Position numbers and translations under genes: made by a program
Notes under the pieces: generated by a model
Told to the model about the DNA's origin: nothing
Seen by the model: only the letters and a program-made list of their open reading frames with translations
Databases searched by the model: none
Part shown: positions 1-51,933 of the stretch, piece by piece
Numbering within the stretch: the stretch's first letter is position 1
How the letters are laid out: each line of letters starts with the position of its first letter
From: Patescibacteria group bacterium
GTDB taxonomy: Bacteria > Patescibacteriota > Minisyncoccia > Moranbacterales > DUUL01
Reading direction: 5' to 3'
NCBI GenBank assembly: GCA_015493225.1
Contig: WGDO01000035.1
Span: 1-51,933, forward strand
DNA length: 51,933 nucleotides

Positions 1-45
1 TTCTCTTTCATAGTGGGTTATGGAGTTTCCTTTTGGCATATTCAT
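1..45 (-). CDS. Partial transposase N-terminus (IS30-like), cut by window edge
   Basis: On the minus strand an ATG at 45-43 opens a frame that runs off the left edge and reads MNMPKGNSITHYERE. The 'ITHYERE' segment just after the start resembles the opening of IS30-family transposases, whose helix-turn-helix begins with a T/L-x-x-ERE/ERV motif. Only 15 residues are visible, so the family is inferred from this short match alone. A perfect 7-bp inverted repeat lies directly upstream (50-66) and could belong to the element end. It might instead be an unrelated small gene. Confidence 0.4.
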   Translation of the reverse strand, partial: MNMPKGNSITHYERE

Positions 46-49
46 GTTA

Positions 50-66
50 GTGTTAAAAGTTAACAC
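50..66. repeat. Short palindrome upstream of the edge gene
   Basis: GTGTTAA and TTAACAC arms separated by AAG, a perfect 7-bp inverted repeat immediately upstream of the partial transposase start. It may be part of the IS terminal repeat or an operator; nothing else in the sequence decides between these. Confidence 0.4.
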
Positions 67-196
67 TGTAGAATAGCAGAAAATTCAGTTTTTTGAAATA
101 TTTTTGCTAAATTTTCTGGAAAATGGGGCTTTAAATTCTTGAATAGGCAGGGGCTCAGTTGAACCACCCTCTAAAATATCAAGGTGAGAGAAATTA

Positions 197-478
197 TTAA
201 AAATACCCTCCTTTTTTTTCGGGAAGATTATAAAAACCACGGCACATGTAAAACAATCCCACTGGACCAAATAGCCAAAATAATATTATTGCTCCTACTG
301 TATCCCAATCAAATTTTCCGCAATCGTCATAACCTAAAAATACGCATGACATCGCAAGGAGCACGGCGAATATTCCAGTGATTACATACAACATCCATAG
401 ATTAAAAATCCATGTTATCACAATAGCGATTATTACCCCTATAATAACTCTAATAACTACCCTTTCTTCTCGTGTCAT
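197..478 (-). CDS. Small membrane protein, unknown function
   Basis: 93 residues with two or three hydrophobic stretches (about 8-30, 32-48 and 60-78) and a charged start (MTREERVV), so probably an integral membrane protein. A GAGGAT stretch eight or so bases before the ATG can act as a ribosome binding site, unlike most genes here. I recognise no family. The C-terminus (LPEKKGGYF) lies in a run of eight A residues on the coding strand (212-219); the next frame stays open for about 40 more hydrophilic residues to position 85, so a slip there would give a longer protein. Confidence 0.55.
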   Translation of the reverse strand: MTREERVVIRVIIGVIIAIVITWIFNLWMLYVITGIFAVLLAMSCVFLGYDDCGKFDWDTVGAIILFWLFGPVGLFYMCRGFYNLPEKKGGYF

Positions 479-634
479 AGCATCATCCTCTTTGTAAATT
501 AATAAGAACAGCCTCCTACAAAAAGACTAGCAGACTATGGCTTTTTTTGCAAGAAATGGTACAATAAATTTGTCCCTTAATAAGAAACAATTTTAATAAA
601 CTGGTGAGGGATTATAAACTTTAAATCAATAAAT

Positions 635-1363
635 ATGCGAATTATTAGCATCAGTGGTATTGATGGTTCTGGAAAAAGTACTCAATTAAAGAGATTGAAA
701 AAATATTTAGAAAATAAAGGTAAAAAAGTAGTCACTTTTCACGCTGTTTCTTTTTCTTTGGTAAATAATTTTTTAAAAAAGAAGAAAGAATCAAAAGAAC
801 AAAAATTCAAAGAAGAACAAAATCAAAATCCTGACCAGGCAACTATCTTCGAGCAACCAGCTAAAGCAGTAACTTCTGGAAATTTTTTAACGATTTTAGC
901 GAGAAAAATAATCCTACTTATTGATATTTTTCGTTTTAAATCTTTCCAGAAAAAATTGGTTAAGAAGCAGGTTGATTATTTACTAACCGACCGTTATTTT
1001 TATGATCAACTAATTAATATTTTATATCTATCCTATAAACAAAAAATACTAAATTACATTCGTAGTTCCAAAAATAAAAAAATATCACTGAAACTATGTC
1101 CTTTGGAAAAATTAGCTGTTAAATTTATCCCTGAACCGGATTGGAAATTTTTTATTGATGTTTCTTCCCAGGTAGCTCTAGACAGAGACCGGGATATCGA
1201 ACAGGGGCAAGAATATTTGGTTATCAAGCGAACTCTCTATAAGAAATTTCTCGAACAATGGGGGATAGAACTGATAGAGGGAGATAGAGAAGTGGAGGAG
1301 GTCTTCAGAAAAATTGTTGGGAAAGTGAATAATGGCACTAAAACCCTAAACTCTAATCTCTAA
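635..1363 (+). CDS. Thymidylate kinase-like P-loop nucleotide kinase
   Basis: 242 residues. A Walker A motif GIDGSGKST lies at residues 8-16 and a DRYFYDQ motif at about 119-125, the DR(Y/F/H) catalytic signature of thymidylate kinases (dTMP to dTDP, ATP as donor). Soluble, cytoplasmic. A lysine-rich insert (about 47-66, KKKKESKEQKFKEEQ) separates the P-loop from the DR motif and is longer than in typical Tmk of about 200-215 residues, so the true substrate might be another phosphoryl acceptor. The start ATG has no clear ribosome binding site. It is followed by an AT-rich repeat region and the flippase gene, with no obvious operon link. Confidence 0.75.
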   Translation: MRIISISGIDGSGKSTQLKRLKKYLENKGKKVVTFHAVSFSLVNNFLKKKKESKEQKFKEEQNQNPDQATIFEQPAKAVTSGNFLTILARKIILLIDIFRFKSFQKKLVKKQVDYLLTDRYFYDQLINILYLSYKQKILNYIRSSKNKKISLKLCPLEKLAVKFIPEPDWKFFIDVSSQVALDRDRDIEQGQEYLVIKRTLYKKFLEQWGIELIEGDREVEEVFRKIVGKVNNGTKTLNSNL

Positions 1364-1565
1364 ATTCTAAACAATACTAAATATCAAAATCAAAATTTTC
1401 TAAAAAAAAACAGTTTATTATTAATTTAGGATTTTATATTTAAATCATTTGGATTTATTTAGGATTTAGAAATTAGGATTTAGAAATTATCTAAGACAAT
1501 TTATATGCTTGTAAATTTGTACTTTATTCTGTAGTTTTGTAAAAATAAAAATTTAAAAACAACTC
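1364..1565. repeat. AT-rich intergenic repeat region
   Basis: No gene seen. It contains imperfect repeats of the type CTCTAAATTCTAA and, further on in inverted orientation, GGATTTAGAAATTAGGATTT, so the stretch can fold back on itself. Related CTAAATTCCTAA runs occur near 22745, 25995 and 32395. Confidence 0.5.
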
Positions 1566-3062
1566 ATGTCCAATATAATTAAAGCCTCCATTTGGCTAAC
1601 TTTATCAGAATTATTTTTCAACCTTTCCGGATATGTTACCCATTCCGTTTTAGGAAGAACTCTCGGACCAGCCGAATATGGTCGTTATGGTTTAATTATT
1701 ACCATTGCTACCATGATTGTAGTTTTAATTGGTCGAGGCGTTCCGGTAGCCATGAGCAAATATCTCAGTGAAGTCTATAAAACAAAACCTCTGGAAATCA
1801 ATCATATTAAAAAAATAAGTCTAGAGGTTCAAGCTATTCTAATTGGTCTAACCACAATCATCTACTATTTCCTTGCTCCAGTCTTTGCTTATCTCCTTCG
1901 CGACCCCTCTCTAATCCCTTTGTTTAAATTATCTACCTTTATTATTCCGGCTTTTGCCGGCGCTAGTTTTTATGTTTACTATTTTACTGGCATCCATCAA
2001 TTTAATGTCCAATCGTCCTTAAAATTTTTTCGGGGGCTAAGTAAAATCTTTTTTATTATTTTATTGGCAATGTTATTTAAAACCAAGGGAGCAATTATCG
2101 GACATGCTCTGGCACCATTGTCAGTTTTTCTTTTGGCTTTCAGTTTTGACCGAAAAAATAAAAAGGTTTTGGATAAAAAACTGAATATTTCTAAGGATGT
2201 CTCTCTTGATACTAAAACTGAAAAAGAAACTTTACCCAAGCTGACTCATCGTATCCTATTAAATTTTGCCTGGCCCATTACCCTTTTTATGCTCTTTTAT
2301 GAAATTATGATTACCATTGATTTATACATGGTGAAAGGTCTTTTACAAAATGACACTCTGACCGGATTTTATAATGCATCCCTAACCCTTGGTCGTTTAC
2401 CTTTCTATGCTTTCTATTTTTTAACAATTATTTTATTACCAAAGATTTCTGAGACCACCGCCCAGAAATCAAATAAGCAAACCAAAAAAGTTATGTCTTC
2501 GGCGATGCGCTTTCTTTTTATGCTAATTGTTCCTGCCATCACCCTATTGGCAATTTTTGCTCCTTCGGCTTTGCAATTATTTTACGGCTCGGCTTATTCT
2601 GGGGCAACTGAGGCCTTAAGAATTTTAGCTGTTGGTCTGGGATTTTTAACTGTCTTTTATATTTTAGCCTTTGTTTTAAATGGTGCCGGACACAATAAAA
2701 TACCGATGTGGACTGCCCTGGGTGGAATGATTATAAATGGTATTTTAAATTTTTATTTAATTCCTCGTCTGGGAATTCTTGGTGCTGCTATCGCTACCAC
2801 TATTACTTCTTTTTTCATTATGATTATAGCTATAATTAAAACAGAAAAATATGTTTCTTCTTTTTTGAATTTTATTCCTATTTTAAAATATTTTATTACC
2901 ACGGCCGTCATCGGTATTATTGCTTCCTATCTTCCCCAGGGTGAATTTATTTTCATCATTTGGTCTATTCTTTTAATGATTTTTTATTTCGTCATTCTTT
3001 GGTTATTGAAGGAAATAAAAAAAGCGGATCTGGAAACATTGAGATCCGCCTTAAAGAAATAA
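1566..3062 (+). CDS. Polysaccharide flippase, Wzx/MATE (MOP) family
   Basis: 498 residues with about 12-14 hydrophobic helices over the whole length. The N-terminus (SNIIKASIWLTLSELFFNLS) and the following GRTLGPAEYGRYGL segment are typical of O-antigen/teichoic flippases that move undecaprenyl-linked sugars across the membrane. Acts in the cytoplasmic membrane. A charged cytoplasmic loop sits at about 196-225. Length matches the family (400-500). Its partners are probably the glycosyltransferases encoded on the opposite strand from 3331 on. A GC-rich palindromic repeat with a T-run follows the stop (3107-3198) and may serve as terminator. Confidence 0.85.
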   Translation: MSNIIKASIWLTLSELFFNLSGYVTHSVLGRTLGPAEYGRYGLIITIATMIVVLIGRGVPVAMSKYLSEVYKTKPLEINHIKKISLEVQAILIGLTTIIYYFLAPVFAYLLRDPSLIPLFKLSTFIIPAFAGASFYVYYFTGIHQFNVQSSLKFFRGLSKIFFIILLAMLFKTKGAIIGHALAPLSVFLLAFSFDRKNKKVLDKKLNISKDVSLDTKTEKETLPKLTHRILLNFAWPITLFMLFYEIMITIDLYMVKGLLQNDTLTGFYNASLTLGRLPFYAFYFLTIILLPKISETTAQKSNKQTKKVMSSAMRFLFMLIVPAITLLAIFAPSALQLFYGSAYSGATEALRILAVGLGFLTVFYILAFVLNGAGHNKIPMWTALGGMIINGILNFYLIPRLGILGAAIATTITSFFIMIIAIIKTEKYVSSFLNFIPILKYFITTAVIGIIASYLPQGEFIFIIWSILLMIFYFVILWLLKEIKKADLETLRSALKK

Positions 3063-3106
3063 AGAAATTATACGCAAAACCATTGATATTAAAAAGCTTT
3101 TAGTCA

Positions 3107-3198
3107 CCCCCTGTGTAAAGGGGGTCAAATTTTCTCAGTGCTTTTATTTGGCAACGTAGTTGGCAAATAAAAGCACTGAGAAAATTTGGGGGGTTTTT
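3107..3198 (+). repeat. Dispersed palindromic element, long variant (copy A)
   Basis: Begins with CCCCC-TGTGTAAA-GGGGG and ends with GGGGGGTTTTT, as in the 54-bp copies at 44156, 44526 and 49041. The middle is replaced by a larger perfect inverted repeat with 24-bp arms (3127-3150 and 3164-3187). It lies 44 bp downstream of the flippase stop, in the orientation where the final G-run and T-run would resemble an intrinsic terminator. Confidence 0.8.
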
Positions 3199-3211
3199 GT
3201 TTATTGCTTAA

Positions 3212-3306
3212 AACCCCCGAAGCCTGGTCAAATTCTTTGCAGACTTTCTGTCAAAAGCCTGAAAAGAACTTGACCAGCCTTCCGCCCCCTTTAAAAAGGG
3301 GGCAAT
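3212..3306. repeat. Second compound palindrome
   Basis: Inverted repeat CTGGTCAA-A/G-TTCTT (3224-3237 versus 3264-3277, one mismatch) flanked by CCCCC tracts, followed by a CCCCCTTTAAAAAGGGGG hairpin up to 3302. Together with copy A it fills the gap between two convergent genes and would terminate both transcripts. No gene seen here. Confidence 0.6.
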
Positions 3307-3330
3307 TTATATTCAATGGTTTTTCACCTC

Positions 3331-5094
3331 TTATTTTTTCTTACAAATGCCACTACTTTTATCATAAGTACAACCGGAAAAAATTTGTCGCCAGAGATAA
3401 CGAGGTTGAATTTGCGGACCAAAGACTCGATCACGATTACTAGAATCTATCTTTGGAATATTTGGCTGTCCAGCGATGGCGACTTCTGGCTTGGAACGTA
3501 AATAGTAGCCAGTCAAAGTACCAAAATGTTTTACCTGCAAAATATTCATCTTCTTTTTGTATTTTTCAAGAAACCTATCCTGGTTGGACTGGGTACGAAT
3601 TATAACAAAATAATTAGCTTCTTTGTATAATTTTTTTAATCCTTTTGAGCCGGCTTGGGCAGGTTTGATTTTAACATTAATTCTTTGCAGCAAGGCTCTT
3701 TCATATTCACTTTGAGAATAAACAACTACTGGATACTTATTTTCCGCAAATTTATCTGCCACCCATTGAGAAACTTCATCCATTTGTCCTAGGGTAATTC
3801 TGGTTTTTTCTTTTAAAATTTTATCGTTGTATTGCAATTTAAAATTACTATCCGCCTTGGCCATCTTTAGTTCTCTAAAATAATTTTGCACTGCCCAAAG
3901 GTTAGCAAAAATACAACTAGCAACAATTAAGATTACCAAAATCTCACCTTTCTTCCCAAACTTATCCATTAAAAATTTTAAAGCCAAACCAAATACCACC
4001 AATAATAACAAAGCATTTAAAAGAAAAAATCTTGGAGCGATATCATAGGCCAAGGGAATAAAAATTCCAAATATAATTACCCCCCAAATGATATTTAATA
4101 ACAAAAAATTCTTTTTAGTCTTATCCTTTTCCTTCCAAAAGAATAACCCCAAAGTTATCCCTGCTAGAATTAAGGCTCCCAAAGAAATAATCCCGGCCCA
4201 AATGCCCGATTGACAGGCGGGCTTACAAATTACTTTTCGCCCATACAATTCTGGTAAACCAACCTGTTGATTTCCAGTTAAAATAATCCAAAAATATTCC
4301 GTATGAGCCCCTAAGTCCTTAACAGTTTTATCAATTAAATTATGTTTCTTTTTTGAGCCACCCGAACGGTCAAAAACTGTTTCAACAAACATTTTAGAGT
4401 TTTCTCCGCCGGTTTTAATGTCATTGATAATCAAAGGTATGTTTAAAGTTATAAAGATAGTGAGAGCTAAAAACCACCATTTTAATTTGATTTGTGGTCT
4501 GGTAATCAATAAATAAATTCCCCCAATCAATGGGATAGTTATTAAAGCAATAAAATGCATGTTCACCACAAAAGCCAAGGTAATTGCCGATATAATCAAC
4601 CATTTTTCTTTTTTGCCATCATCAAACTTTAACAGAGAGTAAAAGAAGGCCAGAATAAAAAACGGCAGTAGATTTGGATTCCACCCAAAACGACTATAGA
4701 CAATCATAAAAAGTGACACTGCCAAAATTCCCGTTAGACCCAAAGATAATTTCCAGTCAAAAAATCTCCTTATAAATAAATAAAATAAAGGTACTAAAAG
4801 TATGTTTAATAATAAAATAATAACCACACTGCCAACTGGTGTATGCCCAAAAACTAGAGCGCTTAAATATTCTAAATAATACAACCAAGGACCAAGACGC
4901 AAAAAAGAGCCGGCCGCTCGTGGACCCTGCAGAGGAAGTTCTCCCGGTCCATACTGAAGAGCAGATTGCATAATTTTAAAATCACGAGATTGGTCAAGCT
5001 GATAATGCATCCAATCCCCAAAATGATAACTACGCAAAAACGCACCCACTAACATTATAACTACTACTCCCCAAAATATTTTATTTTTTCGCAT
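3331..5094 (-). CDS. GT-C membrane glycosyltransferase, ArnT/PMT (GT39)-like
   Basis: 587 residues. A first membrane helix (about 6-24) is followed by a luminal/extracellular loop carrying QLDQSRDF (about 33-40), in the place of the catalytic acidic residues of GT-C enzymes, then about ten further hydrophobic helices and a soluble C-terminal domain (about 430-587) ending in CTYDKSSGICKKK. Such enzymes transfer a sugar from a polyprenyl-phosphate donor to protein or glycan outside the membrane. It is the last gene of a minus-strand run, eight bases after the flippase-like gene, and probably uses the polyprenyl-phosphate sugar made by the GT2 at 7285. Acceptor unknown. Confidence 0.75.
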   Translation of the reverse strand: MRKNKIFWGVVVIMLVGAFLRSYHFGDWMHYQLDQSRDFKIMQSALQYGPGELPLQGPRAAGSFLRLGPWLYYLEYLSALVFGHTPVGSVVIILLLNILLVPLFYLFIRRFFDWKLSLGLTGILAVSLFMIVYSRFGWNPNLLPFFILAFFYSLLKFDDGKKEKWLIISAITLAFVVNMHFIALITIPLIGGIYLLITRPQIKLKWWFLALTIFITLNIPLIINDIKTGGENSKMFVETVFDRSGGSKKKHNLIDKTVKDLGAHTEYFWIILTGNQQVGLPELYGRKVICKPACQSGIWAGIISLGALILAGITLGLFFWKEKDKTKKNFLLLNIIWGVIIFGIFIPLAYDIAPRFFLLNALLLLVVFGLALKFLMDKFGKKGEILVILIVASCIFANLWAVQNYFRELKMAKADSNFKLQYNDKILKEKTRITLGQMDEVSQWVADKFAENKYPVVVYSQSEYERALLQRINVKIKPAQAGSKGLKKLYKEANYFVIIRTQSNQDRFLEKYKKKMNILQVKHFGTLTGYYLRSKPEVAIAGQPNIPKIDSSNRDRVFGPQIQPRYLWRQIFSGCTYDKSSGICKKK

Positions 5095-5102
5095 ATTTTT
5101 TA

Positions 5103-6020
5103 TTATTTTTGACGATTTAAATAAAAAGGTACCGCCACTAAGCTAACTAACATTTGTAAAACACGAGCCAAGAGTACTACCGCTACCGCCACACTGGATT
5201 GAACACCAAAAATACCAAACAAAAATACATAGGCCCATTCCTTTACCCCAATATTTCCAACGCTAATTGGCAAGGAAGCAATTAAATTTGTTAAAAAAGT
5301 AACACTCAAAAAATCAAGCCAAGACAAATGAACACCGAAAGCTAAAAATAGCATATAATTTGCCAGAGCAATTCCCACGCCCATAAACAAGAATGAATAA
5401 TTCATTGTTGTCCAAAAAATGTTTTTATCTTGAAAACTGCCCAAGGTATTAATATATTTTTTCAATTTATTTGGCAAACAATTAATAATTTTTTGAAAAA
5501 AGGGAAAATTAAAAAATATTTTCCCTAAAATAAATAATGCACTTATACCTATCATTACTAATATCAAAGAAAAAATACCGTCTTCTTTTTGCAGGCTTTG
5601 ATAATTAAATAAACCAAATATTCCCGCTAAAAAAATGACCGCTAATAACCCACTAATTCTATCAACAATAATTGTTGCCGAACTGTCCCCTAACCGTTTT
5701 TCCTTTTTCCCCAGAACATAAATGCGATAAGTATCTCCTCCAACAAAAGAAGGAAAAAAATTATTGAAAAACGTACCCAATAAATAAGTTTTTAAATAAA
5801 AGAAATAAGGTCGCTGAAATTTTTTAAATTTAGCTAATAGTTGCCATTTGCGAGCACTAATTAAAATCCCCCCGAAATATAGAAAAACATATAGTAAAAC
5901 AAAAATTATTTTCACTTGCTTAAAATATTCCCAAGTCTCTAACCAATTAATCTTTTTCAATAGCAAAAAAACCAAAAAGACGGTTATCAAAAATTTTAGA
6001 ATTGTTTTAAAAGTTTTCAT
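5103..6020 (-). CDS. Flippase-like integral membrane protein (LPG synthase TM / AglD-like, UPF0104)
   Basis: 305 residues with about seven or eight hydrophobic helices. The FFNNFFPSFVGGDTYRIYVL segment (about 86-106) is the hallmark of the lysylphosphatidylglycerol-synthase transmembrane family, followed by a conserved VDRISGL at about 120. Members lacking the soluble synthase domain, like this one, are linked to glycan or lipid translocation. The gene sits between the GT4 and the GT-C transferase in a same-strand cluster, which supports a role in envelope glycan assembly. The exact substrate cannot be told from sequence. Confidence 0.75.
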   Translation of the reverse strand: MKTFKTILKFLITVFLVFLLLKKINWLETWEYFKQVKIIFVLLYVFLYFGGILISARKWQLLAKFKKFQRPYFFYLKTYLLGTFFNNFFPSFVGGDTYRIYVLGKKEKRLGDSSATIIVDRISGLLAVIFLAGIFGLFNYQSLQKEDGIFSLILVMIGISALFILGKIFFNFPFFQKIINCLPNKLKKYINTLGSFQDKNIFWTTMNYSFLFMGVGIALANYMLFLAFGVHLSWLDFLSVTFLTNLIASLPISVGNIGVKEWAYVFLFGIFGVQSSVAVAVVLLARVLQMLVSLVAVPFYLNRQK

Positions 6021-6033
6021 TTAATTGAATAAT

Positions 6034-6107
6034 TTTTCTCCACAAGCAAGGCTTGTGAAATCATCTCTACAATTATATTATTCCACAAGCCTTGCTTGTG
6101 GAGAAAA
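6034..6107. repeat. Long inverted repeat between GT4 and flippase-like genes
   Basis: Two perfect 24-bp arms (6034-6057 and 6084-6107) containing CACAAGCAAGGCTTGTG, itself a palindrome, separated by 26 bp. It can form one long hairpin or two small ones. Being inside a same-strand gene run it might weaken read-through, or be a mobile palindrome. Confidence 0.75.
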
Positions 6108-6119
6108 TAAATAAATTAA

Positions 6120-7268
6120 CTACTTATAAAGTTTTATATATTGCTCCGCCACACTGGACCAACTCATCTCCTCGGCCATTCTACGACTAGCTTTACCAAA
6201 TTCTTCACATTTTTGCGGATTATTAATCAAAAAGTCTAATTTCTCTACAATAGAATTCATATCTTTCATTTTGATTAAATATCCATTTTGTCCGTCCCGA
6301 ACCAATTCTTCTGCCCCACCGGTGGGAGTCATCAAAACTGGTAAACTGGAAGCCAGAGCTTCTAAAAGATTATTGCTCATCCCTTCATTTAGAGATGGCA
6401 TTACAAAAACATCTGCCCAATTATATATTTCCGCCGATTCATCTTTATTATATAGCCCTGTAAATTTAATTTTATCTTCCAATTTTAATTTTTGCACTTG
6501 CTCTTTTAATTCTTCTGTGGCGTTGCCCTCTCCCCCAGCAATCCTCATTATAATTTGAGGATATTTTCTAACTAATTTTGCAAAGGCTTCTACGGCATAT
6601 TTAAAACCCTTACGTTTAGTTAGTCTAGAAGCTAACAAAATGTGAAACTCTTTTTGCTTATCAATAACAGTTCGCGCACCAGGTTTATAAAAATCAGTAT
6701 CCACCCCATTAACAATTTCTAAAAAATGTTGCTTGGGATCACTTTTCTGAGCCAATTCAGTAAGCCCCTTACTATTGGTAACCACTGCCTGAGCATTATG
6801 CCAAACCAGATGAATAATTGGGGTAATAATTTTATATAAGCTTTGAAATCTCTCGCTGTAACCGGGAACATCAGAACCACGAAGAGAGACAATATAAGGA
6901 ATTTTATACTGTTTTTTTAAAAGATAGGAAATAAAACCACAGGGCACAGCAAAAAAACTATGGATTAGGTCGTATTTATTTTTTTTTATTAATTTTTTAG
7001 CAAACCAATAGGATTGCCAGGAATACTTTAATAATTCTCCCTGAGTTTGATAATTTAAAGTATTTGGTTTTTTACCAATAGGTAAACGATGAACAATGAC
7101 GTTCTTTCCAAGTTTCTCTTGAACATATTTATCGCCAATGGCCGAAGTTACTAAATCAATTTTCAAATCATTTCTCTGGGAAAATTCTTTCAGAATGTAT
7201 TTAGTGGCATTGGCCGCTCCTCCACCTAACGGCGGATATTCATAATTAAAAAACAAAATTTTTTTCAT
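6120..7268 (-). CDS. Glycosyltransferase family 4
   Basis: 382 residues, GT-B fold. N-terminal YEYPPLGGGAA loop (about 9-19), a GSDVPG acceptor-side motif at about 131-136, and in the C-terminal half SRLTKRKGF (nucleotide-sugar binding, about 213-221) plus a NEGMSNNLLEALASSLPV stretch corresponding to the E-x7-E motif of GT4 retaining enzymes. Cytoplasmic, acts on a lipid-linked or nucleotide-sugar intermediate. It follows the GT2 gene by 16 bp and precedes the flippase-like gene, so it probably belongs to the same glycan pathway. Sugar specificity unknown. Confidence 0.85.
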   Translation of the reverse strand: MKKILFFNYEYPPLGGGAANATKYILKEFSQRNDLKIDLVTSAIGDKYVQEKLGKNVIVHRLPIGKKPNTLNYQTQGELLKYSWQSYWFAKKLIKKNKYDLIHSFFAVPCGFISYLLKKQYKIPYIVSLRGSDVPGYSERFQSLYKIITPIIHLVWHNAQAVVTNSKGLTELAQKSDPKQHFLEIVNGVDTDFYKPGARTVIDKQKEFHILLASRLTKRKGFKYAVEAFAKLVRKYPQIIMRIAGGEGNATEELKEQVQKLKLEDKIKFTGLYNKDESAEIYNWADVFVMPSLNEGMSNNLLEALASSLPVLMTPTGGAEELVRDGQNGYLIKMKDMNSIVEKLDFLINNPQKCEEFGKASRRMAEEMSWSSVAEQYIKLYK

Positions 7269-7284
7269 AAATTTAAGGTGTCAT

Positions 7285-8235
7285 CTAATTTTCAACAACT
7301 TTTTTAATATTATAATTCATTCTATGATTATTTTTATAATAATTTTTTATGGCAATGTCAGCCAAAAACCCAAAAATGAAAAATTGAACTCCTAGCATAA
7401 CTAGAAATACACCAATCAACGGCCAAATACGCTCTGCCAAGGTTGCTCCTAAAAATAGCTTTTCCACCAACATCCAGCCAATGATACCACTGCCAATCAA
7501 CATAAGAACAATGCCGCCACCACCAAAGAAATGCAAAGGACGAGAAGCATACTTTCGCCAAAACCAAATAAAAATCATATCAACAAAACCTTTTACTGAG
7601 CGTTTCCAGTTATATTTTGTTTCACCGTGAATTCGGGGGTGATGTGAAACAACAACCTCTCCAACGCTGTAACCGTCTAACTCCAGAAGAGCTGGAATAA
7701 AACGGTGCATTTCTCCAAATAAATCAACATTTCTTAGGGCTTTACCATTATAGGCTTTTAGGCTACATCCAGAATCATGAATTTTATCTTCCAATAATAC
7801 CTTTCTCAATAAATTAGCCGTGCGAGAAAAGAACTTTTTAGAAAAAGAATCTTTTCTTTTCTTCCGCCAGCCAGAAACCACATCATATCCCTCTTTTTTC
7901 TTTTCCAGTAATAATTTAATATCTGCGGGGTCATTTTGCAAATCACCATCCATGGTAATGATTGTTTTGCCACGAGACCGTTTAAAACCAGCGTCAAAGG
8001 CAGCAGTTTGTCCAAAATTCTTCCTTAATTCCACCAAAATTAATGGCTGTAATGTTTTACATTTAGCCACGGTTTGGTCACTGGAACCATCATCCACAAA
8101 AATAACCTCATATGATTTTTCTAATTTCTCACAAGCATCTACAATTTGCCTGTGTAGTTCTTTTACATTTCCTTCTTCATTATAAATTGGCACCACAACT
8201 GATAAGTCTATTTTTTCATTTTCATTATTATCCAT
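7285..8235 (-). CDS. Polyprenyl-phosphate glycosyltransferase (GT2, ArnC/DPM1 type)
   Basis: 316 residues. GT2 catalytic domain with VVPIYNEEGN (about 14-23), FVDDGSSD (about 44-51) and the DGDLQNDP metal-binding motif (about 96-103), then two C-terminal membrane helices (about 235-258 and 272-295), as in enzymes that load a sugar on undecaprenyl or dolichyl phosphate at the membrane. It lies 24 bp after the cis-prenyltransferase gene that would make its lipid carrier, and upstream of the GT4, flippase-like and GT-C genes that could use the product. This ordering makes an operon likely. Confidence 0.88.
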   Translation of the reverse strand: MDNNENEKIDLSVVVPIYNEEGNVKELHRQIVDACEKLEKSYEVIFVDDGSSDQTVAKCKTLQPLILVELRKNFGQTAAFDAGFKRSRGKTIITMDGDLQNDPADIKLLLEKKKEGYDVVSGWRKKRKDSFSKKFFSRTANLLRKVLLEDKIHDSGCSLKAYNGKALRNVDLFGEMHRFIPALLELDGYSVGEVVVSHHPRIHGETKYNWKRSVKGFVDMIFIWFWRKYASRPLHFFGGGGIVLMLIGSGIIGWMLVEKLFLGATLAERIWPLIGVFLVMLGVQFFIFGFLADIAIKNYYKNNHRMNYNIKKVVEN

Positions 8236-8259
8236 ATTTTTATCTTTAGTTAATTAAAT

Positions 8260-8970
8260 TTATTTTCCTAGTCTTCTGGATCGTTGAGCAAAATCTTCTA
8301 AAGCGGTTTTAAATTTTTCAGCAGTAAAGTCTGGAAATTGATCCTCCGCAAAATAAAGCTGTGAATTTTGAGTTTGCCACATTAAAAAACCAGCACTGTT
8401 ATGAGGATCGCCCTCTACTCCAGTACGAATTATTAAGTCAATAACCGGAATAACAGCTGTTAATAAATTATTTTGAATTACTTCACTGTTGATTTTATCT
8501 GGTAAAATGTTTTGCTTCACAATATTTTTAGTTGTTTCTATTAAATCATCATCTCCATTGTAGGCTAACAAAAAATTTAATTGAAAACCAGTATGTTTTT
8601 TTGTTTTTTCTATTCCAGATTTTAATAATTTCGCCAATTTTGCCGGAAATTGTTCTTGCCATTTTCCTAAAATATTAATTTTAATATTATCAGTAAAAAT
8701 CCTTTTATCATTAATTAATTTTTGAAAATATTTTTCATAAATATCCAATAAAGCTATTTTTTCCTTTAAAGGTCTCTTAGTTAGATTATCCACTGACGAG
8801 CCCCAAAAGGTAAGACTTTCCACGCCGAGTTCAAAAGCAATGTCCACTAACTCCTCAAAACGTTGTGCCCCCTCATAGTGCCCTTCCCAAGGTTTTAAAT
8901 TTTGTCTTCTAGCCCAACGACGATTTCCATCGGGAATAACAGCAATGTGTTTTGGAAAATTTCTAGACAT
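8260..8970 (-). CDS. uppS: Cis-prenyltransferase (polyprenyl diphosphate synthase)
   Basis: 236 residues, close to the family norm. The HIAVIPDGNRRWA motif (8-20) holds the catalytic Asp14. A later RTG...MWQ...LYF block (about 180-205) is the basic/aromatic region that binds diphosphate. The usual FSxENW segment reads FWGSSVDNLTKRP (55-67), and the RTG motif carries a longer loop (VEGDPHNSAG) than in E. coli UppS, so chain length may differ. It condenses isopentenyl diphosphate onto an allylic primer, probably that made by the neighbouring trans-prenyltransferase, to give the polyprenyl carrier for glycan assembly. Cytoplasmic, membrane-associated. Confidence 0.87.
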   Translation of the reverse strand: MSRNFPKHIAVIPDGNRRWARRQNLKPWEGHYEGAQRFEELVDIAFELGVESLTFWGSSVDNLTKRPLKEKIALLDIYEKYFQKLINDKRIFTDNIKINILGKWQEQFPAKLAKLLKSGIEKTKKHTGFQLNFLLAYNGDDDLIETTKNIVKQNILPDKINSEVIQNNLLTAVIPVIDLIIRTGVEGDPHNSAGFLMWQTQNSQLYFAEDQFPDFTAEKFKTALEDFAQRSRRLGK

Positions 8971-9014
8971 AAATTGATTTGTTTAAAATTTTTAGCTTTA
9001 AATGGGGATTATCT

Positions 9015-10100
9015 TTATTTTTCTCTCTGTACAATATATTCTGCAATTCCCCTAAAAAATACTTCTGCCTTTTTGTTTTTAAAATTAATTTTATCTAAAG
9101 TGCTTAATGCTTTTTTAACCATTCGCTGACTTTTATTTTGAGAATATTTCAAAGCACCACTGTTAGTAATAGCTTCCCTGAATTTTTTTAATTCTTGTTT
9201 GGAAATATTTTCCTTACCCAGTAAAGATTTAATTATTTTTTTGTCTTTATTTAGACCGTGTTTTAAAACATAATTAACTAACAAAGTTTGTTTCCCTTCT
9301 ATTATATCACTTCCCACTGGTTTCCCCAATTTTTTTTCATCGCCAAAAATTCCCAGGATATCATCCCGAATTTGAAAGGCCTTACCAAGAGCCAAAGAAT
9401 ATTCCTTAAAATATTTCAAATCATTTTCATTTTTATTACCTGCTAGAATATATCCTAATTCAATAGGGGCATTAAAAGTATAGTGGGCAGTTTTAGCCTC
9501 TTGTACCTTTAAAATTTCTTTTTCCGTCGCCTTCCCTTGAAAACCCAAGCGGACGTCCCTGATTTGACCTGGGATAACATCATAAACTGTGTCCTGTAAA
9601 CGGTTTAAGGCCCTTAAAATAATCTCCGCCTTAAAGGGAGCATTAAATAAAACCTTATTACCCATGGTATAACATAAATCGCCAACAACAATGGCGATGG
9701 ATTGCCCATAATGTTTATTGTCTTTGTTTTTAAAATATCTTCTGGCTAACTGTTCGTAGTGTTTATGGATTGTTTCTATGCCATGTCGTTTGTCATCATT
9801 ATCCATAATGTCATCATGAATTAACAAAAAAGCGTGAATTAACTCAATGGACAAAGAAGCCTTTTTAACTGCCTGAACTTTTTTTCCACCGGCGCTTAAA
9901 TAAGCATAATACAATAAAGCCGGTCGCAATCTTTTTCCTCCGGCTAAAATGAATTTTTGGATTGATTTAATAGCCTCCACAGCTACTAAATCTTTTTGTC
10001 GAGCAATTTTAATTTCTTGTTGAAAATACTCTGATAATAAAAAATTTACCTCAGATTGGTAATTTTTTAATAATCTTAATGCCTGTTCAGCTTTTGGCAT
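9015..10100 (-). CDS. Trans-polyprenyl diphosphate synthase (FPP/GGPP synthase type)
   Basis: 361 residues. The first aspartate-rich motif is DDIMD (96-100) preceded by a LIHAFLLIHD helix; GGKRLRP (54-60) binds isopentenyl diphosphate; the second motif is RDDILG at about 243. All features of the E-type prenyl synthase family are present. It makes the allylic primer (farnesyl or geranylgeranyl diphosphate) used by the cis-prenyltransferase that starts 44 bp downstream. It is the first gene of the minus-strand glycan-carrier run and begins just beyond the tRNA-Glu repeat region. Product chain length is not certain. Confidence 0.88.
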   Translation of the reverse strand: MPKAEQALRLLKNYQSEVNFLLSEYFQQEIKIARQKDLVAVEAIKSIQKFILAGGKRLRPALLYYAYLSAGGKKVQAVKKASLSIELIHAFLLIHDDIMDNDDKRHGIETIHKHYEQLARRYFKNKDNKHYGQSIAIVVGDLCYTMGNKVLFNAPFKAEIILRALNRLQDTVYDVIPGQIRDVRLGFQGKATEKEILKVQEAKTAHYTFNAPIELGYILAGNKNENDLKYFKEYSLALGKAFQIRDDILGIFGDEKKLGKPVGSDIIEGKQTLLVNYVLKHGLNKDKKIIKSLLGKENISKQELKKFREAITNSGALKYSQNKSQRMVKKALSTLDKINFKNKKAEVFFRGIAEYIVQREK

Positions 10101-10130
10101 GGTTTTTATTTATGATTTATGATTGTAGTT

Positions 10131-10148
10131 GTAGCGCCAAGGGGAATT
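10131..10148. repeat. Duplicate of the 3' end of tRNA-Glu
   Basis: GTAGCGCCAAGGGGAATT is identical to 10251-10268, the T-arm and acceptor 3' strand of tRNA-Glu plus one flanking base. It lies 120 bp downstream of the tRNA (in its sense direction). A similar layout exists at tRNA-Lys. Confidence 0.85.
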
Positions 10149-10204
10149 CTCTTCGAGCCTGGCAAATTTGGTCTTCGACAACAAATTTCCCTTCAATTAC
10201 TCAC

Positions 10205-10226
10205 GAAAGCCAAGCAGTTGGCTTTC
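10205..10226 (-). repeat. Hairpin between tRNA-Glu and its 3'-end copy
   Basis: Perfect 9-bp stem. On the tRNA strand the arms are GAAAGCCAA and TTGGCTTTC with loop CTGC. The hairpin after tRNA-Lys has the same outer GAAAG/CTTTC, the same inner AA-CTGC-TT and two compensating changes between them. It may act as terminator, processing signal or part of a mobile element. Confidence 0.75.
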
Positions 10227-10251
10227 TTTGTCACTACTTCACTTCGTTACG

Positions 10252-10323
10252 TAGCGCCAAGGGGAATTGAACCCCTGTTACCAGGATGAGAACCTGGCGT
10301 CCTAGCCACTAGACGATGGCGCC
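10252..10323 (-). tRNA. tRNA-Glu (anticodon CTC)
   Basis: 72-nt cloverleaf on the minus strand. Acceptor GGCGCCA pairs with TGGCGCT (one G-T), D-arm around GTCTAGTGGCTAGGAC, anticodon stem CCAGG/CCTGG with loop TTCTCAT giving anticodon CTC, T-arm AGGGG-TTCAATT-CCCCT. The 3' CCA is not encoded (next bases CG). D-arm and variable loop match tRNA-Glu. It is read in the same direction as the prenyltransferase genes downstream. Confidence 0.92.
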
Positions 10324-10457
10324 TTATTAATTAATAATTGATAATTAATAATTGATAATTAATAATTTTGAACTCCCGTTTAGGGATATAACAATATTAA
10401 GAATACCAAAAAATCATCTCAAAGTCAATAAAAAATATCCTCAAGTCAACCCTAAAT
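10324..10457. repeat. AT-rich repeat next to tRNA-Glu
   Basis: Repeats of TTAATAATTGATAATTAA (10330-10366) followed by AACTCCCGTTTAGGGAT (10371-10387). The latter 17-mer recurs in inverted orientation at 38765-38781, again beside AATTAATAATT runs, so this is a dispersed repeat. No gene seen. Confidence 0.65.
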
Positions 10458-10488
10458 AAAAAAGCCTAATAATTGACTAGGCTTTTTT
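10458..10488. terminator. Bidirectional intrinsic terminator
   Basis: Perfect 11-bp stem AAAAAAGCCTA / TAGGCTTTTTT with a 9-nt loop, A-run on one side and T-run on the other. It lies just after the stop of the 79-residue gene on the minus strand. Confidence 0.85.
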
Positions 10489-10493
10489 ACTTC

Positions 10494-10733
10494 TTAGTTT
10501 TGTATAATGTTTTCTTCATCAAAATTTTCTAGTATTTTGATGTATTCTGCTAAGTCCTTTTTGCCTTCTTCTAACATTTCTCTGTGTATGTCGGTCAAAT
10601 CTTGATTTTTTAATTCTTTCTCTATTTTTTTTATTTCTTCCTTGAGATGACTAATTCTTTCTCGTCTAGATTCACCCTTTTGCTCTGCACCATTAGGGAT
10701 TATATTATCTATTGTATTAATATTTTCAGACAT
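10494..10733 (-). CDS. Small coiled-coil protein, unknown function
   Basis: 79 residues, very polar. Residues about 22-72 form a likely helical coiled coil (RERISHLKEEIKKIEKEL, then EMLEEGKKDLAEYIKILENF). No membrane segment and no recognised domain. It sits between the trailer end of the CRISPR array and a good terminator (10458-10488), on the same strand as the cas genes, so array transcripts could run into it. Nothing in the sequence itself shows a CRISPR role. Confidence 0.6.
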   Translation of the reverse strand: MSENINTIDNIIPNGAEQKGESRRERISHLKEEIKKIEKELKNQDLTDIHREMLEEGKKDLAEYIKILENFDEENIIQN

Positions 10734-10767
10734 AATATTTTATTGTTATTCAATTATATTTTTGAAA

Positions 10768-11932
10768 GCTTACAAAAGTAGAAATTTGATGGGTCTATTT
10801 GGGGACAAAAAACTTACTTTATACGATAACATCTACAAAAGTAGAAATTTGATGGGTCTATTTGGGAAGAGAAAAACAAATTGCCGAAAATGCATCTACA
10901 AAAGTAGAAATTTGATGGGTCTATTTGGGAACTTTACCTATGCCACCAACTGTAAAATCTACAAAAGTAGAAATTTGATGGGTCTATTTGGGACTCTATC
11001 AAAATGGTTGTTGGCAGTATCTACAAAAGTAGAAATTTGATGGGTCTATTTGGGATATTTTCAGAATTGTTTTACATCAAATCTACAAAAGTAGAAATTT
11101 GATGGGTCTATTTGGGGTATAGATAATAGCGATAATGACAGGTATCTACAAAAGTAGAAATTTGATGGGTCTATTTGGGTATCACGAATTGGCAAGAATG
11201 ATTTTAATCTACAAAAGTAGAAATTTGATGGGTCTATTTGGGATTATACCATAGTTGGAGTAACACTAATCTACAAAAGTAGAAATTTGATGGGTCTATT
11301 TGGGAGAATATCCTATTAAGAATAGTAGATTGATCTACAAAAGTAGAAATTTGATGGGTCTATTTGGGAAATTTAACAAACAATTCCACGGTGTAATCTA
11401 CAAAAGTAGAAATTTGATGGGTCTATTTGGGTGCTATTAAGAAAGTAGAAACTCCAGAATCTACAAAAGTAGAAATTTGATGGGTCTATTTGGGACTTAT
11501 TGGGTGTTAGATATGCTATATCTACAAAAGTAGAAATTTGATGGGTCTATTTGGGATATGCTAACAATAAAAATGGTAGGCAATCTACAAAAGTAGAAAT
11601 TTGATGGGTCTATTTGGGGAAATAGTTATAGGAGATGATAGACTATCTACAAAAGTAGAAATTTGATGGGTCTATTTGGGAAAACGCAAAAAAACTACAC
11701 GAAGTAGATCTACAAAAGTAGAAATTTGATGGGTCTATTTGGGCGTTTCTTTGGCCAGCTCTTCCGCCATATCTACAAAAGTAGAAATTTGATGGGTCTA
11801 TTTGGGGGCCGGGGCGGTCCTAGCAGGAGGCAAATCTACAAAAGTAGAAATTTGATGGGTCTATTTGGGTTACCCTAGGTTCTCCCCTCATCACCTATCT
11901 ACAAAAGTAGAAATTTGATGGGTCTATTTGGG
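10768..11932 (-). CRISPR. Type V-A CRISPR array, 19 repeats, 18 spacers
   Basis: Thirty-six-base repeats separated by spacers of 25-28 bases. On the minus strand the repeat starts CCCAAATAGACCCATC and ends AATTTCTACTTTTGTAGAT, the conserved Cas12a crRNA handle with stem TCTAC/GTAGA and loop TTTT. Repeats are identical by eye except the one at 10768-10803, whose handle ends GTAAGC; such decay marks the trailer end, so the leader is at 11933 beside cas2 and the array is read on the minus strand like the cas genes. The three leader-proximal spacers (11744-11770, 11807-11833, 11870-11896) are clearly richer in G+C than the others. Target identity cannot be told without searching. Confidence 0.98.
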
Positions 11933-12155
11933 TCCGGAAATATGATATTTAAGCCAAAAAGATGCAAATTTTGTCTTAAAGACAAAACGACTCTTTGGCT
12001 TAAATACTACAAAACCTCAATGTTGAGACTAAGGTTTTGTATTTTTTGCATTTTTAGCAAATAAACTCAAAAATAGGCCAATGGAAATTTATACTTTTTT
12101 ATCAAAAGTTTCTACGATTTAATTGTCAAAGTGCCCTAATAAACAAGAATAAATT
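11933..12155 (-). promoter_or_regulatory. CRISPR leader with promoter and two hairpin domains
   Basis: On the minus strand, TTGACA (12129-12124) and TTGATA (12105-12100) are spaced 18 bp and could start the pre-crRNA. Before the first repeat the leader has a hairpin with 10-bp arms (12041-12032 / 12017-12008) and a second domain with perfect 13-bp arms (12006-11994 / 11958-11946) enclosing a 9-bp hairpin (11987-11969). The last arm ends 13 bases before the first repeat. No gene seen. Leader position agrees with the decayed repeat at the other end. Confidence 0.7.
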
Positions 12156-12437
12156 CTAAGAAATACAGATGAGGTCAGACTCTTCGTGCTTAGCATAACC
12201 ATATCTCTTAATTTTCTTTTTACAACTCTCACACATTCTAAAAATATACACACTATCCGCTCCAGTAAATTCTTTTTTATACTTTAATTCTACCTCAGTT
12301 AGAATATTTTGCAAGACCCGTTCGCTATCACGAACTTGCCATACGGAATATTGAATACGAGTGCCATATTTTTCCAAAAATCTGGCAAAACGCGCTCGTG
12401 GTTTATTGTCTTCAAAATCATAAGAAACTATTAACAT
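12156..12437 (-). CDS. cas2: CRISPR-associated Cas2
   Basis: 93 residues. The first beta strand MLIVSYDFED carries the conserved Asp7 of the ferredoxin-like fold; RFARFLEKYGTRIQYSVWQV is the typical Cas2 helix and second strand. A CESCKKK segment with two cysteines lies near the C-terminus. With Cas1 it forms the integrase complex that inserts new spacers. It starts 9 bp after the cas1 stop and lies next to the leader end of the array, so it is in position to be co-transcribed with cas4 and cas1. Confidence 0.95.
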   Translation of the reverse strand: MLIVSYDFEDNKPRARFARFLEKYGTRIQYSVWQVRDSERVLQNILTEVELKYKKEFTGADSVYIFRMCESCKKKIKRYGYAKHEESDLICIS

Positions 12438-12446
12438 AAATTTATT

Positions 12447-13415
12447 TTAACGAATTACAAAATCTTTTACTTCACCCTCTTCGTTTAAAATCAAATAATA
12501 ATAATCACGAATGTAATTATAAATATCCATTTTATATCTTAAAATTTCTTTTAAAAAAATATACGCATATTTACCACTATTTTTATATGATAAATAATAT
12601 TGACCTTTTCTTTGTCCAAAATCTTTAGCGTCAAATTTTCCCAAAGTGTGCATTTTAACCAATGCCTTATCAATAATACAGCGAAACGGTTCCATCATAT
12701 CACAAGATAAAGATTTTCTTTGAAAAAATAATTGATGATAAATTCCTTTGTAAGTATCAAAACCATACACACGCAAAATAGAATCAACAAAATGGAAAAG
12801 GAAATTGTAGCCCATATCCAAAAGGATATTATTCTCATCAACTTTTCCTCTCGGCACTCGTCTATACCAATCTATTCTACCAAAGTAAGCACCGAAATAA
12901 TCTTTGGAAATCACGCCCTCCACCCCTCGCAAGGAAGAAATATTTTCAACCTTTTCAATTTTTTGCTTCATCATTTTTTTATATTTTATTCTTGATTTCT
13001 TTCCAATTTGATTTATTTTAGCACCACGCAATAATCCCATAGAATTTCTTAATTTATTGGCAACAATTTTTTTGGAAATTTCTAAGGATTGTTTTTCAGA
13101 TAAACTATACTGTTTTTGACGCAATAAATAATTTCCTTCAGCATAGGCCCCTGTACTAGCATAGGTTTCAAAATTTCGTTTTAAAAAATAAATTGAGGCC
13201 CCTGCTCGTGAAATTTTTTGTAATAGCTTACTAGTGATGGTCATATCTCCAATAATAAAAATGGCTACCAATTTATTTATTGGTATTTTATCTTTTGTTT
13301 TTCCCTCTTCTTTAATTAAAATATTTTCATTACGCAAACTCAATTCACAATCAGGAATTTTGACGGCGTCAATAAAAAATATTTGTCTTTCTTTAAAATC
13401 TGGTGCTTGAATCAT
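12447..13415 (-). CDS. cas1: CRISPR-associated Cas1 integrase
   Basis: 322 residues, normal length. Catalytic metal ligands are visible: Glu166 in RGVEGVIS, His227 in GIYHQLF and the Asp239/Glu242 pair in CDMMEPFR. The N-terminal beta domain (1-85) and helical C-terminal domain are typical. Together with Cas2 it integrates protospacers at the leader-repeat junction; Cas4 encoded upstream would select and trim protospacers by PAM. Spacing to cas4 is 21 bp and to cas2 9 bp, consistent with one adaptation operon. Confidence 0.96.
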   Translation of the reverse strand: MIQAPDFKERQIFFIDAVKIPDCELSLRNENILIKEEGKTKDKIPINKLVAIFIIGDMTITSKLLQKISRAGASIYFLKRNFETYASTGAYAEGNYLLRQKQYSLSEKQSLEISKKIVANKLRNSMGLLRGAKINQIGKKSRIKYKKMMKQKIEKVENISSLRGVEGVISKDYFGAYFGRIDWYRRVPRGKVDENNILLDMGYNFLFHFVDSILRVYGFDTYKGIYHQLFFQRKSLSCDMMEPFRCIIDKALVKMHTLGKFDAKDFGQRKGQYYLSYKNSGKYAYIFLKEILRYKMDIYNYIRDYYYLILNEEGEVKDFVIR

Positions 13416-13436
13416 ATAATTATTTTAAAAATTAAA

Positions 13437-13979
13437 TTATTTACGACATAATTCGTGATAAATACAATTGTTACACTTATTAGCATCTGCACACTTACTA
13501 ACAGTTAAATCAAAATCTCGTATGGCTTTTAGTGTGTTATTAAATTTCTTTAATTGTTCTTTTGATAAATTTATAGGATACACTTTATTATCTGTCAATG
13601 AATATAATTTCATTTTATCCACTTTATATCCTATTTCCTCTAAGCATAATTTTTGAGCATATAATTGAAATAAATAACCGTCATAAATTTTTTTAATCGC
13701 TCGTTTTCTTTCAATTAACTCTTTTTTATCCTTATCATAAATATCAATCTTACCAATAATTCCATATTTTTCAGAAAATACTTCCGTACCTTGTAAAATA
13801 TTTTTCCGTGAAGAAAATTTATTTGTATCAATGGTTTTGTGTGCAATTATTCCCGCAATTTGCGGTTTTGCCTTATACTGCCCTTTGTCAAAATTTTCAT
13901 AAACACTATGAAAATACAATGACCGCGGACAAAATATATAGTCATTTATTTTTGAAATTTGAATATGATCGTAATACAT
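13437..13979 (-). CDS. cas4: CRISPR-associated Cas4 nuclease
   Basis: 180 residues. Four iron-sulphur cysteine candidates: Cys17 (YIFCPRSL) and a C-terminal group Cys163, Cys169, Cys172, Cys178. The PD-(D/E)XK core is present as GKIDIYD (Asp79) and ELIERKR (Glu90, Lys92). Cas4 trims and orients PAM-containing prespacers for Cas1-Cas2. It is the first gene of the adaptation block and is separated from the upstream effector gene by 95 bp that hold a strong hairpin. Confidence 0.95.
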   Translation of the reverse strand: MYYDHIQISKINDYIFCPRSLYFHSVYENFDKGQYKAKPQIAGIIAHKTIDTNKFSSRKNILQGTEVFSEKYGIIGKIDIYDKDKKELIERKRAIKKIYDGYLFQLYAQKLCLEEIGYKVDKMKLYSLTDNKVYPINLSKEQLKKFNNTLKAIRDFDLTVSKCADANKCNNCIYHELCRK

Positions 13980-14018
13980 AAAGTTATAAAATAATTATTA
14001 AAAATTTAACCAATACTA

Positions 14019-14051
14019 AAACAGCATACTATACCACGAGCATGCTGTTTT
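14019..14051 (-). terminator. Hairpin between effector genes and cas4
   Basis: Perfect 10-bp arms AAAACAGCAT / ATGCTGTTTT with a 13-nt loop between the stop of the second effector and the cas4 start. The stem ends in a T-run of four on the minus strand. It could act as a leaky terminator or RNA-processing site, giving the effectors and the adaptation genes different expression levels. Confidence 0.6.
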
Positions 14052-14074
14052 GTCCAGTTTTATAATTTTATTTT

Positions 14075-17000
14075 TTATGTTGTATTATTTTGATTATTTC
14101 GAATAAATTCCAGCCCTCGTTTTGCGATGTTGTAAGAGGCTAAAGTATCAGAATTGTTACAAAAATCTAATCCTTCCCTTTTTTTCATATCAGAAGTATC
14201 AAAATTACAGTTTGCATTTATACATTTGTAATTATGAGAACCCCATTTTTCTGATTTATTAGGATTTTTAGTTTCACAATGTGGGCAATTTGAACTAGTT
14301 CCACTTGTTTTTATATAGCCCAAAATCCCAAGTTGAGTTATTTCTTTTTTACTTTGTAAATTCATCACTTGTTTATAAGTTGGAGGAACAAGATTTTTTG
14401 ATTTAAATTTTTGTAAAAGTTTCCATTCAATTCGACTCGCTAAATTTCCTGAAAATTCTGAAAGTCTTTTATTTTTATTATCCTCATTCAAATCCTCAAA
14501 AAACATCATTCCAAAATATTTTTCTTGTAAATAATTTAAAATTCCAACAGCATTGGCACAAAGAGCATCTCGTAAATTATTTATTTTTTCTATAGAAATA
14601 ACATCAACTTCTGCATTTTCTTTTTGTAAATCATTAAAGTATTTTTGTAACTCATTTTTGATAGAATCTAAAGTTAAAATATTCTCAAATCGTTTATCAA
14701 AGAAATATAAATTCTCATTTTCTAATTTCCCTCTATTTTCAATATTCAAAAATAAAGCTCCTTTTCCTGCATCAAAACAAATATTTTCTGATTTAAACTT
14801 TTGTTTTGAAAACCCTTCCCAAATTTTTCGTAAAGCACTTACTCTTTTTAATTCTAAATAAGTAGCAATATCTCCATTTATGACAATTTTATTTTTAATT
14901 AATTTTGCACAAGATAAATCAATACAATATTGATTTTCTTCTTTTTTTATAAAATTATCATCATTAATAACTTCTGAAATATTTTTATAACTTTCCGTTT
15001 TCCCATTTTTTTGTTCCAAATATTTTTCTGGTTTTAATTTCCAAATATCTAATTCTTGAGGAATTGGTTTGTTGTACCTACTAGTAGCACCATCTTGTTT
15101 TGTAAATTCTACTTTTCTTGTTTCAGAAAATTTAAAAATTCCTAAAGTTAAAAGTTCTTTTTGTCCTCGATCTAAACCGTAATAATAAATATCAAATGGA
15201 TTTTTAATATTTTTATTAAACTCTGTATTGTATTCATTAATAAAGGCTTTTATCTCATCTCGTGTTTTAAAAGATAGGTTTGCTTTTTTTTCGCGTGCTT
15301 GCTCAGTAATAGTTGTAGAAAGTAAAAATCGTTCTTTATTTTTTCTATTTTTCCCTAGTTTTCCTAAATCTCTTTTTTCTCCATATTTATCAACTATTTT
15401 TTCTTCTTGTTTTTCTATAAAACTTATCTTCAACTCTGGATTTAAACGGATTGAATATTTGTTTTCTTGATTTTCAGTTGTCCAAAAATCAAGCCAAACT
15501 CTCGTTTGTTTTTCTGGATTTTTTCGATCTAATTGTTTTTTGTTTTCTAAGTTTCCTAAAACTTCTTTATCATTTTTCTCCAAATCATAACTCGTAATTT
15601 TATATAAATTCCCTTGAAATTTATTGACTAAATCATTTTTTGTATCTTCTAAAATAGAGATTGCTTTTTTAAAATAGCAACTTTGTTTCATATCTTTTTC
15701 AAAGTCTTCTAATGAAGAATATTTGTTCTTAATAAAAGATTCAAAATCTACAAAATTATCAATCGCTAACATTTTTTTAGTTGACTTTAGTCCTAAAACT
15801 TTTTGGTAAAATTTAATGATTTCAAGATTGTCTTGTGAAAGCTCATGCTTCATTTTTAATTGCAAATAACCTTTTTTATTATAAAAAACAAAGTTTTCAT
15901 CTTTTTTTTGATTCTCAAAAAGTTCCTCTCTAATTTTGGGAGCAAAAGTGTTTTTGTCATACCCAAAGCATAATTTCTCTAATGCTCGTAAAGTAAGTGA
16001 TTCAAAAGAATAGAGTTTCCAATCTCCATTTTTTTCTTCTGAAATACTGTCTATATATTTTTTTGCTTTCAATAAATTTTCTTTTCCATCTCGTGGAATA
16101 GTACAAATATAATGCTGATTATCCTTCTCTAAAATTAAGGCCCAAGAATTTACTCGTTGTGCATCTATTTCTTCTTTTTCTAGACTTTTAATATTTGCTT
16201 TTACCTTACCTAATTCTACTGAAACATTTTTATAAAAATTACAAAATTTCTTATATTTATTGAAATTAAACATAAAGTGTTTTCCCCTTTCTTGAGCTTT
16301 TTCTTTAATCCTATTAGTTAATTTATTTTTTTCTTCTTTGTAATTTACTGAATCTTTATTCAACTGTAATCTTTGAGTTGCAAGCTCTGTAATTTTATTT
16401 GTTAATTTAACAAATTTATTAAAATTTTCTTCGCTAAAATCATTCATTAAACACAATCCTTTTTCTGTATTTAAAGTAGAAAAATATTTTTTGTCCGCTA
16501 TAAATTCCAAAAAATTTGATTTTTGTTTCGCTTTGTAAAGTTTGAAATTTTTATAAGCCTTCTGAATACTCCAGTTGTTTATTTGATCTAAATCTCCAAA
16601 TTCTTCAATTAACTTTTGATTGGCTTCAATACTTTCATCCAAACTTTCAATAAGATTTATTAAATTATCCTTAAAATTATTCGGAAAAGAAAATTTTATA
16701 TTTTTTCTTTGTTTGAAATCATAATATGAAAAGTTTATAAACTTTTCATCAAGTTTATTTTTTAATTTTTGTATTTCTTTTGGGTAATCTTTTGTTCTTT
16801 TATTTACCGTATAATAATTCAAACTCGCTTTTTCAATTACAATCCCCATTGATTGCATAGGAAGGAGAATTTTTTCTAAATCTAATAAAATTTTATTACA
16901 ATCTCTAATATTTTTCGCTATTTTTTGATAATCTTGACTCGTTTTATCTTGAATATTCCCATTAAATAATTCACGGATAAATTCAACATTGGGACGACTT

Positions 17001-17485
17001 AAAATTTGATGAATATAATATACTAAATCGGAAATTCGTTTTTGTGATTCTTCTGGTCTTTTTATAAACTCGTTTAAATTTTCTATCAATTCTTTATTCT
17101 TTTCAAACCAAAGTTCAAATCGCTCAAACAAAAAAGTTACTTTTTCATCAGAAAGAGAAACTTGATTGCTTTTTTTTCTTCCGTTTTTATAAATCACTAA
17201 TTTCTCTTTAACTTCATGAAACTCTCTTTTTGTATAAACTTTTAACCAAGAGTGTTTTATAGAAATATTAGAGTTTAAATATTTTTCATTATCATCATCT
17301 TCAGAAATTTTAAAAATAAGTTTTTCAAAATCTTGAATAATTTTCCCATATTTTTCTGTAAATTTTTTAGTTAAATCGATATAGCCTAATTGTTCTGTCG
17401 GCTTATACTCTCGTTTTATTTCTTGAGAATCAAGATTAAACCGCAGGGTTTTCGTGACTTCATACAAATTTTGGAAATTTTTCAT
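14075..17485 (-). CDS. cas12a2: Second type V effector, Cas12a2-like
   Basis: 1136 residues. The N-terminus FQNLYEVTKTLRFNL matches the Cas12a-type opening. RuvC residues: Asp772 in YYYGLDRG, Glu997 in FFEDLN and Asp1113 in SDTLASYNIAKRG. Between RuvC-II and RuvC-III, where Cas12a has its Nuc domain, this protein has a short zinc ribbon with Cys1067, Cys1070, Cys1088 and Cys1093. That swap, the co-location with Cas12a and the shared repeat type are the features of Cas12a2, an RNA-activated nuclease that degrades single- and double-stranded nucleic acids and causes abortive infection. Sequence divergence from Cas12a is high outside the motifs. The start is 37 bp after the cas12a stop, so they are probably co-transcribed. 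Assignment rests on motif reading; another unnamed Cas12 branch is possible. Confidence 0.8.
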   Translation of the reverse strand: MKNFQNLYEVTKTLRFNLDSQEIKREYKPTEQLGYIDLTKKFTEKYGKIIQDFEKLIFKISEDDDNEKYLNSNISIKHSWLKVYTKREFHEVKEKLVIYKNGRKKSNQVSLSDEKVTFLFERFELWFEKNKELIENLNEFIKRPEESQKRISDLVYYIHQILSRPNVEFIRELFNGNIQDKTSQDYQKIAKNIRDCNKILLDLEKILLPMQSMGIVIEKASLNYYTVNKRTKDYPKEIQKLKNKLDEKFINFSYYDFKQRKNIKFSFPNNFKDNLINLIESLDESIEANQKLIEEFGDLDQINNWSIQKAYKNFKLYKAKQKSNFLEFIADKKYFSTLNTEKGLCLMNDFSEENFNKFVKLTNKITELATQRLQLNKDSVNYKEEKNKLTNRIKEKAQERGKHFMFNFNKYKKFCNFYKNVSVELGKVKANIKSLEKEEIDAQRVNSWALILEKDNQHYICTIPRDGKENLLKAKKYIDSISEEKNGDWKLYSFESLTLRALEKLCFGYDKNTFAPKIREELFENQKKDENFVFYNKKGYLQLKMKHELSQDNLEIIKFYQKVLGLKSTKKMLAIDNFVDFESFIKNKYSSLEDFEKDMKQSCYFKKAISILEDTKNDLVNKFQGNLYKITSYDLEKNDKEVLGNLENKKQLDRKNPEKQTRVWLDFWTTENQENKYSIRLNPELKISFIEKQEEKIVDKYGEKRDLGKLGKNRKNKERFLLSTTITEQAREKKANLSFKTRDEIKAFINEYNTEFNKNIKNPFDIYYYGLDRGQKELLTLGIFKFSETRKVEFTKQDGATSRYNKPIPQELDIWKLKPEKYLEQKNGKTESYKNISEVINDDNFIKKEENQYCIDLSCAKLIKNKIVINGDIATYLELKRVSALRKIWEGFSKQKFKSENICFDAGKGALFLNIENRGKLENENLYFFDKRFENILTLDSIKNELQKYFNDLQKENAEVDVISIEKINNLRDALCANAVGILNYLQEKYFGMMFFEDLNEDNKNKRLSEFSGNLASRIEWKLLQKFKSKNLVPPTYKQVMNLQSKKEITQLGILGYIKTSGTSSNCPHCETKNPNKSEKWGSHNYKCINANCNFDTSDMKKREGLDFCNNSDTLASYNIAKRGLEFIRNNQNNTT

Positions 17486-17522
17486 AATTTTATTTTTTTA
17501 GATAGTTTATAAAACTATTAAA

Positions 17523-20500
17523 TTACTTTTTCACCACAAAATTATCCCACTCCTCATTACTGATAAATAGGTTTGGAAATTTATTTTTTGTTGTTCGTTT
17601 TTCTTCTGGTGTTTTTTCCCATTCATCAATTCTTTGTAAAGTGATGATACCTTTTCTAGCAATATTATAGGCTCCATTGTCATCTCCATTTTTTGGTAAA
17701 TTTTTTCCAAATTTTCCCGAGTCCCTGCTGTCAAAAAATGGTTTTACTGGTGATAAAATAAAATCTTCATCAAATATTTTTTGAGAAATTTTTTGGTTTC
17801 TTGCATCAAATTTTTCTGACTCTTTTAATTTCTGAATTTCTTTGTGCAAATTTCCATCAGTATTTCTAATTTGACAAATAAGTCTAAAGTAAGCAATAAT
17901 TCCTTTTAGCAAATTAGCAGAATTGGAATTAAAAATTTGTTCTAAAATATTTCCCTGTAAATCAATATTTTCTTCTTTAAAAAGTTCTAATAGTTTTTCT
18001 GTGATAGTTTTTTCGTCTTTTGTTCTGTCGCAGTCCTTAGAACTAGCAGGATATTTTTTATAATCCCATTGATTATTTGTTTTTTCACTTCTAAATCCTC
18101 GCCATCGCTCTACACTGCTACAAACTCGCCATTCTTTTTTATTATAAGTGTAAACAAACTCAAAACGATTTTCTTTTTGATTCCAAACAATTTCATCAAA
18201 TTTTTCTTTTAACAATTTTGAGGTTTTTTTAATATTTTCATACTTTAAATACAAATGCGGTCGCCAACCAGTTATTGGGTCAATCTTTGAAGTATAACTA
18301 GCCGTAGTATAAAAAATAATACCCGTTTGTTTCCCCATATCTTTAAAAGCTTCCACAGGTGCCGTCAATTGATGGGCTTTTAAAACTCCGCCGATCTCAT
18401 CAGAATTTTTAGTCTTATCTACACAAAAACTCAATTTATCAAGCAATGCTTTTTCTAGTTGCTGATAGGCCGATTTTTCTATTCCTCCACGAATTTGTTT
18501 AAACCTCATATTTAAATCTTCAAACACTATAATTGCGTTATGTTCAATTGCCAAAGTTGCCAACTTATGAACAACTTGAGAAATATACCCCTTCTTTAAA
18601 TCTTTAATCGCTTCTACTGTTTGCCAATCTTTCCTTTGTTGTTCTCTGTCCTTAGCTCGCCTCTCTAATTCATGATGATAATCTTTTCCTCCTATTATAT
18701 TCAATGAATCGCTTTCAATAATATTCCCTTTTTGGCCAATCAAAGAATAATACGCTAAATGCTTTTCTCCTCGGTCTATTCCCAAAATATTTACATCGGG
18801 ATTATTCGCTAAAAAATTATTTATTTTATCGTTGAATTGGTAAGTGTTTGAACTACCCGCTGTTCTATTAAGTGTTGTGGGGAGATGAAAAAAAGTTTTA
18901 TTTTGAGTATATCGTTTTTTTTCAACAATACTATGAGAAGTTTCTTTATTATTTTTTGCTCTATTTACTTTTTTTGCTTCAATAGCTTTAGGTCGATAAA
19001 AAAGTTCTGCTTCACCGTTCATTTTGAATGGAAAATTTTGAGAAAAATTTTCTGAAGAAAATAAATTTTCAAAATAGAGAGTATGTAGATTCTTTTTTCC
19101 GGTAGCTTTCTTATTCCAGTCTTTATTTTTTATCTGAAATAAATATAATTCTCCGTCCTCATTTTTTCTTTGGATATATTTTTCAGAAATATTTTCCCAA
19201 GAAATTTTATAGCCTCCATTTTCTACCTCTCTATAAAATTCGCTTATATCTCTATAGGCATTAGTATCAGAAAATTTAAAATTAAATTCTTTCCAATCTT
19301 TATGCTTTTTAAGTGAAGCTTTGAAAAAATTAATTAGTATATGACAATCATCTAAATTAAAATCTCGCTTCTCATAGCCCTTCTGAGGTTGCCCACCTTT
19401 GGTATGACTAGAATGATTTCTAATTTCCAAAACTTTTTTTGATGGATTAAAAAATTCAATATTTGATTTACTAAAAAATACTTTTGGCAACATCTTATTA
19501 GCTCCTGGCAAAAGTTTGTATTCCATTTTTTCATACCCTTCTCCAGAAAACTCTTCTCGATTTTTTTCATCAAAAAGTTTATTATGACCTTTTTTCATAA
19601 TCCCCAAAAAATACTTTTCGTCCTTGCGTAATATAATAGAAGTATTGTCTGATTCCTTGTTTTTATCCCATCCTTTTGCCAAAGTAGGATTGAGAAAATT
19701 CAACTTCCACTTTTGCACTTCTTCCCATGGTTTTTTGGTTAAATAATTTCGCAAACGATTATACGGTTGCACAATTTTTTCGTAAGAGTCAACAAAAAAC
19801 TGATTATAATAAATATCATAAAATTCATCATTTAATTCAAAAAGTTCTGGATTCCATTGTGAACCCTTCTTTTTATCTACTTTTTCTAAAGAAAAATATT
19901 TTGAAAATTGATAAATCCATAAAAGATTATCTGCAAAAAGTTTTACCGTTGCTGTAAGTTCTTTTGTTTTTTCTAATTTTTCTTTTTTTAATAAATTTTC
20001 TAAGTTTTCAGCAAAAGCATGATAACCTTTATTTTCTTTTTTATTAGTCCCTTCTTTTAATATTAAAAATTCTTGCCAAAAAATTTGTAAAAATTGATGC
20101 CAAATATTTTCTTTTGTTGTATTTTTTTGTTCATATTTTTCTTTCCAAAACACATCTTCACCAGAAAAATCTTTAGCAATATTTTCTAAAGATTGTTTAA
20201 GATGTGAAAGAAGAATAAAATTTGGAAATTTATATCCTTTATCTTTTTGTTTTGTCATTTTCTCGCCATTTTTTCGTAACACTTCAGCAAGTTCCTCCTC
20301 CCATTTATATGTATCTGTAGAATATTTTCGAGAAATAGTTTCAAAACCTTTTTTGGTCCAATAAATTTTTTCTAAATCAAAATTTTCATTATTTTTTACA
20401 AAATCAGAAAATAATTCTTTTAAAACTTCTACCTTCTTGTTCCCTTCCTTTAAAAGATTTTCCAACTCCATTTTAAGCCCTGCTTCATTTTCAATTTCTT

Positions 20501-21470
20501 CAATAAATTTTTCCTTGGGACTTAAAATTTGTTTATCTAAAGTTTTAAGATGTTTAATTTTTACTTTGTTTTTTTGTTTGAATAAATTAGCTTCTTTTTT
20601 AATTTCCCCAACAATTTGATTATACCCGTCAATTCCTTTTCCAAATTTTTTATCACGTTCATTAGCTTTTTGACCTTGCAAAACAAACTGTCCAAAATTT
20701 TCTATATTCTGAATGAAATCTACTTTTTTATTATCTAAGGTTTTTAAAAAAATTGCATCATATTTTTCTAATAACCACTTATTTTCAAAACATCTTCGCA
20801 AATTATCCGTAATTCTTGTCGCAATCGCCGTTGAAGTTCCATCATCTTTATAAAAATTTTTTCTCGTTTCAAAAAATTTTTTAAAATAGCCCGTAAAACC
20901 TTTCCACCCTTCAAAAATAGAAACTTCTTTTTCTTCCAAAATTTCCCCTGTTTGTTTATTGATTTTTCTTAAAAATTCTGTTGTTCCTTTTGTATAACTA
21001 CCATCTTTATTTTTTCCATACAATGATAATAATACATTTTCAAAAACGCCTTCTTCATCTAAAAATTTAATATTTTTATTTTTCAATCCAGTAAACTTTT
21101 CTGTTGCCCAAAATTTTGCCATTTTATTAAAAGATTGCACCACTTCTTTTCTTATTTTTTTTTCTACTTTCTCTAATTCTTTTTTCAAAACTTTATTATT
21201 TCTATCTTCCGAAAAATTTTTTAGAGCTGTTTCATATTGGGATAAATTAGAAAATTGGAAATTTTTCAGACTCTCTTGCACAAATTTTCTATGAAGCTTG
21301 TCAAAATAAGGTTTCGTTTTAATATATTTGTCACGGATACTTTTATCAATTTGAAAAACATTATCTTCTTCTAAAAGTCTTTGCGTCCCCCCTACTGGTT
21401 TCAACTCAAATCGCAGGGTTTTACTTAGGGAGTATTGATTTATAAATTCATCAAATGTTTTTTTCGCCAT
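17523..21470 (-). CDS. cas12a: Cas12a (Cpf1) RNA-guided DNA nuclease
   Basis: 1315 residues, normal for Cas12a. The start INQYSLSKTLRFELKPVG is diagnostic. WED segment GWDKNKESDN (about 600-609), PAM-interacting LLPGANKMLPKVFFSKS (about 653-669), crRNA-processing histidine His862 in FFHLPTTLN, RuvC-I Asp899 (LGIDRGEKH), RuvC-II Glu984 (IVFEDLN), Nuc-domain Arg1202 (CQIRNTDG) and RuvC-III Asp1263 (GDDNGAYNIARKG) are all present, so it should be an active nuclease that processes its own crRNA and cuts double-stranded DNA. First gene of the cas run, with a promoter-like region upstream. A T-rich PAM is expected from the family. Confidence 0.97.
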   Translation of the reverse strand: MAKKTFDEFINQYSLSKTLRFELKPVGGTQRLLEEDNVFQIDKSIRDKYIKTKPYFDKLHRKFVQESLKNFQFSNLSQYETALKNFSEDRNNKVLKKELEKVEKKIRKEVVQSFNKMAKFWATEKFTGLKNKNIKFLDEEGVFENVLLSLYGKNKDGSYTKGTTEFLRKINKQTGEILEEKEVSIFEGWKGFTGYFKKFFETRKNFYKDDGTSTAIATRITDNLRRCFENKWLLEKYDAIFLKTLDNKKVDFIQNIENFGQFVLQGQKANERDKKFGKGIDGYNQIVGEIKKEANLFKQKNKVKIKHLKTLDKQILSPKEKFIEEIENEAGLKMELENLLKEGNKKVEVLKELFSDFVKNNENFDLEKIYWTKKGFETISRKYSTDTYKWEEELAEVLRKNGEKMTKQKDKGYKFPNFILLSHLKQSLENIAKDFSGEDVFWKEKYEQKNTTKENIWHQFLQIFWQEFLILKEGTNKKENKGYHAFAENLENLLKKEKLEKTKELTATVKLFADNLLWIYQFSKYFSLEKVDKKKGSQWNPELFELNDEFYDIYYNQFFVDSYEKIVQPYNRLRNYLTKKPWEEVQKWKLNFLNPTLAKGWDKNKESDNTSIILRKDEKYFLGIMKKGHNKLFDEKNREEFSGEGYEKMEYKLLPGANKMLPKVFFSKSNIEFFNPSKKVLEIRNHSSHTKGGQPQKGYEKRDFNLDDCHILINFFKASLKKHKDWKEFNFKFSDTNAYRDISEFYREVENGGYKISWENISEKYIQRKNEDGELYLFQIKNKDWNKKATGKKNLHTLYFENLFSSENFSQNFPFKMNGEAELFYRPKAIEAKKVNRAKNNKETSHSIVEKKRYTQNKTFFHLPTTLNRTAGSSNTYQFNDKINNFLANNPDVNILGIDRGEKHLAYYSLIGQKGNIIESDSLNIIGGKDYHHELERRAKDREQQRKDWQTVEAIKDLKKGYISQVVHKLATLAIEHNAIIVFEDLNMRFKQIRGGIEKSAYQQLEKALLDKLSFCVDKTKNSDEIGGVLKAHQLTAPVEAFKDMGKQTGIIFYTTASYTSKIDPITGWRPHLYLKYENIKKTSKLLKEKFDEIVWNQKENRFEFVYTYNKKEWRVCSSVERWRGFRSEKTNNQWDYKKYPASSKDCDRTKDEKTITEKLLELFKEENIDLQGNILEQIFNSNSANLLKGIIAYFRLICQIRNTDGNLHKEIQKLKESEKFDARNQKISQKIFDEDFILSPVKPFFDSRDSGKFGKNLPKNGDDNGAYNIARKGIITLQRIDEWEKTPEEKRTTKNKFPNLFISNEEWDNFVVKK

Positions 21471-21573
21471 AATATTTAAATTATTTAATTATAACCTTAT
21501 AATTATACCGATAATTTCATATGAAAAAATTTATAAATTCATATGTCTATAATTCAGTTGTGCATATATGAAA
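21471..21573 (-). promoter_or_regulatory. Promoter and palindromic operator candidate of the cas operon
   Basis: On the minus strand a TATAAT hexamer (21507-21502) lies about 32 bp before the cas12a start; the -35 region is only a T-rich stretch. A perfect inverted repeat CATATGAA / TTCATATG (21518-21525 and 21538-21545, centres 20 bp apart) covers the -35 area and could bind a dimeric repressor. No regulator gene is recognised near it. Confidence 0.5.
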
Positions 21574-22737
21574 CTACCAAAATCTAAGTACATCTTTCAC
21601 GATTACGACAACCATCAGGGCTAGGAGTAGCATAAATCCGATGGTGTTGATTTTTTGTTCTAGACTTTGTTTTAAAGGTGAACCCTTTATTTTTTCGATG
21701 AGTAAAAAGAAAATTCTTCCTCCGTCCAATCCTGGAAAAGGTAGTATATTTATTACTGCCAAATTTACGGAAAGCATAGCCGTAAATTGAAGCAGAAAAG
21801 CCAATCCCAATTTAGCAGCCTGTCCACTCATTTTAGCAATGCCAATTGGCCCCGTAACGTCTCCCGCCACAGATTGATGAGTGAAAGGACTGGCAATTAA
21901 TTTTCCAAGGAAATCAAAAATCATTCTAATCATATTCCAGGTAGTTATCACGCCTAATTTAACGGATTGTAAAAAGGTGTGGCGAACCACTTTTGTTTTG
22001 GCTAAACCAATACCAATGGCTCCCTCTCCTGCTGGTGGATTAACTCGGGGAGTTAAGGAAACTTTAATAGTCTTAGAATCATTGGGGTGTTGAATAAGTA
22101 AAGTTAATTTCTGCCCCTTATTTTTTTTAGTCAACTCTTGAAATTCTTTAATAGAGGATAGTTTAACCTCCTGCCCATTTTCCATAATTAAACCAAAAAT
22201 TTTATCACCCATTTGTAGGTTAGCTTGCTCTGCCGGAGATTTAGCCCCAATCATGGTGATGGTTATGGGAATATTGGCACTGGCATTGTCGTCAGGTAAC
22301 ATTTCTGGTAATCCCATCCAAAAAGCTAAGGAAAATAGAACTACGGCTAGAATAATGTTCATTGTTACTCCAGCCACCAATATTTTAAATCGTACCCAAA
22401 CAGATTGATTAGCGAAACTTTTTTCATCCTTTTTTCCATTCTCATTTTCCTGTTCCCCATCTTCGCCGGTAATTTTTACAAACCCTCCAAAGGGTAATAA
22501 ATTTATGGAATAAATTGTTTCATCTCTCTCTTTGATTTCTTCTTCAATATCCTTATTTCCAAAAACCCACTTTCTTTTTCCATTTTTATCTTTGTAGGTT
22601 CCCACCAGGCGAGGAGGAAAACCAAAACCAAATTCTTCTGCTCCCACTCCATTCCGTTTAGCGGTCACAAAATGTCCTAACTCATGAGCTAGGACTAAAA
22701 CAGCTAAAACTATAAAAAATATTACTAATGTCATCAT
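21574..22737 (-). CDS. rseP: Site-2 intramembrane metalloprotease RseP
   Basis: 387 residues. The first membrane helix holds the zinc-binding HELGH (His18, Glu19, His22); a PDZ domain spans about 140-240 (GAKSPAEQANLQMGDKI); the C-terminal helix pair carries the third zinc ligand in INILPFPGLDGGR. Such proteases cut anti-sigma factors or signal peptides within the membrane. One PDZ domain instead of the two of E. coli RseP, as in many Gram-positive and CPR members. It precedes frr's neighbour set on the minus strand, 51 bp after the recycling factor gene. Confidence 0.93.
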   Translation of the reverse strand: MMTLVIFFIVLAVLVLAHELGHFVTAKRNGVGAEEFGFGFPPRLVGTYKDKNGKRKWVFGNKDIEEEIKERDETIYSINLLPFGGFVKITGEDGEQENENGKKDEKSFANQSVWVRFKILVAGVTMNIILAVVLFSLAFWMGLPEMLPDDNASANIPITITMIGAKSPAEQANLQMGDKIFGLIMENGQEVKLSSIKEFQELTKKNKGQKLTLLIQHPNDSKTIKVSLTPRVNPPAGEGAIGIGLAKTKVVRHTFLQSVKLGVITTWNMIRMIFDFLGKLIASPFTHQSVAGDVTGPIGIAKMSGQAAKLGLAFLLQFTAMLSVNLAVINILPFPGLDGGRIFFLLIEKIKGSPLKQSLEQKINTIGFMLLLALMVVVIVKDVLRFW

Positions 22738-22788
22738 CTTTTTTTAAATTCCTAAATTCTTAAATTCTAAATTCCTAAATTCCTAAAC

Positions 22789-23331
22789 TTAAACTGTCAT
22801 TAATTCTTCTTCTTTTTTCTTGTGAATTTCTTCTATTTTTTCGTTATACTCATCAATAATTTTTTGTAAGTCCTTCTCTTTTTTAGTCTTATCATCCTCA
22901 CTAATTTTTCCATCTTTTTCATCCTGTTGAATTTCTTCTCGTATTTTTTCTCTTAATTTTCGCACCTTGATTCGAGCTTCTTCACTTTTTTGCCCGACAA
23001 TTTTGGTTAATTCCACTCGTCGTTCTTCGGTTAAAGGTGGAAAAGATAATCTCACCACTTCACCATCATTAATAGGATTAATTCCCAACTCAGATTCATT
23101 GATTGCTTTTTCAATATCCACCAAAGAATCTTTATTCCAGGGAGAAATTACGATAGTACGGGCATCACTGGCGGAAACATTGGCAGCCTGTTTAATTGGA
23201 GTTGGTGTGCCAAAATAATCAATTATTAAATCCTCTACGATGTGCGGATTAGCCCTCCCTGTTCGTACACTTTTTAGTTCCTGTTGATATTTTTCTAAAA
23301 CTTTTTCTAGGTCTTGTTTTAAATTTGTCAT
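22789..23331 (-). CDS. frr: Ribosome recycling factor
   Basis: 180 residues, near the standard 185. SVRTGRANPHIVEDLIIDYFGTPTPI (about 21-46) and the PWNKDSLVDIEKAINESELGINP region (about 74-96) are the family signatures; the rest is the long three-helix bundle with GKISEDDKTKKEKDLQKIID. With EF-G it splits the post-termination ribosome in the cytoplasm. It lies between a lipoprotein gene and rseP on the minus strand. Confidence 0.97.
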   Translation of the reverse strand: MTNLKQDLEKVLEKYQQELKSVRTGRANPHIVEDLIIDYFGTPTPIKQAANVSASDARTIVISPWNKDSLVDIEKAINESELGINPINDGEVVRLSFPPLTEERRVELTKIVGQKSEEARIKVRKLREKIREEIQQDEKDGKISEDDKTKKEKDLQKIIDEYNEKIEEIHKKKEEELMTV

Positions 23332-23349
23332 TGTTTTATTTTTTAATTA

Positions 23350-24417
23350 TTAAAATCTTAAAAACAAATTGCCCTTTTGTTTGACTGGTTTAGAAACTCC
23401 CAGATAAATTTGCTTATTATCCTGAGGATTAATTTCAAATTGAGTAACAGCCCAGGAAATATTTCTCAAAGGAATTTCTTGCCAAGTCTCGCCATTGTTT
23501 TCTGTTTTATAAATAACCTTACCAGCAACTACATAAATAATTTTACTATTTACTGGATCAGTAATAACCATGTTGGCCACCGTTTCATTTGGTTTTAATA
23601 ATGTCGGTACTAATTTAAAAGATTCTCCTCCGTCAACACTCTGAGATAGCCCTCCTTGCCAAAGAATATAAATCTCATCTTTATTAAATTTACTCACCGC
23701 TAAAGAATAGATTGGGCCACTGGTTTGAGCAGTTTTAAAAGTTTTTCCTCCATCACTGGTAATATATATTTCTTCATCATTGGTGGCAAAATATAATTGA
23801 TTGTCATCTTGACTATCCATTAGAATGGCCACCGTCGGAAAATTTCCCCAATAGACCGCTTGCCATTGTTTTCCCCCATCCAATGATTTGTAAATTCCAT
23901 TAGTGGAATCGGTGGCATAAATAATTTGAGGATTTTTTTGATCAACTAAAACATCTGTAACAATTGGTTGATGAGCATCTTGTTGTAATAATAATCTTTT
24001 CCAATTAATTCCTCCATCTATGGTTTTAAATAAAGCCATTTCCCCATTGGATTCAGCGATGATATAAATAGTATTTTCATTGGTTGGATCAAGTTCTATT
24101 CTGCGCACATAGGAAAAATCACTCTTACTTTTAGCCCAACTCTGTCCACCATTACTAGACCGAAAGATACCAGAATTTTTAGTACCAACATAAATTATTT
24201 TAGAATCATTGGGATCAATAACTATATCCAAAATAGACTCATTGGAAAGATTTTTTTTATCATCAATTTTATTAATCCCAAAAAAAGTTTCTCCTCCATC
24301 GCTAGACTTAAAAATACCACCTTTTCCTGTAATCATTTTTTGTTCCTCCTTATTTTTACACCCAGCCAACGAAAGGCTAAATAAAATTAAAAAAGAGAAA
24401 ATTATAATTTTTTTCAT
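23350..24417 (-). CDS. BNR/sialidase-type beta-propeller lipoprotein
   Basis: 355 residues. Lipoprotein signal MKKIIIFSFLILFSLSLAGC with the lipobox cysteine at 20. Seven repeats of the form S-x-DGG-x-(S/T)W/F follow (SSDGGETF, SSNGGQSW, TIDGGINW, SLDGGKQW, TSDGGKTF, SVDGGESF, TENNGETW), the Asp-box pattern of Ycf48-like and sialidase-like propellers. It is probably anchored on the outer face of the membrane and acts as a binding or assembly scaffold. No catalytic sialidase residues can be recognised. It starts upstream of frr with only 18 bp between them, so the two may be co-transcribed. A TATAAT lies at 24447-24442 on this strand. Confidence 0.8.
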   Translation of the reverse strand: MKKIIIFSFLILFSLSLAGCKNKEEQKMITGKGGIFKSSDGGETFFGINKIDDKKNLSNESILDIVIDPNDSKIIYVGTKNSGIFRSSNGGQSWAKSKSDFSYVRRIELDPTNENTIYIIAESNGEMALFKTIDGGINWKRLLLQQDAHQPIVTDVLVDQKNPQIIYATDSTNGIYKSLDGGKQWQAVYWGNFPTVAILMDSQDDNQLYFATNDEEIYITSDGGKTFKTAQTSGPIYSLAVSKFNKDEIYILWQGGLSQSVDGGESFKLVPTLLKPNETVANMVITDPVNSKIIYVVAGKVIYKTENNGETWQEIPLRNISWAVTQFEINPQDNKQIYLGVSKPVKQKGNLFLRF

Positions 24418-24547
24418 TTGTTTTTTGGAAATTAATGTTATATTATAAGTATAACCTAGGTAGCTCGAACTGTAAAGAATGGTTTGGATGTTCTAGATAT
24501 ACCATACAAAGTTTAACTAGCGAAAATATATCAACTTTAAAAATTTT

Positions 24548-24685
24548 AATTTGTAATTTGTAAATTTTAATTCAATTTTAATTGTACAAATTTTAAATTT
24601 TTTAAACGCATGATAAATGGCTAATGGTTTTAAAATTCAAACATTAAATATTTTATTTTGAATTAAAATTTACAAATTACAAATT
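24548..24685. mobile_element. Fold-back (MITE-like) element, copy 1
   Basis: Perfect 28-bp terminal inverted repeats (24548-24575 and 24658-24685); the left arm begins AATTTGTAATTTGTAAATTT. The interior has no coding sequence. The same arms bound elements at 31548 and 49104 with different interiors. The rest of the gap 24418-24766 shows nothing else apart from a promoter for the minus-strand lipoprotein gene. Confidence 0.7.
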
Positions 24686-24766
24686 CAAATTCAAAAAAGG
24701 CGCTTCTCATTTCCATACCAATATCAACCCACAATTTTCAAAAATTTTCATTACCAACACATCTCT

Positions 24767-25723
24767 ATGACAATCAACAATTTTAAAAAGAAATGTTCAT
24801 CTAACATAGACACTATTGACTTAGATCTTCTTCTGGAATTTGTTTTGAAAAAATCAAAGGAGTTTTTGTTAACTAACCCCGAGTATAAAATATCTCCTCT
24901 AGAAAACATCAGATTACAATATTATATTCGACAATTAAAAAAACACAAACCCATTGATTACATTATCGGACGGAAAGAGTTTTATGGGTTAGATTTTAAA
25001 GTAACTAAACATACCTTGGTCCCTCGCCCGGAAACGGAACAAATAATTGATTTGGCCAGTGAGATTATCTTTAACAACCAAGGAAAAAATTTTACAATCC
25101 TGGATTTGGGAACCGGTTCTGGAAATGTAATTATTGCTCTATTAAAAAAAATACAAACCACTCCTCTGCTACGAGTTGGGATACAGGGTTATGCTTCAGA
25201 TATTTCTAAAAAAGCTCTTGAGACTGCCAAAATAAATGCCCTCTTTCATCGTCTTGGCATTAAATTTGTTAAAGGAAATTTATTGGAACCATTTAATAAG
25301 CTATTGACTACCCGGGTGACAACACCGGTGATTTCAGGTTGTTGTGGGAATGTTTCAGCTAGTTGTAATAAATTATCCAAACAGGATTATCAAAGCAAAA
25401 TCCTACTTATTACTGCTAACCTGCCTTATCTTTCTACTAAAATTTATAATAATAGTGCCCCCAAGGTAAAAAATTACGAACCACAAACAGCGTTGGTTTC
25501 TGGTGATGATGGATTGAACCACTATGGAAAATTATTAAATCAGCTACAAAAAATACACTCAAATAAAAACTTTTCTTTTGCTAAGACCTATTTACTCTTG
25601 GAAATTTCTCCAGAGCAAAAAAATAAAATTACCAATAAAATTACTAACAATTTTCCCGAAGCCAAAACCATCTTCTATAAAGATCTCGCTCAAAAATGGA
25701 GGGTGGTGGAAATTGAGATTTAA
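24767..25723 (+). CDS. prmC: Peptide chain release factor N5-glutamine methyltransferase
   Basis: 318 residues. Helical N-terminal domain (1-80), then YIIGRKEFYG and the PRPETEQ motif (about 86-91), SAM-binding LDLGTGSGN (about 112-120) and the substrate glutamine site ANLPYLS in place of the usual NPPY. Methylates the GGQ glutamine of RF1/RF2. Between motif II and ANLPYL there is an extra segment of about 25 residues (around VTTPVISGCCGNVSASCNKL) absent from typical PrmC (about 280 residues); it has unusual cysteine and serine content and may be an insertion. The frame stays intact. Confidence 0.88.
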   Translation: MTINNFKKKCSSNIDTIDLDLLLEFVLKKSKEFLLTNPEYKISPLENIRLQYYIRQLKKHKPIDYIIGRKEFYGLDFKVTKHTLVPRPETEQIIDLASEIIFNNQGKNFTILDLGTGSGNVIIALLKKIQTTPLLRVGIQGYASDISKKALETAKINALFHRLGIKFVKGNLLEPFNKLLTTRVTTPVISGCCGNVSASCNKLSKQDYQSKILLITANLPYLSTKIYNNSAPKVKNYEPQTALVSGDDGLNHYGKLLNQLQKIHSNKNFSFAKTYLLLEISPEQKNKITNKITNNFPEAKTIFYKDLAQKWRVVEIEI

Positions 25724-25727
25724 TAGA

Positions 25728-25756
25728 TTGACATTAATTTTGCAATTTGCTATATT
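25728..25756 (+). promoter_or_regulatory. Sigma-70-type promoter for the ncRNA candidate
   Basis: TTGACA (25728-25733), 17-bp spacer, TATATT (25751-25756). It begins five bases after the prmC stop and points to a region with no plausible gene that ends in an intrinsic terminator. Confidence 0.7.
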
Positions 25757-25762
25757 AATTAA

Positions 25763-25938
25763 TGAAAAAGACTAAGGAAATACGTTAAATGACCCTTTTT
25801 TCGCCAAAATACAACAGGTGTCAGCCCTTTACCTCCCATGGGTGCGTCACTTTTCTAGGGAGTAAGTTCTCTAGGAAAGATTCTTTGGTACCTTTTTCAG
25901 GGAATCGTGCTATAATAGACGATTCCCTCCTTTTTTTT
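25763..25938 (+). ncRNA. Free-standing structured ncRNA, possibly 6S RNA
   Basis: About 176 nt from the predicted start to a strong terminator. The ends can pair: GAAAAAG (25764-25770) with CTTTTTC (25892-25898), continued by ACTAAGGAA with TTCTTTGGT (about 25880-25888), which makes a long closing stem. Inside, CTAGGGAG and TTCTCTAG (25856-25874 region) form another stem. Size, closing stem and isolated promoter fit 6S RNA, but no diagnostic motif is certain. Motifs of SRP RNA, RNase P and tmRNA were looked for and not found. The short reading frame at 25789-26016 that crosses it has no protein-like features. Confidence 0.55.
25899..25938 (+). terminator. Intrinsic terminator of the ncRNA
   Basis: Perfect 9-bp stem AGGGAATCG / CGATTCCCT with a 12-nt loop, followed by CC and eight T residues. 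Confidence 0.88.
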
Positions 25939-25943
25939 AGTAA

Positions 25944-25970
25944 AAAAACCAGGCACAAAACCTGGTTTTT
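25944..25970 (-). terminator. Terminator of the DsbA-like gene
   Basis: Stem AAAAACCAGG / CCTGGTTTTT (10 bp, 7-nt loop). On the minus strand a T-run follows, placing it about 60 bp after the stop of the thioredoxin-fold gene; it can work in both directions. Confidence 0.8.
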
Positions 25971-26027
25971 ATTTATTGCATTCTCAAAAAAGAATTCTAA
26001 ATTCCTAACTTCCTAAATTCTTAATTA

Positions 26028-27398
26028 CTATTGAGCGCATCCGCCACCACTGCCACCGCTTGTGGCCCCAGAACCAAATCCGGAGGAAGGTGATTTTGAA
26101 GATAGCTCTTTTTGACACTCAGCCGGTGGATTTTTAAAGCCACCACAAACTGCCTCCAGTAAATGTTTAGCATCTCGTCCAGCCGGTTGAATTTTTTGGC
26201 CATTAATAATCAACGTTGGGGAACCCTGTACGCCATATTTAGCATTATCAGCCTTGTCTATGTCGAAGGTTGGGAATTGTCCTTTCCAGGTTGATTTATC
26301 TTTAAAGTTTTCCGAAACTTTAAATTGCTTATCGGTGGTGTCAGAACAACTGGCTAATTTATCTGCATCAATGCCAGTTTTTTGGACACATTCTTTGCTT
26401 TTCCCTGATTCCAAGAAGCAATCTAAATAATCATAGAATTTGTCGGGAGTATTTTTTTGAATACAATATTGAACAACATTTTCATCTAATTCTTTTTTGT
26501 TATGCATAGCATAATCCACAAATCTTATTTTGGCATCAATTTTGTCTTTTAGTAATCTTAGAACTGGAATAATTCCTTTTTCAAATTGAGTACCATAGGG
26601 ACAATAACTCATCACGAAAATGTCAACCTGGGGTTTGTCATTTTTATTTTCTTCGCTTACTTCGGCAGCTTTTTTTTGAACGGCTTGTTGAGTAGCAACT
26701 TCTTTTTTGTAATCATCTAAACTAATTACTTTAAATGCTACCTTGCTTCCGCTGGGGGTTAAATATATTGGTTGCTCCTGCCCCTGCAAAGTCGTATTAA
26801 CTTTAATTAAACCGTCTTCTTTGGATATTTTACCGATTTCAACTTTGGCATCCTTTCCTCCACCTTGAATTAAATAATCATTTATAAAGTTTTTAACAGC
26901 CTCTTTCAATTTGTCATTAACAGCTACCTGCCCCTTTTTCATTTCAACTCCTTCCAAAACTTTATTTTTACCTTTAGTTATTTTTTCTACTGGAATAACC
27001 TGTAAAATTAATTTTTTACTATTGGTTAAATAGAAAGGAGACTTATCACCATCTATGGTTAAACTGGCTAAAATAACTCCATCACCTTTTTCAACTTTAT
27101 CAACTACCACTTTAGAATTTTTAGAAAACAAAATATCTTTATTATCTTCAATTAATTTTTTAATATTATTATTTTCTTTGGTAGAAACTTTACTCATTTC
27201 AACGGTTGAGCTACTATCGTCTTTGGCCGTTGTATTAGCATTTTTATTATTCATAAAATACAATCCAGCGATGGCAATGACAGCTAAAATTATAATCCAC
27301 CAAAAAATATTTCCTCCCTGGGAAGCTTTTTTAGGTGTTTTTTGAGAAACTTTTGTCTTTGTTTCTTTTATTTTTTTTTCTTTTTTATCTTCACTCAT
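26028..27398 (-). CDS. Membrane-anchored thioredoxin-fold protein (DsbA/GILT-like)
   Basis: 456 residues. Lysine-rich cytoplasmic start, one membrane anchor (about 30-48, FWWIIILAVIAIAGLYF), a middle region of two similar segments (LTIDGDKSPFYLTNSKKLILQVI and LQGQEQPIYLTPSGSKVAFKVI, about 112-225), then a thioredoxin-fold domain from about 258 with the active-site region MSYCPYG and the cis-Pro loop GSPTLIING (about 400). The active site has one cysteine, CPYG, rather than CXXC, but extra cysteines (VQYCIQK, DCFLESGKSKEC, LASCSD, AVCGG, AECQ) recall GILT-type thiol reductases. Probably an extracytoplasmic disulphide enzyme. The Gly/Ser-rich tail ends GGCAQ. Confidence 0.75.
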   Translation of the reverse strand: MSEDKKEKKIKETKTKVSQKTPKKASQGGNIFWWIIILAVIAIAGLYFMNNKNANTTAKDDSSSTVEMSKVSTKENNNIKKLIEDNKDILFSKNSKVVVDKVEKGDGVILASLTIDGDKSPFYLTNSKKLILQVIPVEKITKGKNKVLEGVEMKKGQVAVNDKLKEAVKNFINDYLIQGGGKDAKVEIGKISKEDGLIKVNTTLQGQEQPIYLTPSGSKVAFKVISLDDYKKEVATQQAVQKKAAEVSEENKNDKPQVDIFVMSYCPYGTQFEKGIIPVLRLLKDKIDAKIRFVDYAMHNKKELDENVVQYCIQKNTPDKFYDYLDCFLESGKSKECVQKTGIDADKLASCSDTTDKQFKVSENFKDKSTWKGQFPTFDIDKADNAKYGVQGSPTLIINGQKIQPAGRDAKHLLEAVCGGFKNPPAECQKELSSKSPSSGFGSGATSGGSGGGCAQ

Positions 27399-27441
27399 AT
27401 GTTTATTTATTTTAATTTTTAAAATATTTTATAATTTAAAT

Positions 27442-27891
27442 TTAATTTACATTTGCCATTTCAAAATGTTTTTCTAAGACGCTGACCCTTGAATCAAGCT
27501 CAGCTAATTCTTTTTTGGTGGCAGATTCCTTCTTTAATCTCTCTATTTCTTTTCTGACAGCAACTAATTCATCTTCAATATTAGATAAAAACTCAAATAC
27601 TTGATCAAATTTCTCATTCATTTCTGTTCGTAGTTCTTCCTGTCCTTCCCTTAGTACTTTTTGTTCCTCGGCAATGACAGCAACATTCTTTTTTAAATCT
27701 TTTTGTTCCTCGGCAATGACAGCAACATTCTTTTTTAAATCTTTTTGTTCCTCGGCAATGACAGCAACATTCTTTTTTAAATCTTTTTGTTCCTCGGCAA
27801 TGACAGCAATACCGTCGCTCATCTGCTCCAGCATCATCATAACCTCATTGCCCCTAAAAACGCTTTCTTCATTTTTATTATTATCAGCCAT
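27442..27891 (-). CDS. Coiled-coil protein with 14-residue tandem repeats
   Basis: 149 residues. Residues about 28-80 repeat the 14-mer VIAEEQKDLKKNVA three times and part of a fourth, followed by a heptad-type coiled coil (LREGQEELRTEMNEKF) and KKELAELDSRVSVLEKHF at the end. No membrane segment. The repeats are nearly identical at DNA level, so the length can change by slippage in 42-bp steps without breaking the frame. Similar small proteins pair with toxins, restriction or cell-surface systems, but no partner is seen here. Confidence 0.65.
   Translation of the reverse strand: MADNNKNEESVFRGNEVMMMLEQMSDGIAVIAEEQKDLKKNVAVIAEEQKDLKKNVAVIAEEQKDLKKNVAVIAEEQKVLREGQEELRTEMNEKFDQVFEFLSNIEDELVAVRKEIERLKKESATKKELAELDSRVSVLEKHFEMANVN
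27661..27809. repeat. 42-bp tandem repeat inside the coiled-coil gene
   Basis: Three full units begin at 27661, 27703 and 27745 and a partial one at 27787; each starts TTGTTCCTCGGCAATGACAG. Identical by eye, so recent or kept uniform. Confidence 0.9.
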
Positions 27892-28045
27892 CGTACTGCC
27901 TGGTTAATTATTATTTTCAACTATTTCAGTATAACATATTTTCCAAAAACTACAACTCTAAAAATTTTTAGTGGATTTTTTCTATAAATGTGCTAACATT
28001 AGAATTGAACTCATGTAAAGTCAATTGCATATTAAGTTTACCTAC

Positions 28046-28126
28046 AACTTACTACTTACAACTTACTACTTACTACTTACTACTTACTACTTACTACTTA
28101 CTACTTACTACTTACTACTTACTATC
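28046..28126. repeat. Heptanucleotide repeat upstream of the phosphoesterase gene
   Basis: About ten copies of TTACTAC with two early variants (TTACAAC), ending 20 bp before the ATG of the metallophosphoesterase. The repeat lies in the untranslated leader or promoter spacer, so copy number could affect expression. Confidence 0.9.
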
Positions 28127-28145
28127 TAATAATCTAATCACAAAA

Positions 28146-28829
28146 ATGAAAAAACAAAAAATAAATACTTTAATTATTTCTGATATTCACCTGGGGACTG
28201 AAGTTAGTCGGGCTAATCGAGTAATGGAAGTTCTCAATAAATACAAATTTAAAAAATTAATTCTTCTGGGGGATATTTTTGATGATTTGGATTTTTATGA
28301 TATGCCTAACGAACATTGGCAATTAATTTCCCTGATCCACCAGCTCTCTCAAAAAACAGAAGTGGTCTGGGTGGAAGGAAATCACGATAAAGGACTGTCA
28401 AAGGTAATGTCGGCAATGTTTGGAATTAAAGTTTATAAAGTTTATACTTGGAATTATCATCGCAAAAAATGTCTGGCTATTCATGGACATCAATTTGACC
28501 GATTTTTGATTAATGAACCAGTGATTAGTTTTCTTGCCAGTCAAGTTTATTTATTTATTCAAAAACACGATTTTGCCGATTATAGAATGAGTCGTTGGAT
28601 TAAAAAGAGGAGTAAGGGTTGGTTGCGAATTTCCAAAAAGGTAGCTCGCTCCGCTATTCTTTACGGAAGAGTTCACGGAGCTGACAATGTTTTCTGCGGA
28701 CATACTCATCGAGCTACCCACCTAAAAAAGAAAAAAATAAACTACTATAATAGCGGTTGCTGGACCCAAATCCCCTCTTCCTATATAACTCTATCCCACG
28801 GAGAAATTAAAATTAAAAGGATGAAATAA
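28146..28829 (+). CDS. Calcineurin-like metallophosphoesterase (LpxH-type)
   Basis: 227 residues from the ATG at 28146. Metal-site motifs in order: SDIHLG (10-15), GDIFDD (about 43-48), GNHDKG (about 78-83), a HGH (IHGHQFD, about 115) and GHTHRA (about 190). This layout is that of UDP-2,3-diacylglucosamine hydrolase-like phosphoesterases. An upstream extension to 27990 would be translated from the heptanucleotide repeat (Thr/Tyr/Leu only) and is rejected; the start just before KKQKINTLIISDIHLG is much better. Substrate unknown, since no lipid A genes are seen. A strong terminator follows at once. Confidence 0.85.
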   Translation: MKKQKINTLIISDIHLGTEVSRANRVMEVLNKYKFKKLILLGDIFDDLDFYDMPNEHWQLISLIHQLSQKTEVVWVEGNHDKGLSKVMSAMFGIKVYKVYTWNYHRKKCLAIHGHQFDRFLINEPVISFLASQVYLFIQKHDFADYRMSRWIKKRSKGWLRISKKVARSAILYGRVHGADNVFCGHTHRATHLKKKKINYYNSGCWTQIPSSYITLSHGEIKIKRMK

Positions 28830-28830
28830 A

Positions 28831-28853
28831 AAATCCGCCTGGGCGGATTTTTT
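28831..28853 (+). terminator. Intrinsic terminator
   Basis: Stem AAATCCGCC / GGCGGATTT with a two-base top and a T-run, directly after the phosphoesterase stop. Confidence 0.92.
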
Positions 28854-28861
28854 ATGGTATT

Positions 28862-29021
28862 TCAGTTTTAATTTTTGTTTAAATTTAAAACTGAGAATAT
28901 ATCTGGTCCCAAAATTATTATTTATGCTTTAGTTTTACCCTAAAATAAATCCACATCCCTTTTACCCTATATTCGCTAGGCTATGCACAGGGTGTATAGA
29001 CTATCAACTTAAAGCATAAAT
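28862..29021. repeat. Structured intergenic region with two inverted repeats
   Basis: First a 10-bp hairpin (28862-28871 / 28885-28894, TCAGTTTTAA and its complement). Then a perfect 12-bp pair, ATTTATGCTTTA at 28920-28931 and its complement at 29010-29021, enclosing about 80 bases with a shorter ACCCT/AGGGT pair. No gene seen. It sits at the 3' side of the minus-strand RNR genes. Confidence 0.55.
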
Positions 29022-29030
29022 TACTTTAGT

Positions 29031-29333
29031 CTAACAAGCCTTTCCTTCATCTTCTGGATTAAATTCTTTTCGGTCTTTGTATTCTTCTGATTTTCCAACA
29101 TTCCATTGATCCACTGGTCTGATATAGCCAACAATTCGAGAATAAACTTCACAATTTTGATAATTATCCAATTCCTCATTTTTATTAAAACACTCTTCGC
29201 ATTTATAGAATGTCCCCTGGGCCCCTAGATCATAAACACTCATCGTATCCCCCGTCTTCAACTCCTTACCACAGTCATGGCAATGAATTGGTTCTAGACT
29301 GCTAATGCAATCATCTTTTTTTTCTTCTGTCAT
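29031..29333 (-). CDS. Detached glycyl-radical tail of anaerobic RNR with zinc finger
   Basis: 100 residues. Residues 61-91 (CEVYSRIVGYIRP then WNVGKSEEYKDRKEF) correspond to the extreme C-terminus of class III ribonucleotide reductases, where the glycine of the RVxGY loop (here Gly69) carries the radical. In front is a zinc-ribbon-like part with Cys18, Cys21, Cys45 and Cys48. The gene lies 85 bp downstream of a large nrdD that ends before this motif, on the same strand. The likely role is to supply the radical domain in trans to NrdD after activation by NrdG; NrdG is not in this window. A free-standing radical domain has a precedent in GrcA/YfiD of pyruvate formate-lyase. Confidence 0.75.
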   Translation of the reverse strand: MTEEKKDDCISSLEPIHCHDCGKELKTGDTMSVYDLGAQGTFYKCEECFNKNEELDNYQNCEVYSRIVGYIRPVDQWNVGKSEEYKDRKEFNPEDEGKAC

Positions 29334-29418
29334 TTTTTTGTTTTTATTAAATTAAATCTTCGATATTAATTTCGCAGACTGTCGCCGACTAAACGCAGTC
29401 TAACGCTAAATTTTATTT

Positions 29419-31512
29419 TTATTTTTTAACTATTAATTTTGCTTTCTTAGCTGTCTTGGCCACACATTTTGGACAAGTTTTATGTTCTCCGGAAATGTAA
29501 CCATGAATTGGGCAGATACTAAAGGTAGGCGTAAGGGTAAAATATGGCAAGGCATAGTTAGTGGTGATTTTTTTGACCAACTCTTTAGCAATGTTGGGGT
29601 CATTAATTCGCTCTCCTAAAAATCCATGCAAAACTGTTCCACCGGTATATTTGGTTTGTAAATTATCTTGCAAATCCAAAGCCTCAAAAATATCTTCTGT
29701 AAATCCAACTGGCAACTGCGAAGAATTAGTATAATAAGGTGGAACATCCTCCGTCCGTACTGCTTCATTATTGGCGAAAATAATTTGTGGAAATCTTTTT
29801 TTATCTTTCAAGGCTAAACGATAAGCGGTTCCTTCTCCGGGGGTAGCTTCTAAATTATATAAATTATCTGTTTCCTCTTGATATTGAATCATTTTATCTC
29901 GCATATGTTCTAAAATTTCTTCGGCAAATTTTACTCCTTTCTTAGTGGATGTTTTTTCATTCATAAAATTCAATAGGGCCTCATTCATACCAATTAACCC
30001 AATGGTGGAAAAATGATTTCCCCAATAAGCACCCCTTTTTTGAAAAGTGCTGTCCATGTAAAATTTAGAATAAGGATAAAGCCCCTGTTGTGTCAAATTT
30101 TCCACTAGCTCTCTCTTAATCTCCAAACTATCCCTGGCAATATCCATCTGTTCATCTAGACGGGCAAAAAAATCTTTCTTATTTTCCGCTAAATAACCTA
30201 TACGAGGCAAATTGATTGTAACCACTCCAATGGAGCCGGTCAACGGCGCCGCTCCAAATAATCCTCCCATTCGTTTGTGCAGTTCCCTGTTGTCTAAACG
30301 TAATCGGCAACACATACTTCGCGCATCATCTGGATCCATGTCGGAATTTACAAAATTGGCAAAATAAGGAATACCATACTTAGCGGTCATCTCCCAAAGT
30401 AAATCCAGTTCTTTGTCATCCCAATTAAAATCTTTGTCAATGTTATAGGTTGGAATGGGGAAAGTAAAAACCCGGCCACTGGCATCTCCCTCTCTCATCA
30501 CCTCCAAAAAAGCTTTGTTGAGCATATTCATTTCCTTTTGAAATTCTTTGTATTTTTTGTCCTTAATCTCACCGCCGACAATTACACTTTGTTTTTGGTA
30601 GTTTTTTGGAATTTGTAAATCCATTGTTAGATTGGTAAAAGGAGTTTGGAAGCCAACTCTTGTCGGTACATTCAAATTATAGATAAACTCTTGCATAGAC
30701 TGTTTTACTTCTTTGTAATTTAATTTATCATAGGAAATAAATGGAGCCAATAAAGTATCAAAATTTGAAAAAGCCTGTGCTCCAGCTGCTTCTCCCTGAG
30801 TAGTGTAAAAAAAGTTCACAATCTGTCCCAAGGCAGTTTTGAAATGTTTTGGCGGAGAACAAGATATTTTTCCAGACACTCCCGTAAAACCGCGGGTTAA
30901 TAAATCTTGTAAATCCCAACCACAACAATAGGCGGAAATTTTATCCAAGTCATGGATATGTAAATTTCCTTCTTCATGAGCCCTTTTAATGTTTTTATTG
31001 TAGACTCTGTCCATCCAATATTTTCCACTAACGATAGATGAGATGTAATTATTCAAACCTTGTAATGAATAAGCCATATTAGCATTTTCTTTCACCTGCC
31101 AGTCTTCTTCACCTATATACTGATTAATCAAATCTACGGCATCTTCTAGGGAAGCTTCTGTATCTCTAATCTTACGACGATTTTCCCGATATAAAATATA
31201 GGCTTTGGCAGTCTGGTCAAATTTTAAGTCCATTAAAACTTTCTCTACATAATCTTGGACTTCTTCTACTGTTGGTATTTGTTCAGCGTCAAAATCCTTG
31301 TTTAGTAGTTGAATAACTTTTCGTGATACTATCCGAGCTTCTTTCATATTTCCTTCTCCAGTTTCTCTTAGAGCTTTATAAATAGCTTCCGTAATTTTTC
31401 CCTGACGAAAAGGAGCTAACGTTTCGTCTCTCTTTAAAACGTTCTTGTGCTTACTGACTATTTTCTTTTGTTGTTTTTTTGCTCCCCCCTTTGTCTTTGT
31501 TTTGTTTTTCAT
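29419..31512 (-). CDS. nrdD: Anaerobic ribonucleoside-triphosphate reductase, catalytic part
   Basis: 697 residues. N-terminal ATP-cone (about 28-117) gives allosteric control; the barrel domain holds the active-site cysteines in ARSMCCRLR (Cys401/402); the C-terminal zinc site CPIHGY...CPKC is at 667-683. Reduces NTPs to dNTPs under anoxic conditions using a glycyl radical. The usual radical motif that should follow the zinc site is missing: the chain ends after AKTAKKAKLIVKK. That motif is found in the small gene just downstream. Regulation by NrdR is expected, since nrdR lies upstream on the same strand with NrdR boxes. Confidence 0.92.
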   Translation of the reverse strand: MKNKTKTKGGAKKQQKKIVSKHKNVLKRDETLAPFRQGKITEAIYKALRETGEGNMKEARIVSRKVIQLLNKDFDAEQIPTVEEVQDYVEKVLMDLKFDQTAKAYILYRENRRKIRDTEASLEDAVDLINQYIGEEDWQVKENANMAYSLQGLNNYISSIVSGKYWMDRVYNKNIKRAHEEGNLHIHDLDKISAYCCGWDLQDLLTRGFTGVSGKISCSPPKHFKTALGQIVNFFYTTQGEAAGAQAFSNFDTLLAPFISYDKLNYKEVKQSMQEFIYNLNVPTRVGFQTPFTNLTMDLQIPKNYQKQSVIVGGEIKDKKYKEFQKEMNMLNKAFLEVMREGDASGRVFTFPIPTYNIDKDFNWDDKELDLLWEMTAKYGIPYFANFVNSDMDPDDARSMCCRLRLDNRELHKRMGGLFGAAPLTGSIGVVTINLPRIGYLAENKKDFFARLDEQMDIARDSLEIKRELVENLTQQGLYPYSKFYMDSTFQKRGAYWGNHFSTIGLIGMNEALLNFMNEKTSTKKGVKFAEEILEHMRDKMIQYQEETDNLYNLEATPGEGTAYRLALKDKKRFPQIIFANNEAVRTEDVPPYYTNSSQLPVGFTEDIFEALDLQDNLQTKYTGGTVLHGFLGERINDPNIAKELVKKITTNYALPYFTLTPTFSICPIHGYISGEHKTCPKCVAKTAKKAKLIVKK

Positions 31513-31547
31513 TTTTGTAATTAGATTATTAGATGGTAGTTAATTTT

Positions 31548-31718
31548 AATTTGTAATTTGTAAATTTTAATTCAATTTTAATTGTGTAAATTTTAAATTT
31601 TTCAAACAAATATGAAATGATTTAAAAAAAGAAGAATAATTAATTTAAAATTTACAAATTACAAATTACAAATTTAGACATTTTTAGACATTGAATTAAA
31701 ATTTACAAATTACAAATT
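31548..31718. mobile_element. Fold-back (MITE-like) element, copy 2
   Basis: Same perfect 28-bp inverted termini as copies 1 and 3 (31548-31575 / 31691-31718); the pairing extends to 34 bp here (31542-31724). A partial internal copy of the right arm lies at about 31645-31672. It separates nrdR from nrdD. No coding capacity. Confidence 0.7.
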
Positions 31719-31789
31719 AAAATTGAGGTAGGTTTGTTTGTCTCTTAAAATTTGTATCTTGTTATTTGTTACAGATTACTTGTTACAAC

Positions 31790-32236
31790 TCACTTATCAA
31801 TCCTCTCCAATTCTTTAGCAAATCTTCTCCCGCTCCCAAATGATTTAAAAACGGAAGCATATCTTAAATAGGAAACTTCATCTATACTTTTCAATCTTTC
31901 TAGAATAATCCGCCCAATTTCTTTGGCTTCAATCATATTTTTACCTTTGGCAAAAATTTCCGCTTCCACACTGGAAATTAAAATATCCAAATCATCTGAG
32001 TCTAATCTTTTATTAGTTGCTATACCTAAACTTTTTATAATTTTATTTTTTGTATATTCCTCTCGTTGTCCATCTCTTTTTACAACTATTAATTTTAATA
32101 TTTCTATTTTTTCTTTAGTAGAAAATCTGGCTTGACATTTTTCACATTCTCGACGACGACGCACTATTCGTCCCTCATCCATTTCTCGGGAGTCTATTAC
32201 TTTTGTATCTTTATGATCACAATAGGGACACTTCAT
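31790..32236 (-). CDS. nrdR: Transcriptional repressor NrdR
   Basis: 148 residues, family length about 150. Zinc ribbon CPYC...CEKC at 3-34 with the RRRRECEKCQARF segment that contacts DNA, then an ATP-cone (about 47-137) that senses ATP/dATP. It represses ribonucleotide reductase genes through paired NrdR boxes. The gene lies upstream of nrdD on the same strand, and two boxes sit over the promoter 200-240 bp before its start, so it probably controls itself and perhaps nrdD. Confidence 0.96.
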   Translation of the reverse strand: MKCPYCDHKDTKVIDSREMDEGRIVRRRRECEKCQARFSTKEKIEILKLIVVKRDGQREEYTKNKIIKSLGIATNKRLDSDDLDILISSVEAEIFAKGKNMIEAKEIGRIILERLKSIDEVSYLRYASVFKSFGSGRRFAKELERIDK

Positions 32237-32248
32237 CGCTTTGCTCCA

Positions 32249-32301
32249 ATTTTAAATTTTTCCGCCCCAGGCGGACCAGCCTTGGGCTGAAAATTTAAAA
32301 T
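32249..32301. repeat. Fold-back palindrome in the nrdR leader
   Basis: Perfect 12-bp outer arms (ATTTTAAATTTT at 32249-32260 and its complement at 32290-32301) enclose two GC-rich hairpins, CCGCC/GGCGG and CAGCC/GGCTG. It lies within the presumed 5' untranslated region of nrdR. Confidence 0.7.
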
Positions 32302-32426
32302 GAATGTTTAAATAATTAATTTTCAATACTTAAAACTAGATTCAAAACTACAGAATATTTTTATCTATTTTTAAATGGCTTATTTTAGTTCCCAAATTCG
32401 TAAATTCCTAACTTCTCAACAGAAAA

Positions 32427-32475
32427 ACACAATATCTAGTGGTTACTCCTTAACTTTCCCCACTAGATGTTTTAT
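32427..32475 (-). promoter_or_regulatory. Pair of NrdR boxes
   Basis: Box 1, ACACAATATCTAGTGG (32427-32442), fits the NrdR consensus acaCwAtATaTwGtgt at 14 of 16 positions. Box 2, CCACTAGATGTTTTAT (32460-32475), is weaker. Their centres are 33 bp apart, about three helical turns, as usual for NrdR. They lie right downstream of a -10 element on the minus strand, over the start site. Confidence 0.7.
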
Positions 32476-32482
32476 ATTGTTT

Positions 32483-32510
32483 ATTTTACTCCTAAAAAAT
32501 ATATTGTCAA
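32483..32510 (-). promoter_or_regulatory. Promoter of nrdR (and possibly nrdD)
   Basis: On the minus strand TTGACA (32510-32505), 16-bp spacer, TAAAAT (32488-32483). The NrdR boxes start 7 bp further downstream. The rest of the gap 32237-32588 holds the fold-back palindrome and AT-rich sequence only. Confidence 0.7.
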
Positions 32511-32588
32511 GAGATTTGTTTCCGAACCTGTGGATAAATCAAAAAGGAACTTTGTAGTCCCTCTTTTGATTATAATGACAAACAATTA

Positions 32589-32975
32589 TTATCTCAATTC
32601 CTCTGGGATTTGTCCATTGTTTTGCTCAGCGATAAAACTTAAAGCTGCCTCCTCTGAATTAGCGAGACCACTCCAGTCCCTTTTCTTTAGTTCTTCAAAT
32701 TGTTTCATTACTTCTTCTAGCGAAAAACTGCTCTCGGAAATTAAAAAATTTGTATCGCATCCCGAACAAGTTTGTCCGTCTCTTGTTGTAATTGTACAGG
32801 AGTATGCCCTTTCATTGTTATCCAATTTCCAGAATGTCGGATTAATCAATAACTTAAATTTATTATTTTTTCTTGCAAATTCATCCTGAACTTTTGCAAC
32901 CTGTTTTTGCATTTCTGAAGATAATTCATTTTTGTTATTTTGATTTGAAGGTATATTTATTTCTTTATTTGCCAT
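32589..32975 (-). CDS. Hypothetical protein with two close cysteines
   Basis: 128 residues, polar. A helical N-terminal part (about 18-40) is followed by a compact middle (INPTFWKLDNNERAYSCTITTRDGQTCSGCDTNFLI, about 44-79, with cysteines at 59, 69 and 72) and a helical end (SLEEVMKQFEELKKRDWS). No family recognised. It lies between the nrdR promoter and tRNA-Lys, on the same strand as nrdR but ending before that promoter. Confidence 0.6.
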   Translation of the reverse strand: MANKEINIPSNQNNKNELSSEMQKQVAKVQDEFARKNNKFKLLINPTFWKLDNNERAYSCTITTRDGQTCSGCDTNFLISESSFSLEEVMKQFEELKKRDWSGLANSEEAALSFIAEQNNGQIPEELR

Positions 32976-33074
32976 TTTATTTTTATTATCTGATTAAAAA
33001 TTTTATTTCTAGCTAATAATATGCTTTCTTAATAATAGCTTATTTTGTAGTTTATGACAACAAAAAATATTGTC

Positions 33075-33102
33075 TTGACAACATTTTTGTTTGGTGTAAA
33101 AT
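33075..33102 (+). promoter_or_regulatory. Promoter of tRNA-Lys
   Basis: TTGACA (33075-33080), 16-bp spacer, TAAAAT (33097-33102), about 22 bp before the tRNA. The same hexamers and spacing occur upstream of nrdR. Confidence 0.75.
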
Positions 33103-33123
33103 GAATTGAGTAAACATTGCGAT

Positions 33124-33196
33124 GGGCGCATAGCTCAGTTGGTAGAGCAACAGCCTTTTAAGCTGATGGTCGGGGGTTCAAATCCCTCTGCGCCCA
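33124..33196 (+). tRNA. tRNA-Lys (anticodon TTT)
   Basis: 73-nt cloverleaf: acceptor GGGCGCA/TGCGCCC, D-arm GCTCAGTTGGTAGAGC, anticodon loop CTTTTAA (anticodon TTT) on a stem with one A-A at its outer end, T-arm GGGGG-TTCAAAT-CCCTC with one G-T pair and discriminator A. CCA is not encoded. Confidence 0.95.
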
Positions 33197-33222
33197 CACA
33201 AATAAGTCACAATATACTTGAA
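33180..33222 (+). repeat. Direct repeat covering the tRNA-Lys 3' end (copy 1)
   Basis: The 43 bp from the T-arm through 26 bp of downstream sequence (beginning AAATCCCTCTGCGCCC) recur at 33328-33370 with one C to T change. Confidence 0.92.
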
Positions 33223-33249
33223 TAAGAAGTAATCTTCTAAATTAAATAA

Positions 33250-33273
33250 GGAAAGTGAACTGCTTCACTTTCC
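33250..33273 (+). repeat. Hairpin between tRNA-Lys and its 3'-end copy
   Basis: Perfect 10-bp stem GGAAAGTGAA / TTCACTTTCC with loop CTGC. It matches the hairpin beside tRNA-Glu apart from two compensating base-pair changes. Confidence 0.8.
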
Positions 33274-33327
33274 TTCCGAGGATTTGAAGTTATTTTTTTT
33301 GCTAAAAAATTAACTGGCCCAGCGGGC

Positions 33328-33391
33328 AAATCCCTCTGTGCCCACACAAATAAGTCACAATATACTTGAACTAAGTAACAATACACTTGAA
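33328..33391 (+). repeat. Second copy of tRNA-Lys 3' end, plus a decayed third fragment
   Basis: 33328-33370 matches 33180-33222 at 42 of 43 bases. The next 21 bases (33371-33391) look like a decayed further copy of its last part (TAAGTAACAATACACTTGAA versus TAAGTCACAATATACTTGAA). No gene seen up to 33521. Confidence 0.88.
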
Positions 33392-33521
33392 CAAAAAATA
33401 ACACTCATATATTTGGGTGTTTTTTAGACTAAAATTAAATTGCCAGTAAATTATTTTTGTGTTAATATATATCTATTAAAAAACATTATTAAAAAATATT
33501 AATATACTAAAAATAAATATT

Positions 33522-34805
33522 ATGTCAAAGCAAAAAAATCAAACAGTTGGAGTTGTGGGGTTGGGTTATGTTGGGTTACCTTTAGCGGTTCGAGCCAAAG
33601 AACGAGGTTATAATGTTTTGGGTTTTGAAAGAACTCAGGAAAAAGCAGATATTATTAATTCCGGAAAATCTCCAATTGAAGACGAATACTTGGAAGAAAA
33701 TTTACCTAAAAATCCAATTGAAGCAACGACTGATGCAACTCGAATAAAAGAATGTGATATTGTTTTAATTTGTGTTCCTACGCCCGTTGATGAGTTTCAC
33801 AATCCAGACATTGGACCGGTACGAGGAGCAACCGAAAGTATTTCCCAAAATTTAAAACTGGGAGCCTTAGTAGTCTTGGAATCAACTGTAAATCCAGGAG
33901 TAAGCGAAGAAGTTGTTCGTCCTGTTTTTGAGGCCGATGGTCATGAAGTTGGTAAAAATGTTTTTATTGCCCATTGCCCGGAAAGAATTAATCCTGGTGA
34001 CCCAAAATGGAATGTGACTAATATTCCAAGAGTAGTTGGTGCTTTCACTAAAGAAGGATTAAAAAAAGCAGTTACTTTCTACGAATCAATAATTGACGGG
34101 AAAATTAAACCGATGAAACATATTCGAGAAGCCGAAGCCTGTAAGGTAGTAGAAAATTCTTTCCGAGACATTAACATTGCCTTCGTCAACGAACTAGCTA
34201 AATCATTTGATGCTCTAAAAATTGATGTTAAAGATGTAATTGATGGTGCCGCTACTAAACCCTTTGCTTTTATGCCTCACTACCCTGGTCGTGGCATTGG
34301 TGGTCACTGCATTCCCGTTGATCCTTATTATTTAATTGAACGAGCTAAACGAGCTGGTTTTGATCATAAATTCTTAAGAACTTCCCGCTCTATCAATAAT
34401 TCAATGCCTTCTTACACCGTGGAATTATTACAGGATAAATTAAATGAAGTAAAAATGCCTCTTAATGGAACCACAATTGGTGTATTAGGAATTGCTTATA
34501 AACCAAATATTGACGATGACCGAGAATCACCCTATTACGAAATTGTTAAAGAGCTTCGAAAACACAAGGCAGAAATTATTTCCTACGACCCTCATATCAT
34601 GAGGCGGTCTGATGTTGACTCACTGGAAGAACTTTTAGAGAAGTCGGAAGCAATTATTTTTGTGACTAATCACAAAGAATTTGACAAATTAAACGGTGAA
34701 ATGTTAAAAAAGAATGATATTAAGGTTATTATTGACGGAGTAAATTCCTTGGATAAAGAAGATATTGAGAATAGTGGAGTGATTTATAAGGGAATCGGAC
34801 GATAA
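33522..34805 (+). CDS. UDP-sugar 6-dehydrogenase (WecC/UGDH family)
   Basis: 427 residues. N-terminal Rossmann motif VGVVGLGYVGLPLA (about 8-21), CVPTP at about 86-90, ESTVNPG at about 115-121, catalytic cysteine in GIGGHCIPVDPYYL (about 258-271) and a C-terminal UDP-binding domain (VLGIAYKPNIDDDRESP, about 322-338). Oxidises a UDP-hexose or UDP-HexNAc to the uronic acid with two NAD+. The GGHCIPVDP form is that of UDP-ManNAc/GlcNAc dehydrogenases, so an amino-uronate is more likely than glucuronate. It precedes two glycosyltransferase genes that may use the product. Confidence 0.88.
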   Translation: MSKQKNQTVGVVGLGYVGLPLAVRAKERGYNVLGFERTQEKADIINSGKSPIEDEYLEENLPKNPIEATTDATRIKECDIVLICVPTPVDEFHNPDIGPVRGATESISQNLKLGALVVLESTVNPGVSEEVVRPVFEADGHEVGKNVFIAHCPERINPGDPKWNVTNIPRVVGAFTKEGLKKAVTFYESIIDGKIKPMKHIREAEACKVVENSFRDINIAFVNELAKSFDALKIDVKDVIDGAATKPFAFMPHYPGRGIGGHCIPVDPYYLIERAKRAGFDHKFLRTSRSINNSMPSYTVELLQDKLNEVKMPLNGTTIGVLGIAYKPNIDDDRESPYYEIVKELRKHKAEIISYDPHIMRRSDVDSLEELLEKSEAIIFVTNHKEFDKLNGEMLKKNDIKVIIDGVNSLDKEDIENSGVIYKGIGR

Positions 34806-35000
34806 TCGGCTGACGCCTTGTGGGATCGCGTTACTCATTATACCGACTTCGTCTCGCTGTATCGACTGACGCCTCGTTATATCGCTTCGCTCGTTGTAAG
34901 TGTTCTATCACTTCGTTCGTTAAATCACTTTGCTCGTTATAAGCGTTACCCCGACTCCGCCTCGTTAAATTACTATACTCATTTTTAAAGCGAAGATTCG
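34806..35000 (+). repeat. Degenerate 'TCGCTTCGCTCGTT' repeat region
   Basis: Several imperfect units such as TATCGCTTCGCTCGTTGTA and TATCACTTCGTTCGTTAAA (34830-34975). The same motif on the opposite strand (ACAACGAGCGAAGCGATAC) occurs inside the coding region at 36323-36395. No gene here. Confidence 0.7.
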
Positions 35001-35022
35001 ACTTTTGCGAATAACACTATTT

Positions 35023-35056
35023 AAAACAAGAAACTTATTTAAGTTTCTTGTTTTTT
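35023..35056 (+). terminator. Intrinsic terminator
   Basis: Perfect 14-bp stem AAAACAAGAAACTT / AAGTTTCTTGTTTT with a 4-nt loop and further T residues. It lies after the repeat region downstream of the dehydrogenase gene. The rest up to 35290 is AT-rich and shows no gene. Confidence 0.85.
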
Positions 35057-35290
35057 ATTCAATCACTCTATTTATTAATTGCTTTATTGTAGCCATTTAC
35101 ATTATTACAATTTAAATTCTCCTTTCTATTTCGTCATTCTTGTGGAATTTATTAAAAATTCAAAATTCATGATTAAACATTCATTTAAAACTTAAAATTT
35201 AGAACTTAAAATTTTCACCATCTAAAAGTTCTATTTACATACCGGATTGACTCAGCTATACTTAAGATAAGTAATTAGTAACAATTCACA

Positions 35291-36253
35291 ATGAAAAAAC
35301 TTATTATAAACATTCCAGCCTATAATGAGGCCAAGGTAATTGGAAAGACTGTGCGAGAAATGCCTCGGGAATTTGAGGGTATTGGTGAAACATTGATTCA
35401 AGTGATTGATGATGGGTCTAGGGATGGAACAGCAAACATTGCTCGAGAAGCAGGAGCAGATATTGTTATTTCCCATGCTACCAATCGTCGTCTGGGGGCG
35501 GCGTTTAATACAGCGGTGGAAAGTGCTATTGATCATCAAGCGGATATTATGGTAAATATTGATGCCGATGGTCAATTTGACTCTGGTCAGATTCCGGAAA
35601 TGATTAAACCAATTTTGGACGGTGAAGTGGACATAACCATTGGTGACCGATTTAACAAAGGAAGTGCCGATGGTATTCCTTTTATAAAGAATTTATTAAA
35701 TCGTTTCGCTGCTAAAATTGTTGGAACATTTTTAAATGTAAATATTCATGACTTGACTTGCGGTTTTCGGGGGCATAGCAAGGAGGCTCTCTTGAGATTA
35801 AATAAGGTAACTGGCTTTACTTACACTCAGGAAACAATTATTGACGCTATTGGCAAAAAATTAAAACTGAAATGGATTCCCGTCAGTGTTAAATATTTTG
35901 ATGACCGTCAATCTAGAATTGTTAAAAGTGTCTGGTCTTTTGTCAATAACAGCGCCAAAATAATTGTTAAAGCTGTTCGTGATGTTCGTCCGATGAAATT
36001 TTTTGGTGTTCCGGGATTAATATTAATTTTACTATCGGCTATATTCTTTGGAATTTTCATTTACCTTTATCTCCCGGAATTGCAAATTACTCCCTATCGC
36101 AATCATCTCTTGATTTCCATTGCCTTCTTTTTGGTGGGATTACAATTTATTGTCTTTGCCCTTCTAGCAGATATGACTAAAACTAATCGACAAATTAGTG
36201 AGGATATGATTTATCAGGAAAGACTCAAAAGGTGGAATAAGGAAAAAATGTAA
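35291..36253 (+). CDS. Polyprenyl-phosphate glycosyltransferase (GT2, DPM1-like)
   Basis: 320 residues. GT2 motifs: NIPAYNEAKVI (about 6-16), VIDDGSRDGT (about 38-47) and metal-binding NIDADGQFD (about 90-98), then two membrane helices near the C-terminus (about 238-260 and 272-296). It resembles dolichyl-phosphate mannose/glucose synthases. A second enzyme of the type at 7285, possibly with another sugar. The gene lies 41 bp before a GT4 gene on the same strand, which suggests joint expression. Confidence 0.85.
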   Translation: MKKLIINIPAYNEAKVIGKTVREMPREFEGIGETLIQVIDDGSRDGTANIAREAGADIVISHATNRRLGAAFNTAVESAIDHQADIMVNIDADGQFDSGQIPEMIKPILDGEVDITIGDRFNKGSADGIPFIKNLLNRFAAKIVGTFLNVNIHDLTCGFRGHSKEALLRLNKVTGFTYTQETIIDAIGKKLKLKWIPVSVKYFDDRQSRIVKSVWSFVNNSAKIIVKAVRDVRPMKFFGVPGLILILLSAIFFGIFIYLYLPELQITPYRNHLLISIAFFLVGLQFIVFALLADMTKTNRQISEDMIYQERLKRWNKEKM

Positions 36254-36294
36254 TTTTAAACTAATCGGTTTACATAAATACCTCAAAAACAACA

Positions 36295-37530
36295 ATGCCA
36301 AAAAAAAACAACCATCACAGCAGCACAACGAGCGAAGCGATACAACGAACGAAGCGATACAACGAGCGAAATGATACAACGAGCGAAGCGATACAACAAA
36401 TAAAACCGAAGGTCTTATTCATCTCCCGTGCGTATCCGCCTGTTCTTGGTGGGATTGAAGACCAAAATTACAATTTGGGAGAAGCTTTAAAAAAACTTAC
36501 TCCTACTAACATAATTGCTAATAAAAAAGGAAAGAAAAATTTGCCTTTCTTTTTGTTGAGACTATTTGTGCAACTGCCCTTCGTTTTACCAAAATATGAT
36601 ATGGTGCTTTTTGGTGATGGCGTTTTGGCTCCGGTGGGAGAATTTTTCCAGTTTTTTTATCGTCGACAAAAATTTGCCAGTGTTATTCACGCTCTAGATT
36701 TAACTTATGCCTATCAAGATTCATTTCTGGGAAAAGTTTATAAATTTTTTAATATCCCCGCTCTACGCAGTTTGGATAAATTGATTATGGTGGGAAATTA
36801 TGCCATTGAAGAAGCGACGACATTGGGAATTAAAAAGAAAAAATGTATTTTTATTCCCAACGGAGTAAATATCAAAAAAGTTGTTGAGCCCCATACGCAT
36901 CAAGAATTGGAAAAACTTTTAGCTAAAACCACCGGAAAAGATACTTCTTTTTATGCCGATAAAAAAATTATTCTCCGGGTGGGACGATTTGTTCCTCACA
37001 AGGGCTTACATTGGTTTATTGATAAGGTGATACCCCTTTTACCAGAAAAATATATTTTAGTTGGTGCTGGCGGTTATAATCCAGGAGCAGTTGGTGATAA
37101 GGAAAATTATACTACCTGCCAGAAATATATTAAAAAACATTCTCTAGAAGACCGAGTGATTTTATTCCCCAATATCCCTCAACCAGAAATGAATATTCTT
37201 TTTAATGCCAGTGATTTATATATCAGCCCTAATATTGAGATTAAAGGTTCAGCAGAAGGATTTGGACTTAATGCTATTGAGGCCGTTGTTTGTAATCGGC
37301 TTGTTTTGGCTTCTGACTTACAAGGATTAAAAGATGCTATTAAAAATAATGTTAATGGATTTTTACTGGAACCGGAGAATGCTTTGGCCTGGAAAAATAA
37401 AATTGAAGAAGTTTTATCTCCAGAATTTAATAGGGAAGAATTTATCACCAATGCCCATCACTACACCCTAGAAAACTTCACCTGGGAAAATATCGGTAAA
37501 CGATATTTGGAGGTTTTGAGAAATTTGTAA
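36295..37530 (+). CDS. Glycosyltransferase family 4 with repeat-derived N-terminus
   Basis: 411 residues. From about residue 38 (KVLFISRAYPPVLGGIEDQ) a normal GT4 enzyme: RVGRFVPHKGLHWF (about 225-238), SAEGFGLNAIEAVVCNRLV (about 320-338, E-x7-E). The first ~37 residues (HHSSTTSEAIQRTKRYNERNDTT...) are encoded by the GCGAAGCGATACAACG repeats and have no counterpart in the family. No ATG lies between the repeat and the GT4 start, so the tail is probably translated, or a non-ATG start is used. Confidence 0.82.
   Translation: MPKKNNHHSSTTSEAIQRTKRYNERNDTTSEAIQQIKPKVLFISRAYPPVLGGIEDQNYNLGEALKKLTPTNIIANKKGKKNLPFFLLRLFVQLPFVLPKYDMVLFGDGVLAPVGEFFQFFYRRQKFASVIHALDLTYAYQDSFLGKVYKFFNIPALRSLDKLIMVGNYAIEEATTLGIKKKKCIFIPNGVNIKKVVEPHTHQELEKLLAKTTGKDTSFYADKKIILRVGRFVPHKGLHWFIDKVIPLLPEKYILVGAGGYNPGAVGDKENYTTCQKYIKKHSLEDRVILFPNIPQPEMNILFNASDLYISPNIEIKGSAEGFGLNAIEAVVCNRLVLASDLQGLKDAIKNNVNGFLLEPENALAWKNKIEEVLSPEFNREEFITNAHHYTLENFTWENIGKRYLEVLRNL
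36323..36395 (+). repeat. In-frame tandem repeat at the 5' end of the GT4 gene
   Basis: Four imperfect copies of an 18-bp unit, ACAACGAGCGAAGCGAT and variants (AACGAACG, GAAATGAT). Inverted relatives fill 34830-34975. Confidence 0.82.
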
Positions 37531-37722
37531 TTAGTTAGACCTCTCTCTCCTTTAAGCTGTTATCATTTACAAAGCTTTCATTCAATATCCTGTTACGTCT
37601 AGCTCACGGTCGTGAGTTTAACGTAACGGAACATTGACTTGATAAATATCTTGATAATTAATAGCCAGACTTAGATTTTAGTATTTTTTATATAAAGGAT
37701 GTAAAAAAGAGATTAGTTTATT

Positions 37723-37750
37723 ACTTTGCTTTTTTATTTGTATATTGTAT
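37723..37750 (+). promoter_or_regulatory. Promoter candidate for the gene at 37805
   Basis: TTGCTT, 16-bp spacer, TATAGT. It lies about 55 bp before an ATG that has a good ribosome binding site. Confidence 0.5.
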
Positions 37751-37804
37751 AGTGTTGTTATAAAAGGTATCATTGTCATTGTTCATTTAACAAAGAGGTG
37801 TATT

Positions 37805-38335
37805 ATGTCCCAATCAATTACGAAGAAAACCCTGCTTGGTAAACTTCAACATCCTGACTTTTTAGTCAATTGGCGTATGCCAAAAACTCAAGGCGACACA
37901 AATTATGTTTGTTGCATAATGCATGATCCTCTGGCCACTTATGAAGGGCAATTAAAAATATGCCCTCTTGACCAAAGTATTAACATGCTGTGTCGGATAA
38001 CGGTCAAAGACGGACGAAAACTTTTGGCGGAAAAGAAATTTAAGACCATAACTGTCGTTAAAAAATCTGCCCTACAAAAAGTAGGCAAGATTTTATCTGG
38101 GCAAGAGGTTCTTATCCTGATAAAGCAAACTAATCATGTATGTTTTCTAAAATTTAATTCGCGAGAATATACGTTTACGACGACATCGATTAGAAATGCT
38201 GGTGGGGCAATGACCTTATCCATAGTCGATGCTATTTCCCTCTGCTTGCATGGGAAAATTAACAACGCAGAACTTTTAACTGGGAAAAAATTTAGGGTTA
38301 ATATACCAAAAGAGTTAAAAGTTCTCGTATCATAA
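37805..38335 (+). CDS. Hypothetical soluble protein
   Basis: 176 residues starting MSQSITKKTLLGKLQHPDF. The ATG at 37805 follows AAAGAGGTG, a proper Shine-Dalgarno, so it is preferred to the in-frame ATG at 37745. The protein is basic with mixed strands and helices (KLLAEKKFKTITVVKKSALQKVGKIL), an ACIMHDP-like segment (CCIMHDPLATYEG) near 35-47 and no membrane segment. I recognise no family. It stands alone, with its own promoter and a strong terminator, unlike most genes here. Confidence 0.65.
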   Translation: MSQSITKKTLLGKLQHPDFLVNWRMPKTQGDTNYVCCIMHDPLATYEGQLKICPLDQSINMLCRITVKDGRKLLAEKKFKTITVVKKSALQKVGKILSGQEVLILIKQTNHVCFLKFNSREYTFTTTSIRNAGGAMTLSIVDAISLCLHGKINNAELLTGKKFRVNIPKELKVLVS

Positions 38336-38351
38336 GCCTCTCAAAGAACAA

Positions 38352-38386
38352 TAGAACCCCGGACTTGAAACAATTCCGGGGTTCTA
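38352..38386 (+). terminator. Intrinsic terminator
   Basis: Perfect 12-bp stem TAGAACCCCGGA / TCCGGGGTTCTA with an 11-nt loop, just after the stop at 38335. Confidence 0.88.
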
Positions 38387-38470
38387 AACTTATTTATAGA
38401 ATATTTTTATTACCCAGGTTTATTAATGAGTTATTTTCAAAGAGATTTTGTAAAAATCTAACCTCTTTTT

Positions 38471-38584
38471 TCCCAAAGTTAGTGTGCCCCCCCAGCATTC
38501 CTAGAGTACAAATTGTTTTAATTGTAAAAAAATAAAAAAATAATATCTTTTCCCAAAGTTGTGACGACCGCACTAACTTTGGGA
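38471..38584. repeat. 114-bp fold-back element
   Basis: Perfect 14-bp inverted repeat TCCCAAAGTTAGTG (38471-38484) / CACTAACTTTGGGA (38571-38584), with a third partial copy TCCCAAAGTT at 38551-38560 in direct orientation. The interior is AT-rich and non-coding. Confidence 0.7.
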
Positions 38585-38697
38585 CAAATAAATTATTTGT
38601 GTAATGTATTTTTTCTTCTGCTTAATTTAATTCGTCTAACTCTTTATAATACTATGACCGTTATAAAATAATGAAAATTGCCAACCTAAAACTGGTC

Positions 38698-38781
38698 CCT
38701 GCCTACCGGACAGGCAGGCGCTTACGGACGAAAAAATTAAAAATTAAAAATTACTAATTCTTACATCCCTAAACGGGAGTT
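38698..38781. repeat. Small GC-rich hairpin and dispersed 17-mer
   Basis: CCTGCCT / AGGCAGG hairpin (38698-38718) and ATCCCTAAACGGGAGTT (38765-38781), the inverse of 10371-10387. Apart from these, the terminator and the fold-back element, I see nothing in 38336-38814. Confidence 0.65.
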
Positions 38782-38814
38782 AAAAATTATTAATTATTAA
38801 TTTTTAATTCTTAA

Positions 38815-39462
38815 TTATTCTTCACATCCTCCCCACAGGCCGATTTTGTTGATTTTGGCGTAGCTTTCTGCTTGTTCCAGAATAGAAGCATATTTAGTGT
38901 CCGGTTTGTATTCTTTAGCCCGAGCCAAACCAGCTTTAACCAATTCTAAATTAACAAATATTTCTTTTTTATCGGGTGCATTTTGTACATAAACATATCT
39001 CAATAATCTCTGGTAACGGTCTCTGTTGCTTTTATCTCTTTCTAATCTGATCTTTTTGCCACTTACTAACTTTCGATTGAATTCTTTGGCTTGTCGGTAC
39101 CAACACTGCCCTCTTTCCGGAGTATCCATTCCCACATAACGAACTTTCTCTCCGTTGGTTAAAATTATCGTATCTCCATCAATAATATATTTGACTACAC
39201 CTTCTGTTAAATCACCATTTTTTTCAGAAATGTCCACACTGTCTTCTTTTCCAGTAAAATTATTTGAGGAATTTTGTTTATCACCAAAAACATCTTGTCC
39301 GTGCAAGATGTTTTCCGGGTCTATTTTTATTCCCAGGGGATTATTATTTATTCGGGCAATGGTATCTCCAAAAAAATATCCGATTAATAACAACCCAATG
39401 GCTAATAAGAGATCTTTGGTTTTTTTAGTCATCTTATTTAAATCATCTAAAATAACACCCAA
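38815..39462 (-). CDS. Membrane-anchored thermonuclease (SNase-like)
   Basis: 215 residues. One N-terminal membrane helix (about 17-33) and a spacer, then a staphylococcal-nuclease domain from about 87: VKYIIDGDTIIL with the metal-binding DGD, VRYVGMDTPE (Arg and Glu of the active site), and DRYQRLLRYVYV with the second catalytic Arg, ending GLWGGCEE. It should cut DNA or RNA outside the membrane, perhaps for nucleotide scavenging, which fits the poor biosynthesis of CPR cells. Of normal length for the domain plus anchor. Confidence 0.88.
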   Translation of the reverse strand: MGVILDDLNKMTKKTKDLLLAIGLLLIGYFFGDTIARINNNPLGIKIDPENILHGQDVFGDKQNSSNNFTGKEDSVDISEKNGDLTEGVVKYIIDGDTIILTNGEKVRYVGMDTPERGQCWYRQAKEFNRKLVSGKKIRLERDKSNRDRYQRLLRYVYVQNAPDKKEIFVNLELVKAGLARAKEYKPDTKYASILEQAESYAKINKIGLWGGCEE

Positions 39463-39514
39463 AAAGCTTGATGAGAAATTTAATACACGAGCTTACTTTA
39501 GATGAGTTTATTTT

Positions 39515-40444
39515 TTATCTTCCTCCCGTTGAATTACCAATCATACTGAGAACTTGTAACAATATACTAACAACAATCAGGGAGACAATTTGCCAAGCCG
39601 GTGCTTTGGTAGTTTTTAGTTTCACTGACTGAACTTGTCCACTAAATACTAGGTATATAAAAATATAGGATATTAAATAAACAGGTACTATAATCAAACT
39701 ACCAAGTATAGTTCCCAATAAACCAAACCCAATAATTCCGATTAACAAAGCATAGGCAAATAAAGACCATTTATAGCCATCTGTCATTTCTCCACTGGCT
39801 CTCAGAGACTCTCTGGCTCCCATCTTTTTATCTAAAATCAAAAGTGGCCCAAACATATATTTAATCATCCAAATTATTCCTGGAACAATAAATAAAATCA
39901 ATCCACCAACCACTATTAAAACTAGTAAAAAAGTTCCCCCAAAAAATCGCCCGATTAGTCCCCAATCCATTAACGATTTGAAAGTTTCTTTAACATTCAC
40001 GCTCCTGCCCAATAATAAATTTCTAATAAAAATATACTGGAACATTGAGGCTGGTAACACAAATTTTAAGAAAAGATATACAAATAGGCCTATCAAAAAT
40101 AATATTGCTATTCCGATGGCTATGGCTATACCAACATTCTTCATAGCGAAAACTAATGCCACCGTCGCAAGTATGCCAATCAAAAGCATTGGTATAATCA
40201 TAACAATACTGGCTAGCATTGACACTAAGATTGGCAAAACTGCCACATACCACGGTCGCCAACACAAAATATTCCAAGCAACTGATAATGATTCCATAAT
40301 AAAAGACTCTTTAGTGGCCAGAATCACTGAACTTGTTTTATTATTTTTCGGTGCTGGTGTCTCCATGGACGCTTTTTTTGTTGATACTTCTTTTCTTATT
40401 TCAGGATGATCATTAGTATCAACTTTTAAATTATTTTCCTCCAT
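39515..40444 (-). CDS. Multi-pass membrane protein, unknown function
   Basis: 309 residues. Polar N-terminus (1-55), then about six hydrophobic helices. The middle segment PGIIWMIKYMFGPLLILDKKMGARESLRASGEMTDGYKW (about 189-227) resembles the conserved loop of DUF975/YciC-type membrane proteins. Function unknown. It stands 52 bp upstream of the thermonuclease gene and on the same strand, so they may be co-transcribed. Confidence 0.75.
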   Translation of the reverse strand: MEENNLKVDTNDHPEIRKEVSTKKASMETPAPKNNKTSSVILATKESFIMESLSVAWNILCWRPWYVAVLPILVSMLASIVMIIPMLLIGILATVALVFAMKNVGIAIAIGIAILFLIGLFVYLFLKFVLPASMFQYIFIRNLLLGRSVNVKETFKSLMDWGLIGRFFGGTFLLVLIVVGGLILFIVPGIIWMIKYMFGPLLILDKKMGARESLRASGEMTDGYKWSLFAYALLIGIIGFGLLGTILGSLIIVPVYLISYIFIYLVFSGQVQSVKLKTTKAPAWQIVSLIVVSILLQVLSMIGNSTGGR

Positions 40445-40510
40445 ATATTTATTTTATTTTTTAGTTGTCTTAATTATCTTAATAATACCATATTTTATAA
40501 AATAATAAAA

Positions 40511-40542
40511 TGGACCCGGCAGAACAATGTCTTGCCGGGCCA
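40511..40542 (-). terminator. Terminator after purF
   Basis: Stem TGGACCCGGCA / TGCCGGGCCA with one bulge and an 11-nt loop; on the minus strand an AT-rich tail ATTTTATTATTTTAT follows. Confidence 0.8.
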
Positions 40543-40570
40543 AATTCCAGAAAAAATTGGTTATTCCTGG

Positions 40571-41971
40571 TCAAATGGGATAATTTCCCGTAAAACACGC
40601 ATCACAGAAATTAAGTGCTTGTGTTTCTGGTGGATTACAAGCTTTTTTTAAAGACTCCAAAGAGATAAAACCAATTGATGTTGCCCCTAACTGAGCAATA
40701 GCTTTCTCTTCAACCTCTTTTACCGTTGTACAGCCATAGGCAAAAAGTTCCTCGTATGTCGGTGTGTCAATACCAACACGACAAGGATGCCAAATGGGCG
40801 GGCAAGCAATAAGAATATGAACCTCCTTAGCACCAGCTTGAAACAACCGAGGGATATTAACGGCCAAAGTATTACTACGAACTAAGCTATCATCAACCAC
40901 GGCAATACGTTTTCCCCTAATGATATTACTATCTATGGGTAATTTCATCTGAGCTTTCAAACGACGACCGGCAGTAGTTTTTTTCATAAAACTCCTGCCC
41001 TGCTCGTAGTGGTTTCTAATAATTCCTAGCATGTAAGGAATTGTCATTTCCTGAGCATAGCCAATGGCGGCGGATATTCCAGAATCAGGCATCGGACAAA
41101 TCATATCAACATCCAGGGGATGTTCCTGGGCTAGAAGCTTACCAATGGCCATTCTCGTCAAAGAAACACTCCGCCCAAAAGTTATACTATCTGGACGGGA
41201 AAAGTAAACGAGCTCAAAAATACATGGTGTTGCTTGTACATTCTTTGTTTTGGTCTTAAAGCTTCTCAACCCTTTCTTGTCAATTGTTACAACTTCACCC
41301 GGCTCAACCTCCCGTAGATACTTAAACAAATTATCCTGCAAAGCCGATGTTTCTGAAGCCAGCATAAAAGACTTCTTTTTTTTGCCAATCACCAATGGCC
41401 AGAAGCCACTGGCACCTCGAGTGCCAAGAAGCTTATTTTTAGTAATTAGAATAAAAGAAAATCCACCCTCCAGCTTCTGGCAAACCCTCTGAATTCTTTT
41501 TACCAAAGAGCCTTTTTCCATGGCCAACATTCTCAACCCCACTTCACTATCAATATCTGACTGAAATTTTTGACCGGTAGCCAAAATTTTCTGTCGATAT
41601 TTATCAGCATTGGTAATAGTCCCGTTGTGGACTAGAGCTACACCACCAATACCCTTTAAGTGCATTTTAAAGGGTTGAGCTTGTTGAATTTGTTCTTGCA
41701 GGGTGCCGTCTCTGACCCCAGCTGTAGGATAACGTACCTGTCCAAGACCAAGACAACCATTCTCCAATGATTTTAATCTGCCCTTAGTCCAAGCTTCTCC
41801 AATCAAGCCATTTGTTTTGTAAATGTCTATTAGGCCATCTACAATTACCGCCAAACCACAACTGTCCTGACCTCGATGCTGTAAAGCATGCAAACCCATT
41901 ACCAACATTGTAACAATATTTTGCTCACACTGCGTCTTTCCCTTAATATATACTCCGGCTATTCCACACAT
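40571..41971 (-). CDS. purF: Amidophosphoribosyltransferase
   Basis: 466 residues from the ATG at 41971. The start is set by the family: the nucleophilic cysteine must be residue 2 (MCGIAGVY), and GAGGAGA lies a few bases upstream as ribosome binding site; the in-frame ATG five codons earlier would block the nucleophile. N-terminal glutaminase domain (1-230), C-terminal phosphoribosyltransferase with the PRPP loop RIAVVDDSLVRSNT (about 340-353). Converts PRPP and glutamine to phosphoribosylamine, the first step of purine synthesis. No other pur gene is nearby. A clear Shine-Dalgarno sets it apart from most neighbours. Confidence 0.95.
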   Translation of the reverse strand: MCGIAGVYIKGKTQCEQNIVTMLVMGLHALQHRGQDSCGLAVIVDGLIDIYKTNGLIGEAWTKGRLKSLENGCLGLGQVRYPTAGVRDGTLQEQIQQAQPFKMHLKGIGGVALVHNGTITNADKYRQKILATGQKFQSDIDSEVGLRMLAMEKGSLVKRIQRVCQKLEGGFSFILITKNKLLGTRGASGFWPLVIGKKKKSFMLASETSALQDNLFKYLREVEPGEVVTIDKKGLRSFKTKTKNVQATPCIFELVYFSRPDSITFGRSVSLTRMAIGKLLAQEHPLDVDMICPMPDSGISAAIGYAQEMTIPYMLGIIRNHYEQGRSFMKKTTAGRRLKAQMKLPIDSNIIRGKRIAVVDDSLVRSNTLAVNIPRLFQAGAKEVHILIACPPIWHPCRVGIDTPTYEELFAYGCTTVKEVEEKAIAQLGATSIGFISLESLKKACNPPETQALNFCDACFTGNYPI

Positions 41972-42154
41972 AATATTTCTCCTCAAATAATTTATTTGAA
42001 AAACCCCTAATGAATTTATTATTTAATAAATATAAAGTGCTCCCACCTAATTAAAATGGTAGAACTATTTTATCAGCTTGTCAATTAAAAATACCCCTCA
42101 AAAAACATTTTTTCCAATTAACCGCCTATGCTCTATCCTCTTTTTCTATATTTG

Positions 42155-42163
42155 TGATATAAT
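42155..42163 (+). promoter_or_regulatory. Extended -10 promoter
   Basis: TGATATAAT, an extended -10, 27 bp before the ATG of the large membrane protein gene at 42190. No clear -35. Confidence 0.6.
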
Positions 42164-42189
42164 AAAGTTGATTAATAATCCAAATCAAT

Positions 42190-44142
42190 ATGTTTAGTCA
42201 ACTTTTGTTATTTTATATTTCCTTATTTTTAGTTTTTGTTTTACCCGGGTATTTTCTTTTGCGGGTTATTTTAGGAGAAAAATATTTTAATCTTTTGTCT
42301 TTGGAAAAATTTCTTTTGACTTTTGTTTTGAGTTTAGCTAGTACTGACTTTTTAATGATTCTCTTAAATTACTTTCACATTGCTCTCACTCGTCAAAATC
42401 TTTTTCTAACTTTAATTTTATGGAGTATTAGTTGGTTTATTTTATGGTATTTTCAAAATAAAAAAATAACTATCAAACAAAAAACAACTAAAAACATTTT
42501 TTCTAATCGTCAAACTTTAAACTTTATTCTTTTATTTGCTCTGGCGATCTTTTTGCGAGCAATCTATATTGGCGACGGTATTGTTCCAAAAAGTACCGAT
42601 CTGGGACATCATATGTATTGGGCAAATTATATTGTTACTAATCACACTCTGCCTGTTTATGATGAAAAATTTATTATTGGTGAACATCTCCCCTTTGCTG
42701 CCATTAGTGTTCTTAGTAAAATTTTTGTGGTCAGTTCCATGCCCACCATCACTCTTTTTCTTTTTAACATAATGACTTTGTTGGCAGTTTTTTTATTAAT
42801 TTATTCTTTAGCAAAAAATATTTTACCTTTATTTAATTTCTTAGCCAAAAAAACCTTTCCTTATGATATTGCTTTATGGGGACTTTTGACAATTGGCATT
42901 TTTTATCCTCTAACTGCTCCCCAGGCTAAATTTGTTTCCGGAGGAGTTATTGGAAATGTTATTGGAAATTTACTTATTGTTGTTGTCATTTATAGTTTTC
43001 TAAAAACCATTCAAAGTAAGTCTCGCCAAATGGCCACCATTTTTTTTATAACTCTTTTTACCATAATTTACACCCACCACCTTTCTACTTTAATTTTAGC
43101 CTACAGTTTAATCTCTATTTTACTAGGATTTATTCTCCTCACTTTATTTTTTGTTAGATTTAACTTGAAAAAATTCTTTGTTTATTTTTGGCAATATCTA
43201 AAATTATTCATAAACTGGCAAACAGCATTAATTATTGTCGTGGGTATTATTTCTCTGTTTATTTTAAGAACCCCCTCTTACTTAAACCCAAAAGCTATTG
43301 ACACCGCCGTTGGTACACCAACCAAAGTAACCCGAGTGGGAATTTCTTTGCCTGGAATTATTGACCGTATTGGTGCCTGGCGAGTTTTAATGGCTGGTAT
43401 TTTTTCTGGATTTATTTTATTATTCCTGGGAAAATTTATTATCAAAAAACAATCCTTGAAAAAAATAATTTCTCTGGCTGTTTCTCTGGCAATTTTAATT
43501 GCCTGGGCCAAAATTATTTTTCTAATGAGTTGGAAACCGGCTTGGCTGAAAATTGATATTCCCTCTGGTAGAATTATCACCTATCTTACCTATCCTCTGG
43601 CAATTATGTCTGCCTTTGGAATTGGGATATTTTTTTCTGCTTTGAAAAATAAAGTTAATAAAAATTTTCTAGCCTTTCTATTTGTTTTTTTTCTGGGTAT
43701 TGGATTTATTTCTGGATTAGCCCAAGATATTGCTGAAAATATTCGTTCTTCTAAAGATATTTCCAAGGAAGTGATGCAAACTTATTTAGGCTCAAATTAT
43801 TTAGCCCAGAATAGTCAATCTTCCGAACAGATTTTAAAAGACCATATTCATTTATCTGGAGATACTTGGATGAAAACATTTTTTATGCGTGGCTATAAAT
43901 ATCCACTCTCTCGAACCTATAGTCGTCGCTATGAGGATAAATACAATAAACATGAAACTTGTACTCGTGATATGATTGCCAAACCAAATTCGGAAATAGG
44001 CAAAAAATGTTTTCAAGAAACCGGCGTCAAATACATTTTCCTCAAGCCCAGTTACGATGATGACTTATTTCTCCGCTCTGACAATTTTCAAGAGATTTAC
44101 CGTTCTGATTCGGTTGTGATATTCCAGCTAACTACCCTTTAA
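42190..44142 (+). CDS. Large membrane protein, probable GT-C type glycosyltransferase
   Basis: 650 residues with about 12 hydrophobic helices (first at 2-26) and a soluble C-terminal domain (about 525-650). An extracytoplasmic loop after the third or fourth helix carries PKSTDLGHHMYWANYI (about 134-149), with an acidic residue and two histidines where GT-C enzymes have their catalytic Asp. The C-terminus has LSRTYSRRYEDKY and ends in VKYIFLKPSYDDD... It may transfer sugars from polyprenyl phosphates, as the enzyme at 3331. No exact family recognised. Copy B of the 54-bp palindrome follows the stop by 13 bp. Confidence 0.65.
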   Translation: MFSQLLLFYISLFLVFVLPGYFLLRVILGEKYFNLLSLEKFLLTFVLSLASTDFLMILLNYFHIALTRQNLFLTLILWSISWFILWYFQNKKITIKQKTTKNIFSNRQTLNFILLFALAIFLRAIYIGDGIVPKSTDLGHHMYWANYIVTNHTLPVYDEKFIIGEHLPFAAISVLSKIFVVSSMPTITLFLFNIMTLLAVFLLIYSLAKNILPLFNFLAKKTFPYDIALWGLLTIGIFYPLTAPQAKFVSGGVIGNVIGNLLIVVVIYSFLKTIQSKSRQMATIFFITLFTIIYTHHLSTLILAYSLISILLGFILLTLFFVRFNLKKFFVYFWQYLKLFINWQTALIIVVGIISLFILRTPSYLNPKAIDTAVGTPTKVTRVGISLPGIIDRIGAWRVLMAGIFSGFILLFLGKFIIKKQSLKKIISLAVSLAILIAWAKIIFLMSWKPAWLKIDIPSGRIITYLTYPLAIMSAFGIGIFFSALKNKVNKNFLAFLFVFFLGIGFISGLAQDIAENIRSSKDISKEVMQTYLGSNYLAQNSQSSEQILKDHIHLSGDTWMKTFFMRGYKYPLSRTYSRRYEDKYNKHETCTRDMIAKPNSEIGKKCFQETGVKYIFLKPSYDDDLFLRSDNFQEIYRSDSVVIFQLTTL

Positions 44143-44155
44143 GTAAGGCGGTCCA

Positions 44156-44209
44156 CCCCCTGTGTAAAGGGGGTCAAAATTTGAGGAACGAAAATTTTGG
44201 GGGGTTTTT
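44156..44209 (+). repeat. Dispersed 54-bp palindromic element, copy B
   Basis: CCCCC-TGTGTAAA-GGGGG, then a hairpin with arms CAAAATTT / AAATTTTG around GAGGAACGA, then GGGGTTTTT. Located just after a stop codon. The rest of 44143-44373 is AT-rich repeats. Confidence 0.85.
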
Positions 44210-44373
44210 AAGAATTTTCAATTTAAAATTTTAAGTTTTAAATCTTAAATGAATTTTTAATTTTAAATTATGAATTATTAATAGCGAACGCAGTGAACTA
44301 TTCGTATATTTGTAGCCGATTTGTACTTTCGTAGGGACCGCAAACCATAAATTATAATATCTAGACCAATTCT

Positions 44374-44850
44374 ATGTCAATAAAAACCAATCTCCCAACA
44401 ATCTTACTAACCCTCCTTCTAATCCTCACTGTGGGTATCCTTTTTTGGTTCGGGGAAAATAAAATTAAAGACGCAGAAAATATTAATTCAACAGTTATCT
44501 CTTGGGAGAATTTATCAAATAGCTACCCTCTGTGTAAAGGGGGTCAAAATTCGAGGAACGAGAATTTTGGGGGGTTTTTATGCGACAACATTTCTAACTT
44601 AAATCTCACCATTCAAAATATCACTCCCAAGAAAAACACCTATACTGTCAACTGGCTAATCAATAAAGAAAAAATTGATTCGCAAACTGTAACTATTATT
44701 AGTCAAGACAAAAAAATAATTTCCCCAACAAAAAAAGTTCTCACTAAATTAATGGAACTTTCTAAAAATAAACAAGGGATTTTATATCAAGTGAAAGTTT
44801 CCCGTCCTAGAGCTGACAAAACAGAAACTCTTGGTAAGTGGTTAAAATAA
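44374..44850 (+). CDS. Signal-anchored protein with an in-frame repeat insertion
   Basis: 158 residues. One N-terminal membrane helix (about 9-26, ILLTLLLILTVGILFWFG), then an extracytoplasmic domain with alternating strands (TYTVNWLINKEKIDSQTVTII). Residues about 51-69 (YPLCKGGQNSRNENFGGFL) are encoded by a 54-bp copy of the dispersed palindrome; 54 is a multiple of three, so the frame is kept. The remaining protein has no recognised family. It lies after the GT-C-like gene and before a strong terminator. Confidence 0.65.
   Translation: MSIKTNLPTILLTLLLILTVGILFWFGENKIKDAENINSTVISWENLSNSYPLCKGGQNSRNENFGGFLCDNISNLNLTIQNITPKKNTYTVNWLINKEKIDSQTVTIISQDKKIISPTKKVLTKLMELSKNKQGILYQVKVSRPRADKTETLGKWLK
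44526..44579 (+). repeat. Dispersed 54-bp palindromic element, copy C (inside a gene)
   Basis: Differs from copy D only at the first few bases (CCCTC for CCCCC). Translates without stop within the host gene. Confidence 0.9.
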
Positions 44851-44874
44851 TTTTCAAATCATCAAATACACAAA

Positions 44875-44918
44875 AGGCCCACTGCATTCATCCTAAGGAT
44901 GATTTCTACAGTGGGCCT
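44875..44918 (+). terminator. Intrinsic terminator
   Basis: 10-bp stem AGGCCCACTG / CAGTGGGCCT with an inner CATCC/GGATG hairpin, between convergent genes. Confidence 0.82.
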
Positions 44919-44943
44919 AAAAATAATCAAGGACGACATCGCA

Positions 44944-45264
44944 CTAGTTAAAAAATTTATGCCCTAACCACATCACCCATGTCAACAACATGAGTGCCCC
45001 TTGAGTCCGAAGTGAGTCATCTAAAAGCTTTTGCCTGTTAAGGCAAATTTCTTTTTCGGAATACTCATTTATTTCGAAACAAACGAGTATTTGAGCAAAG
45101 AAATTTATTAAGATGACATTAACAACGATACACCCTGCTGGTACGATAATACCCCAGACTAACCAATTATACCCAAGATGATAATAATGCCTCATTATCA
45201 CTGGCAATCCGAAGATCAACCAGCACAACACTGTTATTTGTAATATTCCAATTACATTTACCAT
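44944..45264 (-). CDS. Small membrane protein of a three-gene operon
   Basis: 106 residues. Three hydrophobic segments (about 1-20, 30-53 and 89-105) and a polar loop with CFEINEYSEKEICLNRQ. AAAGGGG lies a few bases before the ATG as ribosome binding site. No recognised family. It is the last of three minus-strand genes (46081 to 44944) with gaps of 14 and 20 bp. Confidence 0.65.
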   Translation of the reverse strand: MVNVIGILQITVLCWLIFGLPVIMRHYYHLGYNWLVWGIIVPAGCIVVNVILINFFAQILVCFEINEYSEKEICLNRQKLLDDSLRTQGALMLLTWVMWLGHKFFN

Positions 45265-45284
45265 AGCAACCCCTTTCTCTATGA

Positions 45285-45647
45285 TTAAAAAAGAAGATTA
45301 TTGACAGCCATTAAATCGTCCCCATTCCCACGAGGACGACCCTGAGGAGTGTCAAACTCCATGCCAATCATTGCCGATGATGGGGCAACAACAAACACTT
45401 GCCCACAATCTGGACAAATATGTAACCCCACAATCTTATCAACATAACCCAAAGAATCATATTTGCCATCTGGGCCAGGGCAAGTAATATCACAGGGCAT
45501 TGTATAACCAACAACCTCATGCTTACAAGCGCTAGTCAAGTTAGTCAACCGAACTTCACCAAAAATGCATTCTAGATATTCCAGATTTTGTCTAATAACA
45601 AAATCTGTAGCAATCATTATTGGTCTGTCTATAATTCTACTTTTCAT
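45285..45647 (-). CDS. Hypothetical protein with zinc-type cysteines
   Basis: 120 residues. Cysteines at ACKHE, MPCDITCPG and HICPDCGQ suggest a bound metal. It is soluble and starts MKSRIIDRPIMIATDFVIRQ. A GAGAGGGG stretch precedes the start. No family recognised. Middle gene of the three-gene set. Confidence 0.65.
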   Translation of the reverse strand: MKSRIIDRPIMIATDFVIRQNLEYLECIFGEVRLTNLTSACKHEVVGYTMPCDITCPGPDGKYDSLGYVDKIVGLHICPDCGQVFVVAPSSAMIGMEFDTPQGRPRGNGDDLMAVNNLLF

Positions 45648-45661
45648 ACTGTTCCCCTCTC

Positions 45662-46081
45662 TCAGATTTTTTTTGGTAGATTATATTCACTTTGAACGTC
45701 AATAATCTTCTGCTGTGGAATGCGTTTTGTTATAAAACTACCAATATCTAAAAAAGAATTAAAATAGTTCTTTCCTTTATTGGTTATAACAAATCCATTC
45801 TTTCCTCTTGCCAAGAGGTCCTTAATGATTAATTGACTACAAATCGGAAGAATATTATCCTCATCAAAGGTTAATCCATGAATGGGATATCGTTGATAAA
45901 GATCCTTAGTAACAGCCAGAAGCTCACCATCAACGATCCCATCGTCACCATACTGATAAAAAATTGCCAATATGGCAAATTGTACTAGGGATATTTGTGT
46001 ACCAATAAAATCTTGGCCATCAACCTTTATAATATTATTTGGATTAATTGCTACATCTGTCATTATTGATTTTTTCATCAC
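45662..46081 (-). CDS. Hypothetical protein, possibly winged-helix
   Basis: 139 residues. The segment QFAILAIFYQYGDDGIVDGELLAVTKDL (about 33-60) followed by LIIKDLLARGKNGFVITNKGKNYF (about 84-107) reads as helix, helix and wing of a winged-helix domain, but this is only a shape argument. GGGGAG precedes the ATG. It is first in the three-gene set and divergent from the GT4 gene at 46194, so it may be a regulator of the set. Confidence 0.6.
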   Translation of the reverse strand: MMKKSIMTDVAINPNNIIKVDGQDFIGTQISLVQFAILAIFYQYGDDGIVDGELLAVTKDLYQRYPIHGLTFDEDNILPICSQLIIKDLLARGKNGFVITNKGKNYFNSFLDIGSFITKRIPQQKIIDVQSEYNLPKKI

Positions 46082-46193
46082 GCTCTCCCCGTTTATTCTT
46101 CTTGATTATTCTGAACCAAGCGTCTATAATATAGATATGCCTGGATGTTTATTAATGAACTACAACTTTGAATAATATCACTAAAAATCAATT

Positions 46194-47441
46194 ATGTCAA
46201 ACGAAAAAATAACAAAATTGCAGGAGGGAATATTGGATATGGATGGTAGTTTATTGGGAAAAAATAAGGCAAAAGAAAAGGAATTCGCCGGTGAAGGTGT
46301 TATTAAAAAGAAAATTCTTTTTGTGACCCGCCCCATCGCTCCGCCCTGGGACGAAGCTAGTAAAAATTTTGCTTACCACCTAGCTAAGAATTTGGCTACC
46401 TTAAATCAAAACCTGGAAATCCATTTAATGACCAAGGGAAAATTAGTTGGTTTGCCAAAAAATATTATTCAGCACCCCATCTATACTCAGTCTGAAAACG
46501 ATTTTTCTTTTTCTCAAAAAGTCCGTTCTTTGTTTTTTCAACTGCAAAAGAAAAATCATTTTGATATTGTTCATTATTTTTTTACACCATCTAAATTAAA
46601 TGGTTTTTTAATTAAAAACTTTCTTCATCCAAAAAACAGTAAAACCATTCAAACCGTGGCTACTTTGCGCGAAGATATTAATAGCGATGATGATATTCGT
46701 AAAATGATTTTTGCCGATTTGCCAGTGGCTTATTCTAAATACTCCACCCAAAAACTAAAAAAACTTGGGTTCACCAATGCTCAACATATTTATCCGGGCA
46801 TTGATTTGCAACTTTATTCTCCCCAGGAAAAACACCCTGACTTATTGGCAGAAACCGGAATTGAAAAAGATGATTTTGTAATAGCCTTCTCTGCGGAGTA
46901 TGTTCGGCTAGGAGGAATTGATAATGTTATTGATGCTTTTTTGGAATTAAAAAAAGAGATTTTTAATTTAAAACTTCTCTTGATTGTACGAGTTAAAAAT
47001 AAAAAAGATGCCAAGAAAAAAGAGCTGGTTAAAAAATTACTAAAAGATAACAATGCTCTGGAAAAAGTTGTTTTTGAAGATGCAATTGATTTTGAAAAAT
47101 GGAACATGGGGAACGTCTATAATTTAACTGATATTTCTCTTTTTACTGTTCATAATATGAATGGTAAATTTGATGTTCCTTTAGTGGTGCCAGAAGCAAT
47201 GGCTTGTCAGAGACCAGTTATCCTGTCTGATATTCCAATTTTACGAGAGTTTGCCAATGACAATAATGCTTTAATTATCCCCCCGAATAATACTTCGGAA
47301 ATTATTGAAGCTGTAAAATATTTGTATAACAATTCTGACGAACGAAAAAAAATTGCCGAAAATGGAATGAAGTTTGTCCAAAGAAAGTTTGACATCGAAA
47401 ACATCGCCCAAAGGTATGAGCAACTATACAACGAACTTTGA
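46194..47441 (+). CDS. Glycosyltransferase family 4
   Basis: 415 residues. After a polar start (1-38), KKILFVTRPIAPPWDEASKNFAYHLAKNL opens a GT-B fold; FSAEYVRLGGIDNVIDAF (about 229-246) and VVPEAMACQRPVILSD (about 328-343) are the donor-binding parts with the E-x7-E position changed to PEAMACQRP. Unlike the other GT4 enzymes here, the usual GR/SR at the donor site is AEYVRLGG, so the donor may differ. Ends with TGA, showing that TGA is a stop in this genome. Confidence 0.75.
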   Translation: MSNEKITKLQEGILDMDGSLLGKNKAKEKEFAGEGVIKKKILFVTRPIAPPWDEASKNFAYHLAKNLATLNQNLEIHLMTKGKLVGLPKNIIQHPIYTQSENDFSFSQKVRSLFFQLQKKNHFDIVHYFFTPSKLNGFLIKNFLHPKNSKTIQTVATLREDINSDDDIRKMIFADLPVAYSKYSTQKLKKLGFTNAQHIYPGIDLQLYSPQEKHPDLLAETGIEKDDFVIAFSAEYVRLGGIDNVIDAFLELKKEIFNLKLLLIVRVKNKKDAKKKELVKKLLKDNNALEKVVFEDAIDFEKWNMGNVYNLTDISLFTVHNMNGKFDVPLVVPEAMACQRPVILSDIPILREFANDNNALIIPPNNTSEIIEAVKYLYNNSDERKKIAENGMKFVQRKFDIENIAQRYEQLYNEL

Positions 47442-47465
47442 CTTTAATTCTCTATCCTCTATAAT
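47438..47465 (+). promoter_or_regulatory. Promoter of rtcB
   Basis: TTGACT (47438-47443), 16-bp spacer, TATAAT (47460-47465). It overlaps the end of the GT4 gene and lies about 67 bp before the rtcB start. Confidence 0.7.
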
Positions 47466-47500
47466 AGACAACAGAAAGTAAGAAATAAACCTAATCAAAT

Positions 47501-47540
47501 TATTAACACTTATGTCAAATTATTAACACTTATGTCAAAT
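47501..47540 (+). repeat. Tandem duplication of the rtcB start region
   Basis: TATTAACACTTATGTCAAAT occurs twice in a row. The upstream ATG (47512) encodes only MSNY before a stop; the downstream ATG (47532) is the real start, MSNYKIKE. Confidence 0.92.
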
Positions 47541-49028
47541 TATAAAATAAAAGAAATAAATAAACACAAACAACGGATTGAGCCGACGGGGAAACAGAAA
47601 GTACCGATTGATTTTCATATTTCGGAGGAATTAATGCCCGATGAAGAAACAATTGAAAAACTTATTAAAGTGGCTTCTAATGAACATGTTTTTCATCACA
47701 CCAATGCCCTTAGTGATATTCATCGAAAACCGGGACGAAAAAATCCATCAGGGACTGTTGTGGCTACCAAGAAGTTTTTCCTACCACAACTTTTGGACAC
47801 TGCTCCAAATTGCGGAATGCGTTTGATGACTACACCCTTTAATGAAGACAATTTACCAACCGAAAAAATAGATGAATTATTCAAAGAACTAGTTGGGGTC
47901 ATTCCCACCAAAACCTATATCGGCTCTCCTGTTTCTCATCGAGCTGTATTGGATATTTGTAAATATGGGAACAAGGCCCTAACTAAATATTTAAAAATGG
48001 ACGAAGGGATGAATGAAAACTTTTTGATGGGTGGAAATATGTTTGATGGTGAAAAAATAACTGACAAAGACTTATTCACTGCCCTACCCCGAATGTTTTT
48101 TCGCTTTGCTCAAATTCGTTTAGGGGTTTTGGGTGCCGCCGGAAATCACTTCCTAGATTTAATGAAAGTTGGTGATATTCTAGAAGATGACATTGCTGAA
48201 AAAATGAACCTACACAAGGGACAATATATTTTTCTTTTGCACACTGGCTCCGGGCTTTTTGGACAATATGCCAGCTATTTTTATACCCCAAAACAAAAAG
48301 AACATCTTAGTCAAAAAGCTATTTTTGAAACGTCTCGATTTACATTTCTAAATAGTAAGATTGATTGGCATAAACAACTGGAAAATGATTTGCCGGAATG
48401 GTCAAAAAAAGATGATTTTTATCCCATTAATAGCGAATCGGAATTGGGCAAAAATTATTACTTAGCTCATCGAGCTGCCGGTAATCACGGTTTTGCTAAT
48501 CGAACAATGCTTCAATATCATATGGAAAAAACTATTAACAAAGTACTTGGAAAGAAGAAGGCCTTGGAGGTACTTTATGATATGTCCCATGTTTACATGA
48601 CTAAGGAAAATCATTATGGGGAAGATGTTATTGTTAGTCGAAGTAATACCACTCGAGCTTTTGGTCCAGAGCGAATGCAAGGCACCAAGTTTGCCGATAT
48701 TGGCGAACCGCTGTTTATGCCCTCCTCTATGAGTACCGATGCCTACATCGGAGTTGGTACCGACGAGAATCAAGATACTTTCTTCTCCGCCGCCCATGGT
48801 ACTGGCAAGGGGGTCAAGAAAACATCCAAAGTGCCCCATAGTAAGGAGGAATTATTTAAAAAAATGAATGAGCGAGGAGTAAAATTATATAATGCCAAAT
48901 CCAGCAAAATTATTGAACAGGATGCTAGTCATTATAAAGACCCGACTGTGGCGGTGGAAGGAATGGTGGCCAATAAAATTATGAAACCGGTGGCGAAGAT
49001 GAAGCCGGTGGCGGTTTTGATGTACTAA
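47532..49028 (+). CDS. rtcB: RtcB-family RNA ligase
   Basis: 498 residues. Family motifs: DTAPNCGMRLMTT with the manganese-binding Cys94, GAAGNHFLDL (about 200-209), LHTGSGLFGQYAS (about 236-248), AHRAAGNHGFANR (about 315-327) and SAAHGTGKG (about 419-427) with the histidine that is guanylated. Joins 2',3'-cyclic phosphate or 3'-phosphate RNA ends to 5'-OH ends using GTP, for tRNA repair or splicing. Somewhat diverged from E. coli RtcB, but the key residues are present. It has its own promoter; copy D of the palindrome follows the stop by 12 bp. Confidence 0.88.
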   Translation: MSNYKIKEINKHKQRIEPTGKQKVPIDFHISEELMPDEETIEKLIKVASNEHVFHHTNALSDIHRKPGRKNPSGTVVATKKFFLPQLLDTAPNCGMRLMTTPFNEDNLPTEKIDELFKELVGVIPTKTYIGSPVSHRAVLDICKYGNKALTKYLKMDEGMNENFLMGGNMFDGEKITDKDLFTALPRMFFRFAQIRLGVLGAAGNHFLDLMKVGDILEDDIAEKMNLHKGQYIFLLHTGSGLFGQYASYFYTPKQKEHLSQKAIFETSRFTFLNSKIDWHKQLENDLPEWSKKDDFYPINSESELGKNYYLAHRAAGNHGFANRTMLQYHMEKTINKVLGKKKALEVLYDMSHVYMTKENHYGEDVIVSRSNTTRAFGPERMQGTKFADIGEPLFMPSSMSTDAYIGVGTDENQDTFFSAAHGTGKGVKKTSKVPHSKEELFKKMNERGVKLYNAKSSKIIEQDASHYKDPTVAVEGMVANKIMKPVAKMKPVAVLMY

Positions 49029-49040
49029 CTCCTTTAGCCA

Positions 49041-49094
49041 CCCCCTGTGTAAAGGGGGTCAAAATTCGAGGAACGAGAATTTTGGGGGGTTTTT
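49041..49094 (+). repeat. Dispersed 54-bp palindromic element, copy D
   Basis: Same layout as copies B and C, 12 bp after the rtcB stop; hairpins CCCCC/GGGGG and CAAAATTC/GAATTTTG, then GGGGTTTTT. It may act as the rtcB terminator. Confidence 0.88.
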
Positions 49095-49103
49095 AAGAAT
49101 TTT

Positions 49104-49244
49104 AATTTGTAATTTGTAAATTTTAATTCAATTTTTAATGTCTTAATTTTTAATGACTCAAACGACTCATTACGCTCACTAAGTTTTAATGTTTTAATCA
49201 TTAATTCATTTAATTATTGAATTAAAATTTACAAATTACAAATT
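49104..49244. mobile_element. Fold-back (MITE-like) element, copy 3
   Basis: Perfect 28-bp inverted termini (49104-49131 / 49217-49244) identical to those at 24548 and 31548. It starts ten bases after the palindromic element and ends just before cysS. Confidence 0.7.
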
Positions 49245-49262
49245 AATTAAAATTAAGTAACT

Positions 49263-50762
49263 ATGTTTACAATCTACAACACTCTCACCAACCAAAAAGA
49301 AAAATTTAAATCTTTGCATAAAGGCAAGGTTAATTTTTATTCTTGCGGACCGACCGTTTACGATTACGCACACATTGGAAATTTACGAACCTATATTTTT
49401 GCCGACACTGTAAAAAGAGTTTTGGAATTTGACGGCTATGAGGTGAAGCATATTATGAACATTACCGATGTTGGGCATTTGACCGATGATGACTTGAATC
49501 AAGCGGATAGTGGTGATGACAAAATGATTAAAGCAATGAAACGTTTGTCTGCCAAGAGTTCAGATGGTAAAGAAAAGATAATTCCAGAAACAATTGCCAA
49601 ATTTTACACTAAGGCCTTTATGGACGATATTGAAAAATTAAATTTGGAAAAAGCTAATTTTTATCCCCGAGCCACTGCCCATGTTCCCCAGATGATAAAA
49701 ATTGTCGAAGGCTTAATTGCTAAGGGATATGCCTACGAAAAAAATGGTAACGTTTTCTATGATTTAGATAAATTTCCCTCCTATGGAAAATTATCAAATA
49801 AAAAATTGGAAGAATTGAAACTGGGTGCTCGCCTAGATGACCATCCAGACAAAAAACACCCCTATGATTTTGCTCTTTGGCTTAAAGCACCAAAAAATCA
49901 TATTTTAAAATGGGACAGTCCCTGGGGAGAGGGTTATCCCGGTTGGCATATTGAATGTACGGCAATGAGTATGGAATATCTGGGTGAAACCCTGGATCTG
50001 CATACCGGTGGAGAAGATAATATTTTTCCTCACCATGAAAATGAAATTGCTCAATCGGAAGCTTACTCTAAAAAGCCTTTTTCTAATTACTGGGCTCATC
50101 CTCGTCATCTTTTAATAGATGGTAAAAAAATGTCTAAGTCCAAGGGAAATTTTTATCGCCTACAAAACATTGTGGATAAAGGCTATTCGCCTATGGCTTT
50201 TCGTCTCTTGATTTTAAGTGCTCATTATCGTTCCAATCTTAATTTTACCTGGAAAGGAATGGACCAGGCCCAAAAAAATCTAGAAAAAATAACTAAATTT
50301 GTTAATCACCTAAAGGAAAACTTGCCTGAAACAAAAAAAGAAACAAATCTAACAGAACGGTCTACTAAAACTGCTGACGATTTATTTACTGATTTGCATC
50401 CCGACGAATGTTTAGAAAAATTTTCTCTGGCTGTTAATGACGACCTCAATACTCCGTTAGCCCTGAGTATTGTTTACCGTTTAATCGGAAAGATAAATAA
50501 ACTACCAGAATTAACTCCTAAACAAGCAGAGGCGCTTTGGCAATGGTGGGAAAGAGTAAATAAAGTTTTAGGATTAAAAATAGAATCATCGAAAATCAAA
50601 GAAGAAAAAATTCCTCAAGAAATTATAGACTTATCTAGCAAACGAGAAAAGGTTAGAAAAGATAAAGATTTTGATTTAGCAGATAAATTAAGGGAGAAAA
50701 TATTAAGCAAAGGATATAACTTGGAAGACACTCCTTCTGGCCCACTTATTACTAAAAAATAA
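49263..50762 (+). CDS. cysS: Cysteinyl-tRNA synthetase
   Basis: 499 residues. Zinc ligand Cys28 in [15 protein letters not shown], with the class I HIGH motif as HIGN (37-40); further zinc-site part [10 protein letters not shown] (about 225); KMSKSKGN at about 290; helical anticodon-binding C-terminal domain ending [17 protein letters not shown]. Charges tRNA-Cys. Family length about 460-500. An insert [31 protein letters not shown] (about 75-100) is slightly longer than in E. coli. Followed after 19 bp by a small gene. Confidence 0.96.
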
Positions 50763-50781
50763 TACTTAATCATAAAATACT

Positions 50782-50985
50782 ATGGGGAAAATTACTTACT
50801 GGCTACGTAAATTAGGAATGTTACGCACTGCTAATTATACAGCCAAAAATATGGAGGAATTAAATGAAGCAACAGCCACAGATGGCGGAATGATTCAACC
50901 TCAAAAGGAAATTGACGAGAAATATAAACCAGAAGAAAATGATGGGAATAATGAGGAAAATTCTGAAATTTCTAATGAATGGTAA
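50782..50985 (+). CDS. Small acidic protein downstream of cysS
   Basis: 67 residues: basic start (MGKITYWLRKLGMLRTANYTAKN), then a very acidic Asn/Glu-rich tail. No family recognised. Same strand as cysS with a 19-bp gap and before a good terminator, so it probably ends the cysS transcript. Confidence 0.6.
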   Translation: MGKITYWLRKLGMLRTANYTAKNMEELNEATATDGGMIQPQKEIDEKYKPEENDGNNEENSEISNEW

Positions 50986-51040
50986 TTTCTTATTTATATG
51001 ATTCGTAAGTTGTGTTGAATATAAAAAATAAATTACTTAA

Positions 51041-51066
51041 AAACACACCTTCTGGTGTGTTTTTTT
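51041..51066 (+). terminator. Intrinsic terminator
   Basis: Stem AAACACACC / GGTGTGTTT with loop TTCT and a T-run, between the small gene and recR (convergent). Confidence 0.9.
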
Positions 51067-51095
51067 AGACTATAGTTTATGGTTAGATTCTCCAA

Positions 51096-51692
51096 TTACA
51101 TTTTTTTACGTCCTTCTAGCGCTGAAGAAATAGTAATTTCATCGGCATATTCAATATCTCCACCGGTGGGCATTCCTCGGCCAAGACGAGTTATTTTAAC
51201 ATCTAAATCTCGTAGGACTCTAAATAAATACAAGGCTGTAGTATCCCCATCAGTTGTTGGGTTAGTGGCAATAATTATTTCTTTTATATCTTCATTCTTT
51301 ACTCGGCGCACTAATTTATCAATATTAAGTTTTTCTATCTCTCCTTCATTCATCACGCTAAGACTTCCTCCCAAAACATAATAAAGACCATTGTAAGCTT
51401 TGGTTTTTTCAATGGAAATCACATCCAAGGGGTCTTCGGCTACACAAATTGTTTGTCGATCTCTATTGCTATTGGCACAAATCACACATTTTCCACCCTC
51501 TTCGGCAATGTGATGACAGTCCTCACAAAAGCTTAAATTAGTGGCTAACTCTCTTAAGCTATCCGCAAAATCTAACACCTTTTCTTTATCCTGTTTAAAT
51601 AAAAATAAAACTAACCTCTCCGCCATTTTTGGTCCGACGGAAGGTAGATCAGTAAAATGCTCTATTAGTTTTTGAAATGTTTTTGGAAACAT
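51096..51692 (-). CDS. recR: Recombination mediator RecR
   Basis: 198 residues, the normal length. Helix-hairpin-helix LPSVGPKMAERL (about 14-25), four-cysteine zinc finger CEDC...CVIC (about 53-71), Toprim core AEDPLDV and ATNPTTDGDTTALYL (about 80-86 and 140-154). With RecO/RecF loads RecA at gaps during DNA repair. In many bacteria dnaX and ybaB precede recR; they are not seen in the 240 bp upstream, where another fragment begins. Confidence 0.97.
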   Translation of the reverse strand: MFPKTFQKLIEHFTDLPSVGPKMAERLVLFLFKQDKEKVLDFADSLRELATNLSFCEDCHHIAEEGGKCVICANSNRDRQTICVAEDPLDVISIEKTKAYNGLYYVLGGSLSVMNEGEIEKLNIDKLVRRVKNEDIKEIIIATNPTTDGDTTALYLFRVLRDLDVKITRLGRGMPTGGDIEYADEITISSALEGRKKM

Positions 51693-51798
51693 AAAAATAA
51701 GTTACAAGATACAAATTACAAGTTACAAATAAATCACAATAACCAAAAATATACCTGTTTGAAAAATTTTGATTTTGAAATTGGGCACTGGTAACCGA

Positions 51799-51933
51799 TT
51801 AGTAGTTTTTCCCAGAATAATTTTCCCGAATATAGCTCATCCAATTATGTATTTTAGGTAGTTTACAACCAGCTAATTCTAAAGGAGATTTATTCCTTCG
51901 ACTAGGAAACTCTGATTCCTTTAAGGAATGAAA
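51799..51933 (-). CDS. Partial gene at right edge, possible transposase C-terminus
   Basis: On the minus strand an open frame enters from the right edge and ends at 51799 after 44 codons; it reads ...NKSPLELAGCKLPKIHNWMSYIRENYSGKNY. The KSPLELAG piece recalls the end of some transposases, but the family is not certain. No start is visible, as it lies outside the window. 51693-51798 shows no gene. Confidence 0.4.
   Translation of the reverse strand, partial: FHSLKESEFPSRRNKSPLELAGCKLPKIHNWMSYIRENYSGKNY

What the first reader, a model, noticed from the sequence alone, without database searches (positions are those of the whole stretch)
14075..21470. Cas12a and a Cas12a2-like nuclease in tandem, sharing one array
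Seen: two large same-strand RuvC proteins 37 bp apart, then cas4-cas1-cas2 and a single array with a Cas12a-type handle. The first has every Cas12a landmark. The second keeps RuvC D772/E997/D1113 but replaces Nuc with a four-Cys zinc ribbon, as known for Cas12a2. Inference: both effectors load the same crRNAs, one cutting DNA and one sensing target RNA and shutting the cell down. Tandem arrangements of this kind are rare, and in a CPR-like genome with a small proteome an abortive-infection arm is unexpected.
Basis: partly seen in the sequence, partly recalled or inferred. Interest (0 to 1): 0.88.

Follow-up and report, generated by a model that had tools for sequence, protein, structure and literature searches.

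The report
Cas12a paired with a Cas12a3-like nuclease
A small-genome bacterium carries two related CRISPR nucleases side by side on one guide array: an ordinary DNA-cutter (Cas12a) and a second enzyme nearest to the RNA-triggered Cas12a3 group, not to Cas12a2; the pairing is already documented, but this enzyme lacks the special parts of both known groups, so what it cuts is an open and testable question.

Summary
cas12a (17523-21470) and a 1136-aa RuvC protein (14075-17485) lie 37 bp apart on the minus strand, followed by cas4-cas1-cas2 and one array of 19 repeats with a Cas12a-type handle. The second protein keeps the RuvC triad D772/E997/D1113 and a four-Cys zinc ribbon.

The name "Cas12a2-like" is only partly right. 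By phmmer, profile score, tree and Foldseek the protein sits on the Cas12a3 side (273 bits to Cas12a3, no phmmer hit to SuCas12a2). It lacks the 26-residue insert that carries three of the four Cas12a2 aromatic-clamp residues, and about 70% of the Cas12a3 tRNA-loading domain. It belongs to a short-insert group that includes Smithella, Bdellovibrionales and Gracilibacteria proteins.

Tandem pairing is not rare here: 11 of 16 relatives with readable upstream DNA have cas12a directly upstream. Two-effector type V-A loci in CPR genomes were published in 2019 and 2021.

Best reading: a shared crRNA pool arms Cas12a against DNA and this enzyme against transcripts. Once activated it cuts RNA in trans and arrests growth. 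RNA triggering and the substrate are inferred from relatives, not shown. Novelty: a new member of a known kind.

The parts
17523..21470 (-). cas12a, 1315 aa; type V-A DNA-targeting effector with REC1, PI, RuvC and Nuc
   Evidence: TIGR04330 854 bits (cut-off 300), Pfam RuvC_1, NUC, PI, REC1; PDB Cas12a-type chains E to 2e-206
14075..17485 (-). second effector, 1136 aa, short-insert relative of Cas12a3
   Evidence: PDB phmmer 5.6e-80 to Cas12a3; Foldseek 3.5e-49 to Cas12a3; PADLOC PDLC01230 678 bits
14078..15523 (-). C-terminal region of the second effector (aa 655-1136): RuvC I (D772), insertion domain, RuvC II (E997), zinc ribbon (C1067, C1070, C1088, C1093), RuvC III (D1113)
   Evidence: alignments A2 and A3; catalytic residues also align with SuCas12a2 D848/E1063/D1213
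13437..13979 (-). cas4
   Evidence: TIGR04328 208.7 bits, cut-off 70
12447..13415 (-). cas1
   Evidence: TIGR04329 306.9 bits, cut-off 300
12156..12437 (-). cas2
   Evidence: TIGR01573 48.1 bits, cut-off 24.5
11933..12155 (-). putative leader between cas2 and the array (inference from position only)
   Evidence: sequence read; no promoter test was run
10768..11932 (-). CRISPR array: 19 repeats of 36 nt, 18 spacers of 25-28 nt, handle AATTTCTACTTTTGTAGAT, last repeat degenerate

Best explanation
The locus is a two-effector type V-A CRISPR-Cas system. Cas4-Cas1-Cas2 add spacers to one array. Both effectors process the same pre-crRNA, because the handle is of the shared Cas12a type. Cas12a finds and cuts matching double-stranded DNA. 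The 1136-aa protein is a member of the Cas12a3-side, RNA-activated branch of the Cas12a relatives. Binding a matching transcript that carries a purine-rich 3' flank opens its RuvC site, which then cuts RNA in trans (tRNAs being the leading candidate), so the cell stops growing when Cas12a has failed to clear the invader. Shown here: the gene order, intact catalytic residues, zinc ribbon, placement beside Cas12a3, and absence of the clamp insert and of most of the tRNA-loading domain. Inferred from characterized relatives: crRNA sharing, RNA triggering, trans cleavage of RNA, growth arrest. Rough odds: RNA-triggered 0.85; RNA rather than double-stranded DNA as collateral substrate 0.75; tRNA 3' tails in particular 0.4-0.45.
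For: phmmer and profile searches place it with Cas12a3, as does Foldseek. In the tree the tRLD-bearing Cas12a3 rows plus L018 are cut off from the short-insert rows by a 99/100 branch, and the window protein is sister to a Gracilibacteria protein at 100/100. RuvC triad and zinc ribbon intact. The aligned Lys/Arg of the SuCas12a2 crRNA-processing site (K784, R785) are K and R in the window protein. Ba1Cas12a3 S469, which contacts the flanking adenine (PMC12851939), is the invariant S496. Three of the four Cas12a2 clamp residues are absent with their insert, and PMC9849127 reports the clamps as needed for dsDNA cleavage. Published work: Cas12a2 and Cas12a can exchange guides (PMC9811890); Cas12a3 and Cas12a4 are RNA-triggered RNases (PMC12851939).
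Against: No member of the short-insert group is known by sequence, in the material I could read, to have been assayed for RNA triggering. A 2020 review lists SmCms1 (Smithella) as a genome editor with a TTN PAM (PMC7642200), which would suit DNA targeting if SmCms1 is the L005-type protein; that link is from memory and untested. Most of the tRNA-loading domain is missing, and deleting it from Ba1Cas12a3 substantially reduces cleavage (PMC12851939). I found no protospacers for three spacers tested, so target strand and flank could not be checked.
Confidence: 0.68

Rival explanations
1. It works as a true Cas12a2: RNA-triggered, then shreds double-stranded DNA, single-stranded DNA and RNA alike.
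For: Zinc ribbon in place of Nuc, RuvC I-II spacing of 225 aa close to SuCas12a2's 215 (SuCas12a2 D848/E1063 from PMC9849127), tandem with Cas12a as published for Cas12a2. Foldseek does find Cas12a2, as second best.
Against: 83 bits to SuCas12a2 against more than 1500 to Cas12a3; the insert with Y1069, Y1080 and F1092 is absent, and those residues are needed for dsDNA cleavage. The fourth clamp residue (Y465) lies in a part of SuCas12a2 I did not recover.
Confidence: 0.12
2. It works as a true Cas12a3: the activated enzyme clips the 3' CCA tails of tRNAs, using a reduced loading element. This is the narrower form of the best explanation.
For: Closest solved relatives are Cas12a3. Sm3Cas12a3, from a Smithella strain, cuts tRNA tails slightly upstream and with other substrate demands (PMC12851939); the Smithella protein L005 belongs to the short-insert group, so short-insert tail cutters may already exist.
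Against: Only 31 residues fill the columns of Ba1Cas12a3's tRLD (residues 855-960); R902, Y922 and N924 fall in gaps. Whether Sm3Cas12a3 is an L005-type protein could not be tested.
Confidence: 0.4
3. It is a DNA-triggered Cas12a variant that broadens target range or resists anti-Cas12a proteins.
For: A 2020 review lists the related Cms1 nucleases as genome editors with TTN PAMs. PADLOC files the family as Cas12a.
Against: SuCms1, from Sulfuricurvum sp. PC08-66, is on the same list, and the enzyme from that strain is SuCas12a2, which is RNA-triggered. The window protein has no Nuc domain hit and Cas12a is the worst of the three structural matches.
Confidence: 0.1
4. It no longer cuts and acts as an RNA-guided binder or regulator.
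For: PMC6509639 reported substitutions in RuvC II and III of the array-proximal Cas12a of two-effector Roizmanbacteria loci.
Against: All three RuvC acidic residues are present here and in all 16 relatives aligned.
Confidence: 0.05

Closest known systems
Cas12a3 (Ba1Cas12a3, PDB 9HLX/9HM4; PMC12851939)
   Same: Best sequence and structure match; 29% identity over 1018 aligned residues; same RuvC triad, zinc ribbon, WED and PI core, no aromatic-clamp insert; Ba1Cas12a3's own locus also has cas12a upstream (L015).
   Different: Only 31 residues where Cas12a3 has a tRNA-loading domain of 101-118; RuvC II is EDL instead of KEGF; falls outside the tRLD clade.
Short-insert relatives: Smithella sp. 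SCADC (L005), Bacteroidetes BP6 (L004), Leptospiraceae (L006), Bdellovibrionales (L008, L009), Ca. Gracilibacteria (L003)
   Same: Same domain layout and short insertion (32-41 residues in the tRLD columns); the five non-Gracilibacteria loci also have cas12a upstream. Closest is L003, 43% identity.
   Different: Hosts, array repeats and Cas12a partners differ; L003 has no cas12a upstream and is read with TGA as glycine.
Two-effector type V loci in CPR genomes: Vampirococcus Vamp_48_93 (PMC8080830) and Roizmanbacteria Cas12a/Cas12a' (PMC6509639)
   Same: A second large type V protein in the same locus as Cpf1; Vamp_48_93 is 1158 aa, lies between cpf1 and cas1, and has relatives in Gracilibacteria and Smithella.
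   Different: I could not fetch those sequences, so identity with this group is inferred from the papers' own descriptions.
Cas12a2 (SuCas12a2, PDB 8D49; PMC9811890, PMC9849127)
   Same: Zinc ribbon in place of Nuc, insertion domain, tandem with Cas12a on a shared array.
   Different: Very distant sequence (83 bits with the family profile); aromatic-clamp insert missing.
Cas12a4 (ApCas12a4; PMC12851939)
   Same: Reported as RNA-triggered, RNA-only cleavage and without the tRNA-tail preference.
   Different: No sequence was available, so no comparison could be made; the paper says only that Cas12a3 lacks the clamp regions entirely and that clamp conservation is limited in both new clades.

Membership tests
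Cas12a (for the first gene, 17523-21470) | Cas12a equivalog model and RuvC plus Nuc domains | tested here: met
   TIGR04330 854 bits over a cut-off of 300; PF18516 and PF18510 hits
Cas12a2 | Closest to SuCas12a2 in sequence and structure | tested here: not met
   No phmmer hit at E<=10; 83 bits versus 1515-1608 for Cas12a3; Foldseek second to Cas12a3
Cas12a2 | Aromatic clamps Y1069, Y1080, F1092 after RuvC II | tested here: not met
   26 alignment columns empty in the window protein; the fourth residue, Y465, was not testable
Cas12a2 | Zinc ribbon instead of Nuc | tested here: met
   C1067, C1070, C1088, C1093; no NUC hit. Shared with Cas12a3, so not diagnostic
Cas12a3 | Best sequence and structure match is Cas12a3 | tested here: met
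Cas12a3 | tRNA-loading domain (Ba1 residues 855-960) | tested here: not met
   31 residues against 101-118 in nine tRLD-bearing relatives; R902, Y922 and N924 in gaps
Cas12a3 | Falls inside the published Cas12a3 clade | tested here: inconclusive
   Outside the clade of the two solved Cas12a3 and their kin at 99/100, but the published clade's own sequence list was not readable
Cas12a3 | RNA-triggered cleavage of tRNA tails | not testable with these tools
   needs biochemistry
Cas12a4 | Membership in the ApCas12a4 clade | not testable with these tools
   no Cas12a4 sequence available in the collections reached
Type V-A system with shared array | cas4-cas1-cas2 of type V, Cas12a-type repeat handle | tested here: met
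   TIGR04328, TIGR04329, TIGR01573 above cut-off; handle AATTTCTACTTTTGTAGAT

The most novel reading that the evidence does not exclude
The short-insert group, with the window and Gracilibacteria proteins as a deep sublineage, is a functionally separate branch of RNA-triggered Cas12a relatives: with neither aromatic clamps nor a full tRNA-loading domain, it cuts a collateral substrate different from those of Cas12a2 and Cas12a3.
Probability: 0.35. Interest if true: 0.7.

Novelty: new member of a known kind. Interest (0 to 1): 0.42.

Why it matters
Cas12a2 and Cas12a3 differ in the parts that select what the activated RuvC site cuts. This protein, and the group it belongs to, appears to be the shared core without either part. 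Assaying it would show whether the loading domain is needed for tRNA cutting, and what the core does on its own. It also suggests that the second effector can be paired with unrelated Cas12a lineages: the window Cas12a groups with Cas12a genes of its own class that have no detected second effector, not with the tandem Cas12a genes of other phyla. For CPR biology it adds a case of a small genome that keeps a probable growth-arrest arm.

Tried and rejected
Filing the protein as Cas12a2: rejected on sequence, structure and missing clamps. Filing it as a standard Cas12a3: rejected for want of most of the tRNA-loading domain. The cassette moving as one unit: not supported, because tandem Cas12a genes do not form one group in the Cas12a tree. 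Viral relatives: three scans of IMG/VR (two with this family, one with the SuCas12a2 fragment) and tblastn of phage and plasmid records found none. Protospacers: exact searches of the cores of spacers 1, 3 and 16 in IMG/VR found none. A CPR hit in G203 was an ordinary Cas12a. A hit in G048 was an 85-aa frame, too short to be an effector. Cas12a4 comparison: no sequence found. Rooting on SuCas12a2 is weak because its branch is very long (5.5 changes per column), so whether the short-insert group is a clade or a grade is open.
Full report
What is there. The minus strand of the window carries, in order, cas12a (17523-21470, 1315 aa), a second effector (14075-17485, 1136 aa), cas4, cas1, cas2 and a CRISPR array (10768-11932). 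The two large ORFs are 37 bp apart. The array has 19 repeats of 36 nt and 18 spacers of 25-28 nt; the repeat ends in AATTTCTACTTTTGTAGAT on the transcribed strand, the Cas12a-type handle. Cas12a, Cas4, Cas1 and Cas2 all pass NCBI's curated cut-offs. The locus sits between ordinary chromosomal genes: ribosome recycling factor and an M50 peptidase upstream, tRNA-Glu and a polyprenyl synthetase downstream. Its G+C is 24-30% against mostly 30-39% elsewhere in the window, compatible with horizontal origin. The assembly is 1.31 Mb in 87 contigs. No tool names the organism; CPR status is an inference from genome size and kin.

Which family. Among solved structures, phmmer finds only the two Cas12a3 sequences as real relatives (5.6e-80 for 21WE, 1.2e-72 for 9HLX) and no Cas12a2 at E up to 10. 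A scan of GTDB genomes gave 17 relatives. Two of them match the solved Cas12a3 sequences printed: L015 is Ba1Cas12a3 and L017 is the 21WE protein. A profile of 17 members scores the solved Cas12a3 chains at 1515-1608 bits and SuCas12a2 at 83; Cas12a3 sequences are in that profile, which favours them. A C-terminal profile of the short-insert members alone, without any Cas12a3, still prefers Cas12a3: 289-320 bits against 74.5. An AlphaFold2 model of moderate quality (mean pLDDT 71, pTM 0.62) matches Cas12a3 first (E 3.5e-49, TM 0.53-0.55), Cas12a2 second (2.9e-27, TM 0.44) and Cas12a third (3.8e-15, TM 0.30). The low TM values probably reflect domain movement and weak regions; the ranking is the useful part.

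What it keeps and lacks. RuvC D772, E997 and D1113 and four zinc-ribbon cysteines are present, and the three RuvC residues are invariant in the alignment. They align with SuCas12a2 D848, E1063 and D1213, and the SuCas12a2 crRNA-processing pair K784/R785 aligns with K and R (the alignment there is gappy). Ba1Cas12a3 S469, reported to contact the flanking adenine, is the invariant S496. The 26-residue insert after RuvC II with Y1069, Y1080 and F1092 of SuCas12a2 is absent here and in all 16 relatives; those residues are reported as needed for duplex DNA cleavage (PMC9849127). The Ba1Cas12a3 tRNA-loading domain (residues 855-960) is represented by 31 residues, against 101-118 in nine relatives that have it; R902, Y922 and N924 fall in gaps. 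RuvC I to II spacing is 225 aa here, 208-256 in the short-insert group and 312-328 in tRLD-bearing Cas12a3.

Where it branches. In a tree of the C-terminal two thirds, the tRLD-bearing Cas12a3 proteins plus a Campylobacteraceae protein (L018, 59 residues in the tRLD columns) form one side of a branch at 99/100. The window protein pairs with a Ca. Gracilibacteria protein at 100/100. SuCas12a2 has a very long branch, so the root, and hence whether the short-insert proteins are a clade or a grade, is unsettled. PMC12851939 says the tRLD has no discernible homology in SuCas12a2, so the tRLD is most simply a gain in Cas12a3 (inference).

Tandem arrangement. Cas12a lies directly upstream in L004, L005, L006 (fragment at the contig edge), L007, L008, L009, L010, L013, L015, L018 and L019; none is found in L003, L011, L014, L016 and L017, and L012 is cut off by the contig end. 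That is 11 of 16. In the window's own class, 7 of 188 genomes hold Cas12a above the cut-off. One of those, G387, also has a C-terminal piece of a short-insert effector at a contig end followed by cas4 and cas1, with its Cas12a at the end of another contig, probably the same arrangement broken by assembly. A profile search of 380 genomes of the phylum found no other full-length effector. The Cas12a of the window groups with Cas12a genes of its class that lack a detected second effector (96/99), apart from most tandem Cas12a genes of other phyla. Some of those solo genes lie at contig ends, so solo status is provisional. The simplest reading is that the second effector is joined to different Cas12a lineages on different occasions.

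Literature. Tandem cas12a2-cas12a on one array, and guide exchange between them, were reported in PMC9811890. PMC12851939 defines Cas12a3 and Cas12a4 as RNA-triggered RNases and shows tRNA-tail cleavage by Cas12a3. PMC8080830 describes an 1158-aa protein between Cpf1 and Cas1 in the CPR bacterium Vampirococcus, with relatives in Gracilibacteria, Roizmanbacteria and Smithella. PMC6509639 describes two Cas12a proteins in one CPR locus. The arrangement and its presence in CPR are therefore known.

How it most likely works. One array gives crRNAs to both effectors. Cas12a needs a T-rich flank on DNA; a transcript with the sequence of the target strand then carries an A-rich 3' flank, which is the kind of flank the RNA-triggered relatives prefer (PMC12851939; the link is inference). 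Cas12a cuts DNA; if the invader is still transcribed, the second effector is activated and cuts RNA. Growth arrest follows. tRNA is the leading substrate because the nearest characterized relatives cut tRNA tails, but the reduced loading element makes that uncertain. No protospacer was found for three spacers, so nothing here tests which strand is targeted.

Verdict. It is a new member of a known kind whose missing parts make the group a good test of what selects the collateral substrate.

Noticed in passing
L003:9977-13582: The closest relative, in a Ca. Gracilibacteria contig, is open only when TGA is read as glycine (40 TGA codons in that frame, table 25).
   Followed up: partly
L006:5165-6010, L010:13599-14657, L011:13288-15222, L016:13621-14658, L017:13314-15329: Several relatives carry one extra gene between the second effector and cas4 (three different kinds by eye). 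The window has none. PMC12669027 mentions DUF3800 nucleases in some V-A2 loci; whether any of these is one was not tested.
   Followed up: partly
window 10131-10148 and 10251-10268: An identical 18-bp stretch (GTAGCGCCAAGGGGAATT) occurs at the 3' end of tRNA-Glu and again 120 bp further on, next to the array; it resembles a duplicated attachment site.
   Followed up: no
window about 10495-10733, minus strand: A small ORF of about 80 aa rich in Lys and Glu lies between the array and tRNA-Glu; no function assigned.
   Followed up: no
window 27657-27809 in gene 27442-27891: A perfect 42-bp tandem repeat (3.6 copies) inside a coding frame gives repeated VIAEEQKDLKKN-type units.
   Followed up: no
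window 28039-28124: A 7-bp repeat (TACTTAC, 12 copies) in the 5' part of an ORF that begins with GTG.
   Followed up: no
L018:3928-7368: A Campylobacteraceae protein has an intermediate insertion (59 residues in the tRLD columns) and is sister to the tRLD-bearing Cas12a3 group, a possible step in the growth of the tRNA-loading domain.
   Followed up: partly
L027 (G387 contig C41) and L032 (G387 contig C39): A genome of the same class holds the C-terminal part of a divergent short-insert effector before cas4-cas1, and a Cas12a at another contig end.
   Followed up: partly

What the first reader, a model, noticed from the sequence alone, without database searches (positions are those of the whole stretch)
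33124..33391. tRNA-Lys shows the same layout, and the hairpins covary
Here 43 bp including the tRNA-Lys 3' end are repeated 148 bp downstream (42/43), with a further decayed fragment. Between them is a hairpin GGAAAGTGAA-CTGC-TTCACTTTCC. Compared with the tRNA-Glu hairpin, outer GAAAG/CTTTC, inner AA/TT and loop CTGC are identical, while the CC/GG pairs became TG/CA, two compensating changes. The sequence after the hairpin is also weakly alike (TTGAAG..., then a CTGGC-type stretch). Two different tRNAs each carrying the same structured insert bounded by their own 3' end point to one element family specific for tRNA 3' ends. I know of no name for it.
Basis: partly seen in the sequence, partly recalled or inferred. 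Interest (0 to 1): 0.75.

Follow-up and report, generated by a model that had tools for sequence, protein, structure and literature searches.

The report
Small tRNA-matched inserts behind bacterial tRNAs
Many tRNA genes of this bacterium, and of many other tiny-genome bacteria, carry right behind them a short non-coding insert that repeats the tRNA's own 3' end and contains arms complementary to that particular tRNA; the inserts come and go cleanly between related species, which looks like an undescribed kind of minimal mobile element aimed at tRNA genes.

Summary
The tRNA-Lys and tRNA-Glu inserts are 2 of about 14 in this genome, all directly downstream of tRNAs. A covariance model from six of them finds relatives in 22/131 genomes of the order and 32/238 of the class, at least 41/55 of those loci within 200 nt behind a tRNA. 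A pattern scan adds many Patescibacteria orders, Elusimicrobiota and tmRNA genes. No Rfam family matches. Anatomy: intact tRNA, spacer, hairpin 1 (loop CTGC), an arm complementary to the tRNA's T arm (often also one to its acceptor), hairpins 2 and 3, then a copy of the tRNA 3' end starting in the T loop. The arms match their own tRNA far better than other tRNAs. 27 of 31 pairs covary. One locus gives an exact empty site: a 119-bp insert with a 19-bp repeat, present in one species and absent in two congeners. Nearly identical cores sit on different tRNAs with retargeted arms. Best reading: non-coding, T-loop-specific mobile elements, moved in trans by an unidentified enzyme; the arms may address the target. 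Family and tRNA linkage are shown; mobility is strongly indicated; the guide role is inferred.

The parts
33124..33197 (+). tRNA-Lys(ttt), intact; its last 19 nt (33179-33197) are the left copy of the repeat
33198..33249 (+). spacer of 52 nt between tRNA end and hairpin 1; its first 25 nt belong to the direct repeat
33250..33273 (+). hairpin 1: GGAAAGTGAA-CTGC-TTCACTTTCC
   Evidence: helix 1: 99.8% of cells paired
33278..33286 (+). arm complementary to the T arm of this tRNA (GAGGATTTG against CAAATCCCTC); followed by conserved GAA
33289..33314 (+). hairpin 2: GTTATTTTTTT-TGCT-AAAAAATTAAC
   Evidence: all 11 pairs with changes on both sides
33317..33327 (+). hairpin 3: GCCC-AGC-GGGC
33327..33345 (+). 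displaced copy of the tRNA-Lys 3' end, starting in the T loop; the repeat runs on to 33370
33372..33391 (+). decayed further fragment of the repeat
   Evidence: by eye
10251..10323 (-). tRNA-Glu(ctc), intact, host of the second element in the window
10131..10226 (-). element behind tRNA-Glu: hairpin 1 (10226-10205), arm TAATTG, hairpins 2 and 3, copy of the tRNA-Glu 3' end (10148-10131)
   Evidence: E 5.5e-7

Best explanation
This is a family of minimal, non-coding mobile elements (about 100-170 bp) that insert at one point in the T loop of tRNA and tmRNA genes, between C56 and R57. The inserted piece brings a complete 3' half, so the tRNA stays whole, and the original 3' half is left as the right-hand copy. 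The element strand folds into hairpin 1 followed by a three-way junction (hairpins 2 and 3) closed by pairing of an internal arm with the copy. The internal arm (anti-T, in many lineages also anti-acceptor, split by hairpin 1) is complementary to the host tRNA and often continues across the insertion point. I think it serves as an address: it pairs with an unoccupied site of the same or a similar tRNA gene during insertion, while an enzyme supplied in trans cuts and joins. Because the T loop is nearly the same in all tRNAs, an element can occasionally reach a different tRNA, after which its arm adapts. Shown: family, tRNA/tmRNA linkage, junction, arm specificity, covariation, clean occupied/empty pair, near-identical cores on different tRNAs. 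Inferred: active transposition rather than loss only, the addressing role of the arms, the trans-acting enzyme.
For: Linkage: 14/14 hits in the own genome; 41/55 loci in relatives within 200 nt behind a same-strand tRNA, median 30 nt, about 0.6% expected, a lower bound because several others lie at contig ends or behind tRNA-like genes that ARAGORN missed; 72 of 118 matches to the bare hairpin-1 pattern lie within 200 nt behind a tRNA; tmRNA in L211 and L228. Copy: at most 2 of 17 mismatches in 66/120 elements against 10/2376 for foreign tails. Arms: mean uninterrupted Watson-Crick run to own tRNA 6.99 (anti-T) and 4.70 (anti-acceptor) against 4.33 and 3.26 permuted (sd 0.11, 0.09), swapped-window controls flat; the anti-T run crosses the C56/R57 point in 71/120. 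Structure: 92% of cells paired against 70%; 27/31 pairs with change on both sides. Empty site: tRNA-Ser(cga), G059 occupied, G062 and G060 empty, insert exactly 119 bp with repeat GAATCCCTCCCTTTCCTCA. Presence/absence among nine congeners behind tRNA-Met, with 1 to 3 tandem units. Spread: with arm and copy masked, Ala(tgc) and Tyr cores are 92% identical yet carry AGGACTCG and GGGTTTG; Arg, Val and Lys cores 83-86%.
Against: No copy with an open reading frame was found between tRNA and displaced end, up to the ends of 8-kb loci, so no mobilising enzyme is known; Y1 transposases are missing from four and small GIY-YIG proteins from one of the element-bearing genomes tested. The empty-site pair could also be precise loss by recombination across the 19-bp repeat; a related element sits at the same tRNA-Ser in G064. 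In this genome the repeat runs 20-25 nt beyond the tRNA end at Lys and Arg, so its length is not constant. Many elements keep matched arms although the copy is degenerate, which could also mean an RNA function in the host.
Confidence: 0.5

Rival explanations
1. The arms are not a guide but a safety device: they sequester the displaced 3' half by base pairing so that it does not compete with the real 3' half when the tRNA folds. The element may still be mobile.
For: The copy does pair with the internal arms, with strong covariation. Remnants of 5' halves left by the separate GIY-YIG insertions also contain inserted hairpins, and in L142 and L144 a TACCCGC segment complementary to the remnant's GCGGGGTA.
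Against: Where tRNA and copy differ, the arm complements the tRNA more often than the copy: 65 to 18, or 14 to 4 when only near-perfect copies are counted. Arms are about equally strong where the copy is degenerate. The anti-T arm often extends over T54-C56, which the copy lacks.
Confidence: 0.2
2. A host RNA function: the element is a tRNA-like or antisense trailer that controls processing, termination or amount of the tRNA above it, kept because it is useful.
For: RNA-like covariation including G-U pairs, very stable folds (z about -4.8), arms matched to the host tRNA, spread over Patescibacteria and Elusimicrobiota.
Against: Patchy presence at orthologous tRNAs inside one genus, tandem units of varying number, only about a dozen of some 50 tRNAs in this genome, different tRNAs served in different species.
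Confidence: 0.17
3. Non-autonomous satellites of ordinary tyrosine-integrase elements: the repeat is an att site in the T loop and an integrase encoded elsewhere moves them.
For: Restored tRNA plus displaced fragment and a crossover in the T loop are the classical signature of such integration (PMC4383910). Tandem arrays fit repeated integration.
Against: No integrase in any copy. One element family on tRNAs with quite different 3' ends is not expected of one integrase with a fixed site, and complementary arms plus covarying hairpins are not part of known att sites.
Confidence: 0.1
4. No mobile element at all: tandem duplications of tRNA 3' ends into which palindromic repeats of REP type inserted secondarily.
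For: Other palindromes do nest here: CCCCAGTCATTCGACGGGG before the copy at Ile and Ala(ggc), another in the hairpin-1 loop at Glu(ttc) and in the second Ala unit.
Against: A fixed order of arm, hairpins and junction with covariation over a whole class of bacteria, and tRNA-specific arms, do not arise from random duplication.
Confidence: 0.03

Closest known systems
tRNA/tmRNA-integrated genomic islands and satellites (tyrosine integrases; Islander, PMC4383910)
   Same: Target tRNA and tmRNA genes; the T loop is one known crossover place; the gene is restored and a displaced 3' fragment marks the far end; tandem arrays occur.
   Different: Islands are multigene and carry an integrase gene; these are about 100-170 bp, non-coding, structured, and contain arms complementary to the individual host tRNA.
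Double-hairpin elements of fungal mitochondria (Paquin et al. 2000, cited in PMC5910586)
   Same: Short, non-coding, hairpin-made, apparently mobile; a second element type in this genome puts two hairpins into T loops of tRNA-end copies.
   Different: To my knowledge not tied to tRNA 3' ends and without target-complementary arms.
Guide-matched mobile elements (group II intron EBS/IBS, IS200/IS605 guide sequences, IS110 bridge RNA; from general knowledge)
   Same: A segment inside the element pairs with the target next to the insertion point and changes with the target; IS200/IS605 also has such a segment next to a subterminal hairpin.
   Different: None of those proteins or RNA families was found in the element; Rfam finds nothing; Y1 transposase is absent from several bearing genomes.
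Free-standing GIY-YIG insertions in the same tRNAs
   Same: Sit at tRNA genes of the same species, restore the tRNA, leave a half-tRNA remnant with inserted hairpins.
   Different: They encode a GIY-YIG protein, lie upstream of the tRNA and leave a 5' half cut in the anticodon loop.

Membership tests
Tyrosine-integrase tDNA islands | restored tRNA gene plus displaced fragment of the same tRNA | tested here: met
Tyrosine-integrase tDNA islands | integrase gene between the two ends | tested here: not met
   insert about 100-170 bp; no farther copies in loci up to 8 kb
MITEs of DDE transposons | terminal inverted repeats and short target duplication of fixed length | tested here: not met
   19-bp repeat at tRNA-Ser(cga), 44 at Lys, 18 at Glu; ends are the tRNA itself, not inverted repeats
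IS200/IS605- or RAYT-related elements | Y1 transposase available in the genome | tested here: inconclusive
   PF01797 in 8 of 12 bearing genomes, absent in G084, G072, G174, G147
IS200/IS605- or RAYT-related elements | strand-specific excision as a single-stranded circle | not testable with these tools
   needs experiment
Group I / group II introns or any Rfam RNA | match to the family model | tested here: not met
   only tRNA over the gathering score
GIY-YIG homing elements | GIY-YIG gene inside the element | tested here: not met
   no room for a gene in the inserts; 14 of 34 GIY-YIG loci lie 33-141 nt upstream of a tRNA instead
GIY-YIG homing elements | small GIY-YIG protein in every bearing genome (as trans helper) | tested here: not met
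   G226 (100% complete, 4 elements) has a single weak match

The most novel reading that the evidence does not exclude
A nucleic-acid-guided mobile element of about 100-170 bp: arms of its own RNA or single strand, matched to the T arm and acceptor of one tRNA, direct its insertion into that tRNA's T loop and can be retargeted by mutation, which explains its spread over different tRNAs of one genome.
Probability: 0.3. Interest if true: 0.95.

Novelty: categorically new. Interest (0 to 1): 0.85.

Why it matters
tRNA genes are a classical landing site for mobile DNA, but the known visitors carry an integrase. Here non-coding inserts of little more than 100 bp have colonised tRNA and tmRNA genes over much of Patescibacteria and in Elusimicrobiota, leave the host tRNA whole, and carry arms matched to it. 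Either this is an extremely small family of self-addressing mobile elements, or a widespread undescribed RNA that acts on the tRNA above it. Both can be tested, and both affect annotation of tRNA genes in these genomes.

Tried and rejected
Rfam at gathering and relaxed thresholds: nothing beyond tRNA and chance-level hits. Search for long, gene-bearing versions by looking for farther copies of the tRNA tail: none. GIY-YIG as mobiliser: attractive because GIY-YIG genes sit directly upstream of tRNAs (14 of 34), but they belong to a different 5'-half insertion and small GIY-YIG proteins are missing in G226. Y1 transposase as mobiliser: absent in four bearing genomes. Viral contigs: 4 pattern matches, all belonging to an unrelated Mesorhizobium-type repeat. 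Literature searches found no description; most subscription papers are not in that library. Alignment A1 (two rows with a nested palindrome removed) and A2 (one row edited) were exploratory only; the model was built from the unedited A3. The arm-tracks-tRNA test includes some badly placed copies; the strict subset is small (14 to 4).

Full report
OBSERVATION. The window holds two tRNAs. Behind tRNA-Lys a 44-nt stretch that begins in the T loop is repeated 148 nt on with one mismatch, and the hairpin between the copies is as described. Behind tRNA-Glu the last 18 nt are repeated 120 nt on, with a hairpin of the same outline. The two compensating changes between the hairpins are real.

MORE COPIES IN THE SAME GENOME. 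A DNA search with the Lys insert finds further places on other contigs, and the strong ones lie behind tRNAs found with RF00005. Listing 50 tRNAs with their downstream sequence shows the same order behind Ala(tgc), Ala(ggc), Arg(tct), Gln(ctg), Glu(ctc), Glu(ttc, hairpin 1 interrupted), Ile, Lys, Tyr and Val, and partial versions behind Gln(ttg) and Pro: spacer, hairpin 1, an arm complementary to the T arm, hairpin 2, hairpin 3, and a copy of that tRNA's own 3' end from the T loop on. A covariance model from six unedited copies finds 14 places in the 1.3-Mb genome at E up to about 0.3, all behind tRNAs.

OTHER GENOMES. The same model hits 22 of 131 genomes of the order and 32 of 238 of the class at E up to 0.01, the own genome included. 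Of 55 fetched loci 41 lie within 200 nt behind a same-strand tRNA, median 30 nt, against about 0.6% expected. This is a lower bound: several of the rest are cut by contig ends or lie behind tRNA-like 3' ends that ARAGORN does not report. One sequence in that scan, named Moraniibacteriota AQU-10, reads the same as a locus of G080, so the window's order is probably that of the Moranbacteria (inference). No Rfam family matches.

ARMS MATCHED TO THE HOST tRNA. Over 79 elements with a recognisable copy, the longest uninterrupted Watson-Crick run between the T part of the tRNA and the 22 nt after hairpin 1 averages 6.99, against 4.33 when tRNAs are permuted (sd 0.11). For the acceptor part and the 28 nt before hairpin 1 it is 4.70 against 3.26 (sd 0.09). 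Exchanging the two windows gives no excess. The arms are about as strong in elements whose copy is degenerate, and where tRNA and copy differ they follow the tRNA 65 to 18, or 14 to 4 in the strict subset. In 71 of 120 the anti-T run crosses the C56/R57 junction. In the window's own genome only the anti-T arm is present (read by eye).

STRUCTURE. On 47 distinct elements 92% of cells pair (70% in shuffles), 27 of 31 pairs have changes on both sides, and the covariation score is 0.525 against 0.156, while slid structures stay below 0.12. This alignment was fitted to the model, which favours the model's structure; hairpin 1 (99.8% paired, seven of nine pairs with double changes) and hairpin 2 (all eleven pairs with double changes) are nevertheless clear. 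Single-strand folds of tRNA plus element are far more stable than shuffles (z about -4.8).

COMING AND GOING. Behind tRNA-Ser(cga), G059 differs from its congeners G062 and G060 by exactly 119 bp...GGTTC[GAATCCCTCCCTTTCCTCA - element - ]GAATCCCTCCCTTTCCTCAACGG..., with nearly identical sequence on both sides. In another genus the unit behind tRNA-Met is present once in G077, G078, G081 and G082, as three tandem units in G084, and absent in G074, G075, G080 and G085. Gain and precise loss are not separated by this. Within the window's genome, cores with arm and copy masked are 92% identical between Ala(tgc) and Tyr and 83-86% between Arg, Val and Lys, although the arms differ to fit each tRNA. 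Core sequence thus seems to have travelled between tRNAs while the arm was changed.

HOW IT MAY WORK. Insertion between C56 and R57 with a restored 3' half explains anatomy, empty site and tandem units. Arms complementary to the intact site on both sides of the junction are what an address would look like; sequestration of the displaced half, or a host function on the tRNA above, are the main rivals. The enzyme is unknown: no copy carries a gene, Y1 transposases are missing in four bearing genomes and small GIY-YIG proteins in one.

RELATED THINGS AT THE SAME tRNAs. A second, smaller type repeats the T arm with TCA[C/G]CCTAAACGG[G/C]TGA-type hairpins in the T loop (Val(gac), Lys(ctt), Met, Cys, Ser(gga), Thr(tgt)). 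A third insertion type leaves a 5' half cut in the anticodon loop, then a GIY-YIG gene, then the whole tRNA; in 14 of 34 GIY-YIG loci examined the gene lies directly upstream of a tRNA. tRNA genes of these bacteria seem to be hosts of several kinds of small insert.

VERDICT. The family, its linkage and its tRNA-matched arms are established by computation. Mobility is likely. The guide role is a hypothesis that can be tested. I know of no described family with these features, and the searches made here found none.

Noticed in passing
window 14075-17485 (-) and 17523-21470 (-), array 10768-11932: A type V CRISPR locus with Cas12a and a second effector whose only PDB sequence matches are Cas12a3, an enzyme reported to cut tRNA 3' tails while gripping acceptor stem and T arm (PMC12851939). 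Whether its presence in a genome full of tRNA-end inserts is more than coincidence was not tested.
   Followed up: partly
L129, L142, L144; 34 GIY-YIG loci: Small GIY-YIG genes directly upstream of whole tRNAs, in the cases read preceded by a 5' tRNA half cut in the anticodon loop with inserted hairpins: probable free-standing tRNA-directed homing elements.
   Followed up: partly
own genome: Val(gac) L016, Lys(ctt) L014, Met L011 and L033, Cys L036, Ser(gga) L050, Thr(tgt) L018: A second, smaller element type: T-arm copy whose T loop is replaced by one or two hairpins with a motif like CCTAAACGG.
   Followed up: partly
own genome Gly(tcc) L035, Tyr L018 second unit, Ser(tga) L045; G063 L318: Variants in which the arm complementary to the tRNA 3' half is continuous, without hairpin 1.
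   Followed up: no
Ala(tgc) second unit in L007; Glu(ttc) L028; Ile L007; Ala(ggc) L030: Other palindromic repeats nested in the hairpin-1 loop or just before the copy, as if they prefer hairpin tips.
   Followed up: no
G000 contig C68 (L054): 10.8-kb contig with clusters of CCA-encoding tRNAs unlike most of the rest of the genome; possibly foreign or phage-like.
   Followed up: no
L075 downstream of tRNA-Val; L011 downstream of tRNA-Met: tRNA-like sequences interrupted by what looks like a group I intron.
   Followed up: no
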